Under the pieces are notes generated by a model. That model was not told the DNA's origin. It saw only the letters and a program-made list of their open reading frames with translations, and did no database searches. Shown here one piece after another: positions 1 through 64,000 of a DNA stretch of 64,000 nt. Location of the stretch: the NCBI RefSeq assembly GCF_963668385.1, contig NZ_OY764327.1, positions 4,064,501 to 4,128,500 on the forward strand. The letters are read 5' to 3'. The DNA is from an uncultured Carboxylicivirga sp. Lineage in GTDB: Bacteria; Bacteroidota; Bacteroidia; Bacteroidales; Marinilabiliaceae. Each line of letters starts with the position of its first letter. Position 1 is the stretch's first letter. A program made the translations under genes and the position numbers.

Positions 1-2
1 TG

Positions 3-38
3 GTTTTATTGTTTGGTTTAGGACTAATGTTAGGTTGA
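3..38 (+). CDS. C-terminal end of a membrane protein (partial, probably MenA)
   Basis: The third reading frame from the window edge gives eleven hydrophobic, glycine-rich residues (VLLFGLGLMLG) followed by TGA, one base before the menC start codon. Only the tail is visible. A hydrophobic tail immediately before menC-menE fits MenA, the membrane prenyltransferase of menaquinone synthesis, but that rests on gene order alone; another membrane protein is possible. Confidence 0.4.
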   Translation, partial: VLLFGLGLMLG

Positions 39-39
39 T

Positions 40-1083
40 ATGTTGAAAGCGGACTATACAAAGCACATACTCGAATTTAACTTTCCAGGAGGAACATCCC
101 GAGGTGTTTTATACGAAAAACCAAGTTGGTACATACGAATTCAGGATGCTGAAGGTAATATTGGAATTGGAGAAATTTCAATAATTCCGAATTTGAGTCT
201 GGATACGGAAAAAGTGCTTGATGAATTAGTTCCTGAAGTTTGTTCAAATATAAACACAATTGTAAAAGATTATCAGACCAGGTATTTGCATTTGCCTGCT
301 TTACGATTTGGTATCGAATCAGCATTGAACAATCTGGAAGGAAATTCAGCTTTTTTAGCATCAGATACTTCTTTTACCAAAGGTGATGATTTCATCCGTA
401 TTAATGGATTAATTTGGATGGGCGATATCCCTAATATGAATAAACAGATTGAGGCAAAGCTTGAACAAGGATTTACTTGTTTGAAGATGAAAATAGGTGC
501 TTTGAACTTTGATGATGAGATGACTGTGCTTCAATCTATCCGTAAAAGGTTTTCGAAAGTGGTGTTAGAAATTCGGGTTGATGCCAATGGTGCTTTTAGT
601 GTGGAAGATGCAATTGATAAATTAGAGAGGTTAGCAAAGTTGAATTTACATTCAATTGAGCAACCCATTAAAGCAGGACAATGGAAACAAATGGGTGAGT
701 TATGTCGACAAACTCCTTTACCCATTGCTTTAGATGAAGAATTGATTGGAGTTCACGAATACAAAATGCGCGAAAGTCTTCTTGACGAGATTAAGCCACA
801 ATACATTATTTTAAAACCGAGTTTGGTTGGTGGTTTTCGTTCTTCGAAAGAATGGATTCAATTGGCAAAAAATCAAAATGTGGGCTGGTGGATTACATCG
901 GCATTGGAAGGTAATATTGGATTAAGCTCAATTGCACAATGGACTTATACACTTCAAAATAATATGCCACAAGGTTTGGGAACCGGTCAGGTATTTAAAA
1001 ATAACATATCTTCTCCATTGTATTTAAGAGAAGATAAACTGTTTTATAATCCAACAAAAGAGTGGGCTAATCCTTTTGAATAA
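40..1083 (+). CDS. menC: o-succinylbenzoate synthase MenC
   Basis: Dehydrates SHCHC to o-succinylbenzoate in cytosolic menaquinone synthesis. The 347 residues show the enolase-superfamily (muconate-lactonizing-enzyme subgroup) pattern: a KMK pair near residue 150 (CLKMKIG), metal ligands in VDANGAF, SIEQPI and ALDEEL, and a catalytic Lys in ILKPSLVGG near residue 260. An N-terminal capping domain precedes the barrel. Length is normal. It is separated from menE by two bases, so the two are almost certainly co-transcribed, together with whatever lies upstream of the window. The ATG at 40 follows the upstream stop codon directly. Confidence 0.93.
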   Translation: MLKADYTKHILEFNFPGGTSRGVLYEKPSWYIRIQDAEGNIGIGEISIIPNLSLDTEKVLDELVPEVCSNINTIVKDYQTRYLHLPALRFGIESALNNLEGNSAFLASDTSFTKGDDFIRINGLIWMGDIPNMNKQIEAKLEQGFTCLKMKIGALNFDDEMTVLQSIRKRFSKVVLEIRVDANGAFSVEDAIDKLERLAKLNLHSIEQPIKAGQWKQMGELCRQTPLPIALDEELIGVHEYKMRESLLDEIKPQYIILKPSLVGGFRSSKEWIQLAKNQNVGWWITSALEGNIGLSSIAQWTYTLQNNMPQGLGTGQVFKNNISSPLYLREDKLFYNPTKEWANPFE

Positions 1084-1085
1084 TA

Positions 1086-2186
1086 ATGAATAAAAAGTCA
1101 ATTCATAAGCAATATACAAGCTTTCATTTTAATCATGTTTTATACCAAGGAGAACAATCGATTAAATTATTAGCGCAGCAACTTTGTGTGAGCGCTGAGG
1201 ATTGGGAAAAAGCCATTGGTGTATTTTTGAGTGATTGGATGAAGGATGATGCAGATATTGAATTATACACATCAGGAAGTACGGGTAGACCCAAGAATAT
1301 TACAATGCCAAAATCATCGATGGTATATTCTGCTCAACGGACCATTGAGTTTTTCCATCTAAAACCTGAAGACAAAGCTTTGTTGTGTCTTTCGGCAAAT
1401 TATATTGCTGGTAAAATGATGATTGTTCGGGCATTAGTAGGTAGACTTCATGTAATAGCCAATAGTGTTAGCTCCGATCCACTAAAAGAGTTGAATGAGC
1501 AGATTGATTTTGCTGCTTTAGTACCTGCTCAGGCAAAAGTTAGTTTTCAAAATTCAAGAAAACAATTTGACTTGGTTAAGACGATTATTTTGGGTGGGGC
1601 AAAAGTTGATGATGATCTATCAAAGTGTATGCAAGAGGTTACTACTGAATGTTGGGAGACCTATGGTATGACCGAAACCGTTTCGCATATTGCTTTGCGT
1701 AAAATTTCAGGAGGAAAAATGAATCCTTTTACACTTCTTAATGAGATCTCAGTTACTATAAACGATAAATCGTGTTTGGTTATTGCTCCTTCAGATATAA
1801 ATACAAAAGAATTAATTACCAATGATGTGGTTGAGCTGTTGGATGAAGGGCATTTTTTATTGAAGGGAAGACATGATAATGTGATTAATTCGGGAGGAAT
1901 AAAAATACAGGCAGAGGAAGTAGAAGCTAAGCTTAAACCTTTTTTTGAGAGTGAAATTGTGGTTGTTGGCTTACCCGATGAAAAATGGGGAGAGGCAGTA
2001 GTATTAGTGGTTGAAACCACCGGTGTTATTGAAAATGATGAAGTAATAAGTGAAAGCATCAGCAAATATGAAAAACCAAAACATATTTATTGTATTGAGG
2101 AATTTCCGCGAACTGAAAGTGGAAAAGTTCAACGTGGAGAAATTAAAGAAATTGTGCTTAATATAAAGAACCGCAAGAATGCTTAA
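1086..2186 (+). CDS. menE: o-succinylbenzoate-CoA ligase MenE
   Basis: Acyl-adenylate-forming enzyme that activates o-succinylbenzoate to its CoA thioester, the step after MenC. Visible ANL-superfamily motifs are the P-loop-like YTSGSTGRPKN near residue 60, YGMTE near 195, the hinge region NSGGIKIQAEEVE near 270, and the C-terminal catalytic Lys in PRTESGKVQR near 345. At 366 residues it is shorter than the roughly 450-490 residues of Gram-positive MenE, mainly through a reduced N-terminal domain, as is usual in Bacteroidota. It starts two bases after menC. Confidence 0.92.
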   Translation: MNKKSIHKQYTSFHFNHVLYQGEQSIKLLAQQLCVSAEDWEKAIGVFLSDWMKDDADIELYTSGSTGRPKNITMPKSSMVYSAQRTIEFFHLKPEDKALLCLSANYIAGKMMIVRALVGRLHVIANSVSSDPLKELNEQIDFAALVPAQAKVSFQNSRKQFDLVKTIILGGAKVDDDLSKCMQEVTTECWETYGMTETVSHIALRKISGGKMNPFTLLNEISVTINDKSCLVIAPSDINTKELITNDVVELLDEGHFLLKGRHDNVINSGGIKIQAEEVEAKLKPFFESEIVVVGLPDEKWGEAVVLVVETTGVIENDEVISESISKYEKPKHIYCIEEFPRTESGKVQRGEIKEIVLNIKNRKNA

Positions 2187-2197
2187 TTCATAAATAG

Positions 2198-2205
2198 TAT
2201 ATTTG
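2198..2205 (+). promoter_or_regulatory. Bacteroidota -7 promoter element before the DUF4091 lipoprotein gene
   Basis: TATATTTG is a perfect match to the Bacteroidota TAnnTTTG -7 element; no good TTTG is found 19 bases upstream. Transcription starting about 7 bases downstream would leave almost no leader before ATG 2216, which is one reason to prefer ATG 2228 for the following gene. Confidence 0.45.
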
Positions 2206-2227
2206 CTTTACTTAGATGAGAAATTCA

Positions 2228-3973
2228 ATGAAATCAACTTATATATTACTTCTAGTTAGCTTATTATTATCGTCCTGCTATAATCAACGTCCCGAAATCG
2301 TTAGTGATACTTATCAGGAGGCAGATTTATCTAATGCCAGTAACGATCCAGCATGGGAAAGAACAGGCCGAGGTTTGCATGCTTCTTTTGGTTCGGTTGA
2401 TGTGCGCTATCCAAAATATGAAGTACCCATGGAGATAGTTGTAAAAGATAAAGAATTTACAGCATGGAGAGGTGAAAGAGTGAATGCTCAGTTGGTATTA
2501 TGGACAGTTTCTGATTTACAACAAGTAGAGTGTGTTTGGGAGCCTTTAGTAAGTGGAAATAGCGACACAATACCGGCACAAAATATTAGCAATAGATTTG
2601 TTAGATATGTAATTGCCGATAATTATAAAAACGGATGCGCACAGCGAAAAAGCGATCCAACTACGGCTCATTTGGTAGCTGATGTATTGGACGAATTACC
2701 GGCTATGAATATGGCCGATAAAACGGTTCGACCCGTTTGGGTAAGTATCGATGTGCCCCAGTCGGCTAAGCCAGGTATTTACAAATCATCAGTAATAATC
2801 TACTCGAAATTAAATTCGCCACAGGAGTTGCGATTATCTTTGAATGTGCAGGATAAAGTTCTTCCGTCGTATGAGAAAAGAAACTTTCATCTTAATTTAA
2901 GACAAAATCCATTGTCAATAGCTTTGTGGCATGGAGTTAAGCCTTGGAGTGACGATCATTTTGAGGTAATGAAGCCTTATATGAAAATGCTCGCTCAGGC
3001 AGGTCAAAAAAGTGTAAGTTGTTTATTGTACGAGGGAGTTAAGGAAGATGTAACATTTGATTTGCCTACCTCTATGGTTCGATGGTCAAAAATGACCAAT
3101 GGGAATTGGAAATTCGATTATACCATTCTCGAAAAATGGATTCAATTTATGAAAGAGATGGGTATTGATAAACACATAAACCTTTATTCCATTCTTCCTT
3201 CAAATGGGCAATTGTTCTATAGAAATGAAGCAGATGGCAAAACAAAACTAATCTCATTCAAAGAAGATGACGCAACTAGAAGGTCTGTTCTCAAAACTTA
3301 TTTTGCTGATCTCCGTCAGTTTTTAACAGATAGGGGATGGATGAATAAAACAAGCATTGTTATAGAAGATAAGAATCAGGAATATTTAACAGACTTAATC
3401 TATTGGATGAGAAAATATGAACCTGATTTTAAGATAACTCTAATTACATCAAAATATCGTCCTAAACTTTTGGATAGTGTGCAGCATTTGGGGCTTTCGG
3501 CACAGTATATTACAGCCGAATCGATGCTTGAAATGAAAAAGGTAGAAAACACTAAAACAAGTTTAACAATTGATTGCTCACTCGAGCATCCAAATTTATT
3601 TACTTTTTCAGCACCGGCAGAAGCAGTTTGGTTTGGTTGGTTCGCTGCTGCTCATCAGCTTGATGGCTTGTATTATGCTGGGTTTAATGATTGGAATGAG
3701 AATCCATTAATTGATGGGCGAACATCCACAGGTCCATCAGGAGTGAATCAGTTAGTTTATCCTAGTGCACGAAGTTCAATTCGTTTCGAGCGCTTGAAAG
3801 AGGGAATTCAAGATTACGAAAAAATTAATCTTCTTTTTAACGAACTCTCGTCTGATGAAAAAGATGAGCTTATCAAGTTGCAAAGTCGTTTTACTGTGCA
3901 TCGCATGGATGATAATGAAGCAACTGATGTGGTTAGAAGAGGTCATGAGATTATTAATAAATTATCTAATTAG
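2228..3973 (+). CDS. Lipoprotein with DUF4091 (GH123-like) domain
   Basis: Predicted exported lipoprotein of 581 residues: a short hydrophobic signal ends in LLLSSCYN, giving a lipidated Cys. The body resembles DUF4091/GH123-like glycoside hydrolase relatives: an N-terminal beta-sandwich region, a barrel, and a C-terminal stretch with GLYYAGFNDW, STGPSGVNQLVYPS and RFERLKEGIQDYE, typical of the DUF4091 end. GH123 members hydrolyse N-acetylgalactosaminides, but no catalytic pair was verified here, so the substrate is unknown. An upstream in-frame ATG at 2216 is possible; 2228 gives a better signal peptide and fits the promoter position. It stands alone after menE. Confidence 0.75.
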   Translation: MKSTYILLLVSLLLSSCYNQRPEIVSDTYQEADLSNASNDPAWERTGRGLHASFGSVDVRYPKYEVPMEIVVKDKEFTAWRGERVNAQLVLWTVSDLQQVECVWEPLVSGNSDTIPAQNISNRFVRYVIADNYKNGCAQRKSDPTTAHLVADVLDELPAMNMADKTVRPVWVSIDVPQSAKPGIYKSSVIIYSKLNSPQELRLSLNVQDKVLPSYEKRNFHLNLRQNPLSIALWHGVKPWSDDHFEVMKPYMKMLAQAGQKSVSCLLYEGVKEDVTFDLPTSMVRWSKMTNGNWKFDYTILEKWIQFMKEMGIDKHINLYSILPSNGQLFYRNEADGKTKLISFKEDDATRRSVLKTYFADLRQFLTDRGWMNKTSIVIEDKNQEYLTDLIYWMRKYEPDFKITLITSKYRPKLLDSVQHLGLSAQYITAESMLEMKKVENTKTSLTIDCSLEHPNLFTFSAPAEAVWFGWFAAAHQLDGLYYAGFNDWNENPLIDGRTSTGPSGVNQLVYPSARSSIRFERLKEGIQDYEKINLLFNELSSDEKDELIKLQSRFTVHRMDDNEATDVVRRGHEIINKLSN

Positions 3974-4136
3974 GAATTTGTCAAAAAAGCAAAAAACATG
4001 AAATATGTCATGAATTTTAAGGCTATTGTGTGGTTATTTTGCTTAATCTGAAAACAACCCCTTTATTATTAATTCATTGTTTCTAAAAAATAGTGTTTTG
4101 TAAATCATTACTGGGGAATTAAACTTTTAATATAAT

Positions 4137-5321
4137 ATGAAGGTATTAATGACTTTTTTGATGGGACTTTTTTGTGTTTCGATTATGGCACAAGAAGAGC
4201 CTGTAGGTTATCAATTTGAAAGCATTTATGATTTGGAGGCTACCAGTGTGAAAGATCAGTATCGTTCGGGTACTTGTTGGAGTTTTTCAGGATTGGGATT
4301 TTTCGAATCGGAAATGATTCGTTTAGGTAAAAATCCAGCCAATCTTTCTGAAATGTTTGTTGTACGTCACTGTTACTCTGATAAGGCTGAAAAATATGTT
4401 CGTTTGCATGGTTCGTTAAACTTTGGTGGCGGAGGTGCTTTTCATGATGTAGTTTATGTGATGAAAAAGTATGGAGCTGTTCCGGAGGAAGTGTATAGTG
4501 GTTTAAACTATGGTGAGGACAAACATGTACATGGCGAAATGGATGAAGTTTTGAAAGCTTATGTTGATGCTGTTATCGAGAATAAGAATAAAAAATTATC
4601 AACTGCATGGAAAGGTGGATTTGATGGTATATTAGATTCTTATTTAGGAAAACTACCTGAGACTTTCGAAGTTGACGGAAAAACATATACTCCACAAACT
4701 TATCTGAAAGATGTTACAGGTATTAATCCTGATGATTATATTCAGGTATCATCATATACTCATCATCCATTATATTCAAAATTCATTATCGAAGTGCCAG
4801 ATAACTGGATGTGGGGTGAAGTTTATAATGTTTCATTGGATGATTTAATGAGTATTTTCAATAACTCACTTAAAAATGGTTACACTATTGGATGGGCTGC
4901 CGATGTAAGCGAAAAAGGCTTCTCTTATCGTAATGGATTAGCAATTGTACCAGAAAACAACATTGAAGAATTAGCTGATTCAGAACAATCGAAATGGGAA
5001 GCAATGACTCCTGCAGAGCGTAACAAAAGACTATATAGCTTTGAAGAGCCTGTAACTGAAAAGAAGATTACACCTGAAATGCGTCAGGCTGCTTTTGATA
5101 ATTACGAAACAACCGATGACCATGGTATGCAAATTACAGGTATGGTTAAAGATCAGAACGGAACTGTTTATTACAAAGTAAAAAACTCGTGGAATACTGG
5201 TAATAAATACGATGGATATTTGTATGCTTCAGAATCATTTGTGAAGTATAAAACCATGTCGATCATGATTCATAAAGATGCTTTACCAAAAGAGTTGAAA
5301 AAGAAGCTTGGTATTAAATAA
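4137..5321 (+). CDS. Secreted C1-family peptidase (bleomycin hydrolase/aminopeptidase C type)
   Basis: Papain-fold cysteine peptidase of 394 residues with an N-terminal signal peptide ending at MAQ (residue ~19), so it acts in the periplasm or outside the cell, unlike cytosolic PepC. The catalytic set is complete: oxyanion Gln41 and Cys47 in DQYRSGTCWSFS, His in DDHGMQITG near residue 329, Asn in VKNSWNTG near 350. Similar signal-bearing C1 enzymes are common in Bacteroidota. The large insertion between Cys and His is typical of the bleomycin hydrolase branch. A strong terminator follows 19 bases after the stop, so it is probably monocistronic. Confidence 0.88.
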   Translation: MKVLMTFLMGLFCVSIMAQEEPVGYQFESIYDLEATSVKDQYRSGTCWSFSGLGFFESEMIRLGKNPANLSEMFVVRHCYSDKAEKYVRLHGSLNFGGGGAFHDVVYVMKKYGAVPEEVYSGLNYGEDKHVHGEMDEVLKAYVDAVIENKNKKLSTAWKGGFDGILDSYLGKLPETFEVDGKTYTPQTYLKDVTGINPDDYIQVSSYTHHPLYSKFIIEVPDNWMWGEVYNVSLDDLMSIFNNSLKNGYTIGWAADVSEKGFSYRNGLAIVPENNIEELADSEQSKWEAMTPAERNKRLYSFEEPVTEKKITPEMRQAAFDNYETTDDHGMQITGMVKDQNGTVYYKVKNSWNTGNKYDGYLYASESFVKYKTMSIMIHKDALPKELKKKLGIK

Positions 5322-5340
5322 TATTGATGATACTACGTTG

Positions 5341-5371
5341 AAAGGGCAGTCGTAAAGATTGCCCTTTTTTT
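5341..5371 (+). terminator. Intrinsic terminator after the C1 peptidase gene
   Basis: Perfect 8-bp stem AAAGGGCA (5341-5348) with TGCCCTTT (5360-5367), 11-base loop, then a T run to 5371. Confidence 0.9.
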
Positions 5372-5531
5372 ATGCTTATATAGGGTAGGAGTTAGTCGTG
5401 TTATTGTTTAAAGTTTCCAAAGTTAAATTTTTTTTAAAATATTTTACGCTTGTAAGTGTTTGTTATACTGCTATAAGCATTGTTAGTACGAAAAATTCCT
5501 AGTTAGAGGGCGAGAAGATTTTTATAAAAAG

Positions 5532-5790
5532 TTTCCATATTATAAAAAATAGTTCCATATTTGCATATGTTAAAATGTGTAAACAATCCAAAGGATTGAT
5601 ACAATTAAGACGATTAGATAGATTACATTTGTTGAGTTAAAAAAGGTTAAAACATTGAATTTATATTTGAAAATTAAGAACTTTTTTTAATCAATTTAGT
5701 ATAAAGAGTTATGAAGCTTTCTTCATAAGTTAGGGTTAAGGTTAGGTTGAAGAAGGAATGTTCGAAATGTCGGGCATTCCTCTTTTTTTT
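5532..5790 (+). ncRNA. Candidate small RNA locus between two terminators
   Basis: The 541-bp gap 5372-5912 has no credible protein gene. It contains a promoter-like pair (TTTC at 5532-5535, 20 bases, CATATTTG at 5556-5563), further -7-like matches at 5624-5631 and 5662-5669, a perfect hairpin CAATCC-AAA-GGATTG (5584-5598), a perfect hairpin TTATGAAG-CTTT-CTTCATAA (5709-5728), and then a terminator at 5755-5790 although the upstream gene has already been terminated at 5371. A terminator without a gene suggests a short non-coding transcript. The start point is uncertain and no known RNA family was recognised. Confidence 0.4.
5755..5790 (+). terminator. Intrinsic terminator without an upstream protein gene
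   Basis: GGAATG (5755-5760) pairs with CATTCC (5775-5780), followed by TC and eight T. It lies 380 bp after the previous terminator with no open reading frame between them. Confidence 0.75.
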
Positions 5791-5875
5791 GCCCCAAAAC
5801 TAAACTTTTCTGATGCCATATTGTTTTATAACAGAATGGTTATTCATTTATTTGGATTTAAGTTAGGGTTAGATG

Positions 5876-5905
5876 AAAAGAGAGGATGTATTCGTCCTCT
5901 CTTTT
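5876..5905. terminator. Bidirectional terminator next to the macro-domain gene
   Basis: Perfect 11-bp stem: AAAAGAGAGGA (5876-5886) with TCCTCTCTTTT (5895-5905), 8-base loop. It ends the minus-strand gene at 5913 and could also stop plus-strand transcription. The same 13-base sequence TAAGTTAGGGTTA precedes this hairpin (5859-5871) and the previous one (5726-5738). Confidence 0.85.
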
Positions 5906-5912
5906 GATTTAA

Positions 5913-6410
5913 TCATTTTAAATATTCATGGTATAGCCTGTAATTCTCTTCATCAAAAACAGCAAATATTACTTCAATCGAATGTGGGTTTTTAGCTATA
6001 AAACCTCTAGCTGTTTCAATGGCTATTTCGGCTGCTAATTTTTTAGGATAACCGTAAACTCCTGTACTTATATTCGGAAAAGCAATTGTGCTTATTTGGT
6101 GCTTTTGAGCCAATAATAAGCTATTGATATAGCAATTGGTTAATAATTGCTTTTCGTTTTTAGAACCTCCGTGCCAAACTGGCCCTACTGTATGAATAAC
6201 ATATTTTGCTGGTAAATTATATCCCTTGGTAATTTTAGCTTCGCCGGTTGGGCAGCCATTAAGCGTTCGACATTCTTCTAGTAATTGATGACCTGCTGCC
6301 CTGTGAATAGCTCCATCGACACCACCGCCACCCAGTAACGATTCGTTGGCTGCATTTACAATCGCTTCTACCTTTAATTGGGTGATATCACCGCGTATTA
6401 ATTGTATCAT
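5913..6410 (-). CDS. Macro-domain protein, probable O-acetyl-ADP-ribose deacetylase
   Basis: A 165-residue single macro domain of the YmdB/MacroD type, which binds ADP-ribose and removes acetyl or ADP-ribosyl groups. Ligand motifs are clear: the N-terminal [23 protein letters not shown] near residues 18-36 (catalytic Asn/Asp and glycine loop), and the phosphate loop [10 protein letters not shown] near residue 115. Cytosolic, no signal peptide. The start ATG at 6410 has a promoter-like pair upstream. The gene stands alone between a terminator and a divergent gene. Confidence 0.88.
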
Positions 6411-6429
6411 AGTAGTAGTTTAAGTACTG

Positions 6430-6461
6430 TAAATGTATTTAATATAGCAGAACGAAGCAAA
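6430..6461 (-). promoter_or_regulatory. Promoter of the macro-domain gene
   Basis: On the minus strand: TTTG (6461-6458), 20 bases, TACATTTA (6437-6430), one mismatch from the Bacteroidota TTTG-N19-TAnnTTTG consensus, about 20 bases before the ATG. Confidence 0.5.
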
Positions 6462-6589
6462 AACACAATTAATGCGCAACTGAATGTTTAAGTATTACTT
6501 AAACGAAGTATTTAAGTTATCTACAGATAAGTTTGTATTTGAATAGATGGTATTTATTTGCACCCTCAAATATCAAAACAATACAATCT

Positions 6590-8533
6590 ATGAGAAGAAT
6601 TTTACTTCTGGTTACAATGTTTACCTTGTCTGTTGCACTTCGAGCACAGACGCAAAGACCTTTTATTACCACCTGGAAAACCTCAGATGGTACCATTACC
6701 GTGCCTGTAAATTCCGATTATACTTATAATTATACAGCTACTTTGTTTGATTCTGAAACCAATCAGTTGGTTGGTGAGTTGACCAATCAAACCAAAGAGG
6801 CTTTTTTTCAGGATCTAAGGCCATCGAAAACGTATAAGCTCGAAATTAGAGGTGATTTTCCGGCAATTCGTTTTTCTAAATGGCCCAATGAGTGTTCAAA
6901 AATTCGTAGTATCGTGCAATGGGGTGATATTGCCTGGCAAAGCATGTATTCATCCTTTTTTGGGTGTGTAAATATGGAAGCATCCTATGCTACTGATTCG
7001 CCTGATTTAAGTAATGTGACTGATATGTCACAAATGTTCTATAATTGTGCGTCGCTGGAATTACTAGATGTTTCGAACTGGGATGTTAGCATGGTAACTA
7101 AGTTTCAATCTACGTTTTATAAATGCGGTAAATTAACAACTCTTGATGTTTCGGATTGGGATGTTAGCAATGCTACTAATATGACAACTGTATTTAATAT
7201 GTGTACATCTTTAATCCAATTGGATGTTGCCAATTGGGACGTAAGTAATGTTACATTATTTAATGGTACCTTTTCCTATTGTTATTCTCTAAGCTCCCTT
7301 GATGTATCTGGTTGGGATGTAAGTAACTCTACCAATTTTTATGGTATGTTTAACGGGTGCAAAGGGTTACGCAAATTAGATGTAGCCAGTTGGAATGTAA
7401 GTAACGCTACATCTATGGGTTTCATGTTTCAATATTGTTCATACATAGGTAACCTTGATGTATCTGGGTGGGATGTAAGCAAGGTTGAAAGCATGGAATA
7501 TATGTTTTCGATGTGTAGTGGATTGTATTCTATTGATGTATCGAATTGGGATGTTGGCAATGTTACTGACATGGAGAATATATTTTACTATTGTTATTCG
7601 TTGGAAATAGTTGATGTATCGAATTGGGATGTTAGCAATGTTACCACTCTTGATGGAGCATTTTATAATTGTAAATCATTAGAGGCTTTAGATGTAAATA
7701 ACTGGAATGTAAGTAAGGTTACCAGTATGGCAAAAACATTTGAGTTACTTACTAAAATTACTGCTTTGGATTTATCTAACTGGGATGTAAGTAAGGTAAC
7801 TAATCTGGATAATACATTTGATTATTGCAAAAGCTTACATACGTTGGATCTATCGGGATGGAAAATAGGTAATGTTACCAGTATGACTAACATTATTAAG
7901 GATGTTCCTTTATCGGTACAAAGTTATAATACCTTATTAAGTTCGTTTTGTAGTGGTATAGATGAGCATGTAAGTAATGGGGGTGCTGTGCACGGTTTTA
8001 CACTTAATGCCAGTGAGTGTAAATATTCAACAGCCAAAGCAAGCCGTAATAAGCTGATTTCTGATTATGGATGGATTATTATTGATGGTGGTCTTGCTGA
8101 TTATAAGGTGAAGTTTGTTGATTGGAATGGCACTGTATTAAAAACCGAAACCGTTGAATATGGCAGTGATGCCACCGCCCCAACCGCTCCAACACGTACA
8201 GGCTATACATTTACTGGTTGGGATGTTGCATTCGATAATGTTACTGAAAACATTACTGTAACAGCTTTATATGAGTTGGCCACTGGTATTTCAACTAATA
8301 AATGGGTGAGTAAGATTTATCCGAATCCGGCAAGTAGTTCGATCATTATTACCTTGCCTGCAGGCAGCTATCGTTTATCGGTTTATAGTGCCGATGGACA
8401 GGAAGTGCTGATGCTAGATGGAATTGAAGATGGAGCTAAACTCTCGATTGATGGATTAAAAGATGGGGTATATATGATGCGAATCACTCAAGATGGAAAA
8501 GCATGTTATACCCATAAATTTATTAAAAACTAG
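6590..8533 (+). CDS. BspA-like repeat surface protein with T9SS sorting domain
   Basis: Secreted protein of 647 residues. The signal peptide starts at MRRILLLVTMFTLSV and ends near RAQ. Residues ~120-430 hold eleven DUF285/BspA-type repeats of ~24 residues with the core LDVSxWDVSxVT and a spaced Cys. Then comes one Listeria-Bacteroides (InlB B-type) repeat near residues 500-560 (TGYTFTGWD), and a C-terminal Por/T9SS sorting domain beginning YPNPASSSI and ending with a basic tail. Such proteins are carried to the cell surface by type IX secretion and often mediate adhesion; the ligand is unknown. The start at ATG 6590 is preferred over an upstream TTG at 6533, because the longer version would bury the signal peptide. 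Confidence 0.85.
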   Translation: MRRILLLVTMFTLSVALRAQTQRPFITTWKTSDGTITVPVNSDYTYNYTATLFDSETNQLVGELTNQTKEAFFQDLRPSKTYKLEIRGDFPAIRFSKWPNECSKIRSIVQWGDIAWQSMYSSFFGCVNMEASYATDSPDLSNVTDMSQMFYNCASLELLDVSNWDVSMVTKFQSTFYKCGKLTTLDVSDWDVSNATNMTTVFNMCTSLIQLDVANWDVSNVTLFNGTFSYCYSLSSLDVSGWDVSNSTNFYGMFNGCKGLRKLDVASWNVSNATSMGFMFQYCSYIGNLDVSGWDVSKVESMEYMFSMCSGLYSIDVSNWDVGNVTDMENIFYYCYSLEIVDVSNWDVSNVTTLDGAFYNCKSLEALDVNNWNVSKVTSMAKTFELLTKITALDLSNWDVSKVTNLDNTFDYCKSLHTLDLSGWKIGNVTSMTNIIKDVPLSVQSYNTLLSSFCSGIDEHVSNGGAVHGFTLNASECKYSTAKASRNKLISDYGWIIIDGGLADYKVKFVDWNGTVLKTETVEYGSDATAPTAPTRTGYTFTGWDVAFDNVTENITVTALYELATGISTNKWVSKIYPNPASSSIIITLPAGSYRLSVYSADGQEVLMLDGIEDGAKLSIDGLKDGVYMMRITQDGKACYTHKFIKN

Positions 8534-8680
8534 ACGATAACTTTTTACAATTCATACTCTCTTTAGCATTGGCAACCGTATGTTTTCCTAATGAATAATC
8601 GATAAAGACTACCCTACAAATATGGTTTGCTATTGCTGAATTGTGAGTAATGAAAATCCCAATTCGTATTTTTATTTATT

Positions 8681-8710
8681 AGCCCGAAAGATGTATTTCT
8701 TTCGGGCTTT
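8681..8710. terminator. Strong hairpin, probable terminator
   Basis: AGCCCGAAAG (8681-8690) pairs perfectly with CTTTCGGGCT (8699-8708) around an 8-base loop, followed by TT. It lies 150 bases after the BspA-like gene and is probably its terminator. Confidence 0.75.
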
Positions 8711-8737
8711 AATATGCTAACCATAAACTCGTGTTTT

Positions 8738-8982
8738 ACAAAAGTGGAGTCATATGTAAATGCATAAAGCTCAACCGGCAAAAAAGTGGTGTAATATGCA
8801 AACGAATAAATGCCGTCCGGCGAAAAAGTTGACCAATATGTAAACGTATAAAGCTCTACTAACAAAAAAGTGGAGTATTATGCAAACGTATATAACCATC
8901 TTTTAAAAAAGTGGAGCAATTTGCAAACGAGTAAAGCTTGTTCAACAAAAAAGTTGTGCTTTATGTAAACGTATATTATATC
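8738..8982. repeat. Degenerate 42-bp tandem array (six units, 21-bp half-units)
   Basis: Units start at 8738, 8780, 8822, 8864, 8905 and 8947 (period 42, once 41). Each begins with an A run followed by GTGGAG-like sequence, then TATGCAAACG, TATAAA and GCTC-like sequence. Each unit splits into two dissimilar 21-bp halves. The period is a multiple of three, so the minus strand stays open for part of the array and would encode 14-residue repeats, but there is no plausible gene start and two of the units carry stops in that frame. The rest of the gap 8534-9218 is plain AT-rich DNA. Confidence 0.85.
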
Positions 8983-9218
8983 AAAAAAAATTAGATGCAA
9001 TTATTAAACGAAAATTGCTAATTGAAAAAAATAAGCATTTAAAAACCGATAAAGCTTGATGAATCACTAATACTACAAGGATAATAATTAGTTTTTATTA
9101 TTTTAAAACATAAAAACATATATTAAAATTTGGAATATATTATGTATTGGTGTATTTTGGCTATCATAATATAAAAAATCTAATTTACTCCTTTATAAAT
9201 TCCCTAAAATCACAAATT

Positions 9219-9935
9219 ATGATTCAAAAAATTATTTCCAGTACCAAAAACACCGAAACGGATGCTATCTCAAATGGTATAATTGATGCTTATCAATCTT
9301 CGGGTCTTGATACAGATGCTTATCTGACTGCACTGTTTGCAAAGATAGTTCCGTTATCAAATGAGTTAACAGGGGCCATAAGGCGCACTAAAAAAGAGTC
9401 GGAATTACAGGAAAAAGATGTGGTTAGAGATAATGCCATTAGGGCTTTTTATTACATCGTAACCGGCTTGAGTTATCATCATGATTTGGCCGTTAGGCAA
9501 GCATCTTTACAAATAATGAATGTTTTTGATAAGTATGGATTAAAAATTATTTCGGAAAGCTATGCTACCGAAAGTTCATTAATCAATTCGTTGTTGATGG
9601 ATTTAGCAAGCGATGATAATAAAGCGGCTATTGCTTTATTGGGCATGGCTATGAGTATGGTCGATGGTATTAAAGCAGCTCAAGACGATTTTGAGCAAAC
9701 AGAAATAGCATACCGACAGCAGCAAGGGCAGGAAGCAACTTATGAAAATGCATCGGGGGTGAAAAGTCAATTAATTAAAATAATTAATAACGAACTGATA
9801 GTGTATCTGCGTGCTATGGAAGCCGTGGCAAAAGATACCTATGGTGATCTTTGTCGAACAGTGGCTAAAATTATTGCTGAAAATAACGAAGTAGTTAAAA
9901 AACGTAAGAATAAAACGTTAGAAGAAAGTATGTAG
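9219..9935 (+). CDS. DUF6261-type cytosolic protein of unknown function
   Basis: An all-helical 238-residue protein with no signal or membrane segment. The spacing of RDNAIRAFYYIVTG near residue 70, a second helical half starting near 120 and the acidic C-terminal helices resemble the DUF6261 family, common in Bacteroidota and without known function. An upstream ATG at 9147 would add 24 hydrophobic residues from AT-rich DNA; ATG 9219 is preferred because family members begin close to it. Flanked by repeats on both sides and followed by a terminator, so it is a solitary gene. Confidence 0.65.
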   Translation: MIQKIISSTKNTETDAISNGIIDAYQSSGLDTDAYLTALFAKIVPLSNELTGAIRRTKKESELQEKDVVRDNAIRAFYYIVTGLSYHHDLAVRQASLQIMNVFDKYGLKIISESYATESSLINSLLMDLASDDNKAAIALLGMAMSMVDGIKAAQDDFEQTEIAYRQQQGQEATYENASGVKSQLIKIINNELIVYLRAMEAVAKDTYGDLCRTVAKIIAENNEVVKKRKNKTLEESM

Positions 9936-9986
9936 GAATTTATTTACTTTATATAGTAATGGGCTTTAATAATTAAACGTTGGAAT

Positions 9987-10018
9987 AGTCCTGGCAAAAG
10001 TGCCGGGACTTTTCTTTT
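9987..10018 (+). terminator. Intrinsic terminator after the DUF6261 gene
   Basis: Ten-bp stem AGTCCTGGCA (9987-9996) with TGCCGGGACT (10001-10010), one G-T pair, AAAG loop, followed by TTTTCTTTT. Confidence 0.88.
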
Positions 10019-10084
10019 ATAATGGTATGTAATGATGAAAATAGGCTTATAGTTAGAGTATACACCAATTTTAAGATAGATAAG

Positions 10085-10422
10085 GCGACCCATTTTATTC
10101 GAAGAAATGTAATTACTGTATGTTTATTAGGTGTTTTATAGAATATCACAGTCGCCCTTTCAGGGCTCCCAGCGAACAATGCATAATTCACAGCACTTAC
10201 GTACTGTGCTAGTACAGTCAGGGCTCCGCCCTTCGTTTATATTGCAACTTTCTAGTCCAGTTGAGGTGTTTGTAATTAAACATTTCAAAAGTGATTAAGT
10301 AAAATTTCAAAAGCAAAAATCTCTCTTATTGATACTGTAGCGAAATAAGCCATCAAACCAAAGGCTAGAAGCTAAGCAGTCCCATAGGGACGTTTGTAGC
10401 AGCATAGTACGTAGGTGCTATG
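10085..10422. repeat. REP-like composite repeat, copy A
   Basis: A non-coding ~338-bp unit starting GCGACCCATTTTA. It contains, in order, the hairpins CCCT-TTC-AGGG, CACAG-CACTTACGTA-CTGTG and AGGGC-TCC-GCCCT, then a ~170-bp conserved spacer, then GTCCC-ATA-GGGAC and the imperfect palindrome CATAGTAC-GTAG-GTGCTATG. The two ends carry the same palindrome type in opposite orientation, like a bacterial interspersed mosaic element. Copies B and C lie at 12063 and 12327. Another partial copy of the GGGACGT end lies at about 10443-10470. No transposase is nearby. Confidence 0.85.
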
Positions 10423-10607
10423 TAAGATTGAGGAACATCATGCTAAGTTCCGCAGGGACGTCTGTGTTTGCTCTCCCAGTCAAGCCTTGAACGAAAAATC
10501 CTTGCAAACTATCTATCACCAACCATAAAGCTGAAAATACTCTTGATTATTGTTCATTACAAAATTCATTGTACATTTAAGGTCTAACATTAATTAAACC
10601 TTATCTT

Positions 10608-11903
10608 ATGAAACGTAGAATAACATTCTCCTTTATTCTATTGGCATGTATTATTGCCCCAAAATTAATTCAGGCACAAATCGAAACTGGTAACTACTGT
10701 TATCCAATCAATTCGTTAGTTCCTGAAGATAACGATGACGATTTGCAGGCGATGAGCCCTATTTTTACTGATAAAAAGCTGATTGGACTGGGCGAAGCAA
10801 CGCACGGAACGGCTGAATTTAATACCGTTCGTGATCGTTTGATACGATATCTGGCAAAGAACCATCAGGTAAATGCAGTTATTTTTGAAGCTGATTTTGC
10901 TTCAACAGCTACAATGAATAAACACTTGTGCGATAATAGTATTACCCAATTTGATACTGCTATTATTTATTACTGGAATTTAGCGCACATCAATTATGGT
11001 AATTTGGCTCTTTTGTCATGGATTAAATCGTATAATCTAAAGGCGAAACCATCGGAGCAAATACGGCTGTATGGTTGTGATATGCAATGGCCCGAATCGG
11101 TTGCTAATTATCTCCAACACGGATTAAAAAGCTTTGATTGTTTTACGGATGAAGAAATCAGCACACTCCGAAGTATTAATACCGCGGATAAATTGCGATC
11201 AAAATCAAAGAAGGAACTAGAAACAATAGAACAAACAAATGATGCTATAGGGCAAAAGTTGGACTCAATAGGTAATTTACCTCAGGCCACAAGAGCAGAA
11301 AAAGAGCTTTTGTTAGGTAGTAAGGTGCTTAATCAAAGCCTAAGTTACTACAAAATGAAAAGCGTTAGAGGTTCATTTTATCGCGATAAAAGTATGGCTG
11401 AAAATTGCAATGCTATATTAGATTTACCCGAAATAAATAATGGTATTGTTTGGGCGCATAATAAACATATGGCTAATGCGTCTGATCATTCAAAATTAAA
11501 ACCCATGGGAGCTCATTTAAAACAAATGCTTGGCGATAGTTACCTCGCTGTAGGATTTGAGTTTTTAGATGGTACATTTATGGCAACCAATGCTGCTGAG
11601 CGAAAAAGAATGGCCTGTGAGGTTGAGCCTGCCGATGCTAAATGTGTTGATATTAAATTGGCAGAATGTAAATATGAAAATTACTTGTTGGATGTAAAAA
11701 GTGCATCTAAGGATAAGAGTTTTGATGAAATATTAAATAAAAAGGTGTGGTCTCGTCATATAGGAGGTACATTTTTCCCCGGAGAGGTCAATCGTAATTA
11801 TCGAAAGCATGTAGTTTCTAAAAGTTATGATGCATTGGTTTTTATCGAACATTCAACACCTGCTCGGTTTGTTTATTCCGGAAAATATAAACAACGCAAA
11901 TAG
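10608..11903 (+). CDS. Exported erythromycin-esterase-family hydrolase
   Basis: A 431-residue protein with a signal peptide ending near IQAQ (residue 24), so it is periplasmic or surface-located. It belongs to the erythromycin esterase superfamily: the motif GLGEATHGTAEF near residues 63-74 supplies the conserved Glu and His, FEADF follows near residue 100, and WAHNKHMANAS near residue 285 carries the second conserved His. Founder members open the macrolide lactone, but most homologues in environmental Bacteroidota have unknown substrates and should not be assumed to give resistance. It is flanked on both sides by the REP-like repeats. Confidence 0.83.
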   Translation: MKRRITFSFILLACIIAPKLIQAQIETGNYCYPINSLVPEDNDDDLQAMSPIFTDKKLIGLGEATHGTAEFNTVRDRLIRYLAKNHQVNAVIFEADFASTATMNKHLCDNSITQFDTAIIYYWNLAHINYGNLALLSWIKSYNLKAKPSEQIRLYGCDMQWPESVANYLQHGLKSFDCFTDEEISTLRSINTADKLRSKSKKELETIEQTNDAIGQKLDSIGNLPQATRAEKELLLGSKVLNQSLSYYKMKSVRGSFYRDKSMAENCNAILDLPEINNGIVWAHNKHMANASDHSKLKPMGAHLKQMLGDSYLAVGFEFLDGTFMATNAAERKRMACEVEPADAKCVDIKLAECKYENYLLDVKSASKDKSFDEILNKKVWSRHIGGTFFPGEVNRNYRKHVVSKSYDALVFIEHSTPARFVYSGKYKQRK

Positions 11904-11953
11904 ACATTTAAAGATCATCCATGTTTTTGGTGTGTAATTTAGGTTAGCTCTTT

Positions 11954-11997
11954 AGGCCTGTGGCTACAGATGCTTATATGTTATAGGCATCTGGCCT
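11954..11997 (+). terminator. Stem-loop after the erythromycin-esterase-like gene
   Basis: Inner stem CAGATGC (11967-11973) with GCATCTG (11987-11993) and outer bases AGGCC with GGCCT. No long T run follows, so termination is only likely. Confidence 0.4.
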
Positions 11998-12062
11998 TCT
12001 AAAATAGAACTAATTGAAAAAGCTATTGTTTTTTACGCTATAGATTTTCTTGTAGGCCACAT

Positions 12063-12326
12063 TCGCCCTTTCAGGGCTCCCGCTGAACATTACATAATTC
12101 ACAGCACTTACGTACTGTGCTATTACATACAGGGCTCCGCCCTTCATTTATATAGCCTCATCCTGGTCCAGTTGAGGTGTTTGTAATTAAACAAGTCAAA
12201 AGTGATTAAGTAAAATTTTAAAAGCAAAAAAACTCTCTGATTGATATTGTAGAGAAATAAGCCATCAAACCAAAGGCTAGAAGCTAAGCAGTCCCATAGG
12301 GACGTTTGTAGCAGCATAGTACGTAA
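12063..12326. repeat. REP-like composite repeat, copy B (5'-truncated)
   Basis: Matches copy A from the TCGCCCTTTCAGGG hairpin through to AGCATAGTACGTAA, with about 90% identity by eye. It lacks the GCGACCC start and the final half palindrome because copy C begins at that point, so B and C form a head-to-tail tandem. Confidence 0.83.
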
Positions 12327-12672
12327 GCGACCCATTTTAGTCAAAGAAATGTAATTACCGTATGGTTATTAGGTGTTTTATAGAATATCACAGTCGCCCT
12401 TTCAGGGCTCCCGCCGAACATTACATAATTCACAGCACTTACGTACTGAGCTACCACAGTCAGGGCTCCGCCCTTCGTTTATTTTGCAACTTTCTAGTCA
12501 AGTTGAGGTGTTTGTAATTAAACATTTCAAAAGTGATTAAGTAAAATTTTAAAAGCAAAAAAACTCTCTGATTAATATTGTAGCGAAATAAGCCATCAAA
12601 CCAAAGGCTAGAAGCTAATAGCATGGTAGTCCCGCAGGGACGTTTGTACCAGCATAGTACGTAAGTGCTATG
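12327..12672. repeat. REP-like composite repeat, copy C
   Basis: Full-length copy starting GCGACCCATTTTA and ending in CATAGTACGTAAGTGCTATG. The GTCCC-GCA-GGGAC hairpin differs from the GTCCC-ATA-GGGAC of copies A and B only in its loop. The gap 11904-12796 holds nothing else except hairpins and a short ACTGACTACTGACTA stretch at 12770-12785. Confidence 0.85.
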
Positions 12673-12696
12673 GTATGGGTTGAGCCATAATACATA

Positions 12697-12729
12697 AATA
12701 AAAAAGCGAAGCCTTTCGACCTCGCTTTT
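12697..12729 (-). terminator. Intrinsic terminator of pheT
   Basis: AAAAGCGA (12702-12709) pairs with TCGCTTTT (12722-12729). On the minus strand the stem is followed by a T-rich tail, correctly placed after pheT. Confidence 0.75.
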
Positions 12730-12796
12730 CTTTAATTTGTAATGTCAGTATCAATTCCTCACTAACAAGCCACTGACTACTGACTAGAAACTAATC

Positions 12797-15244
12797 TTAT
12801 TTCCTAATCTGCGCACCTAACTGATGTTCGTAGGTCGACATTAGCTTATTCATAATCTTATCAATCTGCTTATCTTTCAGTGTTGAAGTTTCATCCTGAA
12901 GAATAAAGCTAACTGCATACGATTTTTTACCTTCACCAAGCTTTTCGCCTTCAAATACATCGAATAACGAAACGCTTTTCAATAGTTTTTTCTCTGTTTT
13001 AAGAGCAATTTGTTTCACCTGAGCAAACTTCACGTCTTTGTTAAGAACAAGAGCTAAATCGCGTTTTACCTCTGGGAATTTCGAAATTTCTTTATAGATA
13101 ATTTCTTTCTTAGCGCTTTTCTTTAATAGCATATCCCAGTCTATCTCGGCATAGTAAACCGGTGCATCAATATCAAATGCTTTTAATAGTTTACCATTAA
13201 CCGTACCGAATTCAATAACTGTTTTTCCGGCTGCATAAGCTAATCCTTCACCAAATAAATCAGAAGTTGAATCTTCTTCTTTAAAATCATCGAAGGTCAA
13301 TCCTAAACGAACCAGAATATTTTCGATGTGATTTTTCAAATCGAAGAAGCTGGTTGCTTGTTCGGGAGTATTCCAGTTGGTTTGAGCTTTGTTTCCGGTA
13401 AGGAACATTGCCAAACGCTGACCCTCGTTATAGTTGTTTACATCGGTTTTTTCTGTTCCTGCCTTATAGAAATAGCAATTTCCGAACTCGAAAAATTTCA
13501 AATCAGTATTTCTGCGGTTGCGGTTGTGCTGAATCGATTCCAAACCACCGAAAAGCAAAGTCTGACGCATACCGTTCAGGTCGTTACTTAATGGGTTCGC
13601 CAATTCAACCACCTGATTGCGTGGGTAGCTCTCCAAAGCTTCGTAATAATCGGCTTTGGTTAATGAGTTGCACATTATTTCGTTGTATCCAACCGACATT
13701 AATTGGTTGGCAATACGCGTTTTTACTTTATGATCATCTGGCTTTTGCGAATACACAATAGTACTATGCACGGTACTTGGCATTTCAATGTTGTTGTATC
13801 CGTAAATACGCAAGATGTCTTCAATTACATCTGCTTCGCGCTGCACATCCACACGGTATGGAGGTATCAATAGGCTTAAACCTTCTGCAGTTTCTTCGGT
13901 AATCTCCATCTCCAAAGCAGTAACAATAGCTTTGATTCTGTCGGTACCTAAATCTTTACCAATTAATCGCTCTACATTTTTATAGCTGATAGCTACTTCG
14001 AATGGTTGAGCAGGAGCAGGATAGATGTCGGTTACCTCGCTTGAGATAGTTCCGCCAGCTACTTCCTTAATTAATAAAGCTGCACGTTTAAGTGCGTAAA
14101 CTGTAATATTTGGATCGATACCACGTTCGAAACGGAAGCTGGCATCGGTGCTTAAAGTATGACGCTTAGCTGTTTTTCGAACCCAAACAGGATTGAAATA
14201 GGCACTCTCTAAAAATACTTTAGTAGTTGATTCGCTTACACCACTTTTGCTACCACCAAAAACTCCGGCAATACACATACCTTCTTTAGCATTACAAATC
14301 ATCAGGTCTTTGTCTGATAATTCGCGTTTTACTTCGTCTAAAGTTTCAAATGCGGTGCCTTCAGCTAGTGTTTTAACAATCACCTGATCGCCGGTAATAG
14401 CACCATCAAATGCGTGAAGAGGCTGACCTAGTTCGTGTAACACAAAATTGGTAACATCCACAATATTATTAATCGGACTTAAGCCAATTGCTTTTAAGCG
14501 TTTTTGCAACCACTCTGGCGATTCAGCTACTTTAACATCGCTGATGGTAACACCACAGTAGCGAGGACAAGCCTCGTTATTCTCAACGGTTACCGTAACC
14601 GGGAAATTATTGTTATCTACTTTGAATTCTTCAACCGAAGGAAGAGCTAACTCAACGGCTTCGCCACTTTGTTTTAGATAAGCAGCTAAATCGCGTGCTA
14701 CACCGTAATGCGAAGCAGCATCAACACGGTTAGGTGTAAGGTCTACTTCGAACAAAGTATCGTTTTCGATCTCGAAATAATCTTTAGCTAAAGTACCCAC
14801 CTGAACGTCGGCAGGCAATACCATAATACCATCGTGACTATGACCTAAACCAATTTCGTCTTCGGCACAAATCATTCCTTGTGATTCTTCACCGCGTATT
14901 TTCGATTTCTTGATTTTAAAGCTTTCGTCACCATCATACAAAACAGTTCCTACTGTGGCTACTACTACTTTCTGACCTGCGGCTACGTTAGGAGCGCCAC
15001 AAACGATCGGAAGCGGTTCCTCTCCACCTACATTAACAGTTGTTACACTTAATTTATCTGCATTGGCATGGCGCTCGCAAGTTAATACTTCACCAATCAC
15101 CAAGCCTTCTAATCCGCCTTTTACAGATTGAATTTCCTCAACACTACCAACCTCTAAACCTATGTCGGTTAATATTTCCGAAACCCTTTCAGGCGCCAAA
15201 TCAATTTTTAAATAGTTTTTTAGCCAGTTGTATGAAATGTTCAT
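12797..15244 (-). CDS. pheT: Phenylalanyl-tRNA synthetase beta subunit
   Basis: The 815-residue beta subunit of the alpha2-beta2 PheRS, which charges tRNA-Phe in the cytosol. Domains in order: tRNA-binding OB fold near residues 40-150 (GLVIGEVLTCERHANADKLS), B3/B4 editing module near 210-390 (NNIVDVTNFV, GQPLHAFD), the B5 domain near 405-475, the catalytic-like core, and a C-terminal ferredoxin-fold anticodon-binding domain from ~715 (EISKFPEVKRDLALVL). Length matches bacterial PheT. pheS is not adjacent, as is usual in Bacteroidota. A -7-like element (TACTTTTG on the minus strand, 15366-15359) lies in the upstream gap. Confidence 0.97.
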   Translation of the reverse strand: MNISYNWLKNYLKIDLAPERVSEILTDIGLEVGSVEEIQSVKGGLEGLVIGEVLTCERHANADKLSVTTVNVGGEEPLPIVCGAPNVAAGQKVVVATVGTVLYDGDESFKIKKSKIRGEESQGMICAEDEIGLGHSHDGIMVLPADVQVGTLAKDYFEIENDTLFEVDLTPNRVDAASHYGVARDLAAYLKQSGEAVELALPSVEEFKVDNNNFPVTVTVENNEACPRYCGVTISDVKVAESPEWLQKRLKAIGLSPINNIVDVTNFVLHELGQPLHAFDGAITGDQVIVKTLAEGTAFETLDEVKRELSDKDLMICNAKEGMCIAGVFGGSKSGVSESTTKVFLESAYFNPVWVRKTAKRHTLSTDASFRFERGIDPNITVYALKRAALLIKEVAGGTISSEVTDIYPAPAQPFEVAISYKNVERLIGKDLGTDRIKAIVTALEMEITEETAEGLSLLIPPYRVDVQREADVIEDILRIYGYNNIEMPSTVHSTIVYSQKPDDHKVKTRIANQLMSVGYNEIMCNSLTKADYYEALESYPRNQVVELANPLSNDLNGMRQTLLFGGLESIQHNRNRRNTDLKFFEFGNCYFYKAGTEKTDVNNYNEGQRLAMFLTGNKAQTNWNTPEQATSFFDLKNHIENILVRLGLTFDDFKEEDSTSDLFGEGLAYAAGKTVIEFGTVNGKLLKAFDIDAPVYYAEIDWDMLLKKSAKKEIIYKEISKFPEVKRDLALVLNKDVKFAQVKQIALKTEKKLLKSVSLFDVFEGEKLGEGKKSYAVSFILQDETSTLKDKQIDKIMNKLMSTYEHQLGAQIRK

Positions 15245-15358
15245 ATGATAATAATTTTCTCTCGTTAATTTCCGTAAGTCGGTATAATCGGGGTGTTATG
15301 GCTGATGGCCAATGGTTGAATAAACCCGTGTAAAACCGATAGTTTTTTTAACAGCCAA

Positions 15359-15366
15359 CAAAAGTA
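15359..15366 (-). promoter_or_regulatory. Bacteroidota -7 element upstream of pheT
   Basis: TACTTTTG on the minus strand matches TAnnTTTG exactly, about 115 bases before the pheT start. No clear TTTG is found 19 bases upstream. Confidence 0.35.
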
Positions 15367-15497
15367 ATGATTTTGATTTCTGATTACTAATAATGAAGTT
15401 AATTTTCAATTAATCAATTGCCGATTACACAAATTCTCATTTATTGATGAAAAGTACTAAGCTGATGTTAGTAATCTGAATTACGATTTAGAGATTG

Positions 15498-16850
15498 CTA
15501 TAAATACCTAAATGTGGGTTCTTTTAATATTTCAACTTCTACCTTTTTACTAAATAAATCAGATTTAAAAAGTTGATATAAATCGGGTATCGACAATTTA
15601 GAATTGGTTTCGAGCAATACTTTTAAATAGCGTTGATCATCAATAAAATAATAGTAAAACAGAACTTCTTCATCTTTAAAATAACCATTATTGAACTTTA
15701 TGAAATTCTTTACTCCCATAATCGTTTCATCTCGCTTTGTATTCATTAAGTTGTTATTATCTTTTTGAATTACAATAACTGGTTCTTCTTCCACTTTGCT
15801 GTAGAAAAATAATTTACGGGTAAGCGTATTTCTTTGGTATGGTTCAACCTTATTTAGGTAATAGTTAATTCCACAATTCTCATTTTTAAAGCTCTGTATT
15901 CGATATTTAAGATAGGTGTTATTGCAATACCAATAGGCAGAGTCGAGGTAAGCATAAGTAACAGATGGTAATTCGTTATCGATGTAATAGGCAATGTTGG
16001 CCTTTAAAAAATAGGTATTGGGGCAATGAGGATTAATTTTTTTAGCACTTGCATACAAATGCTTTATTTGATTGTATTCTTCGTTGGCAAATAGTAAGTA
16101 GGCTTTTTCGCATAAATATCTGGTTGATGACGGATCGGAACTAATGGCATCAGTTATATAATTGTAAGCTTCTTCATAATTATTTTCTATTGTGAAATTT
16201 ATATATAAAGCATAAAGAACGTAGGCATTATTGGGTTGATTCTCCATCGCTTTTTTTAAAAGTATGGTTGAGGTTTCAAGGTTATTCATCTGCAGTGCTT
16301 GTCGTGCTTGTTTAAATGCTTGTAGCGCTGCAGGATTTGTGATGGATGCTTCATCGGAACTAATTTGTAAATTTTCTCTTGAGCTTAATACGATATCACT
16401 TTTAACAATATTCATATACAAATGCATTCCAAATGCTAAAATTATTGGGGCAGTTAAAACCATAATAACCGGAGGAAGGTTAGTAACCTCTTCGAAAAAA
16501 GTATATCCTTTTTCAGCTTCTGATTTGAAAATGATGGAATACAATATGGCAGAAACGAGCAGTAAATAGTAGAAAATTAAGGTAATTGGATTGCTGATAA
16601 TATTGGAGAAGAATATAATTGGAATGATTATACCAGATAATGCTATACTGGCTGAGAATATGGCGCGACGATATAATTCTGCATTGGTATTTAATATGGC
16701 AAGGTATGTTGATAAAATAGTAACCGGAATGAAAAGTATTATTACAGGGTACTTTAAAGCAGGAATAAAAACTAAAACGACAGAAAATAAAATAAGTAAA
16801 AGGCTTATTATGGATAAATAATTATTCAGTTTCGTTGGTTTAGCGTTCAT
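15498..16850 (-). CDS. Polytopic membrane protein with C-terminal TPR domain
   Basis: A 450-residue protein of unknown function. Residues ~10-175 contain about five hydrophobic segments (YLSIISLLLILF, YPVIILFIPVTIL, IALSGIIIPIIFF, LIFYYLLLVSAIL, MVLTAPIILAF). Residues ~185-330 form TPR-like helical hairpins, for example TSTILLKKAMENQPNNAYVL and AYNYITDAISSDPSS. The TPR part probably faces the periplasm or cytosol to bind a partner. The start at ATG 16850 is preferred over codons further upstream, which would overlap the divergent surE promoter. Confidence 0.65.
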   Translation of the reverse strand: MNAKPTKLNNYLSIISLLLILFSVVLVFIPALKYPVIILFIPVTILSTYLAILNTNAELYRRAIFSASIALSGIIIPIIFFSNIISNPITLIFYYLLLVSAILYSIIFKSEAEKGYTFFEEVTNLPPVIMVLTAPIILAFGMHLYMNIVKSDIVLSSRENLQISSDEASITNPAALQAFKQARQALQMNNLETSTILLKKAMENQPNNAYVLYALYINFTIENNYEEAYNYITDAISSDPSSTRYLCEKAYLLFANEEYNQIKHLYASAKKINPHCPNTYFLKANIAYYIDNELPSVTYAYLDSAYWYCNNTYLKYRIQSFKNENCGINYYLNKVEPYQRNTLTRKLFFYSKVEEEPVIVIQKDNNNLMNTKRDETIMGVKNFIKFNNGYFKDEEVLFYYYFIDDQRYLKVLLETNSKLSIPDLYQLFKSDLFSKKVEVEILKEPTFRYL

Positions 16851-16881
16851 AAACGGAATGTTTAGGTTTTTAGCTTTGACT

Positions 16882-16912
16882 TTTGTAGCTATATTAACAA
16901 TACATATCTTTG
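16882..16912 (+). promoter_or_regulatory. Consensus Bacteroidota promoter of surE
   Basis: TTTG (16882-16885), exactly 19 bases, TATCTTTG (16905-16912): a perfect match to the primary sigma-factor consensus of this phylum. A start near 16919 places a short leader before the surE ATG at 16934 and decides that start over a TTG at 16910. Confidence 0.88.
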
Positions 16913-16933
16913 AGGAATAAAGATAAGAGAATA

Positions 16934-17710
16934 ATGCAAAACGCTTCGGACGCAAAGCCCTTAATTTTGGTAACCAACGATGATGGTATTAAGGCAGGAG
17001 GATTGGTAGCTCTCGTAAATATGCTAACCGAATTTGGAAAAGTTGTAGTGGTGGCACCAAATCAGTCATATTCTGGTATGTCGCATGCTATAACAGTAAG
17101 TCATCCTTTATATGCCAAGAAGGTTAGAGAAAAGGAAAACTTAACGGTATATAAGGTAAACGGAACCCCGGTAGATTGTGTAAAATTAGCGGTTAATCAG
17201 TTGCTTACTTCAAAGCCTGATTTGGTAGTTTCGGGTATCAACCACGGATCCAATTCAAGTATCAGTTTGCATTATTCGGGAACTTTAGGAGCCGCGCGTG
17301 AGGGAGCTTTAAGTCAAATTCCGGCCATTGGCTTTTCGTTATTAGATTACAGTTATGAAGCTGATTTTACCGAGGCTGTTGTTTTTGCTCGTAAAGTAGT
17401 TGCAAAGGTTTTAAAAGATGGACTGCCATCAGGAGCTTATCTGAATGTGAATGTACCCGATGTAAAACCATTAAAAGGATTAAAGGTCGTACGTCAGGCA
17501 AATGGCAAATGGATAGAGGATTTTATTGAGCGTACCGATCCGCGGGGAAGAACCTATTATTGGTTAACCGGACGATTTGAAAACCTTGAACCAGAAGCAA
17601 CCGATACGGATGAATATGCTTTGGCAAATGGGTATGTTTCGTTAGTGCCATGTAAACTTGATGCAACCGATCATGAATTACTTCCTCAACTGAAAGACTA
17701 TGAATTGTAA
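16934..17710 (+). CDS. surE: 5'/3'-nucleotidase SurE
   Basis: Metal-dependent survival-protein phosphatase acting on nucleoside 5'- and 3'-monophosphates in the cytosol. The 258 residues carry the family signature: LVTNDDGI near residue 12 (metal-binding DD), APNQSYSGMSHAIT near 45, NGTPVDCVKLAV near 80, SGINHGSNSS near 105 and YSGTLGAAREG near 120. It is the first gene of a tight run with lpxB and gldFG: the next gene overlaps its end by 11 bases. Start chosen from the promoter position. Confidence 0.95.
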   Translation: MQNASDAKPLILVTNDDGIKAGGLVALVNMLTEFGKVVVVAPNQSYSGMSHAITVSHPLYAKKVREKENLTVYKVNGTPVDCVKLAVNQLLTSKPDLVVSGINHGSNSSISLHYSGTLGAAREGALSQIPAIGFSLLDYSYEADFTEAVVFARKVVAKVLKDGLPSGAYLNVNVPDVKPLKGLKVVRQANGKWIEDFIERTDPRGRTYYWLTGRFENLEPEATDTDEYALANGYVSLVPCKLDATDHELLPQLKDYEL

Positions 17711-17996
17711 ATGTAATAAGCTGATTATAGGCCTTGCAATTGGATTAGTTGTACCTATTCTAATGTCAGTACTGTTGTATCATTCTCTTTATAATGGAGA
17801 AAAAACATATTGGCCTTTTCTGCATGAGCTGGTTCGAATGGGTAATTTCGGAAAGCTACTAAGTATTAGTGTTCTTCCTAATTTAATTATCTTTTTTATT
17901 GCCGTTAATAAAGAGCGATTGTTGGCCGCCAGAGGCATTGTTACGGCCACATTGGTATATGCCATTGTTGTGCTGATTTTTAAATTTATGTTGTAA
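17700..17996 (+). CDS. Small membrane protein between surE and lpxB
   Basis: A 98-residue protein with three hydrophobic segments (LIIGLAIGLVVPILMSVLLY, LLSISVLPNLIIFFIAV, GIVTATLVYAIVVLIFKFML). It starts inside the last codons of surE, an overlap that implies translational coupling, and ends 24 bases before lpxB. It has no recognised family. Small membrane proteins in this position are frequent in Bacteroidota surE-lpxB operons. Confidence 0.7.
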   Translation: MNCKCNKLIIGLAIGLVVPILMSVLLYHSLYNGEKTYWPFLHELVRMGNFGKLLSISVLPNLIIFFIAVNKERLLAARGIVTATLVYAIVVLIFKFML

Positions 17997-18020
17997 ATAC
18001 ATCATTCAAAGAAATATTTC

Positions 18021-19163
18021 ATGCGATATTATTTAATTGCAGGTGAGGCGTCGGGCGATTTGCATGCCTCCAACCTGATGAAGGCTTTTAAAGAGAAAGA
18101 TGCAGAAGCTGATTTCAGGTATTGGGGTGGTAATTTGATGGAAGCGCAAGGTGGAACATTGGTTCGTCATTACAAAGATACTGCTGTAATGGGTGCCTGG
18201 GATGTGTTGATGAATTTGGGCAAGATCAAGAAGAACTTTGATTTGTGTCAGAAAGATTTGATGGAATATAATCCAGATGTTCTTATTTTGGTCGATTATG
18301 CCGGATTTAACTTACGCATGGCCAAATTTGCCCATCAGCACAATATTTTGGTGTATTATTATATTTCGCCAAAAGTTTGGGCCTGGAATCAAAGCCGAGT
18401 AAAGAAGATTAAAGCATCGGTTGATCGCATGTTTACCATTCTTCCGTTCGAAACCAAGTTTTTCGAAGAGCATGGTGTGGATGTAAAATATAGCGGTAAT
18501 CCTGTATTGGATGCTATTCATAATCGTCCGAATAAAGACGAGTCGTTTGAAACTTTTGTTGGGCGTAATGGTTTAGATGAACGTCCGAAAGTAGCTTTAC
18601 TTGCAGGTAGCAGAATGGGAGAGATTAATTATAATTTACCCGATATGCTTAAGATGGTTGAGAAGTTTCCTCAATATCAGTTTGTGATAGCAGGTGCTCC
18701 TTCTTTTTCAAAAGGTGATTATCAGCCATTTATTAAAGATTTGGATGTAGCTGTGGTTACAGGACAAACCTATGAATTGCTGCAAAATGCAAGAGCCGCT
18801 TTGGTAACATCCGGAACAGCAACATTAGAAACGGCTTTATTAAATTGTCCTCAGGTGGTTTGTTATAAAATGTGGGGAGGTGGATTCACCGATTTTGTTG
18901 CCAAGAAAATATTAATCAAAGTAGCCTATATATCGCTGGTGAATCTGATTTTAGATAAGGAGGCCGTGAAGGAGTTATTCCAAAAATCATTCTCATTAGA
19001 AAAGCTCGAAAGCGAATTAAGAGCTTTATTGGAAGATTCATCTCAGCGCAAACAAATGTTGTTGGATTACGATGAGTTGCACCGCATTATGGGGGGGGCT
19101 GGCTCAAGTTTGAAAACCGCCACTTTAATGTTGGAATCATTGAAAATTGATAAAGAAAAATAA
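18021..19163 (+). CDS. lpxB: Lipid-A-disaccharide synthase LpxB
   Basis: GT-B-fold glycosyltransferase that joins UDP-2,3-diacylglucosamine and lipid X to form the lipid A disaccharide at the inner face of the cytoplasmic membrane. The 380 residues start with the family motif GEASGDLHASNLM, continue with YYISPKVWAW near 112 and AGSRMGEI near 195 (nucleotide-binding side), and TSGTATLETALLN near 262. Length is normal. A run of eight G at ~19090 stays in frame. It lies in the surE-lpxB-gldF-gldG run, 6 bases before gldF. Confidence 0.96.
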   Translation: MRYYLIAGEASGDLHASNLMKAFKEKDAEADFRYWGGNLMEAQGGTLVRHYKDTAVMGAWDVLMNLGKIKKNFDLCQKDLMEYNPDVLILVDYAGFNLRMAKFAHQHNILVYYYISPKVWAWNQSRVKKIKASVDRMFTILPFETKFFEEHGVDVKYSGNPVLDAIHNRPNKDESFETFVGRNGLDERPKVALLAGSRMGEINYNLPDMLKMVEKFPQYQFVIAGAPSFSKGDYQPFIKDLDVAVVTGQTYELLQNARAALVTSGTATLETALLNCPQVVCYKMWGGGFTDFVAKKILIKVAYISLVNLILDKEAVKELFQKSFSLEKLESELRALLEDSSQRKQMLLDYDELHRIMGGAGSSLKTATLMLESLKIDKEK

Positions 19164-19169
19164 AAACCT

Positions 19170-19901
19170 ATGACCGCACTACTAAAACGCGAAATTTCTT
19201 CTTTTTTCAGTTCGATTACCGGAGCCTTGGTCGTTTCGGTATTTCTGTTGATAACAGGTTTGTTTATCTGGGTTATTCCGGGAGACTTAAACCTGATATT
19301 TGGCGAATACGCCACCTTAGATTCGTTGTTTTATATTGCGCCGTGGGTGTACTTATTTTTGGTCCCGGCTGTTACCATGCGTTTATTTGCCGATGAAAAG
19401 AAGGCTGGAACCTTGGATTTATTACTAACACGACCTATATCAACCTTTGAAATTGTGTCGGCAAAGTTTTTGGCAGGATTGGTAGTTGTAATCATCAGCT
19501 TGTTACCTACTTTTATTTATATGTATTCGGTTTATCAATTGGGTAGCCCTGTTGGTAATATCGATATGGGAGGAACCTGGGGATCGTACATTGGATTGTT
19601 TTTTCTGGCAACCATTTATGTGGCAATCGGAACTTTTTCATCTGCATTGAGTGATAACCAGATTGTGGCTTTTGTTATTGCTGTGGTGCTAAGTTTTGTT
19701 TTTTATACAGGGTTTGATAGCATATCTGCTTTGCCAAGTTTAAAAGGAATGGCTGAAAATATCCGACAGTTAGGTATCGATGCCCATTATAGTTCGCTAA
19801 GTCGTGGTGTTGTTGATTCGCGCGATGTTGTGTATTTCCTATCGGTCGTATTTGCCTTTCTGTATTTTACCAAGATGGTAGTGTCAACCAAGAAAAACTA
19901 A
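19170..19901 (+). CDS. gldF: ABC-2 type permease, GldF homologue
   Basis: Inner-membrane permease of 243 residues with six predicted transmembrane segments; the family motif LFADEKKAGTLDLLLTRP lies near residue 70, followed by SDNQIVAFVIAVV near 165. It pairs with GldG downstream. In Flavobacterium GldA-GldF-GldG form an ABC transporter linked to gliding and secretion. No ATPase gene is adjacent here; gldA is also separate from gldFG in Flavobacterium, and the ATPase at 27620 is a possible partner. A second GldF-like gene lies at 28574. Confidence 0.85.
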   Translation: MTALLKREISSFFSSITGALVVSVFLLITGLFIWVIPGDLNLIFGEYATLDSLFYIAPWVYLFLVPAVTMRLFADEKKAGTLDLLLTRPISTFEIVSAKFLAGLVVVIISLLPTFIYMYSVYQLGSPVGNIDMGGTWGSYIGLFFLATIYVAIGTFSSALSDNQIVAFVIAVVLSFVFYTGFDSISALPSLKGMAENIRQLGIDAHYSSLSRGVVDSRDVVYFLSVVFAFLYFTKMVVSTKKN

Positions 19902-19923
19902 CCCTCATTAAATCGATTAAATA

Positions 19924-21612
19924 ATGAAATTCAATATAAAAGCTCTCTCACATATCGTTATTGTAATTGTTGGATTGATTATTATTAATGTGCTTGCTTC
20001 ACAATGGTTTTTTCGTATTGATTTAACCTCTGAGAAGCGACATACATTAACTTCTACAACAGTTAATTTAATTGAGGATCTTCCATCTATTGTGTCGGTA
20101 AAAGTTTATTTAAGCGGAGACTTAAATGTAGGTTTTCAAAAACTATCGAGAGCAACCCGCGAAATGCTGGAAGAGTTTCAGAGTGTTGGGGGGCGTAATA
20201 TTGATTTTCGCTTTATGGATCCCAACGAAGGAAATGCCGAAGCCAGGAAAGCTTTATTAAAGCAGCTTGAAGAATATGGTTTTGAACCGCAACCGGTTTT
20301 TGAAAATGCAGAAGATGGTCGTCAGATACAGTCATATGTTTTTCCGTATGCTTTGGTTAATTACGAAGATCGTATTGTTGGTATTAATCTCTTAGAAAAC
20401 CTTCCGGGGCATGGTGGAGCAGAAAATTTGAATATCTCCATCGAAAGTTTGGAGTATAAACTCACAGATGCTATTCGTCGTCTTTCATCAAAAGAAAAGC
20501 CAAAGGTTGCTTTTCTCGAAGGTCATGGTGAGTTAGATGAATTGGATGTGATTGAAGCAACCGATGCCTTATCGCATTACTACCAGGTGGATCGTGGCCG
20601 TTTAGGAACCGATGTGCATGTTTTAGATGATTATAAAGCCATCATCATCGCTAAACCATCGAAAAAGTTTTCGGAGAAGGATAAGTTTATCCTCGATCAG
20701 TATCTGATGAATGGTGGACGATTACTATACTTGATAGATGCCGTAAACATTACTTTAGATAGTTTACGTAAAGAGCCTCAAACCCTGGGATTGTATAACG
20801 ATATTAATTTGGATGATCAGTTGTTCAAATATGGTGTTAGAGTAAATCCTGTGTTGGTTGAAGATATTCAGGCAGGAAGAATCTTGATGAATGCGCGGCC
20901 TAATGGTCAGCCTCAATTAGTTCCTGTGCCGTGGTTATACAGTCCTTTGTTGACTCCGGCATCAAATCATCCTATTACAAGAAATATAAATTTGGTTCGA
21001 GGTGATTTTACCTGCACAATAGATACTGTAGGAACAGATCTAAATTTAAAACGAACCGTATTGTTGCAAACTTCGCGCTATACCAAACTAAGTGGAACTC
21101 CCGTGTTTGTGAGTATGGCTGCCGTTAATCAGCAACCGGTACAAACTGACTTTAATAAGTCGCACATGCCAACGGCTATTCTACAAGAAGGCGTATTTCC
21201 ATCTGTATTTCAAAATCGTCAAGTACCACGCGAACTAAATTATCCATCATCGCAGGTTAAAAATGCCAGTATACCAACCCGTATGATGGTAATTGGCGAT
21301 GGCGATATTATTCGAAATGAGGTTCGATTTAAAGAGAGTAATCCGCGTATAATGCAGTTAGGTTTCGACGAAGGATCGCAACAGATATATGGTAATAAAG
21401 ACTTTATTGTAAATGCGGTTAATTATCTGTGCGACGAAGATGGATGGATGCAGTTACGTGGCCGTCATTTAACACTTCGTTTGCTTGATAGAGCTAAGTT
21501 ATCGCAAGGTACAGCCATGTGGAAATGGTTGAATGTAGGATTGCCTGTGTTGTTAGTTATTTTGGGTAGTTTATCATTCATTATTATTCGTAAAAGACGC
21601 TTTGGTAAATAG
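19924..21612 (+). CDS. gldG: GldG homologue (ABC auxiliary protein)
   Basis: A 562-residue protein anchored by an N-terminal transmembrane segment (residues ~9-27) and a C-terminal one (~537-556, followed by RKRRFGK), with a large periplasmic part between them. The segment RIDLTSEKRHTLTSTT near residue 38 and KVAFLEGHGELDE near 195 match the Gldg/DUF4350-like core. It forms the exoplasmic companion of GldF, 22 bases upstream. Full length, no frameshift. Whether this organism glides cannot be told from the window. Confidence 0.87.
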   Translation: MKFNIKALSHIVIVIVGLIIINVLASQWFFRIDLTSEKRHTLTSTTVNLIEDLPSIVSVKVYLSGDLNVGFQKLSRATREMLEEFQSVGGRNIDFRFMDPNEGNAEARKALLKQLEEYGFEPQPVFENAEDGRQIQSYVFPYALVNYEDRIVGINLLENLPGHGGAENLNISIESLEYKLTDAIRRLSSKEKPKVAFLEGHGELDELDVIEATDALSHYYQVDRGRLGTDVHVLDDYKAIIIAKPSKKFSEKDKFILDQYLMNGGRLLYLIDAVNITLDSLRKEPQTLGLYNDINLDDQLFKYGVRVNPVLVEDIQAGRILMNARPNGQPQLVPVPWLYSPLLTPASNHPITRNINLVRGDFTCTIDTVGTDLNLKRTVLLQTSRYTKLSGTPVFVSMAAVNQQPVQTDFNKSHMPTAILQEGVFPSVFQNRQVPRELNYPSSQVKNASIPTRMMVIGDGDIIRNEVRFKESNPRIMQLGFDEGSQQIYGNKDFIVNAVNYLCDEDGWMQLRGRHLTLRLLDRAKLSQGTAMWKWLNVGLPVLLVILGSLSFIIIRKRRFGK

Positions 21613-21774
21613 CTTACTGATTGACTTTTTAATAAATACACTTGTATTGTTAAAAACTTATGAAAAAAGCCTGAATACAGATCTTTCATCGTCTGTGTAA
21701 TTTAGTATCTTTCGGCTTGCAAACAGATATGAATAAAAGATTTTATTAATCTGTCTAATTATCTGTTTTTTTGA

Positions 21775-21782
21775 TATATTTG
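21775..21782 (+). promoter_or_regulatory. -7 promoter element before dnaN
   Basis: TATATTTG matches TAnnTTTG perfectly, 24 bases before the dnaN ATG; the -33 element is not clear. Confidence 0.45.
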
Positions 21783-21806
21783 ATAAAAACTTAAATAATA
21801 GAATAA

Positions 21807-22934
21807 ATGAAATTTGTAGTTTCCAGTACAGAGTTACTTTCGCACCTGCAAGCTATCAGTCGTGTAATAAGTAATAAAAGTACTTTACCTATCCTCGATA
21901 ATTTTTTATTCGATTTAAAAGATAACAAGCTGGTATTAACCGCTTCAGATTTAGAAGTAACAATGGTAACTTCTCTTGATCTGGATAATTCAGATGGGGA
22001 AGGAATTATTGCATTGCCTTCGCGCATATTGCTGGAAACTCTTAAGAAATTTCCTGAGCAGCCTCTGAATTTTGATATTAACATGGATAACTATGCTGTT
22101 AGTATCATTACGGAAAAAGGTAAATTCAGCGTGGTTGGTCAAAATGGAGAAGATTTTCCTGAGTTGCCAGCTTTGGATTCCGATAAAAGCTCAAATCTTC
22201 AGGTTCCTGTTGATTTATTACAAATGGGTATTAACAAAACTTTATTTGCCACTGCCGATGATGAACTTCGTCCGGTAATGAATGGTATTTTGGTTGAGTT
22301 ATCACCTGAAAATATGACTTTTGTAGCTTCTGATTCACATAAATTGGTTCGCTACCGTCGTTTGGATGCTAAAACTGATTTTGAAGCTTCATTCATTCTT
22401 CCTAAAAAACCAGCTGGTTTATTGAAGAATGTATTGCCAAAAGAATCGGGTGATGTTGTAGTTGAGTTCGATGATAAAAACGCATTTTTTACATTGCCTA
22501 ACTATAAATTAGTTTGTCGTTTGGTAGAAGGAAATTATCCTAGTTACAATGCGGTTATTCCTCAAGACAATCCATATAAGGTAATTATCGATCGTAGTGA
22601 ATTTCATAATACTTTAGGTCGTGTTTCTATTTTCTCAAATCAGGCGAGTAACCTGGTAAAGTTGAAAATGGCAAACAATGAGTTAACTGTATCAGCTCAG
22701 GATATCGACTTTAGTATTTCGGCATATGAGCGTATCAGCTGTCAATACGAAGGAGATGAAATGGAAATTGGATTTAAATCTGGTTTCTTGGCTGATATTT
22801 TAGATAACCTAAACTCTTCAGATGTTATTTTAGAATTATCAGATCCATCAAGAGCCGGTATCTTATTACCATTCGAAAATGGTGAAGACGAAGATGAATT
22901 AATGCTTCTGATGCCAATGATGATTAACGTGTAA
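21807..22934 (+). CDS. dnaN: DNA polymerase III beta clamp
   Basis: The sliding clamp that tethers the replicative polymerase and repair enzymes to DNA. A 375-residue protein with the three repeated clamp domains: N-terminal MKFVVSSTELLSHLQAISRV, a middle domain around LPKKPAGLLKNVLPKE (~200), and a C-terminal domain ending in the family-like LMLLMPMMINV, which contributes to the protein-binding pocket. It is monocistronic, with its own -7 element and a strong terminator. dnaA is not adjacent, so this need not be the replication origin. Confidence 0.96.
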   Translation: MKFVVSSTELLSHLQAISRVISNKSTLPILDNFLFDLKDNKLVLTASDLEVTMVTSLDLDNSDGEGIIALPSRILLETLKKFPEQPLNFDINMDNYAVSIITEKGKFSVVGQNGEDFPELPALDSDKSSNLQVPVDLLQMGINKTLFATADDELRPVMNGILVELSPENMTFVASDSHKLVRYRRLDAKTDFEASFILPKKPAGLLKNVLPKESGDVVVEFDDKNAFFTLPNYKLVCRLVEGNYPSYNAVIPQDNPYKVIIDRSEFHNTLGRVSIFSNQASNLVKLKMANNELTVSAQDIDFSISAYERISCQYEGDEMEIGFKSGFLADILDNLNSSDVILELSDPSRAGILLPFENGEDEDELMLLMPMMINV

Positions 22935-22956
22935 TTGAAGATCTCTCAATACAATC

Positions 22957-22987
22957 AATCCGCTTCTGTTACAGGAGCGGATTTTTT
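22957..22987 (+). terminator. Intrinsic terminator of dnaN
   Basis: AATCCGCT (22957-22964) pairs with AGCGGATT (22976-22983), 11-base loop, followed by TTTT. Confidence 0.88.
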
Positions 22988-23083
22988 ATTTAAGATTCGA
23001 CACAAATTGAAGAATACTTCATAAAGATAAGAAGGAGATATGTGTGGGATTGTTTAAGTTGATTGTATGAAGGTTAAATAAAC

Positions 23084-23259
23084 GGGAGTACCCTAATCGA
23101 AACAAGGTTTCTAAATTCGGGTTGCAAGGGATAGTTGCGAACATGGCGTAATGGTGTCTCGAGGAACGAGAGATGTACCTGAAGCCATAAGTTCGTCAAC
23201 GATGCGCAGCAATCCCCTCAATCCGAAAGATTTTTGATTCCTTTTTCTAAAAAAGGAAT
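23084..23259 (+). ncRNA. Candidate structured RNA of unknown family
   Basis: In the 520-bp gene-free gap after dnaN, GC content rises and nested complementary segments form one long imperfect hairpin: GGGTTGC (23119-23125) with GCAATCCC (23209-23216), GTTGCGAAC (23134-23142) with GTTCGTCAAC (23191-23200), ATGGC (23143-23147) with GCCAT (23184-23188), GGT with ACC, and TCTCG (23157-23161) with CGAGA (23167-23171) around an AGGAA loop. A small hairpin GAAAC-AAG-GTTTC precedes it, and ATTCCTTTTT-CTA-AAAAAGGAAT (23237-23259) follows. Strand is assumed from the flanking genes. No SRP, tmRNA, RNase P or riboswitch signature was recognised; a group II intron fragment is one alternative. Confidence 0.5.
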
Positions 23260-23402
23260 AATGGAACAATTAGTGGTCTTTTTATTATTACTTGATTGTT
23301 CAAATGTAATTTTGGTTTTCGGCATCATTATTATGAGTAACTTTTAACTTTTCTTTAACTGTGTTTAACCCAACATTAACCGTAAACTTTTCATCAGTTT
23401 AA

Positions 23403-23410
23403 TACATTTG
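23403..23410 (+). promoter_or_regulatory. -7 promoter element before the small exported protein
   Basis: TACATTTG matches the Bacteroidota -7 consensus exactly, 44 bases before the ATG at 23455. Upstream, TTTAAC/TTAAC is repeated five times between about 23341 and 23381, which could be a regulator site. Confidence 0.5.
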
Positions 23411-23454
23411 GAATATCAAAAATGAATTAATAACTGAGAATTAAATAAACTAAA

Positions 23455-23793
23455 ATGAAACGGTTTGGATTATTAATGCTAGTTGCAGTTTTTATGGGTG
23501 CGCTATCTATTGGTACATTCAATGTTTTAAAAGTACAAAGTAATCACATTGCAAATGCTGAATTAGTTTCCTCAACATCTACTCAAGGATCTATTTTCAG
23601 TTTTAATCAACAAGGTGAGGTTGTTTCACTAGATTTCCCCGATATATCGGTTGATGATCTTTTAGATGATGGTCATTTTTCATCTTTACAGCAGGCTTTT
23701 TACAGCTGCTATCATCAGCAGGTTTATCTAAAATCCTTTCATACCTATTTCGACAATCATCCGTTTAGTGATATTTACCGATCTTCGGTATAG
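23455..23793 (+). CDS. Small exported or membrane-anchored protein, unknown function
   Basis: A 112-residue protein with an N-terminal hydrophobic segment (residues 5-24, LLMLVAVFMGALSIGTF) that is a signal peptide or anchor, followed by a polar, acidic region (DISVDDLLDDG) and a His/Tyr/Cys-rich end (YSCYHQQVY). No family recognised. It has its own -7 element. The next small gene, 80 bases downstream, may be co-transcribed. Confidence 0.55.
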   Translation: MKRFGLLMLVAVFMGALSIGTFNVLKVQSNHIANAELVSSTSTQGSIFSFNQQGEVVSLDFPDISVDDLLDDGHFSSLQQAFYSCYHQQVYLKSFHTYFDNHPFSDIYRSSV

Positions 23794-23874
23794 GCGCACA
23801 TCACTCGATTCATATTATCAATTCAAGTACTTTATTTAGGATACGTTTTGTTTAACCTTTTAACGTTTAAAGCT

Positions 23875-24075
23875 ATGTTAGAATGTTGTAAAACTGTTTT
23901 GAATGGTGTTCACGAAGATAAGTTTTTGTTTCGCAAAGAACTTATAAAATCACTCTCGTGGCTGAATGCTGAAGAGCAGCAAAAACTTCAGATTTGGGTA
24001 CGCGATCATTATTATTGCGAACACGCTGATGTAATTGAAGAGATATTAAATACCAAGTACAATTTTGCTTCATAA
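23875..24075 (+). CDS. Small conserved-looking cytosolic protein, unknown function
   Basis: A 66-residue helical protein (MLECCKTVLNGV, FRKELIKSLSWLN, IWVRDHYY). The pattern of CKTVL, LFRKEL and a Leu-Trp helix resembles short hypothetical proteins seen repeatedly in marine Bacteroidota, but no function is known. ATG 23875 is preferred to an upstream TTG at 23848. A 13-bp stem-loop follows its stop codon. Confidence 0.55.
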   Translation: MLECCKTVLNGVHEDKFLFRKELIKSLSWLNAEEQQKLQIWVRDHYYCEHADVIEEILNTKYNFAS

Positions 24076-24087
24076 CTATGTCTTGGA

Positions 24088-24120
24088 TAGCATGTGCTGC
24101 TAAAGTGGCAGTGCATGCTA
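24088..24120 (+). terminator. Stem-loop after the small protein gene
   Basis: TAGCATGTGCTGC (24088-24100) pairs with GCAGTGCATGCTA (24108-24120) with two G-T pairs. No T run follows, so it could be an RNA-stabilising or Rho-type site instead of an intrinsic terminator. Confidence 0.45.
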
Positions 24121-24285
24121 TATCGATGCAAGTTTATCATATGGTTGGGATAGATTCTGGTAATCAATCCTGGGGGTTATTGTGCCTTGATGTAGCTGGA
24201 GTGTTGGTTGTAAATCGATTGTAAATCAATACTATCATAATCAAATCCTATTTTATTAATTAAAATCTTTTTAAGGAGAGTTAAT

Positions 24286-25434
24286 ATGAAAAATTTTCAC
24301 TTCTACCTGAAACTGCTTTTGGTTTCAGTAATTATGTTGCCCTTGCAACAGGTAATATCAGCATCGAATTTAAATGTAGAAATCTACACACCATTTACAA
24401 AGGTTTCTGTATCGCCAGGAAGTACTGTTAATTACAAATTGGATGTAATAAATAATAACGAGCAGACAGTTAATGAAAACATTAGTATGGCCAGTATTCC
24501 CCGAAACTGGACATATACACTTACTGCAAGTGGTTTAAATATTGATAAGATTGCAGTGTTAGGTAAGGAGAAAAAAACACTGGATCTGAAGGTTGAAGTC
24601 CCATTTCAGGTTCGAAAAGGATATTATACCTTTTATGCAAAAGTGGGTGATGATGTTAGTCTTCCGTTGACCATTAATGTTACCACAGCAGGTTCTAATG
24701 AAACACAATTGACTTGCGAGCAAAAGAATATGGAAGGAACATCCAAGTCTAATTTCAACTTTAGCGCCGTTTTAAAAAATAAAACTCCCAACCAACAGAA
24801 TTATGCTTTAATGGCTGCTCCTCCAAAAGGTTGGACTGTGGCAATTAAGCCAAATCACAAACAGGCTACTTCGACCGAGGTAGAACCTAATGCTACAAAA
24901 AATATAACATACGAAGTTAAAGCTCCTTATAATGTAAAGGCAGGTACTTATAAAATACCGGTTAGAGCGATTTCGGGTTCTACATCGGCCGATATGGAGT
25001 TGGAAGTTGTTATTACAGGAACTTACGAAATGACATTTTCCACACCAAGTGGATTATTAAGTACTAGAACTACTGCCGGAGATGAGAAAAAAATAGAACT
25101 TGAAGTTAAAAATACCGGATCAACACAATTAAAAAATATTGAGTTCTCATCAACCAAACCAAAAAACTGGGAGGTATCGTTTGATAAAACAAAAATTGAA
25201 ACACTCGAGCCAGGTAAATCAGCCACGGTATATGCCACTATCAAGGCAGATAAAAAAGCAATTCCCGGTGATTACATAACCAAATTTAAAGCCAAAACAT
25301 CAGAAGTCAATCACGAGATTTCATTCCGTGTAATGGTTAAAACACCTATGCTAATGGGCTGGTTGGGTATTGTTATCATTTTATTGGCTATTGGTGGAGT
25401 ATGGTTTTTAGTTCGAAAATTTGGAAGGAGGTAA
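24286..25434 (+). CDS. NEW3-domain exported membrane protein of an ABC system
   Basis: A 382-residue protein with a signal peptide (to about residue 27), a periplasmic region made of about three Ig-like beta-sandwich repeats of the NEW3/COG1470 type (SPGSTVNYKLDVINNNEQTV, PPKGWTVAIKPN, KPKNWEVSFDK), and a C-terminal transmembrane helix (residues ~355-376) with a basic end. It is the first gene of a three-gene ABC operon; NEW3 proteins often accompany NosF/NosY-like transporters. An unusually clear Shine-Dalgarno sequence, AAGGAGAG, precedes the ATG. The exported substrate is unknown. Confidence 0.8.
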   Translation: MKNFHFYLKLLLVSVIMLPLQQVISASNLNVEIYTPFTKVSVSPGSTVNYKLDVINNNEQTVNENISMASIPRNWTYTLTASGLNIDKIAVLGKEKKTLDLKVEVPFQVRKGYYTFYAKVGDDVSLPLTINVTTAGSNETQLTCEQKNMEGTSKSNFNFSAVLKNKTPNQQNYALMAAPPKGWTVAIKPNHKQATSTEVEPNATKNITYEVKAPYNVKAGTYKIPVRAISGSTSADMELEVVITGTYEMTFSTPSGLLSTRTTAGDEKKIELEVKNTGSTQLKNIEFSSTKPKNWEVSFDKTKIETLEPGKSATVYATIKADKKAIPGDYITKFKAKTSEVNHEISFRVMVKTPMLMGWLGIVIILLAIGGVWFLVRKFGRR

Positions 25435-25437
25435 GAA

Positions 25438-26403
25438 ATGGAGAATGTAGTGATCCAAATTAATAATGTTACTAAACAATACGGTGATTTTAAAGCTGTG
25501 AATCAATTGAGTTTGGCTATTAATAAAGGAGAGATATTTGGCCTGTTGGGACCCAATGGTGCCGGTAAATCAACAACCATATTAATGTTAATGGGCCTTA
25601 CTGAACCAACCATTGGCAATGTTGAGGTATGTGGAATTAACTCAACTACCCAGCCCATTGATGTAAAGCGAAAAGTGGGATACTTACCCGAAGATGTTGG
25701 TTTTTATGACGATTGGTCGGGTGTGGATAACCTGATTTATACAGCACGCTTAAATGGTTTGCAACCTAAAGAAGCAAAAGCAAGAGCTGCTGAGTTAATG
25801 GAGCGTGTTGGTTTAGGCGATCAGAAAGACAAGAAAACCGGTAAATACTCAAAAGGAATGCGTCAGCGATTAGGGTTGGCTGATGTTTTAATCAAAAATC
25901 CGGAAGTGATTATTCTGGATGAGCCAACTACCGGAATTGATCCTAAAGGTGTACAGGAATTATTAAACCTGATTGTTGAGCTCAGAGATGAGAATAATAT
26001 GACTGTTTTATTTTCGTCGCATAACCTGCATCAGGTACAACAGGTGTGCGATCGGGTTGGAATATTTGTAGAAGGCAGACTATTGGCCGAAGGAAATATT
26101 GAGGATTTATCGAAGCAGCTTTTTACCCATGGAATGTACTTAATTGAGCTAGGCATTGATGCCGGATATAAGAATGTACCTGATAAAGAAAAATTGCAAA
26201 ATATGCTGGCTTCGTTGGAGGGAATTCAGTCGGTTAAAAAGGATCAGGAGCATTTTGAAATTGAGTGTTCGGCTGATATTTCATCTGGAATTGCCAAGGC
26301 TGTTATGAATGCCGACTATAAGCTCAATTATTTGAATAAGAAAGAATATGGTTTAGATGCCATTTATAATCGTTATTTCGAAGGAGGACTAAGTCATGCA
26401 TAA
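25438..26403 (+). CDS. ABC transporter ATPase, NosF/CcmA-like
   Basis: Cytosolic ATPase subunit of 321 residues with Walker A GPNGAGKST (~38), Q-loop region GYLPEDVGFY, ABC signature SKGMRQR (~140), Walker B VIILDEPTTG and H-loop SSHNLHQV. A ~90-residue C-terminal extension follows, as in bacterial ABC-2 exporter ATPases. Its start is 3 bases after the NEW3 gene and carries the strong ribosome site GGAGG; the permease gene overlaps its end by 8 bases. It powers export or membrane remodelling by the permease downstream. Confidence 0.88.
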   Translation: MENVVIQINNVTKQYGDFKAVNQLSLAINKGEIFGLLGPNGAGKSTTILMLMGLTEPTIGNVEVCGINSTTQPIDVKRKVGYLPEDVGFYDDWSGVDNLIYTARLNGLQPKEAKARAAELMERVGLGDQKDKKTGKYSKGMRQRLGLADVLIKNPEVIILDEPTTGIDPKGVQELLNLIVELRDENNMTVLFSSHNLHQVQQVCDRVGIFVEGRLLAEGNIEDLSKQLFTHGMYLIELGIDAGYKNVPDKEKLQNMLASLEGIQSVKKDQEHFEIECSADISSGIAKAVMNADYKLNYLNKKEYGLDAIYNRYFEGGLSHA

Positions 26404-27361
26404 ATCAAAATCAGTTACGAATCCGTTTTGGATAATGGTTAGTAAAGAGATTTCTGATTCTGTGCGCAGCTGGAAATTTCTGATTATGGTAGGTATTGTG
26501 TTGCTTACCTGCCTGGGATCGTTATATGCTTCGTTAAGCGACTTTTCGGAAGCCATTAAAGGAGGTAGTGCTGATGATGATTTTTTCTTCCTAAAGTTGT
26601 TTACTCATTCCGATGGCTCTTTGCCCTCATATATAGTTTTCATTAGTTTTTTGGGCCCACTACTGGGTATCAGTATGGGATTTGATAGTGTGAATTCGGA
26701 ACAAAACAAGGGAACATTAAGCCGGGTACTGGCGCAACCCATTTACCGCGATTATGTGCTAAACACTAAGTTTACTGCATCGTTAATAGTGTTGAGTTCG
26801 CTGTTTCTGGCACTTAGTTTCCTTGTTTTGGGTTTCGGATTAATCTTTTTGGGAATTCCCCCAACAGCTGATGAATTCTTACGTATTCTAGTTTTTTCAT
26901 TGGTTAGCATTGTATATGTTGCTTTTTGGCTGAATCTATCCATACTATTCTCGGTTAAGTTCAGGCAAACGGCAACTTCAGCATTGGCAGGAATATCTGT
27001 TTGGCTGTTTTTTACCATCTTTTACAATATCATTGTTAATCTGATAGCTAAAGGACTGGCTCCGACACGATTTGTTAGTGAAAATCAGTTGGTGAAGTTT
27101 CAGGGATTCGTACAAAATCTGATGCGTTTTAATCCAGGGCAGTTGTTTAATGATGCTACAACTACTTTGTTGCGGCCATCTATAAGGAGTTTGGGGCCAT
27201 TGACCACTGAGCAAACCATTGGAGCTATTCCAAGTCCGTTGCCACTGGATCAAAGTTTGATGTTAGTATGGCCACAGGTTACCGCCTTGATTGGTGGAAC
27301 CATCCTGTTTTTCGCAATTGCCTATACCTTATTTATGCGCCGCGAAATTCGCTCAAGATAA
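26396..27361 (+). CDS. ABC-2 type permease, NosY-like
   Basis: A 321-residue integral membrane protein with six predicted transmembrane segments and a large loop after the first. The motif SEQNKGTLSRVLAQPIYR near residue 100 is the ABC-2 permease hallmark (EkxxGTL...sqPi.R). It overlaps the ATPase gene by 8 bases and has a strong AAGGAGG ribosome site, so expression is coupled. Together with the NEW3 protein it forms a complete three-part exporter of unknown substrate. Confidence 0.87.
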   Translation: MHKSKSVTNPFWIMVSKEISDSVRSWKFLIMVGIVLLTCLGSLYASLSDFSEAIKGGSADDDFFFLKLFTHSDGSLPSYIVFISFLGPLLGISMGFDSVNSEQNKGTLSRVLAQPIYRDYVLNTKFTASLIVLSSLFLALSFLVLGFGLIFLGIPPTADEFLRILVFSLVSIVYVAFWLNLSILFSVKFRQTATSALAGISVWLFFTIFYNIIVNLIAKGLAPTRFVSENQLVKFQGFVQNLMRFNPGQLFNDATTTLLRPSIRSLGPLTTEQTIGAIPSPLPLDQSLMLVWPQVTALIGGTILFFAIAYTLFMRREIRSR

Positions 27362-27413
27362 TTTCTATGATTTCAAGAATAATGACCTCATTAGAGATGT
27401 ATGATGTACCGAA

Positions 27414-27560
27414 ACTAAACTCTAGTAAGACTATGAAGCTGATCCCGATCCTTCGGGAGAAGATCACCCGGCCGCACTTGAGTTTGGTGAGTGAAGTCAA
27501 ACAGCTATACTGTAGCCTTGATTTTCTTTGTTTCGTTTCTTGTATCAAGACAATAAATGA
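27414..27560. repeat. Composite intergenic element, copy 1
   Basis: Terminal arms ACTAAACTC (27414-27422) and GAGTTTGGT (27480-27488) pair with each other. They enclose GAAGCTGA, a CCCGA-TCC-TTCGGG hairpin and the conserved GAAGATCACCCGGCCGCA (27459-27476). A second conserved block starting AGCCTTGATTTTC and running to CAATAAATGA follows at 27514-27560, containing the self-complementary TTTCTTGTATCAAGACAAnAAA. The same two blocks recur at 29353-29492 with different but again mutually complementary arms. Confidence 0.75.
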
Positions 27561-27619
27561 ATAGGAAATACGATTTTTTTTTAAAAACTGACAATTAAAT
27601 AAAATCAAATTAAGTAATA

Positions 27620-28543
27620 ATGGACATTTCTGTTAGGAACGTTACAAAAATGTACGGGCCCCAAAAGGCTTTAGACGATTTGTCGTTTGAAGTTAAAACC
27701 GGGGAGATACTTGGTTTTCTGGGGCCCAATGGTGCCGGAAAAACTACCACTATGAAGGCCATTACCTGTTATATATCGCCCAATCAGGGCGATGTGTTAT
27801 TGGGAGGTACTTCGGTTACCAAATCGCCCGATTTGGTTAAAAAGAATATTGGTTATTTACCTGAGAGCAATCCTCTGTACCTCGATATGCCGGTGATGGA
27901 TTATCTGGCCTTTATTGGAGAACTACAAGGAGTGAGCAAGGCTGATATTGAAGCACAGGTTCGTAAAATGGTTCGTATTTGTGGACTCGATCTGGAGAAA
28001 CATAAGAAGATAGGAGAACTATCAAAAGGTTTCAAACAGAGGGTGGGATTGGCGCAGGCGCTGATTCACGATCCTGAGGTTTTGATTTTAGATGAGCCAA
28101 CGACCGGACTCGATCCAAACCAGATTATCGAAATACGTGAGTTGATCAAAGAGATTGGTAAAGAGAAAACCGTAATACTTAGTTCGCATATTTTGGCCGA
28201 AGTGGAAGCTACCTGCGACCGGGTTTTAATCATCAATAAAGGTAAGATTGTAGCTGATGGCACTCCGGAATCGCTTCGTAAAAAAGCTCAGGGAAAAGAA
28301 ATATTAAAAGTGGGAGTAAACAGTCCTGATCGCAACCAGGTGTTTTCAGCACTTCAGCAAATACCCGAAGTAGATGTGGTATCGTTTCTCGATGATCATA
28401 AATTATTTGAGATTGAAAGTCATGTAGGAATGTCTTCGGTTGAATCCATCTTTAAGATGTGTGTGGCTAATGGCTGGTTTTTAACTCAGCTTACACCTGT
28501 TGAAAAGAACTTGGAAGATGTATTTAGAGAGCTTACCAAATAA
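27620..28543 (+). CDS. ABC transporter ATPase, GldA-like
   Basis: A 307-residue ATPase with Walker A GPNGAGKTT (~36), GYLPESNPLYLDMPV after the Q-loop, signature SKGFKQR (~135), Walker B VLILDEPTTGLDPNQ and H-loop SSHILAEV. The GYLPExNPLY stretch and C-terminal region fit GldA, the ATPase of the gliding-associated ABC transporter. It is followed by GldF-like and GldG-like genes, so it serves that second system and perhaps also the gldFG pair at 19170, which lacks an ATPase. Confidence 0.83.
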   Translation: MDISVRNVTKMYGPQKALDDLSFEVKTGEILGFLGPNGAGKTTTMKAITCYISPNQGDVLLGGTSVTKSPDLVKKNIGYLPESNPLYLDMPVMDYLAFIGELQGVSKADIEAQVRKMVRICGLDLEKHKKIGELSKGFKQRVGLAQALIHDPEVLILDEPTTGLDPNQIIEIRELIKEIGKEKTVILSSHILAEVEATCDRVLIINKGKIVADGTPESLRKKAQGKEILKVGVNSPDRNQVFSALQQIPEVDVVSFLDDHKLFEIESHVGMSSVESIFKMCVANGWFLTQLTPVEKNLEDVFRELTK

Positions 28544-28573
28544 CAGAATCAGCGTTGCTTAAACAAATATATT

Positions 28574-29299
28574 ATGAAGCAAATTTGGATAATAACTAAA
28601 AAAGAACTTAAGGGATATTTCGATTCCCTGATGGCATACATACTTATTTTTGTGTTTTTAGGATTGAGTGGTTTTTTTACATGGCTTTATGGTAGCTTCG
28701 ATGTGTTTTACATTAATCAGGCTACCATGCAGCCATTTTTTAGCGTTGCTTACTGGACCTTGTTTATTTTTATTCCGGCACTTACCATGAAACAGATTGC
28801 TGAGGAATACAAAACAGGAACCATTGAGTTGCTATTAACTAAACCCGTTTCGGACTGGCAAGTGGTTACCGGAAAATTTTTGGCCACCTTTTTACTCATT
28901 GCCGTTACACTGGCTTTAACACTGCCTTACTACATTTCAATTGCATCCATTGGTCCTATCGATCATGGTTCGGTGTTAACAGGTTACCTGGGATTGTTGT
29001 TAATGAGCGCGGCTTATATTAGCTTGGGAATTTTTGCAAGTAGCATTACTTCCAATCAAATAGTTGCTTTTCTTCTGGCATTGATCATTGGCGTATTCTT
29101 TCAGATCCTTTTTGGCATAATAGCCGGCGCATTTCCTGGTACTGTGGGTGATGTAATTTCGTACATGGATATGCAATACCACTATCATAGCATTACCCGT
29201 GGTGTGATAGACAGCAAAAACATCATCTATTTTGCTTCTATCATCGTTGCCGGATTAATGGCCTCTGAACTTTCACTTGTTAAACGAAACATTAATTGA
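28574..29299 (+). CDS. ABC-2 type permease, GldF-like paralogue
   Basis: A 241-residue permease with six predicted transmembrane segments and the motif AEEYKTGTIELLLTKPVSDW near residue 75. It is paralogous to the gene at 19170 along its whole length, including SNQIVAFLLAL and the final HYHSITRGVIDSKNIIYF compared with HYSSLSRGVVDSRDVVYF. It lies 30 bases after the GldA-like ATPase gene and, after a 277-base gap carrying a repeat element, before the GldG-like gene. Confidence 0.85.
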   Translation: MKQIWIITKKELKGYFDSLMAYILIFVFLGLSGFFTWLYGSFDVFYINQATMQPFFSVAYWTLFIFIPALTMKQIAEEYKTGTIELLLTKPVSDWQVVTGKFLATFLLIAVTLALTLPYYISIASIGPIDHGSVLTGYLGLLLMSAAYISLGIFASSITSNQIVAFLLALIIGVFFQILFGIIAGAFPGTVGDVISYMDMQYHYHSITRGVIDSKNIIYFASIIVAGLMASELSLVKRNIN

Positions 29300-29352
29300 T
29301 GTGATAATTATTAGGTTGAAATGGCATTAGGTGAAATGATTTTGGATTTGCA

Positions 29353-29492
29353 GCTATACTTTATAAAGACCGGGAAGCTGAGAACTTGTTCGAAGATCAC
29401 CCGGCCGCAATTAAGTATAGCAAAAAGGAGGAATCATTTCACATAGAGCCTTGATTTTCTTTGTTTCGTTTCTTGTATCAAGACAAGAAATG
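29353..29492. repeat. Composite intergenic element, copy 2
   Basis: Arms GCTATACTT (29353-29361) and AAGTATAGC (29413-29421) pair perfectly, enclosing GAAGCTGA and GAAGATCACCCGGCCGCA (29392-29409). The second block AGCCTTGATTTTC...CAAGAAATGA lies at 29447-29492, here with a fully complementary TTTCTTGT-ATCAAG-ACAAGAAA hairpin. The core is nearly identical to copy 1, while the arms differ. Confidence 0.75.
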
Positions 29493-29576
29493 AAAAGCCT
29501 TCGCGGCTTGAGCGAAGAAACGAGTTAATCTAATAAAAAACTATATATGACCTCAAGATTATAAATATTAGAAATC

Positions 29577-31076
29577 ATGATTGATAAACGTCGATTTAAT
29601 TTATATATCGTCCTGGTTGTAGGTATATTGATTCTTGTTAATGTACTTGCCAATCGGTTCTTTTGTCGTATCGACTTTACCGAAGACCAGCGATATACAC
29701 TTAGCGAAACAACCAAAGATATATTACGCGGAACTACTGAGCCAATAACGGTTACAGCCTATTTTTCGGAAGGCTTGCAACCTCAGTTTGATCAGCTTCG
29801 CAAAGACTTTAAAGATTTACTGTCCGAGTATGCAACCCGATCAAAAAGTCAGGTGGTATACGAATTTGTTAACCCCAATGCCGATCCTCAGCAAGAACAA
29901 AAAGCCGTGCAGGCTGGTATTCAAACGGTGATGATTCAGGATAGGGAAAAAGATCAGTCTACCACCAAAAAGGCTTTTATGGGAGCGGTGATACAGATTG
30001 GTGAGCAAACTGAAACGATCCCATTTATACAGCCGGGGGCTCAAATGGAATATGCCTTAACCACTGCTATCAAAAAAATGATTGTGCCTGATAAAGCTGC
30101 TATTGGTTTTATATCAGGACATGGTGAGGCTACCATTGAGGAGATGGCTCAGGTAATGCAAGGTTTGGATGTATTGTATGTGCCCGAAGAAGTAACTCTT
30201 TCAGATAGTATCAACCTGAGTAAATACAAAACACTGGCCTGGATTAATCCTCAGGATTCCATTCCTGCCGAGGATTTTAAATATGTGGATGATTATTTAA
30301 ATCAGGGAGGAAACTTATTTGTAGCATTTAATAAGGTAGATGCTCAACTGAACCGTGGTATGGGTTTTAGTAAATATACCGGAATGGCCGATTGGCTGAA
30401 GAAGAGAGGAATTACTGTAAACGAAGATTTTGTAATTGATGCTACTTGCGGGCAGGTGAATGTGCAGCAGCATCAAGGCATGTTTACCGTTAATCGTCCA
30501 ATCAGTTTTCCTTATTTGCCGGTATTGTCCAATTTTGCCGATCATCCGGTAACCAAAGGATTAGGTACTATGATGATGCAGTTTGGTAGTTCAATGACCT
30601 ATAGCAATGATTCTACCCGAAGCTTTACTCCATTGGTATTTACTTCCGAAAAATCGGGAACCCAAGCCTGTCCGGTCTATTTTAATATTGAAAAGAAATG
30701 GTCTCAAACCGATTTTACTTCACCTAAGGTAACGGTAGCAGGCTTGCTGGAAGAAGGAAATCATAAGTTAATAGTTATAAGTGATGGTGATTTAGCAATC
30801 AATGGCTCGGGACAAAATATGCGTCAGGTGCAACCCGACAATGCTAATTTTGTTGTGAATGCCATTGACTTTATGAGTGACGATACAGGGTTGATTCAAC
30901 TCCGAAGTAAACAGGTGAAGATGCGTCCGTTGGATCAACTGGACGATGGTGAAAAAAGTTTTCTGAAGATTCTCAACTTTGTATTGCCACTCATTATCAT
31001 CTTAGGAGTAGGTATTTATCGATACCAAAAAAGAAAATACATTCGACTAAAAAGGAAAGGAGAGAGCTATGTTTAG
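29577..31076 (+). CDS. GldG-like ABC auxiliary protein (second copy)
   Basis: A 499-residue protein with an N-terminal membrane anchor (residues ~10-27), the segment RIDFTEDQRYTLSETT near residue 38 and IGFISGHGEATIEE near 175, and a C-terminal transmembrane helix (~468-485) followed by basic residues. It is paralogous to GldG at 19924 but shorter by about 60 residues in the periplasmic part. It overlaps the start of the DUF4340 gene by 8 bases. It is the exoplasmic partner of the permease at 28574. Confidence 0.83.
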   Translation: MIDKRRFNLYIVLVVGILILVNVLANRFFCRIDFTEDQRYTLSETTKDILRGTTEPITVTAYFSEGLQPQFDQLRKDFKDLLSEYATRSKSQVVYEFVNPNADPQQEQKAVQAGIQTVMIQDREKDQSTTKKAFMGAVIQIGEQTETIPFIQPGAQMEYALTTAIKKMIVPDKAAIGFISGHGEATIEEMAQVMQGLDVLYVPEEVTLSDSINLSKYKTLAWINPQDSIPAEDFKYVDDYLNQGGNLFVAFNKVDAQLNRGMGFSKYTGMADWLKKRGITVNEDFVIDATCGQVNVQQHQGMFTVNRPISFPYLPVLSNFADHPVTKGLGTMMMQFGSSMTYSNDSTRSFTPLVFTSEKSGTQACPVYFNIEKKWSQTDFTSPKVTVAGLLEEGNHKLIVISDGDLAINGSGQNMRQVQPDNANFVVNAIDFMSDDTGLIQLRSKQVKMRPLDQLDDGEKSFLKILNFVLPLIIILGVGIYRYQKRKYIRLKRKGESYV

Positions 31077-32028
31077 AAAGCTGAATATAAAAATACTGGG
31101 AATTGTGTTTTCGGCACTATTAATCATTACGGTGTTGGTTACAATTATCGATCATTCAACGGGTGTAAATACCTTAAAGAGCGAGCTATTTAACATCGAT
31201 CAGGCACAAATAACATCTGTAGTGCTTCAGCCCAAAATGTTGAACGGAAAACAAATTGAATTAAAGAAAGAAGGGGATAGCTGGAAAGTCCTGTCCAACG
31301 GAAAATCGTTTACTGGAGATGCCAATGCTATAGAAGGCCTGATTCGTCAGGTGAATGGGTTGAAGCCACTTCGATTGGCTGCTCAAACCAAGGAGCGATG
31401 GACTAATTTTGAACTGACCGACTCATTGGCTACACTGGTTCAGCTAAAAGGAACTGATGGTGTGTTGGCTACCTTGTATATTGGAAAATTTTCGTACCAG
31501 CAGCCTAAGCAAAATAGGGCACAACAAAATCCATATATGCAGCAACGAGGCACGATGACTAGCTATGTGCGCAGTGATAATGATGATGAGGTATATGCTG
31601 TTGAAGGATTTTTGGGAAGTGCCGCCAATCGAGATGCTGATGCATTCCGCGATAAAACCATTGTAAATGCCGATAAAGCCAGTATCAATAAAGTTGATTT
31701 TGTAACACCCGAAAGTTCCTTTACCATGGTGAAAAACGAAAATACCTGGATGGTAAATGGTACCGCTTTGGACTCAACGGCTGTGGCTAAATATTTATCG
31801 GGTATAGCCCGGTTAAAAGGCAATTTGTTTACCGATGTTAAACCCGCCGGCTTAACGCATAAACTTACTATTTACTCCAATAAAGGTGAAAATATTGAAA
31901 TAAGCGCTGCTTTAAATGATGAAGATGCTGTAATTATTTCGAGTCAAAATACAGGAGCTGTTTTTACTGATAAAAAAGACAGGCTCTTTAATAAATTATT
32001 CGTGTCGCAGAAAAGTCTTGAAAAATAG
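31069..32028 (+). CDS. DUF4340 domain protein
   Basis: A 319-residue protein with one N-terminal membrane anchor (residues ~8-25) and a periplasmic beta-rich DUF4340 region: pairs of segments such as LKKEGDSWKVLSNGKSFTGD and VKNENTWMVNGTALDSTAVA show the repeated layout. DUF4340 proteins commonly follow Gldg-family genes; function is unknown. Coupled to the GldG-like gene by an 8-base overlap, with a GGAGAG ribosome site. Last gene of the operon, followed by a terminator. Confidence 0.83.
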   Translation: MFRKLNIKILGIVFSALLIITVLVTIIDHSTGVNTLKSELFNIDQAQITSVVLQPKMLNGKQIELKKEGDSWKVLSNGKSFTGDANAIEGLIRQVNGLKPLRLAAQTKERWTNFELTDSLATLVQLKGTDGVLATLYIGKFSYQQPKQNRAQQNPYMQQRGTMTSYVRSDNDDEVYAVEGFLGSAANRDADAFRDKTIVNADKASINKVDFVTPESSFTMVKNENTWMVNGTALDSTAVAKYLSGIARLKGNLFTDVKPAGLTHKLTIYSNKGENIEISAALNDEDAVIISSQNTGAVFTDKKDRLFNKLFVSQKSLEK

Positions 32029-32047
32029 ACTTGTATTACATCCAATG

Positions 32048-32085
32048 AAGCCGTCTCTTTTTAAAGGGGCGGCTTTTGTTTTTTA
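32048..32085 (+). terminator. Intrinsic terminator of the GldA/F/G-DUF4340 operon
   Basis: AAGCCGTCTC (32048-32057) pairs with GGGGCGGCTT (32066-32075) with G-T pairs, followed by TTGTTTTTT. Confidence 0.8.
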
Positions 32086-32241
32086 GCTTCTTAAGCCGTC
32101 TTATTTTTTACTTGTGTTTTTGGATATTAAAGTAAAGGTGGTTTAAATAGTGAATAATGACATTAAAAATGACTAATAAGTTATAAATAGTAATAAAAAA
32201 TCTATTTATATTTACGCATTGTTAAACTAAACTATAAGATT

Positions 32242-32460
32242 ATGTCGAAAGAAAGCGTACAACAATTACTGGACAAAGGAGGTGACGACAGACAATTTCG
32301 TATTAAATACGATAACACCTTTTCGGAAGAAAAATTTGTGGAATTAGCTAAAGAAGATGGCTTCGATTTTACGGTTGAAGAACTGAATGCAGTGCTTCGC
32401 GAGAATGGTGATAACTTCGAGTCGTACGGTAACCCACCAAAGAAGGGAATTTGGGTTTAG
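32242..32460 (+). CDS. Nif11-like leader-type peptide (orphan)
   Basis: A 72-residue acidic peptide beginning MSKESVQQLLDKGGDD and containing ELAKEDGFDFTVEELNAVL, the Nif11-domain pattern found in nitrogen-fixation-associated proteins and in leader regions of some ribosomal peptide precursors. The C-terminal part after the domain is only about 19 residues (YGNPPKKGIWV end) with no double-Gly cleavage site and no Cys, Ser or Thr rich core. No modifying enzyme, peptidase or exporter of that kind is adjacent. It is either a non-RiPP Nif11 protein or a precursor served in trans. Confidence 0.72.
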   Translation: MSKESVQQLLDKGGDDRQFRIKYDNTFSEEKFVELAKEDGFDFTVEELNAVLRENGDNFESYGNPPKKGIWV

Positions 32461-32520
32461 TTGAATCTTACGACATCAAAGATTTTAATAAGCCAGACTT
32501 TGAAAAAAAATTAACCTTAA

Positions 32521-32574
32521 AAAAAACAGGATCCATATTTGCAGCTGAGCAAAATAAATGGATCCTGTTTTTTT
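32521..32574. terminator. Long bidirectional terminator between the Nif11-like and Nramp genes
   Basis: A perfect 16-bp stem (32521-32536 with 32558-32573; core ACAGGATCCAT) encloses a second stem TTTGC/GCAAA, flanked by A and T runs. It ends both converging genes. Confidence 0.92.
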
Positions 32575-32587
32575 ATTTTTTTAGAGC

Positions 32588-33850
32588 TTAATACAGCATG
32601 CTTATAAAAAGTGCAACATTTAGTATAGCTACTATTCCACCCAGCGAGTATAATACTATTTTAGAGTAAGTTGAGTTTTTGTATTTTCCCATTACTTTTT
32701 CGGATGAGGTTAAATACACTTGCAGAAAAATAGTGAAGGGCAACTGAATACTCAGGCACATTTGCGAATAAATAAGTCCGTTAAACGGATTTGAAATAAG
32801 AAAAATGATTACCAGCGCAATTACCAACGAAATAGCAACACCCAATCTCGAGTGGTTATCTTTTATATCGTAGGGTTCTTTGTACATTCCGGCAAAAATG
32901 GTACCTGCCGCCATACCCGAAGTAATGGTTGATGAAATACCGGCAAACAGCAAAGCGATGGCGAAAACAAAAGCAGCATGGCCTCCTAATAAAGGCGCTA
33001 ATAACGATTCTGCTTGTTGAAGTTCGGTAACAGGGGTTTTTGTTTTGAAAAAGGTTGCAGCAGCCAAAATAATCATGGCACTGTTGATAGCCCAACCAAT
33101 AATCATCGAAATCAAGGTATCGAAATATTCGTATCGTAGTTGTTTTTTTATGATTTTATCATCCTTTAAATTCCATTGCCTGCTTTGAATAATCTCTGAA
33201 TGAAGAAACAGGTTGTGAGGCATTACTACCGCTCCTAAAACACTCATGATTACAATCATCGATCCCGATGGAAACGAAGGAGTAACCCATCCTTTTATGG
33301 CAGAGTCCCAATTAATATCAACCAGAGATAGTTCGTACAAAAACGAAAGGCCAATAACCGAAACAAAGGCAATAACCCATTTTTCAATCATTTTATACGA
33401 GTTGGTTACCAGCATAATAAAAACAAAAATGGTTACTAGTAAGGCAGCTGCTCTAATGGGTATATGAAATAGCATATTCAATGCTATGGCACCTCCAAGT
33501 ATTTCGGCTAACGATGTTGATATAGAAGCCAGCATTGCCGACGATAATAACCATCGGGCATATTTTGACTTGATGTGTATGGCTGCAGCTTCCGAAAGGC
33601 ATAAGCCGGTTGCAATACCCAGGTGGGCCACATTGTGTTGTAATAAAATCAGCATGATGGTTGATAGCGTAACCATCCATAAAAGCGAGTAACCAAAATC
33701 GGCTCCTGCAGCAATGTTTGATGCCCAGTTACCGGGATCGATAAAACCAACAGTCACTAATAACCCAGGACCAATGAATTTTAAAATTTCGAGGCCTCCA
33801 AATTTGGCTTCATAACCTTTGCGGTCAATGTTTCTTAGAAATTTAAACAT
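32588..33850 (-). CDS. mntH: Nramp-family divalent metal (probably Mn) transporter
   Basis: A 420-residue inner-membrane symporter with about eleven transmembrane segments that imports Mn2+ or Fe2+ with protons. The metal-site motif DPGNWAS in segment 1 is intact, and the segment-6 motif VVMPHNLFLHS matches the family MPHxLxLHS with its metal-coordinating Met. Length is normal. An inverted repeat lies 30-90 bases upstream of the start and could act in regulation. It is solitary, converging with the Nif11-like gene. Confidence 0.9.
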   Translation of the reverse strand: MFKFLRNIDRKGYEAKFGGLEILKFIGPGLLVTVGFIDPGNWASNIAAGADFGYSLLWMVTLSTIMLILLQHNVAHLGIATGLCLSEAAAIHIKSKYARWLLSSAMLASISTSLAEILGGAIALNMLFHIPIRAAALLVTIFVFIMLVTNSYKMIEKWVIAFVSVIGLSFLYELSLVDINWDSAIKGWVTPSFPSGSMIVIMSVLGAVVMPHNLFLHSEIIQSRQWNLKDDKIIKKQLRYEYFDTLISMIIGWAINSAMIILAAATFFKTKTPVTELQQAESLLAPLLGGHAAFVFAIALLFAGISSTITSGMAAGTIFAGMYKEPYDIKDNHSRLGVAISLVIALVIIFLISNPFNGLIYSQMCLSIQLPFTIFLQVYLTSSEKVMGKYKNSTYSKIVLYSLGGIVAILNVALFISMLY

Positions 33851-33876
33851 CAGGTTGAATAAATAATTTAAACAAT

Positions 33877-33941
33877 CTTATATCCTACCTTTTGCAATAC
33901 TATCATCATTATTTACAACAAATTTCAGGTTAGGATATAAG
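33877..33941 (-). promoter_or_regulatory. Inverted repeat upstream of the Nramp gene
   Basis: CTTATATCCTACC (33877-33889) and GGTTAGGATATAAG (33928-33941) are complementary except for one extra base, separated by 38 bases, just before the Nramp start at 33850. It could be two half-sites of a regulator or a stem in the mRNA leader. It does not match a recognised manganese riboswitch. Confidence 0.5.
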
Positions 33942-34030
33942 GTGATTTCTCCTTAAACAATTAATAAGAGGGTAAAAGTAGATTACATTGGTATGTTTTC
34001 CAAAGTTTGTGGGTGAAAGTATTGAATAAC

Positions 34031-34178
34031 GAGTGCATGGTTGATCAAAACGAGTGATTAACGTGTATAAACTTCTCGTTGACGCGACCAAAATGCTCGG
34101 GGGCTTCAAAATATTGCTCAGGGGAGGCTCAATGTTGCTGGTGAAATGAAAAAAAATGCTCCGGGAAGGGTTAATATT
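34031..34178. repeat. 21-bp tandem array, left part
   Basis: Seven degenerate units of exactly 21 bp start at 34031, 34052, 34073, 34094, 34115, 34136 and 34157; the later ones share TGCTC, a G-rich middle and an A/T-rich end such as TTCAAAATAT. The stretch 34010-34030 may be a further decayed unit. The array is cut by the IS256 element at 34179 and continues at 35564. The minus strand is open across it and would give heptad repeats, but there is no sign of a gene. Confidence 0.85.
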
Positions 34179-35555
34179 GAGGGTGTTCAAATAACTGTGT
34201 CATGTAAAGTTTAATAAATTAAATTTACGTGATATGAAAAAAGAGTTTGATTACGAATCGTTTAAAGCAGAAGCCTTAGAAGGCTTAAAGTCTGGAAAGG
34301 GTCTAAGTGGATCAGATAATGTTTTAGCTCCCTTGCTAAAAGATTTGTTGGAAGGAGCTTTGGAAGGGGAGCTAGACTGTCATTTATCAGACAGAACAGT
34401 ACCTAACCGGAGAAATGGAAAAACAAGTAAGATCGTTAAAACAGACCATGGAAGTATTATTCTTGAGACACCTCGTGATAGAAACGGGGATTTTGCACCG
34501 GAGATCGTAAAGAAGCGTCAGACGACGATTGGAGAAGCCTTTGAGAATCGAATCCTATCACTTTATGGCGAAGGTCTTAGTTATGCAGACATTCAAGATC
34601 ATTTACTCGATTTATATGGTTTAGATGCTTCAGTAGGTAAATTAAGTTCGATTACAGATAAGATAATACCCAAGATACAGGAATGGCAAGGACGACGGTT
34701 GGAGTCGGTATATGCCATTGTATGGCTTGATGCCATGCATTTTAAGGTAAAAGAAAATGGTCAAGTTGTTTCAAAAGCAGTCTACATTATTCTTGGACAT
34801 AAGATGAATGGTAAAAAGGATTTATTGGGTATGTATATATCAGAAAGCGAAGGGGCTAAATTTTGGTTACAAGTACTCAGTGACCTTCAAAACAGAGGTG
34901 TTGATGATATATTAATTGCTTGTATGGATAACCTAAAAGGCTTTACAGAGGCAGTAGAGGCAGTTTTTCCAAAAGTAGACATCCAGCTTTGCATTATTCA
35001 CCAACTCCGTAATTCATTTAAATATGTTGCCTTTAAGGATAGAAAAGAACTAGGTAACAATCTAAAAGCAATATATCAAGCATCAAATGCATCAGAAGCT
35101 GAGTTGGCTTTGGATCAGTTAGAGGATAAATGGAACCACAAATATCCTTTGGTGATTAAATCCTGGAAGAAAAACTGGCACTACCTTACACGCTTTTTTG
35201 AATACTCAAAACACCTTCGCCGAATCATGTATACAACCAATACAATAGAGGGGTTTAATCGCCAGATCAGAAGGGTTACTAAACGCAAAGGAGCTTTCCA
35301 AAGTGAAATGGCATTGTTCAAAATACTATATCTGGCTCAAGAAGAAGTCACGCGATCATGGCAGGCAAGTCCCGCATATTGGGGACAGGTTAAACAAGAA
35401 TTAATCATTAAATTTGAAGACAGATGTGGTCAGTTCCAATAAGTGTTGCCATTGAAATATTGATAACTTTTATCGTTCCTCCTAAAGTTATCAACATTCC
35501 AACAGCACATAATTATCATCAAAGTTGTAATTGACACAGTTTATTGAATACTCCC
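34179..35555 (+). mobile_element. IS256-family insertion sequence, complete
   Basis: A 1377-bp element. Its 24-bp terminal inverted repeats (GAGGGTGTTCAAATAACTGT... at the left, and the complement of the right end reading GGGAGTATTCAATAAACTGT...) agree at 19 of 24 positions. It is flanked by TTAATATT (34171-34178) and TAAATATT (35556-35563), an 8-bp target duplication with one mismatch, the duplication size usual for IS256. Removing the element and one duplication restores the 21-bp phase of the host array, which confirms the boundaries. Confidence 0.9.
34234..35442 (+). CDS. IS256-family transposase
   Basis: A full-length 402-residue mutator-type transposase. The DDE catalytic triad is visible: Asp in IVWLDAMHFK near residue 168, Asp in IACMDNLKGF near 232, and Glu in TNTIEGFNRQIR near 345, with the conserved CIIHQLRNS near residue 258. 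No frameshift or stop, so it may be active. It lies inside the inverted repeats at 34179-35555. Confidence 0.96.
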   Translation: MKKEFDYESFKAEALEGLKSGKGLSGSDNVLAPLLKDLLEGALEGELDCHLSDRTVPNRRNGKTSKIVKTDHGSIILETPRDRNGDFAPEIVKKRQTTIGEAFENRILSLYGEGLSYADIQDHLLDLYGLDASVGKLSSITDKIIPKIQEWQGRRLESVYAIVWLDAMHFKVKENGQVVSKAVYIILGHKMNGKKDLLGMYISESEGAKFWLQVLSDLQNRGVDDILIACMDNLKGFTEAVEAVFPKVDIQLCIIHQLRNSFKYVAFKDRKELGNNLKAIYQASNASEAELALDQLEDKWNHKYPLVIKSWKKNWHYLTRFFEYSKHLRRIMYTTNTIEGFNRQIRRVTKRKGAFQSEMALFKILYLAQEEVTRSWQASPAYWGQVKQELIIKFEDRCGQFQ

Positions 35556-35562
35556 TAAATAT

Positions 35563-35667
35563 TACTCGGTGAAGCCGAAATATTACTCGTTGAAGAGAAA
35601 AAATAGCCCAGGGGAGTATCCAACCTGCTCAGGGGAGGGGTATACCTACTCAGGGGCCAATAAAATT
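35563..35667. repeat. 21-bp tandem array, right part
   Basis: Five units of exactly 21 bp start at 35563, 35584, 35605, 35626 and 35647, sharing TACTC/TGCTC, (A)GGGG or GTTGAAG and A/T-rich ends. The first base of the first unit belongs to the IS target duplication. With the seven units to the left of the IS, twelve units made the original array. Confidence 0.85.
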
Positions 35668-35691
35668 AAGGGTTTTGAATGTTTTGTGTCT

Positions 35692-36540
35692 TTAATTACA
35701 TCGCACCTTATTGCGGACTAAAGCATATTGGGTATTACCAATTCTCCATCTGCCTGCTTTTAAATAATTAATGTTATAAACGTTGGTGCTTGTTTCGCCA
35801 TTATCATACTGTAAAAACACGGCGGGCTGACCTTCGTAGGTAATCAATTTCCATGTGCCAGTTTCGTGCGAGCTGGATGCTCCACCTGCATATCCGCCAT
35901 AATTACCCGATACACTAAACGAACCATCGAAGTTGATCGAAAACCGACCGTTAGGGCAAAAGTTAACAAAGGTCATTGAGCTGGATACATTGTCGCTCAC
36001 ATATGAACTACGTTGGTAGTATACTAGCTGGCTTCCTGATATCAAATTAAGTACTTCCTGGTTCTGGTTGTTTTGTGTTTGATATTGAGTGTTGTTATTT
36101 GCAGCTGTTTGATTGTTTGGTTGCTGTTGCTCAGTACCTGAATTTTGGTTTTGATTATTAGGATACGTCTGGCTAAAATCAACCATGTAAGGAGTTAAGT
36201 CGAGGTTGGCAATGTAATGCGTATCTGCTAGTTTATAGAACGATTCATTACTTCCTGCCGAATTTAATGTAAGGTTGGTTCCCTGTAAGGTAGCCGTAAA
36301 GTCAAATGGTCCGTTCATACCATAAATAGAACCAATCAATTGATTGTTCTTTAATTGAGCTTTCATGGCAAAGTTGGTGCCGGCAGTAGTAAGCATACCG
36401 TGGTACTCGTTGTCCATCTGTTTAAATTGCAGCGAAATATTGTTGCTGCTATTCATAAAAGTGCCAATAAAATCAGACGATTGTGCTTGCGCCATTATGC
36501 TTGTTAGCAGTAATGTCAATACAGTTAAAATTTTTCCCAT
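35692..36540 (-). CDS. Secreted protein with Asn/Gln-rich linker, unknown function
   Basis: A 282-residue exported protein: signal peptide ending at AQAQ (residue ~20), an N-terminal beta-rich domain to about residue 118 (FIGTFMNSSNNISLQFKQ), a low-complexity Asn/Gln linker of ~40 residues (~126-163), and a second beta-rich domain with FCPNGRFSINFDGSFS and TGTWKLITYEGQPAVFLQYD, resembling modules in which a stressed or background signal is displayed as text-like repeats, but no family is certain. One Cys pair lies in the second domain. It sits next to the 21-bp array. Confidence 0.6.
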   Translation of the reverse strand: MGKILTVLTLLLTSIMAQAQSSDFIGTFMNSSNNISLQFKQMDNEYHGMLTTAGTNFAMKAQLKNNQLIGSIYGMNGPFDFTATLQGTNLTLNSAGSNESFYKLADTHYIANLDLTPYMVDFSQTYPNNQNQNSGTEQQQPNNQTAANNNTQYQTQNNQNQEVLNLISGSQLVYYQRSSYVSDNVSSSMTFVNFCPNGRFSINFDGSFSVSGNYGGYAGGASSSHETGTWKLITYEGQPAVFLQYDNGETSTNVYNINYLKAGRWRIGNTQYALVRNKVRCN

Positions 36541-36640
36541 CTCTAGTTTTTTTTCAAAGAAACTAATTTATAGGTCTGATTGTTTTTAGGCTGATCTTAT
36601 TTTTTGATGAAAGTTTTATTTTGCCTGATGCAGAGTTACA

Positions 36641-37543
36641 TTATGATTTACTGGGATTGTCAGTAGTGTAGAAACGGGTTGTAGGGTAGGCAAAATCAAT
36701 ATCATCATGTTGTTTAAACTGAAGCAAGATGTTTTGCCAAATCTCATCTTCCGAACCTCTTCTGCGCCGGGGATTACATAAATAACGCATGGTAAGCTCA
36801 ACGCCCGAGTCTTTTACTTTTGTGTAGATAATGGGAGTGAGGTTTTTGTAATAGATCATATAGTTTTTGCTGGCTTCAAAAATATCTTTTTCAGCCCCTT
36901 TGCTGATGTGCTCGGCATGTTGATTAATAATTCGTTGAAGAATATCTTTAGCTTTTTCCCAATTACTTTCAAACGTTAATAGTACAGGAATTTCATTCCA
37001 GATGTATTCAAAAGCGGTGCTATAATTAGCTTGCGACTCCAGTAGAACCTTGCCATTGGGTATATGAATGATTCTTCCGGTGCTTTGATCAGCATCAACC
37101 CAATTACCAATTTCAAGTATGGTAAACTGAAAGAGGCGGATATCAATTACATCGCCGGCATGCTCGCCAATTTGGATGCGATCGCCTACTACAAAAGGTT
37201 TACGAAAAGTAATAAAGAACCAGGCTGCCAGGTTGGTTAAAGGATCTTTTAATGCAATAGCCAAACCTGCTGAAAACAATCCCAGAAAAGCTCCAAATTG
37301 TTTGAAGGCGTGCATCCAAATACCAACAATTAAAACAATGCCAATTAGTGGTATCGTAATGGATAGAGCTCTTTTCCACTGATAGCGAACTTTAATGTTT
37401 TTGTTTTGTCGCCAAACAATGCGTAAGATAATTATGCGTATCAACCATAGGATTAAAATGGTAATAACAGATACTATTAATTTACTTAGGCTGGCATCGC
37501 TTAGTCCGATGTCTTCATTCAGGTACGATTGTATTATTTGCAT
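36641..37543 (-). CDS. Small-conductance mechanosensitive channel (MscS family)
   Basis: A 300-residue inner-membrane channel that releases solutes on osmotic downshock. It has about three to four transmembrane segments (LIVSVITILILWLIRIIIL, ALSITIPLIGIVLIVGIW), the pore helix pattern GAFLGLFSAGLAIALKDPL, and the MscS beta domain KPFVVGDRIQIGEHAGDVID, followed by a soluble alpha/beta part. ATG 37543 is preferred to a TTG at 37567. It lies alone between a secreted protein and the GH97 gene. Confidence 0.87.
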   Translation of the reverse strand: MQIIQSYLNEDIGLSDASLSKLIVSVITILILWLIRIIILRIVWRQNKNIKVRYQWKRALSITIPLIGIVLIVGIWMHAFKQFGAFLGLFSAGLAIALKDPLTNLAAWFFITFRKPFVVGDRIQIGEHAGDVIDIRLFQFTILEIGNWVDADQSTGRIIHIPNGKVLLESQANYSTAFEYIWNEIPVLLTFESNWEKAKDILQRIINQHAEHISKGAEKDIFEASKNYMIYYKNLTPIIYTKVKDSGVELTMRYLCNPRRRRGSEDEIWQNILLQFKQHDDIDFAYPTTRFYTTDNPSKS

Positions 37544-37602
37544 CCTTACTAGCTTAAGATGAAGCAAACAAAAGTTACGAAATTGTTTTTAGATATTTAT
37601 AG

Positions 37603-37652
37603 TATAAAAGGATCGCATCTTTATAAGGTTAACCAAATTAAGATGCGATCCT
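37603..37652 (-). terminator. Intrinsic terminator of the GH97 gene
   Basis: AGGATCGCATCTT (37609-37621) pairs perfectly with AAGATGCGATCCT (37640-37652). On the minus strand it is followed by TTTATACT. Confidence 0.85.
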
Positions 37653-37670
37653 GTAAAAGCAATTAATGTC

Positions 37671-39674
37671 TTATATTTTTTCAATAATGGCAGCGAAACC
37701 ACCACCTTTGGCTAATTTAATAGTTAGCTTATCTGCGTTTGTTATTTCTTTTTCTGTTTGAACCGCGTTAGCCGGATTTTCGTTGGCATCAGCAGCATCT
37801 TCAAAAAGAGTTGCTTTATATTTTCCTGTGCCTAAGAAGTTAAAATCGATGGTTAATTCTCGCTCGTCAGCATCAGTCATACTACCAATGTACCACTTGT
37901 CACCAGCTTTACGTGCAATTGTAAGATAATTACCCACCAAAGCATTTAGCACTTTGGTTTCGTCCCAGGTAGTTGGAATACTCTTAAGGAAATCAAGTCC
38001 AACGCCGGTTTTATATCTGTCGGGCGAATCGCAAAAAACGGTGAAAGCACTTTCGAAAACAACAGGCATTGCCAGTTGATGACAGCGTGTTGACATCACC
38101 ATTGGAGCCAGGTCTTTGGCTTTATCTTCAGTTACAAATTGATCGGGTCTTACATTATTAAACGAAACCGGAGTATAATCCATTTCTCCTAATAATCCGC
38201 GTGTAAACGGAAGTGTTACATTGTGCTCAGGAGTAACATCGTGGCTCCACTTGTTGTATTCGTTACCCATTACACCTTCGCGGGTAATCAGGTTAGGGTA
38301 GGTGCGACTTACGCCTGTGGGTTTGTAGGCACCATGAAAATCAACTACCAAATGGTGTTCGGCGGCTTTCCTAACCAGTTTATGATAGTAGTTCACCATC
38401 TCCTGATCCTGACGATCCATAAAGTCAATTTTTATTCCGGCAACGCCCCATTTTTCGTATAGAGCCAATGCTTCGTCCATTTGCTTATTCATGGATTTCC
38501 AGTGGCCCCACAAAATAATTTTCACATTCTTCGATTGTGCGTATTTTACCAGTTCTTCAATGTTAATGCCATCAATGCAAGTTGTAATGTCCACATCGGG
38601 GTTGGCATCTCCATCTGGTCCGAAAGGCTCACCATACCATTGCCAGTCAACAATCTGGTATTGCCATCCCATTTCTGAAGCAAAATCGATGAAATACTTC
38701 ATGGTCTCCTGATTTGGACCTAATTCAAAATCGGCGTCAGGAGCATATTTGTTGCTCCACCACCAATCCCAGGCCGATGCTCCCGGATGAATCCATGATA
38801 CATCATCATAAGCTACCGGATCGTTTAAGTTGGCAATTAAATCCGATTCGATTAAGTCACCTGCTGTATTCCCAAGCATTATGGTGCGCCAAGGCGAAAG
38901 AGCAGGAGTCTCTCGAATCACACACATTGTACTATCCTCAGGAAGAGGAGCTAAATCGGTTACTACTGTATTGGGCTTCGTTTCATCCAATCGAAGGAAA
39001 GCACCAGCCCAATCCGTAAGATTTGCTTCGGTAATTACTGCATAGTTTTGGTTTGGTGTTTCAACCAATAAAGGCATGGCAATTAGTTGTTGAGCTTGAA
39101 TATCGCTCAACTTACCTTTGGGAAAAGGTTGTTCCTGCGATGATTTATAGGTTTTGTAATCGGCTGCCCAAACGGTATAATCATCAGCAAAGGCAAACTG
39201 TGTTTTCTCTTTTTTTAATTCAATTTTTGAGAGATCATCTTGTTTTGGAAATCCATATCGAATGCCCACACCATCGTTATAGGCTCGAACATATAAATCG
39301 ATTAGCACATTGCTTTTAATTTCCTTTAATTGCAGTTGTAACTCGTTGTAATGATCAGCAACCGTTTTGCGTTTTCCCCAAACATGTTCCCAAGTGTTGT
39401 TGGCAATTGTTTTTGTTAGAGAAATAATTTCAAAGTTATCCAGCTTATCATATCCTTTTAAAGCAATGTCAATATTAGAATTGGTAAGGATGGTATCTTC
39501 ATTGAAAACAACTGAATATTGTAAACCATTTTCGCTATTTACAATGGTTTTAATTGCCCCATTGGGCGAAGTTATTTCACTCTTTTTTGATATTTGACAA
39601 GAATAAAATAGTAGAACTGAAATACTTAATATTGGCAAATATCTTTGTCGGATTTTGGAAAGAACTAATTTCAT
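37671..39674 (-). CDS. Glycoside hydrolase family 97 lipoprotein
   Basis: A 667-residue enzyme with a lipoprotein signal ending LLFYSC, so it is attached to a membrane and acts in the periplasm. GH97 layout: N-terminal beta-super-sandwich (residues ~30-290), a catalytic barrel with HPGASAWDWWW near 303, IVDWQWYG near 345, GVAGIKIDFMDRQDQE near 425, VVDFHGAYKPTGVSRTYPN near 455 and REGVMGNE near 478, and a C-terminal beta domain. GH97 includes calcium-dependent alpha-glucosidases (SusB) and retaining alpha-galactosidases; the Asp in KIDFMDR fits the retaining nucleophile, which should be checked by alignment. No sus genes are adjacent. Confidence 0.9.
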   Translation of the reverse strand: MKLVLSKIRQRYLPILSISVLLFYSCQISKKSEITSPNGAIKTIVNSENGLQYSVVFNEDTILTNSNIDIALKGYDKLDNFEIISLTKTIANNTWEHVWGKRKTVADHYNELQLQLKEIKSNVLIDLYVRAYNDGVGIRYGFPKQDDLSKIELKKEKTQFAFADDYTVWAADYKTYKSSQEQPFPKGKLSDIQAQQLIAMPLLVETPNQNYAVITEANLTDWAGAFLRLDETKPNTVVTDLAPLPEDSTMCVIRETPALSPWRTIMLGNTAGDLIESDLIANLNDPVAYDDVSWIHPGASAWDWWWSNKYAPDADFELGPNQETMKYFIDFASEMGWQYQIVDWQWYGEPFGPDGDANPDVDITTCIDGINIEELVKYAQSKNVKIILWGHWKSMNKQMDEALALYEKWGVAGIKIDFMDRQDQEMVNYYHKLVRKAAEHHLVVDFHGAYKPTGVSRTYPNLITREGVMGNEYNKWSHDVTPEHNVTLPFTRGLLGEMDYTPVSFNNVRPDQFVTEDKAKDLAPMVMSTRCHQLAMPVVFESAFTVFCDSPDRYKTGVGLDFLKSIPTTWDETKVLNALVGNYLTIARKAGDKWYIGSMTDADERELTIDFNFLGTGKYKATLFEDAADANENPANAVQTEKEITNADKLTIKLAKGGGFAAIIEKI

Positions 39675-39785
39675 ATAAGATTGAATTTCTTAAGGATGAG
39701 AATTTACATTACGATTTAAAAATAGATCGAGATAAACTCTTATCCAAAAGAATATGTTGTATTATTCAATCAAATACCGATGAAA

Positions 39786-40415
39786 TTATTTTCTAATCTC
39801 CAGTTGCGATAGATCAATATCACCCTGGAGCACCATTATGGCATATACCGGAACTCCAGTGTATAAAACTTTGTCGCTAATTTCATGATTTACTAAATCT
39901 TCAGCCAGATTTTTATTTGCTTGTTTTCGTACTGTATTATCGTCATCAGCTATTTGCGACGAAATGGAGGTTGCATCAGTTTGACTAAAGCCGTACTCGT
40001 CATACACTTCTTCAGGAGGCCAGATTGCTCTTTCGAGTAATGTAAAGGGAAGTGCAAGCCAGCTCGAAGCTTTTGACTTTTGTCGGGCCTTGTGAGCCAC
40101 CCATTGATTACGAACGGGTGTAATCCTTTGGCCTTTATAGTAATATTTTAACTGATATCCTTTTGTGAATTCCAAACTGGCATTGGTGACTTCAAATCCT
40201 ACAAAAGTATAGTGTTTGCGTTTGGCCCATCGCTGGAGTCGTTTGTTACCCGATTCTTTTAATAGATCGTTGAAGTAACCATAGTATAAACTGTCGGCTT
40301 CGTTAAATTGATAGGTATCTATATTTCCTAATGATAATTCAGGAATGGCTTTGTGCTCAACAGCGCAGCTAGCCATTAATACAGCCAGAGCTAAGATTAA
40401 TAAGGTTGGTTTCAT
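39786..40415 (-). CDS. Lipoprotein of unknown function
   Basis: A 209-residue protein with a lipoprotein signal, MKPTLLILALAVLMASCA. The mature part contains a YYGYFNDLLKESGNKRLQRW helix, a beta strand region (YTFVGFEVTNAS) and an acidic end. No recognised family. ATG 40415 is chosen over codons upstream, which would hide the signal peptide. The gene is divergent from mnmA and shares its upstream region. Confidence 0.65.
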   Translation of the reverse strand: MKPTLLILALAVLMASCAVEHKAIPELSLGNIDTYQFNEADSLYYGYFNDLLKESGNKRLQRWAKRKHYTFVGFEVTNASLEFTKGYQLKYYYKGQRITPVRNQWVAHKARQKSKASSWLALPFTLLERAIWPPEEVYDEYGFSQTDATSISSQIADDDNTVRKQANKNLAEDLVNHEISDKVLYTGVPVYAIMVLQGDIDLSQLEIRK

Positions 40416-40567
40416 ATTTATCAGACAAACTGTTTTGAATTTACACTTATGCATAAAATTTAATAATATGATCATTGGGATTTAATTATTTTATATCGAG
40501 TATGATTGTACAAATTATATGGGATGAGATTAAGAACTCTTAACTTAATCAAATCAATAAAAAACTG

Positions 40568-40575
40568 TATTTTTG
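40568..40575 (+). promoter_or_regulatory. -7 promoter element of mnmA
   Basis: TATTTTTG is a perfect TAnnTTTG match 28 bases before the ATG at 40603, and supports that start over an upstream TTG. Confidence 0.5.
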
Positions 40576-40602
40576 CTGGCTAATTGCAATTTTTATCAAT
40601 CG

Positions 40603-41805
40603 ATGCAAAAGAAAAAAGTAGTTATAGGTTTATCAGGTGGTGTAGATTCAAGTGTTGCCGCATACGTACTAAAAGAGCAAGGATACGAAGTAATCGGGCT
40701 GTTTATGAAGAACTGGCACGATACTACCGGAGTGTTAAAGGCTGATTGTCCTTGGTTGGATGATAAGTATGATGCGCAGGCCGTGGCTATGAAGTTGGGT
40801 ATTCCTTTTCATATGGTTGATTTGAGTGATCAGTATCGCAAACGTGTAGTGGATTATATGTTTGCCGAATACGAAAAAGGTCGTACTCCAAACCCTGATG
40901 TTCTATGTAATCGTGAGATAAAGTTTGATGTATTTTTAGATAAAGCCATGGAGTTGGGGGCCGATTATGTGGCTACCGGGCACTATTGCCGTAAAGAAAC
41001 CATTATGGTTGATGGCAAAGAAGTATATCGATTATTGGCAGGAAGTGATGATAATAAAGATCAGAGTTACTTTTTGTGTCAGTTGAGTCAAGAGCAATTA
41101 TCAAAAGCAATGTTCCCAATTGGTGATATAATCAAACCTGAGGTTCGACGTATTGCCAATGAGTTGAAGCTGGTTACAGCTCATAAAAAAGATTCGCAGG
41201 GAATTTGTTTTGTTGGAAAAGTAGATCTTCCTGTTTTTCTACAGCAAAAATTAAAATCGAAAGAAGGACGAGTATTTAATATTGATGCTCACAGCGAGCT
41301 TTTTGTACGCGATTGGTCAAAAGCTGATGGTGATAATCCTACCGATGAAGATTTGATGGAACTATCACAACCTTATGCTTTTCATCCAAAATATGGTAAG
41401 AAAATAGGTGAGCATAACGGCGCTCATTTTTATACTATTGGTCAGCGTAAAGGATTGAATATTGGCGGATTTGCCGAACCTTTGTTTATTATTGGTACCA
41501 ATGTTGAATACAACCAGGTTTATACCGGAATGGGCAAACAACATCCTGGATTATTCCGCAAAGTGCTACGTGTTAATGCTGATGAAATTCACTGGGTACG
41601 TGAAGATCTTGAAATGAAAGTAGGAGAGACTCGTCGATTAAAACTACGTATTCGTTACCGTCAGCCATTACAAACCGGAGTATTACACCGTCGTGAAGCC
41701 GGAATGTTTTTAGTATTTGATCAACCTCAACGCGGAATTACAGCCGGTCAGTTTGCATCGTGGTACGACGAAGATGAATTGATTGGTTCGGGCGTGATTA
41801 GCTAA
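40603..41805 (+). CDS. mnmA: tRNA-specific 2-thiouridylase MnmA
   Basis: ATP-dependent enzyme that puts sulfur on U34 of tRNA-Lys, -Glu and -Gln. The 400 residues include the PP-loop [13 protein letters not shown] near residue 10, the first catalytic Cys in [12 protein letters not shown] near 97, the second in [11 protein letters not shown] near 195, and the family end region ([13 protein letters not shown]). An insertion near residues 215-265 ([16 protein letters not shown]) is larger than in E. coli MnmA and usual in Bacteroidota. Monocistronic, with its own -7 element. Confidence 0.95.
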
Positions 41806-41873
41806 TCATGGCAAAAGTTGAATATTGACTTTGGTACATTGATATCTGTTAGGTAAAAGTTTCATAGAATAAT

Positions 41874-41918
41874 AATCCCGGAGGGATGTTTGTATTAGCA
41901 TAGTACGTAAGTGCTATG
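41874..41918. repeat. Solitary REP-like end unit
   Basis: TCCCGGAGGGATGTTTGTA followed by AGCATAGTACGTAAGTGCTATG, the same two hairpins that end the composite repeats at 10085, 12063 and 12327, here without the rest of the element. Shows that the unit is dispersed in the genome. Confidence 0.8.
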
Positions 41919-41954
41919 TTAATTATGGAATGTTTTATTTTTACAATTCGTTTG

Positions 41955-41987
41955 CTAAACGATTTAACAAATTAGCAGTTAAACATT
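41955..41987. repeat. 33-bp direct repeat, left copy (flanks AlaX-like gene)
   Basis: CTAAACGATTTAACAAATTA... ends in TTAAACATT. It matches 42566-42598 at 28 of 33 positions, and all differences are transitions. The two copies bracket the gene at 42000. Confidence 0.65.
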
Positions 41988-41999
41988 AAAGATCAATCT

Positions 42000-42437
42000 A
42001 TGAAATCCTATAATCCGGAAATGCATACTGCAGAACATGTTTTGAACCGAACGATGGTAAATATGTTTGGATGCGATCGTTCTTTTTCGAATCACCTAGA
42101 AAAGAAAAAATCGAAATGCGATTATCATTTCGACCGAGCTTTAACTGCCGATGAAGAACAAGCTATAGAAGCAAAAGTGAATGAGATTCTGACGCAACAG
42201 GTGGATGTAAATGGGTATGATATTTCGCGAGAAGATGCACAGGCTAAATTTAAATTGGATCGTTTGCCGGAAGAAGCTGGCGAAGAATTACGAGTAGTAA
42301 CTGTTGGCGATTATGATGAGTGTTTGTGTATTGGAGAGCATGTTGCTAATACAAAAGAAGTGGGTGAATTTAAGCTAGGTTCTACTAGTTTTGAAGATGG
42401 AGTGTTACGTATCCGGTTTAAACTGAAAAGACCTTAA
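42000..42437 (+). CDS. AlaX-like tRNA editing domain protein
   Basis: A 145-residue free-standing homologue of the second additional domain of AlaRS/ThrRS, which hydrolyses mischarged Ser- or Gly-tRNA-Ala. The zinc ligands are visible: HTAEH near residue 9-13 and CIGEHVANTKEVG near 110-122 (Cys and His). It is shorter than AlaX-M/AlaX-L proteins, lacking the N-terminal glycine-rich module, so it is an AlaX-S-type protein. Single gene between mnmA and a converging radical SAM gene. Confidence 0.82.
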   Translation: MKSYNPEMHTAEHVLNRTMVNMFGCDRSFSNHLEKKKSKCDYHFDRALTADEEQAIEAKVNEILTQQVDVNGYDISREDAQAKFKLDRLPEEAGEELRVVTVGDYDECLCIGEHVANTKEVGEFKLGSTSFEDGVLRIRFKLKRP

Positions 42438-42565
42438 ATTAAATCAAGGAAAAAGGGTAAAGGCAAAAGTTAAAAGTGATTCTTCGATTCAACAATTTAT
42501 CAATTTTCAATTGACAATGTTGTTATTTGTCGAGTTGTCTAATTGTTGAGTAAAATAGTTGTCAA

Positions 42566-42598
42566 CTAAACGATTTGATAAATCAGCAATTAAACATT
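42566..42598. repeat. 33-bp direct repeat, right copy
   Basis: Second copy of the repeat at 41955-41987 (28 of 33 bases identical), in the gap 42438-42635, which has no other feature. Confidence 0.65.
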
Positions 42599-42635
42599 CT
42601 AAAATGTTTTGAATTTTGCCTTTTTACTTTAGATT

Positions 42636-43505
42636 TTAGAAAAGTGTCATCTGACTATCTCTTTCGGGGTGATAAAACTGCATTTGGGTTGGAATGTTAT
42701 ACTTTCTGCAGGCTTCCTGAAGTGCTTTTTGTAATTCTTTACCATTGGGTGATCCGCAACCATATTGATCGCCAAAAGTTGCAATGTATTTTTCTTTTAG
42801 GCCCGGAAATTCTTGATCTAATTTAGCGTAGAAATACTCGCGCTGACCTTCGCGAATGGTCATGCCCATTGATGCGATAATATAAGAGGCTTTGCTTTTA
42901 GCTGCCGTTTCAACTAACTGAGCTATATTTTCTACTGTATCATTAATAAAAGGAAGAATTGGCATTAACGTTATGCCTGCATAAATACCAGCTTCCCGGA
43001 GTTGTTTCAAAGCATTGAATCTTTCACTAGACGAAGGGGCATGGGGTTCAATTCTTTTTGCCAGATCATCATCGGCAGTGGTGATTGTGATACTAACGGC
43101 AGCATAAACCTTACTAATTTCCTTTAATAGATCGATATCACGTGTAACCAAAGTACCTTTTGTGATTATATGAACCGGAAATTTATGATGAGCAACAATC
43201 TCCAGTGCTTTGCGGGTTAATTGCTGTTTTGCTTCCAAAGGCATATAACAATCATTCATTGATCCAAAGCTGATGGTACCTCTCTTCCTTTTCGATCGTA
43301 ACTCTTTGTGGAGCAATTCAAGAGCATTACCCTTAATTTGAATCGTGTCGAAGTTTTGTATTTGGTAGCATGAACTTCGTGAATCGCAATAGATGCAAGC
43401 GTGCGAGCATCCTCGGTATAAATTCAGATTATAACTATTGCCAAACCAGGAGTCGGGTTGTTTTACTGTTCCTAAAATGGTTTTAGCCCTAATGATTTCA
43501 CTCAT
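42636..43505 (-). CDS. SPL-family radical SAM protein with clamp-binding-like tail
   Basis: A 289-residue radical SAM enzyme. The iron-sulfur site is RGCSHACIYCDSR near residues 31-43 (CxxxCxxC), followed by FGSMNDCYMPLE near 80 and the barrel pattern of the spore-photoproduct-lyase-like (COG1533) family. Members outside spore formers have unknown function, with a DNA-repair role often suspected. The protein ends in QMTLF, which resembles the QL(S/D)LF motif that binds the DNA polymerase beta clamp. Solitary gene converging with the AlaX-like gene. Confidence 0.85.
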   Translation of the reverse strand: MSEIIRAKTILGTVKQPDSWFGNSYNLNLYRGCSHACIYCDSRSSCYQIQNFDTIQIKGNALELLHKELRSKRKRGTISFGSMNDCYMPLEAKQQLTRKALEIVAHHKFPVHIITKGTLVTRDIDLLKEISKVYAAVSITITTADDDLAKRIEPHAPSSSERFNALKQLREAGIYAGITLMPILPFINDTVENIAQLVETAAKSKASYIIASMGMTIREGQREYFYAKLDQEFPGLKEKYIATFGDQYGCGSPNGKELQKALQEACRKYNIPTQMQFYHPERDSQMTLF

Positions 43506-43587
43506 GTTCAGAAGTTGATTGTTATAAGTACATAGAAAGAAGTGCGCAGTGCTTAGTTATAGTCGATCCTCTTAATTTATTCGTTAT

Positions 43588-43627
43588 TACTACTGACTAC
43601 AGACTACTGACCACTGACTATAAACTA
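43588..43627. repeat. ACTGACTACTGACTA-type simple repeat
   Basis: Short irregular repeat of ACTACTGACT/ACTGACTA words between converging or tandem genes. A similar stretch lies at 12770-12785 after pheT. Such stretches recur in gene gaps of this window. Confidence 0.6.
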
Positions 43628-43639
43628 TTGATCTATTTA

Positions 43640-44140
43640 CTATTTAAACATGCTGGGATAGATAAACCATTCTGGTTTTCCTTCGCGCGCATTGACTTCA
43701 GCCCAACTATCTACTTCAAATGTAATAGCTGTAGTGGCACAAGTTGGAAAGTGATAAAAATCACCATCGCTCAGGTTAATGGCCATCATTGCAATTTCTG
43801 GATTATGAGCTATTATCATCACTGTTTCATGATCATCATATTTTTCCAATGCGTTTAAAAATTCTGTGGTTGTATATCCATCGTAAAGAAATCGTTGAAA
43901 CTCTATTTGTTCGCTATCATAATCGATATGTTTGGCAATGTGTTTAGCTGTTTGTTTAGCCCGTTTAGCCGAACTGGATAAAATCCAATCTGGTTTAATG
44001 TCCATTTCAACCAGTTTTTGGGCAATAAGTTCACTATCTTCAAAACCACGAGGCTTCAATTCGCGTTGATAATCGGTTTTGGTACTTCCGAAACCTAATT
44101 GTTCGGTTTTGGCATGTCGTACTAATATCAATCGTTTCAT
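43640..44140 (-). CDS. sixA: SixA-type phosphohistidine phosphatase
   Basis: A 166-residue histidine phosphatase with the short SixA layout: catalytic RHA motif in LVRHAKTE (residues 6-13), conserved Arg in SSSAKRAKQTAK near 60, and second His in IIAHNPE near 108. SixA removes phosphate from phosphohistidine on signalling or PTS proteins. Its ATG overlaps the stop of ppk1 by four bases (ATGA), so the two are translationally coupled; a link between histidine phosphate and polyphosphate metabolism is plausible but unproven. Confidence 0.85.
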   Translation of the reverse strand: MKRLILVRHAKTEQLGFGSTKTDYQRELKPRGFEDSELIAQKLVEMDIKPDWILSSSAKRAKQTAKHIAKHIDYDSEQIEFQRFLYDGYTTTEFLNALEKYDDHETVMIIAHNPEIAMMAINLSDGDFYHFPTCATTAITFEVDSWAEVNAREGKPEWFIYPSMFK

Positions 44141-46245
44141 GATTCTTTGGTTTCAGAAATGTTTGACTTTGCTTTGTGTTGCTCTCTGGTTTGATTGTCT
44201 TTATTGAGTAAATATTGATATGTACTTACTTGTGCTCGTTGGGGTGGACGATCAGTAGGATCAAGTATGTTTTCCAGATTAGCATCAATACGTCTTAATT
44301 TAACATTATCGTTTAACTGCATCTCCAAAATATCCAATATTTCATTTTTTAATTCTTTGTTTTCAATTGGGAATGCGGTTTCAATACGCCGGTTAATATT
44401 TCTGTTTAACCAATCGGCTGAAGATAAAAACATCTCTTCCTGTCCATCGTTGCCAAATACCCATATGCGTGGATGTTCAAGGAAGCTGTCAACTAATCGT
44501 ACCACACGAATATTTTTGCTGAATGATTGGTCGGGTACTAAACAGCAAATACCTCTCACAATCAAATCAATTTTAACACCCGCTTTACTGGCTTCATATA
44601 ATTTATTGATGAGGTTTTTGTTTTGAATTCCATTCATCTTTAACAGGATATATCCTTTCTTTCCATTCTGCGATAATTCAATTTCTCGGTTAATACGATC
44701 CATAATGTTTTTACGCAGGTTGATTTTTGTAACCAGTAGTTTGTTAAGATGAGGTTTTGTTTTTTGATTGCTTAAATATTTAAAAACATTCTCCATGTCA
44801 TCTAAATACTGATCGTTACAAGTAAAAAAGCCATGATCGGTATATAAACGAGCTGTTTTTTCGTTGAAGTTACCTGTACTTAAATAGGCAAATGAACGTT
44901 TGCGTACTCCATTTACTCTGCGAAGAACAAGGGCCATCTTGGCATGTACTTTTAATCCTGGAATACTGTAAATAATCTTAATTCCTGCCTTCTCCATTTG
45001 TTGTGCAAAGTGAAGGTTGTTTTCTTCATCAAAGCGTGCTTTAACTTCAACAAATACAGTTACTTTCTTTTTGTTGTGAGCCGCTGCAATTAAAGCACTC
45101 ACCACTTCTGAGTTATTGGCAACCCTGTATTGGGTTAGTTTTATTTCTTCCACTTTTGGATCAGTTGCCGCCTCGTGAAGAAACTGAATAACATATTTAA
45201 AGGAATGGTAGGGATAGTGTAATACTCTTTCTTTTCGTTTAATGGCCTCAAACATCGATCCGGCTTCTTCTAGTTCAAATGGAAGAATTGGTTTAGGTGC
45301 TTCCCATACCAATTGTGGTGCATGATAAGTTGGGAAATTAAAGAAATCGTGCGAATTAAGGTACGTACCAGTGGGTACTAATTCGTTTGAATTAATTTCA
45401 AAGGTATCTTGTAAATAATGTAATAAGTCGAGAGGTATGTTTCTGTCGTGCAAGAATCCAGCTGGTTTTCCAATTTTACGTTTGGCCAGATTTTCTTTAA
45501 TACGTTCAATTAAATCGCCTCCAAATTCATCTTCTATACCTAAATCAGCATCGCGGGCCAGTTTTATTCCCCAACTACCTACGACATCAAAACCAGGAAA
45601 TAGCTCTTGCAGGTTATATCTTACTACATCATCCAAAAAGGCAATATGATTTTGTGTATCAACTTTGGGTAAATCAATAAAGCGTGGTGCTTCATTTGTT
45701 GGTAACTTGATTAATGCATATCGAGGTTTACGATTTTTTCGGAGAGCATCATTTTTTGTTTTCTTAAATAGTTTAATGGCGAGATACAATCGGTTGTCGC
45801 GCAAGAAGGTTCTTGCTCCTTTGTTAAGTAAAACCGGCTGAACATAAGGTGTTAGTTCAGTATCAAAATATTCCTTTAAAAACTCTAAATGAGTAGGTGA
45901 TGTAGGATAATTTTTATAATGAAGTATCAAGCCATTCAAGTGCATTTGCGGAAGTATGGCTTCTTTCAAAATCTGACTAAACTCAATCCAGTGTTGCGCA
46001 ACTGTAGAATTTATTTTCTCCAACGTTTTTTCCGCATCGGGGATATCTGGGAAACCCTCTGGATTGGCAGCTGCGTTACGGTATTCTGCCACGCGAACTT
46101 TATAAAATTCATCGAGGTTATTCGAATAGATGGCCATAAATTTCAGGCGCTCGAAAAGCGGAAGGCTGTTATCCTTAGCTTCTTCCAGTACTCGGTGATT
46201 AAATGATAGCCAGCTGATATCGCGATTGAAAAAATGTTGGATCAT
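44137..46245 (-). CDS. ppk1: Polyphosphate kinase 1
   Basis: A 702-residue peripheral membrane enzyme that makes inorganic polyphosphate from ATP. The N-terminal domain starts FFNRDISWLSFNHRVLEEA, and the two phospholipase-D-like catalytic domains carry the autophosphorylated His in GLKVHAKMALVLRR near residue 430 and a second conserved His in EHPRIWVFGND near 588. Length matches the family. It is first in a two-gene operon with sixA. Confidence 0.95.
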   Translation of the reverse strand: MIQHFFNRDISWLSFNHRVLEEAKDNSLPLFERLKFMAIYSNNLDEFYKVRVAEYRNAAANPEGFPDIPDAEKTLEKINSTVAQHWIEFSQILKEAILPQMHLNGLILHYKNYPTSPTHLEFLKEYFDTELTPYVQPVLLNKGARTFLRDNRLYLAIKLFKKTKNDALRKNRKPRYALIKLPTNEAPRFIDLPKVDTQNHIAFLDDVVRYNLQELFPGFDVVGSWGIKLARDADLGIEDEFGGDLIERIKENLAKRKIGKPAGFLHDRNIPLDLLHYLQDTFEINSNELVPTGTYLNSHDFFNFPTYHAPQLVWEAPKPILPFELEEAGSMFEAIKRKERVLHYPYHSFKYVIQFLHEAATDPKVEEIKLTQYRVANNSEVVSALIAAAHNKKKVTVFVEVKARFDEENNLHFAQQMEKAGIKIIYSIPGLKVHAKMALVLRRVNGVRKRSFAYLSTGNFNEKTARLYTDHGFFTCNDQYLDDMENVFKYLSNQKTKPHLNKLLVTKINLRKNIMDRINREIELSQNGKKGYILLKMNGIQNKNLINKLYEASKAGVKIDLIVRGICCLVPDQSFSKNIRVVRLVDSFLEHPRIWVFGNDGQEEMFLSSADWLNRNINRRIETAFPIENKELKNEILDILEMQLNDNVKLRRIDANLENILDPTDRPPQRAQVSTYQYLLNKDNQTREQHKAKSNISETKES

Positions 46246-46287
46246 ATTAACTCTACTTGGTTCGTTATAAATTTATAAAAATTGCCC

Positions 46288-46295
46288 TATTTTTG
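46288..46295 (+). promoter_or_regulatory. -7 promoter element of the phosphodiesterase gene
   Basis: TATTTTTG is a perfect TAnnTTTG match 32 bases before ATG 46327. A GTG at 46306 would be an alternative start almost at the transcription start and is less likely. Confidence 0.5.
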
Positions 46296-46326
46296 AGCAT
46301 TCTTAGTGGTCTATTTAGCGTATAAA

Positions 46327-46836
46327 ATGAAAAGAATTGGTCTTTTGTCTGATACTCACTCTTATTTTGATGATCGGTTTAAGGAATTATTTAAAGATGT
46401 AGATGAGATTTGGCATGCAGGTGATTTAGGTGATATAAAAGTACTGGACGAAATGAAAAATTTCAAGCCGGTGAAAGCTGTTTATGGAAATATTGATGGA
46501 ACTAACATAAGGCAGGAATTGAATGAGGTGCTTGAATTTATGTGCGAAGAGGTGCCTGTTTATCTTATTCACATAGGAGGTTATCCGGGTAAATACGAAA
46601 GGCGGGTTAGAGCTGAATTGATTAAGAAAAGGCCAAAGTTATTTATATCAGGTCATTCGCATATTTTAAAAGTGATGTACGATAAATCACTAGATGTTTT
46701 GCATTTAAACCCGGGTGCTGCCGGTCGGTCAGGCTTTCATGCAGTACGAACCGCTTTACGATTTGTAATTGATGGTACAGAGATTAAGGATATGGAGGTT
46801 ATTGAGCTTGGACCAAAAACAGCTAATAGCCGTTAG
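46327..46836 (+). CDS. YfcE/MJ0936-type metallophosphoesterase
   Basis: A 169-residue calcineurin-like phosphodiesterase. All metal-site motifs are visible: LSDTHSYFD (residues ~6-14), HAGDLGD (~33), VYGNIDG (~58) and SGHSHILK (~112). Family members cleave phosphodiester bonds in vitro, and the natural substrate is not known. Single gene, divergent from ppk1, converging with queF. Confidence 0.88.
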   Translation: MKRIGLLSDTHSYFDDRFKELFKDVDEIWHAGDLGDIKVLDEMKNFKPVKAVYGNIDGTNIRQELNEVLEFMCEEVPVYLIHIGGYPGKYERRVRAELIKKRPKLFISGHSHILKVMYDKSLDVLHLNPGAAGRSGFHAVRTALRFVIDGTEIKDMEVIELGPKTANSR

Positions 46837-46850
46837 CTATTAGCTTAAAA
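46815..46850. terminator. Convergent terminator between phosphodiesterase and queF
   Basis: AGCTAATAG (46821-46829) pairs with CTATTAGCT (46837-46845); it overlaps the stop codon of the plus-strand gene and has an A run on its left that reads as T on the minus strand. Confidence 0.65.
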
Positions 46851-46855
46851 TAAGG

Positions 46856-47722
46856 TTATTGACGAAGCAATTTTAAAGATAAAACTTCAGGATTGGTAAG
46901 CTCTAATTTTAAAAGTTTTGAATGGCTGGCTCTAACAGGACAAATATCAATTCCTCCACGACGAGTATAAATACTTGCTACCATTAATTCATTGGGTTGA
47001 AACAGGTTCCAAAGGCGTGTGTATATCATCTCACAAATCTCTTCGTGAAAATGATTTTCATTTCTTATGGAAACCAAATACTGAAGTAAACTCATCTTAT
47101 CAGGTGTTTTTTTACCTTTAATATAGATGTATGCTGACCCCCAATCGGGTTGATTGGTTATTTTACAGTTGCTGCGTAGTAAATGACTACCTGCTTTTAA
47201 TTCGGTTTCGGTAGATGATTGTAATAATTCAGGAGCTTCGTTAAATGCTGTAAAGCTAATTGTTGAAGCCTCTTCACAACTCTCTAATAATTCAAATCCC
47301 TTAAAATCAAATGTGGAAGAGGTTTGTTGTTGATCAAAGAAAGAAACTTCGACTTCAGTATTTAATGTTTGATTTAAATCCTTTTTGATAATCTGTTTAA
47401 CCGTTTCAATTCCTTCTTTAGGATTGCTTCCATAGCGCTCCATATTAAAGGAATTTAAGTATAGTTTCAGCGACTTACTTTCAACTAAAAACTCGTTATC
47501 TGAAGGATAGACTAATTTTAATAATCCGGTAACCGGAAGTCCATTTTCAGTAAGAAAACTTAATTCGTAAGCATGCCAAACATCTAAACCCACAAATGGC
47601 AGGTTATCCTCTTGCAAATCGTATTGTTCACGATTAAGCTGACGCGGAACCGCCACCAACATTTCAGGTGCATATTGTTGTGGGTAGGTAACTTGTTTGC
47701 CCAGGAATTTTTCTTCGATCAT
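46856..47722 (-). CDS. queF: preQ0 reductase QueF (two-domain type)
   Basis: NADPH-dependent 7-cyano-7-deazaguanine reductase, which makes preQ1 for queuosine in tRNA. At 288 residues it is the long two-domain (E. coli-type) form, with the substrate pattern FVGLDVWHAYELSFL near residue 45 and the catalytic Cys in LLRSNCKITNQPDWG near residue 185, followed by conserved Asp/Trp. Last gene of the queC-queE-queF operon, 82 bases after queE. Confidence 0.94.
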   Translation of the reverse strand: MIEEKFLGKQVTYPQQYAPEMLVAVPRQLNREQYDLQEDNLPFVGLDVWHAYELSFLTENGLPVTGLLKLVYPSDNEFLVESKSLKLYLNSFNMERYGSNPKEGIETVKQIIKKDLNQTLNTEVEVSFFDQQQTSSTFDFKGFELLESCEEASTISFTAFNEAPELLQSSTETELKAGSHLLRSNCKITNQPDWGSAYIYIKGKKTPDKMSLLQYLVSIRNENHFHEEICEMIYTRLWNLFQPNELMVASIYTRRGGIDICPVRASHSKLLKLELTNPEVLSLKLLRQ

Positions 47723-47804
47723 TTCTTTCGTTTTTAGAACGCTTCGCTGTTAGATATTAGATAATAGAGGCTAGTAGCTAGAAGCCAACAGCCAGCTAGT
47801 TTTT

Positions 47805-48662
47805 TTAAACTCCTTGTTTCGATCCAAATAATTCGATGTGAACACGAGGAGCATATCTCCAACCATTGGCAATGGCCATTTCCAATACCATTGGTGCCGA
47901 TTGGGCTATTTCCTCCCGGGTAGCTCCCAAAGGCATTAATAAAACATCGTTTGGGTTGTAATCGTTTAATTGTTCAAGGTATTCTCTTTTAATTTCCTTG
48001 AAATCGTCGTGTTTACCGGCAACAAATTTCAATTGTAATTCTTTATCTGTTTGATTACAAATGTCGATGTAGGATTGTAAAATCTTCAAATTACGACGGC
48101 GTTCAGCATGGAATTTAAAGGGTCCGGCTTCTTTTAAGTTATACGAAGCTAACTTATCGGCGTTCGGTTCAGAATTACGTAGCTTTGGAGAAATACTGAA
48201 TAAATCAACCCACTTAGCTACATCTTCATCAAACAAAGTACCATTTGTTTCTATGGTGATATGAAGGTTTAGCTCTTCTTTTATCTTTTGGCATAACAAA
48301 GCCAATGGTTTCTTCTGTAGTAGTGGTTCACCTCCTGTTATCACAACATGTTTGACGGAACCTAAATTGTATTTTAACCATTGAATTATTTCATCCACTT
48401 CCAGTTCCATGGTCTGATCGGGATGAAATGAGGCATAAGTAGTGTCGCAACGGCAATAACTACCGTCTTCCATTTGCCATATGCAACGCAGGTTACAACT
48501 CGACAGACGAATGAAAAGTGAGGGCACACCAGCCAATTTTCCTTCTCCTTGAATGGTACCCGGAACTAATAAACCTGTTTGTGGCTGATCAGCAATAGGA
48601 GCACCATTTTTATCTTTCACCACAGGGAAAACCCCTTCGTTGGCTAAAACCAATTTATTCAT
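47805..48662 (-). CDS. queE: 7-carboxy-7-deazaguanine synthase QueE
   Basis: Radical SAM enzyme that rearranges carboxytetrahydropterin to CDG in queuosine synthesis. The 285 residues show GTIQGEGKLAGVPSLFIRL near residue 35, a cysteine region CNLRCIWQMEDGSYCRCDTT (~54-73), and the GGEPLL motif near 110. The cysteine spacing (X3, X9, X1) differs from the classical CxxxCxxC because of an inserted segment before the CRCDTT end. It is 285 residues, longer than the ~210-240 of many QueE. Second in the que operon. Confidence 0.88.
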   Translation of the reverse strand: MNKLVLANEGVFPVVKDKNGAPIADQPQTGLLVPGTIQGEGKLAGVPSLFIRLSSCNLRCIWQMEDGSYCRCDTTYASFHPDQTMELEVDEIIQWLKYNLGSVKHVVITGGEPLLQKKPLALLCQKIKEELNLHITIETNGTLFDEDVAKWVDLFSISPKLRNSEPNADKLASYNLKEAGPFKFHAERRRNLKILQSYIDICNQTDKELQLKFVAGKHDDFKEIKREYLEQLNDYNPNDVLLMPLGATREEIAQSAPMVLEMAIANGWRYAPRVHIELFGSKQGV

Positions 48663-48710
48663 TAATGTATTCTTAATTCTGCTCGTAATATGTGTTGATT
48701 GGAGAGTTTA

Positions 48711-49376
48711 TTATAAGGAAGTATCAACCACTCCTGCTTCGGCAAATGCTTTGGCTCTTAAGAGGCAACTATCGCAAGTGCCACATGGTTTTTCTCCACC
48801 ACGATAGCAACTCCATGTTAATCCAAAGTCAACGCCTAGTTCTGTACCTAAAGTAATTTCTTCTGCTTTAGTCATATTAATAAATGGAGCATGTATTTTA
48901 ATAGGTTGATTTTTTTCAGCACCCATTACTGTACCAAGGTTGATCGTTTTTTCCATGCTATCGATAAATTCCTGACGGCAATCAACATAACCAGAATAGT
49001 CAACCTGACTTACTCCAATAAAAATGTTTTGAGCACCAATAGCTTCGGCATAGGATGCTGCTACTGATAAAAACACCATGTTTCGTGCGGGTACATATGT
49101 TACAGGAATATCAGTACGAGTAACATCGCCATTTTCAACTTCCATATTTTTATCGGTAAGAGAAGAGCCTCCCCAACGGTCTAATTTTAAGGTGACAACC
49201 TGATGATCGACAACTCCAGCGTTGCGTGCAATAGCTTTGGCTGAATCTAATTCTCGGTTATGACGTTGGCCGTAATCAAAAGATATTGCATGAACTTCTT
49301 TGGCCTTACTTTTGGCCACATAAAGCGCAACGGCTGAATCTAAACCTCCCGATAATAATACTATAGCTTTATCCAT
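48711..49376 (-). CDS. queC: 7-cyano-7-deazaguanine synthase QueC
   Basis: ATP-dependent ligase turning CDG into preQ0. The 221 residues carry the PP-loop [15 protein letters not shown] (residues 7-21), [12 protein letters not shown] near 33, and the zinc site [18 protein letters not shown] near 187-204 with four Cys. First gene of the que operon, with a candidate preQ1 riboswitch in its ~145-base leader. queD is not in the window. Confidence 0.95.
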
Positions 49377-49418
49377 GACTTTACATTTTTGTTAACATGT
49401 AAAACGGATAGTTGAAAA

Positions 49419-49451
49419 CCAAAAATAAACTAGCATTCAAGAATAGAATGC
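49419..49451 (-). terminator. Leader terminator-like hairpin downstream of the preQ1 aptamer
   Basis: On the minus strand GCATTC (49451-49446) pairs with GAATGC (49438-49433), followed by TAGTTTATTTTT. It sits between the candidate aptamer and queC and could be the expression platform. A separate 16-base perfect palindrome TTACAGCATGCTGTAA (49462-49477) lies between the two. Confidence 0.45.
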
Positions 49452-49480
49452 ACAGGCATAATTACAGCATGCTGTAAGGT

Positions 49481-49519
49481 CCTAGTTTTGTTTACCGACA
49501 GGATGGTTTCGAACTGTCC
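49481..49519 (-). promoter_or_regulatory. Candidate preQ1-I riboswitch aptamer in the queC leader
   Basis: Read on the minus strand: P1 is GACAG (49518-49514) with CTGTC (49501-49497), the loop is TTCGAAACCATC, and the 3' tail GGTAAACAAAACTAGG (49496-49481) is A-rich and ends in GG that can pair with the loop CC. This is the small H-type pseudoknot layout of preQ1-I aptamers, and the tail is close to the AACAAAACAAGG of the Thermoanaerobacter aptamer as remembered. The position before queC-queE-queF fits feedback by preQ1. Confidence 0.72.
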
Positions 49520-49611
49520 GATTTAAATAAATCCGCGCAAATATAGGAAAAGTTTTGTTTATTTGGATCGTCGCACTGCCTGAAATAGTGTTAGAAAAGT
49601 TAAAATAACAC

Positions 49612-49650
49612 GCAAAAAAAATCATCCCAATTTAAAGTCTGGGATGATTT
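49612..49650 (-). terminator. Intrinsic terminator of the methyltransferase gene
   Basis: AAATCATCCCA (49619-49629) pairs perfectly with TGGGATGATTT (49640-49650); the A run at 49614-49620 reads as T after the stem on the minus strand. Confidence 0.88.
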
Positions 49651-49673
49651 ATGTTTTAAACAATAGTATACGA

Positions 49674-50636
49674 TTATTTTATAGCTTCTATAAATAAGGC
49701 CACTGAACTTCCCAAGTTATCGAAGTATTTCGGATTTCTCATTACTGGAGAAGTACTTTGCCCGGGTGCCATAATCTGTATTTTTGTAAAGCCCGCTGCT
49801 TTTAACGAGTTAATAAGTTTTTCATGATTCCACCAGTTCATATGGTTAGAACGAAATTTTCTTTGAGTTTCTATACTACATCTGGATGTACAATAGTCCA
49901 AAGCATCTTCCATTTTTAAAGAATGCATAATATGCTTGTATTCTTCATCTGAAATTTTATTCGGATTATCAATCGAGTGGATAGTTGAAGCATGAGCAGC
50001 AAAAAACACCATTGCGACTTGTTCAAACGAAGCTTTATTTAATGGAGTTTTATATCCGTAAACAGGTAAATGTCTTTGGTTACTTTGAATATCCACCCAC
50101 TTGTAATAGGTTTTATCGCCGTTTAAATAAGCTCTGTAACCTAACTCAATATTAGGAGTTACAACTTTAAAAACACCACCTGGCTTAAGAGCACGATATA
50201 CATCTTTCATGAAATAAGTAGCAGTGTCATTATCCATGTGCTCAATTGTATACTGAGATTGAATAATTTCTGCGGTATTACTATCAATTGGAAGAGGAGT
50301 TTTATTTAGCAGATCATGTTTGATATCTCTATGTGAATCAAATCTTTTCCAACCATCAAGAAGAATAGGTGCCTCTACATCAATATTAGTCCAGAAAGGG
50401 TGGTAAAAATATCCTCCAAAACCACCGTGACCTCCAGCGCAGATGTTATAAAAACGTCTATTTGTTACGCTTTCTTCTCCATACTGTTCAAAGTACAGGT
50501 TTGTATCACGCTTTATTCTATTGTAAGTAATTCTTAATCCCAGGTCGTTAGAAACTTTAAACCCGGTATTTGATTCAATAGCATTCAATGCTCGTAGAGC
50601 AATTGTTCTGACAGCTCTATTTTTTGGTGGTTTCAT
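49674..50636 (-). CDS. Class I SAM-dependent methyltransferase
   Basis: A 320-residue protein whose core fits the Methyltransf_11 fold: an unusual glycine-rich segment CAGGHGGFGGYFYHP near residue 67 in the place of motif I, AEIIQSQYTIEHMDND near 125 and LKPGGVFKVVTPN near 150. C-terminal helices with RSNHMNWWNHEKLINSLKAAGF follow. Substrate unknown; small-molecule or glycan methylation is possible. It is solitary, divergent from the oligopeptidase gene. Confidence 0.75.
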   Translation of the reverse strand: MKPPKNRAVRTIALRALNAIESNTGFKVSNDLGLRITYNRIKRDTNLYFEQYGEESVTNRRFYNICAGGHGGFGGYFYHPFWTNIDVEAPILLDGWKRFDSHRDIKHDLLNKTPLPIDSNTAEIIQSQYTIEHMDNDTATYFMKDVYRALKPGGVFKVVTPNIELGYRAYLNGDKTYYKWVDIQSNQRHLPVYGYKTPLNKASFEQVAMVFFAAHASTIHSIDNPNKISDEEYKHIMHSLKMEDALDYCTSRCSIETQRKFRSNHMNWWNHEKLINSLKAAGFTKIQIMAPGQSTSPVMRNPKYFDNLGSSVALFIEAIK

Positions 50637-51061
50637 AAGTCAATTTCTATTTAAGCTACGTCTGGTTTTTTGTTGCAATTTTAAAGAAAATATTAATGTA
50701 AAGTGATATAGAAATGAGTGAGCAAAATAGTTAGTTGATTAAATATCAAATTTATTCGTTAATGTTATGGTGTATAATCGGATGTAATTGATTGAAAAAT
50801 AGAATAATATAAGTTTAAATACCTGTATGTCTGATTTTGACGAAACTAAAAAATAAAAATGATGTCTCATTATTGTTAACTGCTTTATCTGTAGTTGATA
50901 ATAGTTTATTACATAAAGCCATTATTGTATTTGTTTTTTGAATTGATCATAATCAAAAAATGATTTGGCAGGATATGTAGATATGAGATTGTGAATAATA
51001 TCATGTTTTATCAAGATTACACAGCGTACTTTAGTAAGTTAAAAGAATTATAAATTATCAC
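50637..51061. other. Gene-free divergent region, 425 bp
   Basis: AT-rich DNA between the methyltransferase and oligopeptidase genes. Only scattered promoter-like words and a short TTGATCATAATCAA symmetry near 50941 were seen; no reading frame, hairpin terminator or repeat could be supported. Confidence 0.6.
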
Positions 51062-52939
51062 ATGACACACTTATTTAAATCTTTAATGTTGGCAATAATG
51101 GTTGTATGCGCCATATTGCCAATGAAGGCTCAAACAGAGCGAAATTCAATCGAAGATCAATACAAATGGGACCTAACGCCGATTTATGCATCGGATGCAG
51201 AGTGGGATCAAAAATTGGAGGACTTCAAAACTGAAATGCAGAAAATTTCTGATTTTAAAGGTACCCTTGGAACATCGGCATCCTCATTGTTAGCTTATTT
51301 AAATTATTCAAATGATTTGATGAAAGAAGCATATAGATTGTACTTGTATGCCTCGTTAAAATCAGATATGGATTTACGCGATCAGGATAATATGGCAAGA
51401 ACCAAAAAGGTACAAGAAGTATTTATCAATTTTGGGCAGTTGGCTTCCTTTGTTTCTCCTGAGTTAGCTGCTATTCCAGATGAAACTATTAAGAAATTTT
51501 TGAAAGAAGAGCCAAAATTGGAAATTCATCGTATGGCATTGGAGGATATTTCTCGTATGAAAATGCATACTTTATCTGATATGGAAGAGGCATTGATGGC
51601 AAAAACAGGTATGATCACTGGAACAGCGCAATCAGCTTTTAATGTTTTCAGTAATGCTGAAATGCCATGGGAAAATATGACTTTAAGCAATGGTGAAGAA
51701 ATTGAACTGAATCGTACAGAGTTTAGCGTTGTACGTGCATCTGCCAACAGAGCTGATCGCGAAAAAGTAACTAAAATTTACTGGGATAATTACCTGAAGT
51801 TTGAAGGTACTTATGGTGAGTTCTTAAATGGTAATGTGAAAGTAGATGTTTTCAATGCAAAATCTCGTAATTACGAATCATCTTTAGAGGCAGCACTTAA
51901 ACCAAATAATATTCCGGTTGAAGTTTATCATTCATTGGTTGATAATGTAAATAAGAATCTACCTACTTTTCATCGTTATCTTGCTTTGAAAAAGCGCATG
52001 TTAGGGGTGGATACTTTGAAATACTCTGATATTTATGCGCCAACAGTAAAAGGTGTTGAGTTAAAATATACATATGCCGAAGCAAAAGAGTTGGTTTTAA
52101 AAGCGCTTAAACCACTTGGTAAAGAATATGTAGGTGTTGTAGAAAAAGCGTTTGATAACCGTTGGATTGATGTTTATCCAAATACAGGTAAACGAAGTGG
52201 GGCTTATTCAAATGGGGCTGCTTACGATGTGCATCCATATATTTTATTGAACTATACCGATTCGTATAACGAGGTAAGTACTTTAGCTCATGAGCTAGGA
52301 CATACCATGCACAGTTACTATTCAAACAAAACTCAACCTTTTGCTACTGCCGATTATGCTACGTTTGTTGCCGAAGTAGCTTCTACTTTTAACGAGGTTT
52401 TGTTAAATGATATGATGCAGAAAAAATTAAAAGACGATGATTTAAAACTATCTCTTTTAATGAATATGTTGGATGGGTTTAAAGGAACATTGTTCCGCCA
52501 GACTCAATTTGCCGAGTTTGAATTGAAAATTCACGAAATGGCAGAGCAAGGTATTCCTTTAACAGGACAACAATTTACTAAATTATACGGTGATATTTGT
52601 CGCAAGTATTATGGCGACGACAAAGGCGTTTGTAAAGTAGAAGATACTATTGGAATTGAATGGGCTGCTATCCCTCATTTCTATATGGGATTCTACGTTT
52701 ATCAATATAGTACCTCTTTTGTAGCTTCTCAGGCTTTAGCAGCAAAAGTTTTAGCTGGTGAAAAAGGAGCTAAAGAACGTTACATGCAGTTTATCTCTTC
52801 TGGAGGATCTGATTTTCCAATTGAGATTTTAAAGAAAGCAGGTGTTGATATGACAACTTCAGAACCATTTGAAGAAGCTATTGCAACCATGAACAGCATC
52901 ATGGATCAAATAGAAGTTATTCTTGATAAGAAAAAATAA
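51062..52939 (+). CDS. pepF: Exported oligoendopeptidase F (M3 family)
   Basis: Zinc metallopeptidase that cuts short peptides. The 625 residues include a signal peptide ending near MKAQ (residue ~24), so this copy is periplasmic, unlike cytosolic PepF. The catalytic motif HELGHTMHS (HExxH) lies near residue 414, with a downstream Glu in TFVAEVASTFNEVL serving as third ligand, and the M3B pattern AIPHFYMGFYVYQYSTSF near 540. Full length. A strong terminator follows. Confidence 0.93.
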   Translation: MTHLFKSLMLAIMVVCAILPMKAQTERNSIEDQYKWDLTPIYASDAEWDQKLEDFKTEMQKISDFKGTLGTSASSLLAYLNYSNDLMKEAYRLYLYASLKSDMDLRDQDNMARTKKVQEVFINFGQLASFVSPELAAIPDETIKKFLKEEPKLEIHRMALEDISRMKMHTLSDMEEALMAKTGMITGTAQSAFNVFSNAEMPWENMTLSNGEEIELNRTEFSVVRASANRADREKVTKIYWDNYLKFEGTYGEFLNGNVKVDVFNAKSRNYESSLEAALKPNNIPVEVYHSLVDNVNKNLPTFHRYLALKKRMLGVDTLKYSDIYAPTVKGVELKYTYAEAKELVLKALKPLGKEYVGVVEKAFDNRWIDVYPNTGKRSGAYSNGAAYDVHPYILLNYTDSYNEVSTLAHELGHTMHSYYSNKTQPFATADYATFVAEVASTFNEVLLNDMMQKKLKDDDLKLSLLMNMLDGFKGTLFRQTQFAEFELKIHEMAEQGIPLTGQQFTKLYGDICRKYYGDDKGVCKVEDTIGIEWAAIPHFYMGFYVYQYSTSFVASQALAAKVLAGEKGAKERYMQFISSGGSDFPIEILKKAGVDMTTSEPFEEAIATMNSIMDQIEVILDKKK

Positions 52940-52961
52940 TAATTAAACCTTTATTCAGAGG

Positions 52962-52993
52962 AGGCCTGGGTGTAATGCTCAGGCCTTTTTTTG
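52962..52993 (+). terminator. Intrinsic terminator of pepF
   Basis: AGGCCTGGG (52962-52970) pairs with CTCAGGCCT (52978-52986), one G-T pair, followed by seven T. Confidence 0.92.
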
Positions 52994-53257
52994 TGCGAAT
53001 TTAGCGATCAAAATAATAAATACATTTTTGTTATGTAGAAAAGCCTAATTCTTACAAAATTGTAGGAATTATCATTGGTAATACAGATTGTGTCAAAGTT
53101 TAACTTGCCGAATATCAGTGTTTCTATAATGGTTTTATAGGGTTTTAGTATACTAGGGTATGCAAATTGCTTTAGGAAAAATAGCGATATAAACTAAAAT
53201 GTATAACGACATTTTGGTAAATCATATTCCTATTTATTCAACCTAGTTAAAACTTTT
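52994..53257. other. Upstream region of the TonB/ABC locus
   Basis: About 260 bp of AT-rich DNA that must hold the promoter and any regulator site of the 53258-63189 operon. No cobalamin riboswitch elements were recognised. No perfect Bacteroidota promoter or clear Fur-like palindrome was found by eye. Confidence 0.5.
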
Positions 53258-53950
53258 ATGATGAAACAGATTCTATTTATTTTTTCAGTATTGGTTCTTT
53301 TTAGTTCATGCGACAGTGATGAAGATTTTAAAGAAATTGTATTGGGTGATTATCCTGTAAAGGAATATTATCTCGAGCGAGATCCAAAAGTAAATGTATG
53401 GGGAGCCGGTTTGGATTTTATTAATGATGAATGTAAAGCTACAGAGACATCTTTAGATTATAAATATATGACTCAAGATGATGCATTCACTTATGATATT
53501 CAATTTTATATAGTAAAAACATACTATTATGATGATAAGGGAGATCTTCACAATCAGGGATGTCCAACTATTTTATTAGCACCGGGTGTCAAAGCTTATA
53601 AAGTAGGTGAGGGTATTGAGTTATTTAATTCTCTTACTACTATTACCGAAGATATGGTTAATGAGTTGGCTACAGAATCAGAAATTGATTTTGCATCCTA
53701 TAAAGATGAAACAACCGGATTTTACGAACAAGAAGCTCTTTATGCTGCTTTGGATAATTGCATTATCGGTCAAACATTCCGAAGTGGAATTTTAGAAGTG
53801 CCGGAAGGAAAGACTGAAGAAGAAGTACAAGCCGTTTATTTGGTTCAAACCTTAGAAGGTGGTTATGCCAAGTTTATGGTAAGAGCATTTAAACCTGCTA
53901 AACCCAATGAAAAGAAAACGCTTGTTCGCTGGCAGGTAATAAGCGAATAA
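53258..53950 (+). CDS. Lipoprotein at the head of the TonB/ABC locus
   Basis: A 230-residue lipoprotein with a signal ending LVLFSSCDSD; acidic residues right after the Cys fit export to the outer membrane or cell surface in Bacteroidota. The mature part is beta-rich (YPVKEYYLERDPKVNVWG, QTLEGGYAKFMVRAF). The last ~40 residues faintly resemble HmuY-type haem-binding lipoproteins, which also precede TonB receptors, but haem ligands were not identified. It lies 71 bases before the receptor gene and probably captures or presents the same ligand. Confidence 0.6.
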   Translation: MMKQILFIFSVLVLFSSCDSDEDFKEIVLGDYPVKEYYLERDPKVNVWGAGLDFINDECKATETSLDYKYMTQDDAFTYDIQFYIVKTYYYDDKGDLHNQGCPTILLAPGVKAYKVGEGIELFNSLTTITEDMVNELATESEIDFASYKDETTGFYEQEALYAALDNCIIGQTFRSGILEVPEGKTEEEVQAVYLVQTLEGGYAKFMVRAFKPAKPNEKKTLVRWQVISE

Positions 53951-54021
53951 AAGAAGTCCTAAAAAATCACACAACTTTTCCTATTCATATTTCAGTATTC
54001 AATTAAGATGCGATTTCTGTA

Positions 54022-56268
54022 ATGTTTCGTTTATTGCTTTTTACATATGGTCTGATGCTGTGTAAGATCGTACTCTGTCAAAATCGGTTGGCAGGTACGG
54101 TTTTTACTAGCGACGATAAAGCTATTCCTTATGCTGTCGTTAGCACACTTATGGGTAATAGCTGTATGTGCGATGCCAGCGGAAATTATCATCTTGAAAT
54201 TACCACTGACGATAACTGTATTCTGGCTTCTGCTTACGGATATAAAACGGATACGCTGTTATTAACGGATGTATCAAATTCGGTTGACTTCAAATTGGAG
54301 TTAATGCGATTTGATATCAATGAAGTAAGAGTGGTTACGCGTCAGAATGTAGAACAAAAAAGCATGGTTTCAGCGGTTTCTATCGGAAAAACAGAGATGG
54401 AACCGCTGAATCCTCAAAATGTATCACAGATACTTCAAAATACACCAGGGTTTACCAATCGCACCGGGTATCAGTCGCCTCTTACGCTCCGTGGTTTTTC
54501 TGGAAAGCGCATACTGGTATTACGTAATGGTAATCGCAGATTCAGTTCTTATCCGGCCGGTGTTATGTCGCACACTATTAATGTTTACGATCTGGAACGA
54601 ATTGAAGTAGAAAAAGGAGCAGCTTCGGTTGTGTATGGTGCAGGAGCCATGGCCGGAATTATTAACCTGGTAGATAAATCACCATTCAAGCAAAAAGGCT
54701 TTAACGGACGTTTTATTACTGGTTATGGATCAGTTAATAATGAGCAAAATTATCTGGCATGTGGAGGATGGAGCGATGGGAAATTTGCCGTAAAAGGAGC
54801 AGTTCGTTATCGTAAAGCAGATGATTTCCGCTTTGCCGATGGATCAATAGCCGAGAATAGTTTTTATCAGGATAACGATGTTTTTATTACTTCCGGATAT
54901 CGTTTTTCAGATGATCATAGCATCGTAGTTTCGTTTGATATGCACAATGGTGGCCCATGGGGTAAACCAGTTGGTTTTAATGGTTCTGATTATATGCGAG
55001 TGCGCACCGAAAAAGAATACACCAATAATTATTCATTAAAATACGAAGGAAGAGATTTAGGATTATTCAGTCATCTGGAATGGAATCTTTTTTATTCTGA
55101 TGAAAGCAGGGAGTTAGTGAAGGATTTCTATACAGCAGCTGGTTACCAATTATCATACACCGAAATCACAAACTTCTCTGATTATAATTATGGGAGTCAT
55201 CTTAAAACAGATATCGATATCAATGAAAAGTTTAAGATAACAGCAGGTGCCGAAGGATATAGTTTTCATATTTCAACGCCTGTTGATGCTGTTGATTACA
55301 TTGAAGAAATCGCCTTTGAAAACAGAGTGTGCAAAGATGCACGGTCATATAATTCAGGCATATATGTGGAAAATAAATATGACCTAACCAAAAATAGCAA
55401 GCTGGTTGGAGGAATCAGATATAATTATTCTGCTGTTTATGAAGGAGAATTGCATCATCCCGAAGAAGATGAACGTCAGGATGAAAAAAGTGCGGTAACA
55501 GGCAACCTGTCAGCCTCGGTTACAACAGGCAAGCGTACAAAGCTTAAAATGAATATTGCCCGATCCTTCCGTTTTCCTGAAGTGTCGGAATTATATGCTG
55601 ATAGCTATACATCCAATGGAGTTGTTTATGGTAATCCTGATTTAACAGCCGAATATTGTTATAGTCTGGATTTGGCTTTTAACTATAAGAAGGAATGGTT
55701 TGGTTTTGAGTTAAGCCCTTTTATCTGGTTTATGGATGATATGATTGCCCGCACAGAATTGAAAGGCATGGTCGGAACTAATTTTACCTATACTAATATT
55801 GGTCAGACACGAATTTTTGGTGGCGAAGCACAATGTAACTTTCATTTTAAAGAGCTTCTAAAAACTAGCGACAAACTTAGTTTATGGCTTGGATTTGCAT
55901 ATCTGAATGGAACAGATATTACCGAATCAGCATCTTTTAAAGAAGGTGAACCACTTGATTTTGTTCCTCCATTTAACTTTAAAGCCAATCTTAATTACCA
56001 GGTTTCTTTTAATGATAAACTAAAGTTGGAGGCTGGTTTTCGTTCTATTTATTATACAGAGCAAAAGCAATTGGGCGAATTTTCGTACGCCACACCATCC
56101 TACTGGATTATGCAAGGAAACCTTGGCGCCACTTATTTGAAATCGACGATCAGACCCAAACTGAATTTATCAGTTAACAACCTTTTTAACAAGGAATATT
56201 ACAGCTATCAGGCATATTTGCCTAGCGAAGGCAGAGATATACGGTTTTTTCTAACTCTTAATTTTTAG
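54022..56268 (+). CDS. TonB-dependent outer-membrane receptor
   Basis: A 748-residue receptor: signal peptide (to ~residue 19), one carboxypeptidase-regulatory-like beta domain (residues ~22-95), plug domain (~105-220) with PQNVSQILQNTPGF, LTLRGFSGKRILVL and EVEKGAASVVYGAGAMAGIIN, then a 22-strand barrel ending in the aromatic C-terminus (RFFLTLNF). It is neither SusC-like (no ~1000 residues, no SusD) nor obviously a siderophore type, and resembles small-chelate receptors such as those for haem, cobalamin or metal complexes. Six bases from the next gene, it supplies the periplasmic ABC importer encoded downstream. Confidence 0.88.
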   Translation: MFRLLLFTYGLMLCKIVLCQNRLAGTVFTSDDKAIPYAVVSTLMGNSCMCDASGNYHLEITTDDNCILASAYGYKTDTLLLTDVSNSVDFKLELMRFDINEVRVVTRQNVEQKSMVSAVSIGKTEMEPLNPQNVSQILQNTPGFTNRTGYQSPLTLRGFSGKRILVLRNGNRRFSSYPAGVMSHTINVYDLERIEVEKGAASVVYGAGAMAGIINLVDKSPFKQKGFNGRFITGYGSVNNEQNYLACGGWSDGKFAVKGAVRYRKADDFRFADGSIAENSFYQDNDVFITSGYRFSDDHSIVVSFDMHNGGPWGKPVGFNGSDYMRVRTEKEYTNNYSLKYEGRDLGLFSHLEWNLFYSDESRELVKDFYTAAGYQLSYTEITNFSDYNYGSHLKTDIDINEKFKITAGAEGYSFHISTPVDAVDYIEEIAFENRVCKDARSYNSGIYVENKYDLTKNSKLVGGIRYNYSAVYEGELHHPEEDERQDEKSAVTGNLSASVTTGKRTKLKMNIARSFRFPEVSELYADSYTSNGVVYGNPDLTAEYCYSLDLAFNYKKEWFGFELSPFIWFMDDMIARTELKGMVGTNFTYTNIGQTRIFGGEAQCNFHFKELLKTSDKLSLWLGFAYLNGTDITESASFKEGEPLDFVPPFNFKANLNYQVSFNDKLKLEAGFRSIYYTEQKQLGEFSYATPSYWIMQGNLGATYLKSTIRPKLNLSVNNLFNKEYYSYQAYLPSEGRDIRFFLTLNF

Positions 56269-56273
56269 CGGTA

Positions 56274-57476
56274 ATGGAGATAAATAAGCACACATTAATA
56301 AATGAATTGTTAGCCGAAGTCCCTGAAGCGATGGAGCAGTTATATCCATATCGCGAACAGATAAAAACGGGCAATACAATTGCAGATTTGGCTCAGACTG
56401 CTAATATCTCATGTTCAGCTTTACTATGCGGACTACAGCGGGTGATAAAAAGGGCCACTTTGGATGCTTGCGATTATGAGGTTATGAAGCGAAAACTGAT
56501 TAAATCTAATGCTGTTAATGTGGCCGGGTATGTTGCTTTTTTATGGCAACATGATTTTGTTGCAGAGATGAAACGAAAAGCTGGGGAGTTAAATATTGAA
56601 TTGAATATTCAGATATTTCAGAAGCATCAGAAAAAACAATTTCAAAACTATCTTGCTTTATGTGAGTCATCTGATGATTTGCCTGATCTATTGATTGGTA
56701 AAGGTTTTAGCTCATTAATGACACATCAATTTGTAGATCGTTTCGTCAATTCAGGTATCTATCAGCACTCACCCGCTTCGACTGATTGGGGAACGGTTTT
56801 CAAAGAATCAAACATAAAAGATGCCGATAATCATTATCATCCATTTGGAGTGGAAGAAATGGTAATGTTGTACGATAAAACGGCTACTTCATCAGTACCT
56901 ATGCCTGAGTGTTGGAGCGATATTTTGGAAGAAAAGTATAAGGATAGCATTATGCAGATGGGAAAGAACAGGCGCGATCATTTTGGATTTAATATGATGC
57001 TGTTTCTATATGCCAATTGGGGAGAAGAAGCTATTAGGAGGTATGCTTCTAATGTAAAGGATAAAAAACATTTTTCAAGCATTATACGCAATGTGGGTTC
57101 TCATCATCAGGATTCTGCTCCATTAAGTGTTGTACATCAGTTTACCAGCTTGTTTGTTCGAAGTGATGTTCGTCAAAATGTTGAAGTAGTAAAAACAAAA
57201 GACGGTAATCCTGTAAGTTGTTATTTCTACTTGGCAAAGAACAATGCCAGTGATGAAACAATGAAGATGGCTGAGCATTTGTATTCACCCCAGGTAAAAT
57301 CAATTATCGAAAAATGTGGATCAACACATATCACATCCAATGAACTTTATTCAGGAGCAAAAACAATCAATTGGATAGGATGGGACAAATTAAAAAGTTT
57401 GCCCATGCCTTTTTTGAAAGAACATCTCAGCGAAATCGCCTACGAACATTACAAGGCTGAGTATACGGAATGTTAA
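56274..57476 (+). CDS. Cytosolic solute-binding-like protein with helical N-terminal domain (A)
   Basis: A 400-residue protein lacking any signal peptide (starts MEINKHTLINELLAEVPEA). Residues 1-65 form a small helical domain similar to DUF1858/ScdA_N-type domains (ELLAEVPEAMEQL, NTIADLAQTANISCSALL). The remaining ~330 residues look like an iron-type ABC solute-binding fold (LPDLLIGKGFSSLMTH, VEEMVMLYDKTA, WSDILEEKYKDSIMQMG). The end WIGWDKLKSLPMPFLKEHLSE matches the paralogue at 60295. A binding protein in the cytosol suggests a ligand carrier or sensor rather than an import receptor. Confidence 0.72.
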   Translation: MEINKHTLINELLAEVPEAMEQLYPYREQIKTGNTIADLAQTANISCSALLCGLQRVIKRATLDACDYEVMKRKLIKSNAVNVAGYVAFLWQHDFVAEMKRKAGELNIELNIQIFQKHQKKQFQNYLALCESSDDLPDLLIGKGFSSLMTHQFVDRFVNSGIYQHSPASTDWGTVFKESNIKDADNHYHPFGVEEMVMLYDKTATSSVPMPECWSDILEEKYKDSIMQMGKNRRDHFGFNMMLFLYANWGEEAIRRYASNVKDKKHFSSIIRNVGSHHQDSAPLSVVHQFTSLFVRSDVRQNVEVVKTKDGNPVSCYFYLAKNNASDETMKMAEHLYSPQVKSIIEKCGSTHITSNELYSGAKTINWIGWDKLKSLPMPFLKEHLSEIAYEHYKAEYTEC

Positions 57477-57502
57477 TAGGTAGAGAATAAAAAACTAAAA
57501 AT

Positions 57503-58492
57503 ATGAGAAATATAATATTGGTCTTAGCAATGTTTTTTTGCACCAGACTTATGGCACGAACCATAACAGATATGGCTGGTCGGCAACTATCAATTCCCGA
57601 TCGGTTGGATCGAGTGTTACCATACGATGCCAAAACTTCCATTTTGTTGTTTTCGGTGGCCAAAAGTATGATGGTAGCACAGGCAAATGTACCTCAAACC
57701 AAGGCTTATTTATTTATTGATGAAGCTTATGGCAACTTGCCAACCGTTGATATAAAAAATGTGGAGGCTGTTTTGTCGGTAAACCCTCAAATTATTATAG
57801 CTGGCACTTATTCTAAAAAAGATGTTTCAAGAATTCAACGCTTGCAGGATCGTACTCATATCCCGGTGGTTATTGTTGATTTATCCATCGATAAACTGGA
57901 TAAGACATATGCTTTTCTGGGTGAGCTTTTTAATAACGAAGATCAATGTAAGCCTTATGTTGAGTATTTACATAAGGTTAATTCATCGGTGAGTGCTGTA
58001 ATGGCGAAAAAGAGTATTGAGGATATCGGAGTTTATTACACCATTGGAGGTTCTGGTTTAATGACTGATCCATCGGGTTCGAAACACACCGAAGTGTTGG
58101 ATTATTTAAAAATCAACAATGTAGCTAAAGTTGATATACCAACCGGAGGGCATGCCAACGTGAATATGGAGCAGGTTTTGGAATGGAATCCTGATGTAAT
58201 ATTTACGGCCGGTTTTAAATCAAATAAAAATGCCTTTAAAGCCATTACAACAAGTAGTTTATGGGCGAATGTATCGGCCGTGAAGAATGATAAAGTTTAT
58301 AAAGTTCCTTCTCAACCTTTCGGATGGTTCGATCATCCACCTTCAATTAATCGTATACCTGGAATTTTGTGGTTATGTCAGATCTTTTATGGCCAGTCGC
58401 CAGAACTAACACAAAAGCAAATATGCGAGTTTTATCAGCTCTTTTATAATTATTCCTTAACGGCCGAAGAGTATCAATCCTTATTTAAATAA
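57503..58492 (+). CDS. Periplasmic ABC substrate-binding protein (BtuF/FepB type)
   Basis: A 329-residue binding protein with a signal peptide (residues 1-18, cleaved near MAR). It has the periplasmic-binding-protein family 2 pattern: ITDMAGRQLSIPDRLDRV, VEAVLSVNPQIIIAGTYS and WNPDVIFTAG in two lobes joined by a long helix. The C-terminal PFGWFDHPPSINRIPGILWL pattern is common in binding proteins of metal-oxyanion, corrinoid or haem importers of anaerobes. It feeds the FecCD permease one base downstream. Confidence 0.85.
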   Translation: MRNIILVLAMFFCTRLMARTITDMAGRQLSIPDRLDRVLPYDAKTSILLFSVAKSMMVAQANVPQTKAYLFIDEAYGNLPTVDIKNVEAVLSVNPQIIIAGTYSKKDVSRIQRLQDRTHIPVVIVDLSIDKLDKTYAFLGELFNNEDQCKPYVEYLHKVNSSVSAVMAKKSIEDIGVYYTIGGSGLMTDPSGSKHTEVLDYLKINNVAKVDIPTGGHANVNMEQVLEWNPDVIFTAGFKSNKNAFKAITTSSLWANVSAVKNDKVYKVPSQPFGWFDHPPSINRIPGILWLCQIFYGQSPELTQKQICEFYQLFYNYSLTAEEYQSLFK

Positions 58493-58493
58493 T

Positions 58494-59507
58494 ATGAGGC
58501 AGCGAAAGATCATATCTACTTTTACATTACTAATTGTGTTTAGTGTGGTTTTAACCTTAGCCTCACTAATGTTAGGTCGCTTTACTGTGACCTTTCATGA
58601 TTTAATGAGTTTTGTAAAAGGAATTTTTGTTGGACAGGATCAGGATTCGTTAAGGATATACACGGTGTTGGTCGATATTAGATTACCTCGTGTATTGGCT
58701 GCTTTTTTAGTGGGAGGTACTTTAGCCGTAACGGGGGCTACCTATCAGGGAATGTTTCGTAACCCAATGGTTTCGCCATCGATATTGGGCGTTTCTGCCG
58801 GATCGGGCTTTGGTGCTGCATTGGCTATTCTTATTGGAATGAATGCTTTTTTTATGCAGACTTTCTCCTTTTTGTTTGGTGTAGGAGCTGTTGCTGCTGT
58901 TTATTTAATTAGTATGGCAACTGGTAAGAAACATGAAAAGTGTCTGACTTTGATTCTTTCGGGGATGATTGTAGCTACGGTGTTTGCTGCTTTAACTTCG
59001 TTGCTAAAATACATTGCTGATCCCGAAGATGCACTTCCTTCAATTGTATATTGGTTGATGGGAGGTTTATCGGATATTCAGTTACCCGATTTGAAGTTTA
59101 TTACTGTTGTATCCATTGCTGGCCTGGTGATGCTATCCTTATCGGGGTGGAAACTGGATATGCTTTCTTTTGGTGATGAAGAGGCACAAACATTAGGTAT
59201 TAACGTAGAACGATTCCGATTTGTTGTTGTTACAGTAGCTACTTTAATGACAGCATCGGCTGTTAGTATTAGTGGTATTATTGGTTGGGTCGGACTGGTT
59301 ATTCCGCATATATCACGCATGTTGGTGGGATCGAAAAACGCGGTATTATTACCGGCTTCCTTTTTTATAGGAGGATTATTTTTACTGATAGTCGATAATT
59401 TTAGTCGCTCTGTCACTAACCTTGAAATCCCTTTGGGTATCACCACATCATTAGTGGGAGCTCCATTTTTCATTTTCATCTTAATAAAAACATCAAAAAA
59501 GCCTTGA
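58494..59507 (+). CDS. FecCD-family ABC permease
   Basis: Inner-membrane permease of 337 residues with about ten transmembrane segments, of the BtuC/FecCD/FhuB type. Family motifs are RLPRVLAAFLVGGTLAVTG near residue 62, FRNPMVSPSILGVSAGSGFG near 92, SISGIIGWVGLVIPHISRML near 260 and IPLGITTSLVGAPFFIFIL at the end. Starts one base after the binding protein stop and ends one base before the ATPase start. It works as a homodimer with the ATPase at 59509. Confidence 0.93.
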   Translation: MRQRKIISTFTLLIVFSVVLTLASLMLGRFTVTFHDLMSFVKGIFVGQDQDSLRIYTVLVDIRLPRVLAAFLVGGTLAVTGATYQGMFRNPMVSPSILGVSAGSGFGAALAILIGMNAFFMQTFSFLFGVGAVAAVYLISMATGKKHEKCLTLILSGMIVATVFAALTSLLKYIADPEDALPSIVYWLMGGLSDIQLPDLKFITVVSIAGLVMLSLSGWKLDMLSFGDEEAQTLGINVERFRFVVVTVATLMTASAVSISGIIGWVGLVIPHISRMLVGSKNAVLLPASFFIGGLFLLIVDNFSRSVTNLEIPLGITTSLVGAPFFIFILIKTSKKP

Positions 59508-59508
59508 T

Positions 59509-60285
59509 ATGATAACACTTTCAAATGTTTGTTGCGGATATGGAAGCAAGCGCGTTCTTTCGGATGTGAATGTTATTTTGAAAGAAGGCGAATTAACCTG
59601 CATATTAGGCAAGAACGGAATAGGAAAAACAACTTTGTTTAAAAGTATATTAGGTTTATTGCCTATATTAGACGGTGAAATAACGTACGACAAAAAATCA
59701 CTTCATCAGTATTCGACAAAAGCCTTGGCACACTTAATAAGCTATGTGCCCCAGGCACACGGAACGCCCTTTCCGTTTTCGGTGTTGGATGTAGTATTGA
59801 TGGGGCAGCATGTGCATACTTCCGGAGTATTTGGCAGGCCAGGTAGAGCCAATGTAAAAAAGGCTTTATCGTGTGTTCAAACTCTAGGGATTGAATATCT
59901 GACACATAAAAGTTTCTCGAAAATCAGTGGTGGCGAAAAGCAAATGGTTCTCATAGCCCGGGCTATGGCTCAGCAACCTCAGTTTATTGCTATGGATGAA
60001 CCTACTGCCAACCTTGATATGGGAAATTGTCAGAAAGTAATGAAGGTTGCTCAGCTGTTGCGAAATCAAGGTTATGGAGTGATTATTAATACTCATTCGC
60101 CCGAGCAGGCTTTACAATATGCCGATAAAGTAATCATGCTTAAAGATGGTAAAATAGCGAGTGTGGGTGCTCCGGATGAGGTATTGAAATCAAAAACATT
60201 GAGCGAATTATACAATACTCCGGTAGAATTAATTGAAGCAAGCACGTCTGCCGGAGAAAAGCGAAAATTAATAGTAACCATATAA
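59509..60285 (+). CDS. ABC importer ATPase (BtuD/FecE type)
   Basis: A 258-residue ATPase with Walker A LGKNGIGKTTLF (~32), Q-loop VPQAHGTPFPF, signature ISGGEKQMVLIARA (~140), Walker B AMDEPTANLD and H-loop NTHSPEQAL. The sequence fits the iron-chelate/cobalamin ATPase subfamily and partners with the permease directly upstream. Nine bases separate it from the next gene. Confidence 0.92.
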   Translation: MITLSNVCCGYGSKRVLSDVNVILKEGELTCILGKNGIGKTTLFKSILGLLPILDGEITYDKKSLHQYSTKALAHLISYVPQAHGTPFPFSVLDVVLMGQHVHTSGVFGRPGRANVKKALSCVQTLGIEYLTHKSFSKISGGEKQMVLIARAMAQQPQFIAMDEPTANLDMGNCQKVMKVAQLLRNQGYGVIINTHSPEQALQYADKVIMLKDGKIASVGAPDEVLKSKTLSELYNTPVELIEASTSAGEKRKLIVTI

Positions 60286-60294
60286 ATCAGATCT

Positions 60295-61491
60295 ATGATT
60301 ACCGGGAATGAAAATCTATTACAAATAGCTGAAGCTTATCCTGAAATTATTAACGAATTTGAAAACCAAGGATTAGGCAACTATTTTAAGACTGATAATT
60401 TGCATAAAATTGGGAAGTTTATCAAACTAAACACTGTATTATCTTCTCACAAAATTGATCCGGTTCTTTTTATAGAATCAATAAATAAGCAACTGGAAAA
60501 TCAAACTGAGCAGGATGTATTAGTTGAAACAGATTTGGGTAGCCTAGATTTTTCGGCCATGTTACCATGTGGACTTCGTAATCCTTTTAAAGAATATTGT
60601 GAGTCTTACTTTGCCAGCTATCCAACTTTATTTAGCGAATTAAAAATGCTAATTGAGGGTAATGTAAATCACGAATTATCCTATTATCCACTTTTGGATA
60701 GTATAGAAGATGTTGATGAATTGCCCGATGTTATTATGGCATCTGATATCAATAATTTCTTTCATAAGCCTTTTGTCGAAAGGTTTATCGAAAAAGGTGC
60801 GTTTGAAGCTTATCAGCCATACGATTTAAATCCTTATCTGGAAAAGGTAGATTATTCCGATCCTTTAGGATATTACACCATGTTTACAGCCAATATGTTG
60901 GTAATGGTTGTGGATAAAAAACAGTTAGGTGATAGGAAAATACCTGAGAAATGGTCGGATTTGCTGGCTCCTGAATTTGAAAATAGCATTATCATGCGCG
61001 GCGAGGATGATTTCTTCTGTAATGCGGTTCTTCTCCCTTTTTATAAAGATAATGGAATGGAAGCTATCGCTAAACTCGCTAAAAATATTGTAAAAGGCAT
61101 GCACCCGGCAGAGATGGTAAAAGATGCCAATAAAAAAGATGGAGGAGAAGCGGCTGTTTACATCATGCCTTGGTTCTTTTCAAAACGAATAAAGAATGAT
61201 GAGGTAGAAGTGGTATGGCCTATTGATGGAGCCATTGCCAGTCCTGTATTTTTGCTGGTAAAAAAAGGAAAAGCTGAAGAAAAAGATGCCTTGTTAAACT
61301 TTCTGATGAGTAAAGAAACAGGCGAGTTATTGCGCGATCGTTTTTTCCCATCCACTCATCCTGATTGCATAAATAATCATTTACACGATGAAGTGAAATG
61401 GTTGGGCTGGGATTTTCTGCGTCAGCACGATGTGGGGCAATTAAAAGACGAGATTAGAACAGAATTTATGAAAGTATGGGTTAATAAATAA
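60295..61491 (+). CDS. Cytosolic solute-binding-like protein with helical N-terminal domain (B)
   Basis: A 398-residue paralogue of the protein at 56274, also without signal peptide. The N-terminal ~70 residues are helical with the same PE...F layout (LLQIAEAYPEIINEFENQGL). The rest is solute-binding-like: ELPDVIMASDINNFFHKP, FTANMLVMVVDKKQ, WSDLLAPEFENSIIMRGEDD and the end VKWLGWDFLRQHD. A Cys in MLPCGLRNPFKEYCESY and a His/Asp-rich segment near the end (STHPDCINNHLHDE) could bind metal. Lies between the importer ATPase and the GTPase, within 10 bases of each. Confidence 0.72.
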   Translation: MITGNENLLQIAEAYPEIINEFENQGLGNYFKTDNLHKIGKFIKLNTVLSSHKIDPVLFIESINKQLENQTEQDVLVETDLGSLDFSAMLPCGLRNPFKEYCESYFASYPTLFSELKMLIEGNVNHELSYYPLLDSIEDVDELPDVIMASDINNFFHKPFVERFIEKGAFEAYQPYDLNPYLEKVDYSDPLGYYTMFTANMLVMVVDKKQLGDRKIPEKWSDLLAPEFENSIIMRGEDDFFCNAVLLPFYKDNGMEAIAKLAKNIVKGMHPAEMVKDANKKDGGEAAVYIMPWFFSKRIKNDEVEVVWPIDGAIASPVFLLVKKGKAEEKDALLNFLMSKETGELLRDRFFPSTHPDCINNHLHDEVKWLGWDFLRQHDVGQLKDEIRTEFMKVWVNK

Positions 61492-61495
61492 GAAT

Positions 61496-62185
61496 ATGGC
61501 AACAAAACTGATTACTGTTTCAGGACCACCATCTTCTGGAAAAACATCGGTGATAATAAAAATGGTTGAGAGTTTACCTCAGTTGAAAGAGAAATGTGGG
61601 GTAATTAAGTTCGATTGCTTAAGTGCATTGGATGAGGAGCAATATGCAAAAAACGGAATTACTACTCAAACCGGATTGGCTGGTAATTTATGTCCTGATC
61701 ATTATTTTGTTTCAAACATCGAATCTTGTTTTGTTTGGGCTCGCGATAAAGGTTTTGAAGTTTTGGTAACCGAAAGTGCCGGACTGTGTAATCGATGTGC
61801 ACCTCACCTAAAAGAAGTACTGGCAGTTTGTGTTTTGGATAATTTAAGCGGTATCAATACTCCACTTAAAACAGGACCTATGGTTAAAATGGCCGATGTG
61901 GTTGTAGTGACAAAAAGCGATTTGGTTTCGCAGGCCGAAAGGGAAGTTTTTCGATTTAAAATACAGCAGGTAAATTCGAAGTGTAGGGTTTTATTTATTA
62001 ATGGTATCACCGGACAGGGAGCTGATCGGTTGGCAAAACTGGTGGTTAATGCCAATGCTTTTGAAACAACCGAAAATCTTAAGTTGCGTTTCTCGATGCC
62101 GGCAGCATTGTGTTCGTATTGCCTTGGTGAGACACGTGTTGGAGAGGATTTTCAGATTGGGTTAAACCGAAAAATTAAGTTGTAG
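61496..62185 (+). CDS. G3E-type (HypB/CobW-like) GTPase with cysteine pairs
   Basis: A 229-residue SIMIBI-class GTPase. P-loop SGPPSSGKTSV (residues ~9-19), GNLCPDHYFVS near 63, ESAGLCNRCAPH near 90 (switch region with CxxC), base-recognition motif VTKSDLV near 138 and NGITGQGADRLAKL near 170. A second CxxC is near the C-terminus (CSYCLGETRVG). HypB, UreG and CobW relatives insert or carry Ni, Co or Zn; the cysteine pairs are consistent with metal handling. This protein is not HypB, UreG or CobW proper: no hyp or ure genes are nearby. Four bases from its upstream neighbour, two from the downstream one. Confidence 0.82.
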   Translation: MATKLITVSGPPSSGKTSVIIKMVESLPQLKEKCGVIKFDCLSALDEEQYAKNGITTQTGLAGNLCPDHYFVSNIESCFVWARDKGFEVLVTESAGLCNRCAPHLKEVLAVCVLDNLSGINTPLKTGPMVKMADVVVVTKSDLVSQAEREVFRFKIQQVNSKCRVLFINGITGQGADRLAKLVVNANAFETTENLKLRFSMPAALCSYCLGETRVGEDFQIGLNRKIKL

Positions 62186-62187
62186 CA

Positions 62188-63189
62188 ATGAGTGATTGTT
62201 TATCAAAATCAATAAAGATACTTCAGAAAGAATATCCGATGGTAGTAGATTTCCTATCATCGTTTAACTTGAAACCAGAAGTTGATAGTAAGAGTTTTAC
62301 TGAGATTGTTAATGAATTACCTGCATCTTATTTCGAAGATCAGGCTACTGATGCAGATCAATTGTTTGAGCTATTCCAAGAGTTTATTAAAGGTTTGGAA
62401 GATACTCAAACGGTACAATCAATTGATAGTTTGGAGGTGTTACCAGGCAAGGATAAAAGCGGAAATTCAGAATCGTGCAACCTGAATTTAATTCCCGGTG
62501 AAATAACTTGTATTGTGGGGCCAACAGGTTCTGGTAAAAGTCGACTATTGGCAGATATTGAATGGCTGGCAAATAAAGATACACCTACCGGAAGAACAGT
62601 TTTGATTAATGGTGAAACAGCCGATGATAGCAAAATTGCACAAATGGGAGGTAAGCTAATAGCTCAGATTACTCAAAATATGAATTTTGTGCTGGATATG
62701 AGTGTAGAAGAATTCCTCAGGATGCATGCTCAAAGTCACTTTATGCTGAATGTGGAAGAAGTGATTACAGAGGTAATCAAACTAGCAAATGATCTTTCGG
62801 GAGAACCATTTCAGCCTGATACACCGGTTACTTTTTTAAGTGGTGGCCAATCCAGAGCCTTGATGATTGCCGATGTGGCTTGTGTTGGTCAGGCTCCCAT
62901 TGTTTTAATTGACGAAATTGAAAATGCTGGAGTAAACAAAAAGAAGTCGCTTGATTTGCTGGTAAAGAAAGATAAAATTGTATTGATGGCTACCCACGAT
63001 CCTCTTTTGATTCTTTTGGCTGATAAAAGAGTGGTGATCAAAAACGGAGGAATGCACAAAGTAATTGAAACCAATTCTATAGAACGCGATTTCTATTCTG
63101 AATTGGAGCAACTTGATAATAAATTACAACTCACAAAAGATTACTTCCGGTATGGGAATGAGTTAAAGAAGGTAGGGGATATTTATTAG
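62188..63189 (+). CDS. Soluble ABC ATPase with helical N-terminal domain
   Basis: A 333-residue cytosolic protein. Residues 1-75 are helical with KILQKEYPMVVDFLSSFNLKP, again like the DUF1858-type domain of the proteins at 56274 and 60295. An ABC ATPase follows with a complete motif set: Walker A VGPTGSGKSRL (~113), signature FLSGGQSRAL (~215), Walker B IVLIDEIENAG (~240, catalytic Glu present) and ATHDPLLILL (H-loop). No transmembrane segments and no own permease. It may load or unload the cytosolic binding proteins, act as a non-transport ABC machine, or serve as second ATPase of the importer. Last gene of the locus. Confidence 0.78.
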   Translation: MSDCLSKSIKILQKEYPMVVDFLSSFNLKPEVDSKSFTEIVNELPASYFEDQATDADQLFELFQEFIKGLEDTQTVQSIDSLEVLPGKDKSGNSESCNLNLIPGEITCIVGPTGSGKSRLLADIEWLANKDTPTGRTVLINGETADDSKIAQMGGKLIAQITQNMNFVLDMSVEEFLRMHAQSHFMLNVEEVITEVIKLANDLSGEPFQPDTPVTFLSGGQSRALMIADVACVGQAPIVLIDEIENAGVNKKKSLDLLVKKDKIVLMATHDPLLILLADKRVVIKNGGMHKVIETNSIERDFYSELEQLDNKLQLTKDYFRYGNELKKVGDIY

Positions 63190-63306
63190 AAGATAATTAG
63201 GCAGAGGATAGAATAGCTTTTTAGTTGTGTAATCTCTTACTGTAGCTTGCTTGGCATTAAATTTGCTTTGGATTGTTTTCAAGAAAATAATCAAATAGTA
63301 TAAGTA

Positions 63307-63885
63307 ATGAAAAGCACCATTTTACTTTCTTCTCTCATTTTGTTGACCTCATTTTTATGCCCAAGTATTGCTCGGAATAATTCAGAAGAATTCTTTATTC
63401 AAACAGAAGATATGGAAGGTATTAGTTTTGAGGTTAAAACATACATAGAAGATGATCAAAGAATGCTTCAAATTAAATCTAAAGGTTTATCTGCTGTTAA
63501 TGAAAATGCCACTTTCCCTATCGATGGAAAAGTTATTAGCGCAGAAGTTGCAGACTTGAATTCGGATGGATATCCTGAACTACTTATTTTCCTTTCTTCA
63601 GAAAATAATTGTGGTGATGTACTTGCCTATTCTGTAAATAATGGAAAGTCAATGAGTCAGGTTTATTTTCCTTCTTTAGATCTTCATGGAAATCTGGATG
63701 ATGGATATGAAGGGTGTGATTCATACAAAATAGTTAATAATACACTGCAGAGAGAATTTCCTATTTACAATAGTAATCATCATACAACAGGTCAGTTACG
63801 ACAGATTGAATATACATTGGTTGATGGAGAAGCGTCGCGTCATCTAATAGTAAAAAGAGTGGCAATTATCTCAGAGTGGCAATAA
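63307..63885 (+). CDS. PliI-type lysozyme inhibitor
   Basis: A 192-residue exported protein with a signal peptide ending near PSIAR (residue ~23). The mature part matches the periplasmic inhibitor of I-type lysozyme family as I know it: VADLNSDGYPELLIFLSS near residue 80, AYSVNNGKSMSQVYFPS near 105, LQREFPIY near 148 and the end LRQIEYTLVDGEASRHLIVK. It protects peptidoglycan from invertebrate-type lysozyme, which would fit a life with marine animals. Two Cys (NNCGDV, EGCDSY) could form a disulfide. Single gene after the TonB/ABC locus. Confidence 0.75.
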   Translation: MKSTILLSSLILLTSFLCPSIARNNSEEFFIQTEDMEGISFEVKTYIEDDQRMLQIKSKGLSAVNENATFPIDGKVISAEVADLNSDGYPELLIFLSSENNCGDVLAYSVNNGKSMSQVYFPSLDLHGNLDDGYEGCDSYKIVNNTLQREFPIYNSNHHTTGQLRQIEYTLVDGEASRHLIVKRVAIISEWQ

Positions 63886-63956
63886 ATGGCACTGTTTTAA
63901 CGACTAGGTTGTAGTCTGTAATTTTATAGAAATGTAAAAATCAGTATTTAAACAGA

Positions 63957-63964
63957 TATATTTG
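63957..63964 (+). promoter_or_regulatory. -7 promoter element at the window end
   Basis: TATATTTG matches TAnnTTTG perfectly, 20 bases before an ATG at 63985. Confidence 0.45.
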
Positions 63965-63984
63965 CCCTCAAACTTGATTGTTTC

Positions 63985-64000
63985 ATGAATACAGCTTTGT
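63985..64000 (+). CDS. Probable start of a further gene (cut by window edge)
   Basis: ATG followed by codons for N-T-A-L up to the edge, correctly spaced behind a perfect -7 element. Too short to identify. Confidence 0.35.

Follow-up and report, generated by a model that had tools for sequence, protein, structure and literature searches.

A probable molybdenum-regulated acquisition and handling operon in an uncultured Carboxylicivirga

Among described FecCD-type importers, MolBCA (HI1470-1472) takes up molybdate and tungstate. How molybdenum reaches nitrogenase in anaerobic diazotrophs without NifQ is, to our knowledge, an open question. The locus of an uncultured Carboxylicivirga sp. analysed here resembles MolBCA in having a FecCD-family permease and a periplasmic protein related to HI_1472 (3psa; profile E value 7e-47), and differs from it in adding a TonB receptor, a lipoprotein, two cytosolic binding-protein-like proteins (SBPa and SBPb), a GTPase and a soluble ABC ATPase. 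It lies within a 64-kb window, by which we mean the whole stretch of DNA that was analysed. ORF calling in this window places nine tightly packed plus-strand ORFs at 53258-63189, with intergenic gaps from 56268 onward of 5, 26, 1, 1, 9, 4 and 2 bases, so that the nine co-directional, closely spaced genes described in a first-pass annotation are borne out by the coordinates. That annotation had left the 53258-53950 gene unnamed; its product is lipoprotein-like. Scanning the window for Rfam families and tRNAs gave no matches. The features are as follows.

53052..53066, no strand: palindromic operator TTACAAAATTGTAGG, 206 bp before the first start codon
53156..53171, + strand: weak sigma-54-like site GGGTATGCAAATTGCT (uncertain), score 17.0
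53258..53950, + strand: putative lipoprotein, 230 aa; HmuY is the sole Pfam match, at E 0.12, below cut-off
54022..56268, + strand: TonB-dependent outer-membrane receptor, 748 aa; PF00593 barrel 9e-34, PF07715 plug 1e-19
56274..57476, + strand: SBPa, cytosolic binding-protein-like, 400 aa; PF13343 (SBP_bac_6) 2.3e-39
57503..58492, + strand: periplasmic binding protein of the FecCD importer, 329 aa; PF01497 (Peripla_BP_2) 2.8e-20
58494..59507, + strand: FecCD-type permease, 337 aa; PF01032 5.8e-85
59509..60285, + strand: importer ABC ATPase, 258 aa; PF00005 1.8e-28
60295..61491, + strand: SBPb, cytosolic binding-protein-like, 398 aa; PF13343 3.6e-76
61496..62185, + strand: HypB/UreG-like GTPase, 229 aa; PF02492 (cobW) 1.2e-10
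62188..63189, + strand: soluble ABC ATPase, 333 aa; PF00005 (ABC_tran) 1.5e-14

The locus consists of two modules. The first, at 53258-60285, is an import cassette made up of the lipoprotein, the TonB receptor and the FecCD importer together with SBPa; the second, at 60295-63189, is a cytosolic triad of SBPb, GTPase and soluble ABC ATPase. Judged by inspection only, neither SBPa nor SBPb starts with a signal peptide, as had been claimed earlier, and the 57503 protein has one.

The palindrome upstream of the operon is the sole exact match to YTACAN4TGTAGGA within the 64-kb window. Across the 6.27-Mb genome, YTACA-N4-TGTAGG has seven exact matches, three of which fall inside ORFs; the other four are intergenic and stand before modE-modA, modBC, nifH and the nine-gene operon. 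Being common to the operon, modE and the mod genes of the genome, the predicted operator is what a ModE-type molybdenum regulon would show. A looser pattern, YTACAN4TGTAR within 500 bp, was applied to a list of operon starts drawn up after the first palindrome results, and it occurs at 23 of the 26 listed molybdenum, nif and triad operon starts in Bacteroidota, at none of the 41 other window ORFs and at 13 of 273 further ORFs from the same loci (of these 13, 10 read divergently from an operon on the list and 2 are nifN-like). The operator was rejected as a marker of triads in general, since only 10 of the 26 triad or import loci of Bacteroidota carry the palindrome, and 3 of 71 other loci do so sporadically; no palindrome was found at the Porphyromonas, Paludibacter and Chlorobia-like loci or at those from nif-negative genomes. 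A sigma-54 promoter before the operon was likewise discarded, its score being the 95th percentile of random window stretches.

The genome encodes a ModE (TIGR00637 1.5e-25, 89.1 bits against a cut-off of 98.5), ModA (2.8e-52), ModB (1.1e-68) and ModC (1.3e-93), as well as nifHDKENB with nifV- and NifA-like genes. Searches of the genome for MoaC and NifQ gave no match. With nif genes present and MoaC not found, the one molybdenum enzyme that can be recognised in it is nitrogenase. Since ModA and ModBC are found elsewhere in the genome, the FecCD system is not the only possible molybdenum importer, and that idea was dropped. Our preferred reading, with a probability of about 0.66, is an operon regulated by molybdenum that acquires and handles this metal for nitrogenase.

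The import cassette qualifies as a FecCD-type importer, PF01032, PF00005 and PF01497 being above cut-off in adjacent genes. Its curated family scores are another matter: those for BtuF (25.5 bits against a cut-off of 234), BtuC (202.9 against 334) and BtuD (120.7 against 281) fall short, as do those for TonB-hemin (164.6 against 316.85; the best NCBIfam model for the receptor), HmuY (12.9 against 27) and IsdE (47.8 against 298.65). Haem, siderophore and B12 models thus match weakly and all below their cut-offs, and therefore no substrate is drawn from family scores. In profile searches of the PDB the periplasmic protein matched 4pag (2e-75), 4ovk (1e-52) and HI_1472 (3psa), and is closer to 4pag than to the MolBCA protein. 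Relatives of the lipoprotein gene adjoin periplasmic binding protein and TonB receptor genes in four loci (L040, L043, L093 and L108). The same scores could be read as import of haem or an iron chelate, with the cytosolic proteins supplying iron for assembly of iron-sulfur or nitrogenase cofactors, given that the best-scoring model is TonB-hemin for the receptor and IsdE for the periplasmic protein, that the lipoprotein weakly matches HmuY, and that ferric-binding proteins are among the nearest folds of SBPb. Yet none of these scores reaches its cut-off, the palindrome is held in common with modE-modA and modBC, and the operons of relatives contain ModA/ModB and a molbindin, so that we regard this explanation as quite unlikely.

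Within the triad, SBPb was modelled with a pLDDT of 90.6, and the folds nearest to the model are FutA1, P5PA, FbpA and AfuA, solved structures of this kind binding iron, phosphorylated compounds or polyamines; its sequence match to the PDB is weak (best 5.6e-7). The N terminus is DUF1858-like (PF08984 1.4e-5, below its cut-off), and alignment shows C92, H270, G312 and W372 to be conserved. The soluble ABC ATPase retains Walker A, LSGGQ, Walker B and the H-loop; among the families listed in a family-wide Pfam scan (25 of 57), none is a membrane family and none covers its N-terminal region of about 80 residues. The third protein is a G3E GTPase, with GPPSSGKT, TKSD and CPDH and a PF02492 score of 41.7 bits against a cut-off of 20.7. 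Its alignments show conserved DC41, C66PDH69, C98xRC101, C112, C206xxC209 and TKxD motifs, including seven conserved cysteines, and matches to RecA in the PDB were set aside as an artefact of repeated domains.

The named families closest to this GTPase are HypB and UreG, and the metal motif of UreG is kept in part, CPDH aligning with the UreG CPH. A HypB/UreG-type nickel or cobalt chaperone in a locus serving nickel or cobalt enzymes might be read from this, and from a small protein (c6) beside some Desulfuromonadales triads with a weak HypA match (20.3 bits against 28.9). The GTPase, however, lies far below the equivalog cut-offs of both families (HypB 48.8 against 121.2 bits, UreG 29.2 against 204.2), and no nickel or cobalt family was recognised among the annotated neighbour clusters, which are a minority of the neighbours; a nickel or cobalt role seems highly improbable.

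The GTPase family is widespread, with at least 569 relatives confirmed, and 80 loci, anchored on the GTPase alone and distributed over several bacterial phyla plus methanogens, were kept for gene counts by tblastn. A soluble ABC gene accompanies the GTPase in 79 of these 80 loci and an SBP gene in 67; FecCD/PBP genes are present in 19, ModA/ModB in 17 (against about 0.4 expected) and nif/anf genes in 9. Linkage of the GTPase and soluble ABC genes is thus conserved beyond chance, and the Fusobacterium copies are 57 and 56% identical. The earlier idea of scarce-metal import joined to a cytosolic step that employs a GTPase and an ATPase and is kept across phyla is supported. The view of the nine genes as a single unit has to be modified: it is the triad that forms the core conserved in many lineages, and the import cassette can be detached from it, since Carboxylicivirga linearis (L054) has the triad between the same neighbours with the cassette absent. 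Among the titles and abstract openings retrieved in literature searches, none shows such a described system, in agreement with the first-pass annotation.

Other genes beside the triads of relatives include a molbindin gene directly after the ABC gene (TIGR00638 6.7e-43; TOBE 3e-35 in L093), a ModE-like TOBE+HTH protein in L104 and AnfO (4.7e-64) in L067; neighbouring NifH and AnfK are above cut-off, and NifD reaches 638.2 bits against a cut-off of 653.55. The first-pass annotation had not chosen between Fe, Ni, Co, Mo, W, haem and corrinoid. The operator common to the operon, modE, modBC and nifH, together with neighbouring ModA/ModB, ModE-like and molbindin genes, narrows this choice and points to molybdenum. 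The partners of the triad do vary, being ModA/ModB, FecCD or, in Fusobacterium, an adjoining ZnuA/ABC-3 importer. The triad may accordingly be a general NTP-driven metal-delivery machine whose partner importer sets the metal, mostly molybdenum and elsewhere, for example, zinc or manganese, and the GTPases of Fusobacterium, Peptoniphilus and a Desulfobulbus MAG, genomes with no nif or MoaC matches, do fall in one subclade. That subclade nevertheless includes the GTPases of three genomes that have MoaC (G522, G665 and G577), and ModA/ModB recur at about seven separate positions of the GTPase tree, which leaves a general machine a rather unlikely account.

The relation of the triad to nitrogenase is looser than strict dependence, which we rejected. 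Of the 45 triad genomes, 5 gave neither nif-family nor MoaC matches, namely those of F. vincentii and Peptoniphilus, the Desulfobulbus MAG and two other MAGs, and in a 163-genome order sample an SBPb match is absent from 12 of the 14 nif-family genomes and present in 2, so the triad is not required for nitrogenase in general. In Bacteroidota all 23 GTPase genomes are nif-family positive, against 77 of 372 others, a phylum-wide correlation that is weak because it is confounded, 21 of the 23 coming from one family (f19), which we take to be Chlorobia; another caveat is that one of the 23, G201, has only a fragment of 77 residues containing a stop. The triad might instead build or repair an Fe-S or Mo-Fe-S cluster used in nitrogenase assembly, as NifQ does elsewhere, and move no molybdenum. 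Its links to nif and anf genes, the seven GTPase cysteines and the fact that NifQ was not found in 41 of the 45 triad genomes would suit such a role, but NifQ and the triad occur side by side in the other 4, some triad genomes have no nif-family matches and a binding-protein fold would be an odd choice for cluster assembly. We consider it unlikely, if less so than the iron and nickel or cobalt readings.

For a molybdenum operon serving nitrogenase, the following working model can be proposed. A ModE-type regulator acting at YTACA-N4-TGTAGG would co-regulate the operon with modE-modA, modBC and nifH. Transport of a molybdenum species across both membranes would fall to the lipoprotein, TonB receptor, periplasmic protein and FecCD permease and ATPase; the species is probably a chelate, or for some other reason too large to pass through porins. 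SBPb, and SBPa, may hold this species in the cytosol. Its release or onward transfer, which in this genome would feed FeMo-cofactor assembly, might be the task of the soluble ABC ATPase and of the GTPase with its CPDH motif and conserved cysteines. What we infer here are the identity of the regulator at the palindrome, the direction of regulation, the ligand, the order in which cargo is passed and the roles of GTP and ATP. A wider proposal, put forward tentatively and as somewhat less probable than not, is that anaerobes possess an intracellular molybdenum pathway, so far undescribed, in which a cytosolic SBP with a Cys/His site carries molybdenum, perhaps thiolated, and a UreG-like GTPase and a permease-free ABC ATPase load or unload it for the synthesis of FeMo-cofactor or pterin cofactor, in the role that NifQ has elsewhere. 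The locus supplies named candidate genes and a control site for molybdenum supply in anaerobic diazotrophs that lack NifQ. If the triad does carry molybdenum, a binding protein of the transport type would be acting intracellularly alongside a soluble ABC ATPase, and we know of no described metal-delivery system with that combination.

Among known systems, the ModABC/ModE regulon is matched by the palindrome common to the operon, modE-modA and modBC, and some triad operons of relatives include ModA/ModB or molbindin; the importer of the locus nonetheless belongs to another transporter class than ModABC, and the palindrome appears to differ from the E. coli ModE site. With UreG and HypB the GTPase shares a P-loop, TKxD and the CPDH aligned to CPH, whereas it has extra conserved cysteines and a soluble ABC partner in nearly all kept loci. 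The proposed destination, the molybdenum of FeMo-cofactor, is that of NifQ, but the triad is built from different protein families and coexists with NifQ in few genomes. SBPb, finally, has a predicted fold like that of the ferric-binding proteins FutA and FbpA, and unlike them it appears cytosolic by inspection and combines a DUF1858-like N terminus with conserved Cys92 and His270.

The nine plus-strand genes that the first-pass annotation had placed at 53258-63189 were borne out in position by ORF calling of the window, and the intergenic gaps after 56268 measure 5, 26, 1, 1, 9, 4 and 2 bases. According to Pfam and NCBIfam, the import cassette (53258-60285) encodes a lipoprotein-like protein without a family, a TonB receptor, SBPa (SBP_bac_6, without a signal peptide by inspection), a Peripla_BP_2 protein (PBP), a FecCD permease and a FecCD ATPase. 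The triad that follows (60295-63189) encodes SBPb (a DUF1858-like start and SBP_bac_6), a cobW/HypB-like GTPase and a soluble ABC ATPase, for which no extra permease gene was found among the operon ORFs. The genome is a single contig of 6.27 Mb, with the window at 4064501-4128500.

Scanning of genome contigs with a GTPase alignment confirmed at least 569 relatives, and the best 80 were taken as loci; these originate from Bacteroidota, Bacillota, Desulfuromonadales and relatives, Deferribacteres, Krumholzibacteria, Gemmatimonadales and methanogens, many of which we take to be anaerobes. The first-pass annotation had treated importer and cytosolic proteins as one locus. Across several phyla, linkage holds for the GTPase (80/80), the soluble ABC gene (79/80) and an SBPb-like gene (67/80), but FecCD/PBP genes occur in only 19/80, in counts that include several loci cut by contig ends. 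In Carboxylicivirga linearis, whose GTPase shares 97% identity with the window's, the triad has the same flanks (an oligopeptidase-like gene to the left, a 192-aa ORF to the right) and the six import genes are absent. Given these counts and the C. linearis arrangement, the triad forms the core, with the cassette as a separable module.

The GTPase tree was rooted on divergent second GTPases, each with its own ABC ATPase, that branch outside all others (loci L047 at 4367-5836, L102 and L118; 41% identity for L047) and would represent a paralogous pair. Methanosarcinaceae form the sister group of the window clade (support 0.907), suggesting transfer between Bacteroidota and methanogens. In nine loci of Desulfuromonadales and relatives (L094, L096, L099, L100, L103, L106, L111, L126 and L127), the triad adjoins an 80-aa CxxC protein (c6) and ModA/ModB are absent from the locus; a gene adjoining the triad there presumably encodes a hybrid-cluster-type protein.

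ModA/ModB genes adjoin the triad in 17 of the 80 loci (ModB counted by tblastn) versus about 0.4 expected if a genome is assumed to have 4 Mb and 1.2 ModB genes, and by our own count the association occurs at about seven separate places of the tree. Either these or FecCD/PBP genes are found in 32 loci and nif/anf genes in 9. Two ModA neighbours checked score as molybdate-binding proteins (TIGR01256, 5e-66 and 2e-55), and other neighbours include a ModE-type TOBE+HTH_1 protein and NifH (both L104), AnfO (L067, 4.7e-64), AnfK (L091), NifD (L109) and CowN, confirmed in one locus (L089); NifH and AnfK score at or above cut-offs and NifD 638.2 versus 653.55 bits. The genes of a Porphyromonas cangingivalis MAG (L108) run in the order ModA fragment, ModB, ABC ATPase, SBPb, secreted protein, SBPb, lipoprotein, PBP, TonB receptor, GTPase, ABC, molbindin (TIGR00638, 6.7e-43), TrmO, FecCD and its ATPase. 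A similar series, from which ModA/ModB are missing, occurs in Paludibacter (L093): SBPb, lipoprotein, PBP, receptor, GTPase, ABC, molbindin (TOBE), TrmO and FecCD. The triad adjoins ModA/ModB in four Krumholzibacteria and Gemmatimonadales MAGs (L059-L062), of which the two tested, G716 (L059) and G715 (L061), gave neither nif-family (PF00148) nor MoaC matches; either these MAGs are incomplete or their molybdenum use is not recognised. In L051 (genome G005), an SBPa-like gene adjoins H, D and K genes that by eye resemble alternative nitrogenase, AnfK being confirmed only in L091.

A palindrome, YTACAN4TGTAGG, was first noticed in DNA upstream of the window operon, the C. linearis triad and nifH; the modBC and modE sites played no part in building the pattern. 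Its matches in the window's genome are as follows.

Matches to the putative operator (genome coordinates)
1429715, intergenic, before modBC
3106363, intergenic, before modE-porin-modA
4117552 (window 53052), intergenic, before the nine-gene operon
4369500, intergenic, before nifH; an overlapping 76-aa GTG-start ORF is taken as spurious
2429119, 3147547 and 4299267, inside ORFs

Because the reversed pattern matches 5 times, these 7 matches are not enriched in number, and the site positions carry the weight of the argument. ModE, the candidate regulator at this putative operator, matches TIGR00637 at 1.5e-25 (89.1 bits, under the cut-off of 98.5); ModA, ModB, ModC and NifB match at 2.8e-52, 1.1e-68, 1.3e-93 and 1.6e-115. 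The gene between modE and modA (L170, 3959-5140; Porin_O_P, 2.3e-7) is possibly a molybdate porin, and two relatives (L175, L177) have an unclassified gene at the equivalent place.

The looser YTACAN4TGTAR gave 28 matches in 374,747 bases from 25 Bacteroidota molybdenum, nif and triad loci, whereas four control patterns gave 4, 12, 0 and 2. It lies within 500 bp of 23 of 26 operon starts (modE 5/5, modB 2/2, nifH 6/7, triad or import operons 10/12, window included), which were chosen by hand after earlier site results were known, a choice that favours the operator idea. The exceptions are two triads (L057, L058) and the nifH of genome G610, the latter with a one-mismatch site. Among other ORFs, 0/41 in the window and 13/273 in the same loci have a site (10 divergent from a listed operon, 2 nifN-like, 1 other). 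Over all fetched Bacteroidota triad or import loci (the window, L038-L058, L072, L093, L108 and L114), only 10 of 26 have it; none was found in L046-L049 (nif-negative, MoaC-positive genomes), G005 (L050, L051), the Chlorobia-like L052 and L053, Paludibacter, Porphyromonas, L072, L114, L041, or the scanned piece of L039, outside which the operon start falls. The remaining 71 of the 80 loci yielded 3 with a match in 1.2 Mb. The operator therefore marks the window's lineage and some of its relatives in the Bacteroidales rather than the triad itself. The 10-of-26 count leaves the odds of the molybdenum reading unchanged, as that reading is founded on the sites that the genome of the window itself contains.

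That genome carries nifHDKENB with nifV-like (1.9e-129, 432.1 versus 462.9 bits) and NifA-like (6e-153, 510.4 versus 528.85 bits) genes, and a search of it found neither MoaC nor NifQ, so that nitrogenase is its only recognisable molybdenum user. Among 45 hand-picked triad genomes (32 from the 80 loci, 13 from other records), MoaC was found in 31, NifQ in 4 and PF00148 in 36, an upper bound for true nitrogenase since the family also covers nitrogenase-like enzymes; 40 had PF00148 or MoaC and 5 neither. In a same-order sample of 163 genomes PF00148 occurs in 14, only 2 of which had an SBPb match, and MoaC in 71. Order-wide, SBPb was found in 8/295 genomes (4 nif-family positive, the other 4 MoaC positive) with a single query sequence that may miss divergent ones. 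The triad system would seem to have an accessory role, perhaps in molybdenum-poor or sulfidic habitats.

Fusobacterium, Peptoniphilus and a Desulfobulbus MAG are without nif-family and MoaC matches, and downstream of the triad in Fusobacterium vincentii (L037, 15174-21846) come DUF6162, ZnuA-type and ABC-3 importer genes as well as a gene for a DUF4198 protein, so that the triad may serve another metal in these organisms. The GTPases of these three share a subclade with those of MoaC-bearing Bacteroidota, and the F. vincentii SBPb, GTPase and ABC are 31, 57 and 56% identical to the window proteins. The F. vincentii record is catalogued as a 2.1-Mb plasmid but resembles the chromosome.

From the features of the GTPase, ABC ATPase, SBPb and SBPa we infer a model in which the cassette would import the metal, a cytosolic SBP would capture it and an NTP-driven step would hand it over to cofactor assembly; what is directly seen is limited to which genes are present, how they are linked and the palindrome they share with other operons. 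The ATPase motifs of the soluble ABC protein are nearly invariant over 75 sequences. The SBPb model (pLDDT 90.6) is nearest in fold to FutA1, P5PA, FbpA and AfuA, and C92, at the start of a helix that comes after strand one of the binding domain, and H270, directly before another helix, probably lie where proteins of this fold often bind ligands; SBPa, by inspection, has no Pro-Cys motif like that of SBPb. The GTPase has Walker A GPPSSGKT and TKxD, and over 79 sequences C41 is conserved in 92% and C66PDH69, C98xRC101, C112 and C206xxC209 in 99-100%; in alignment, its CPDH falls on UreG's CPH, the metal site of that protein.
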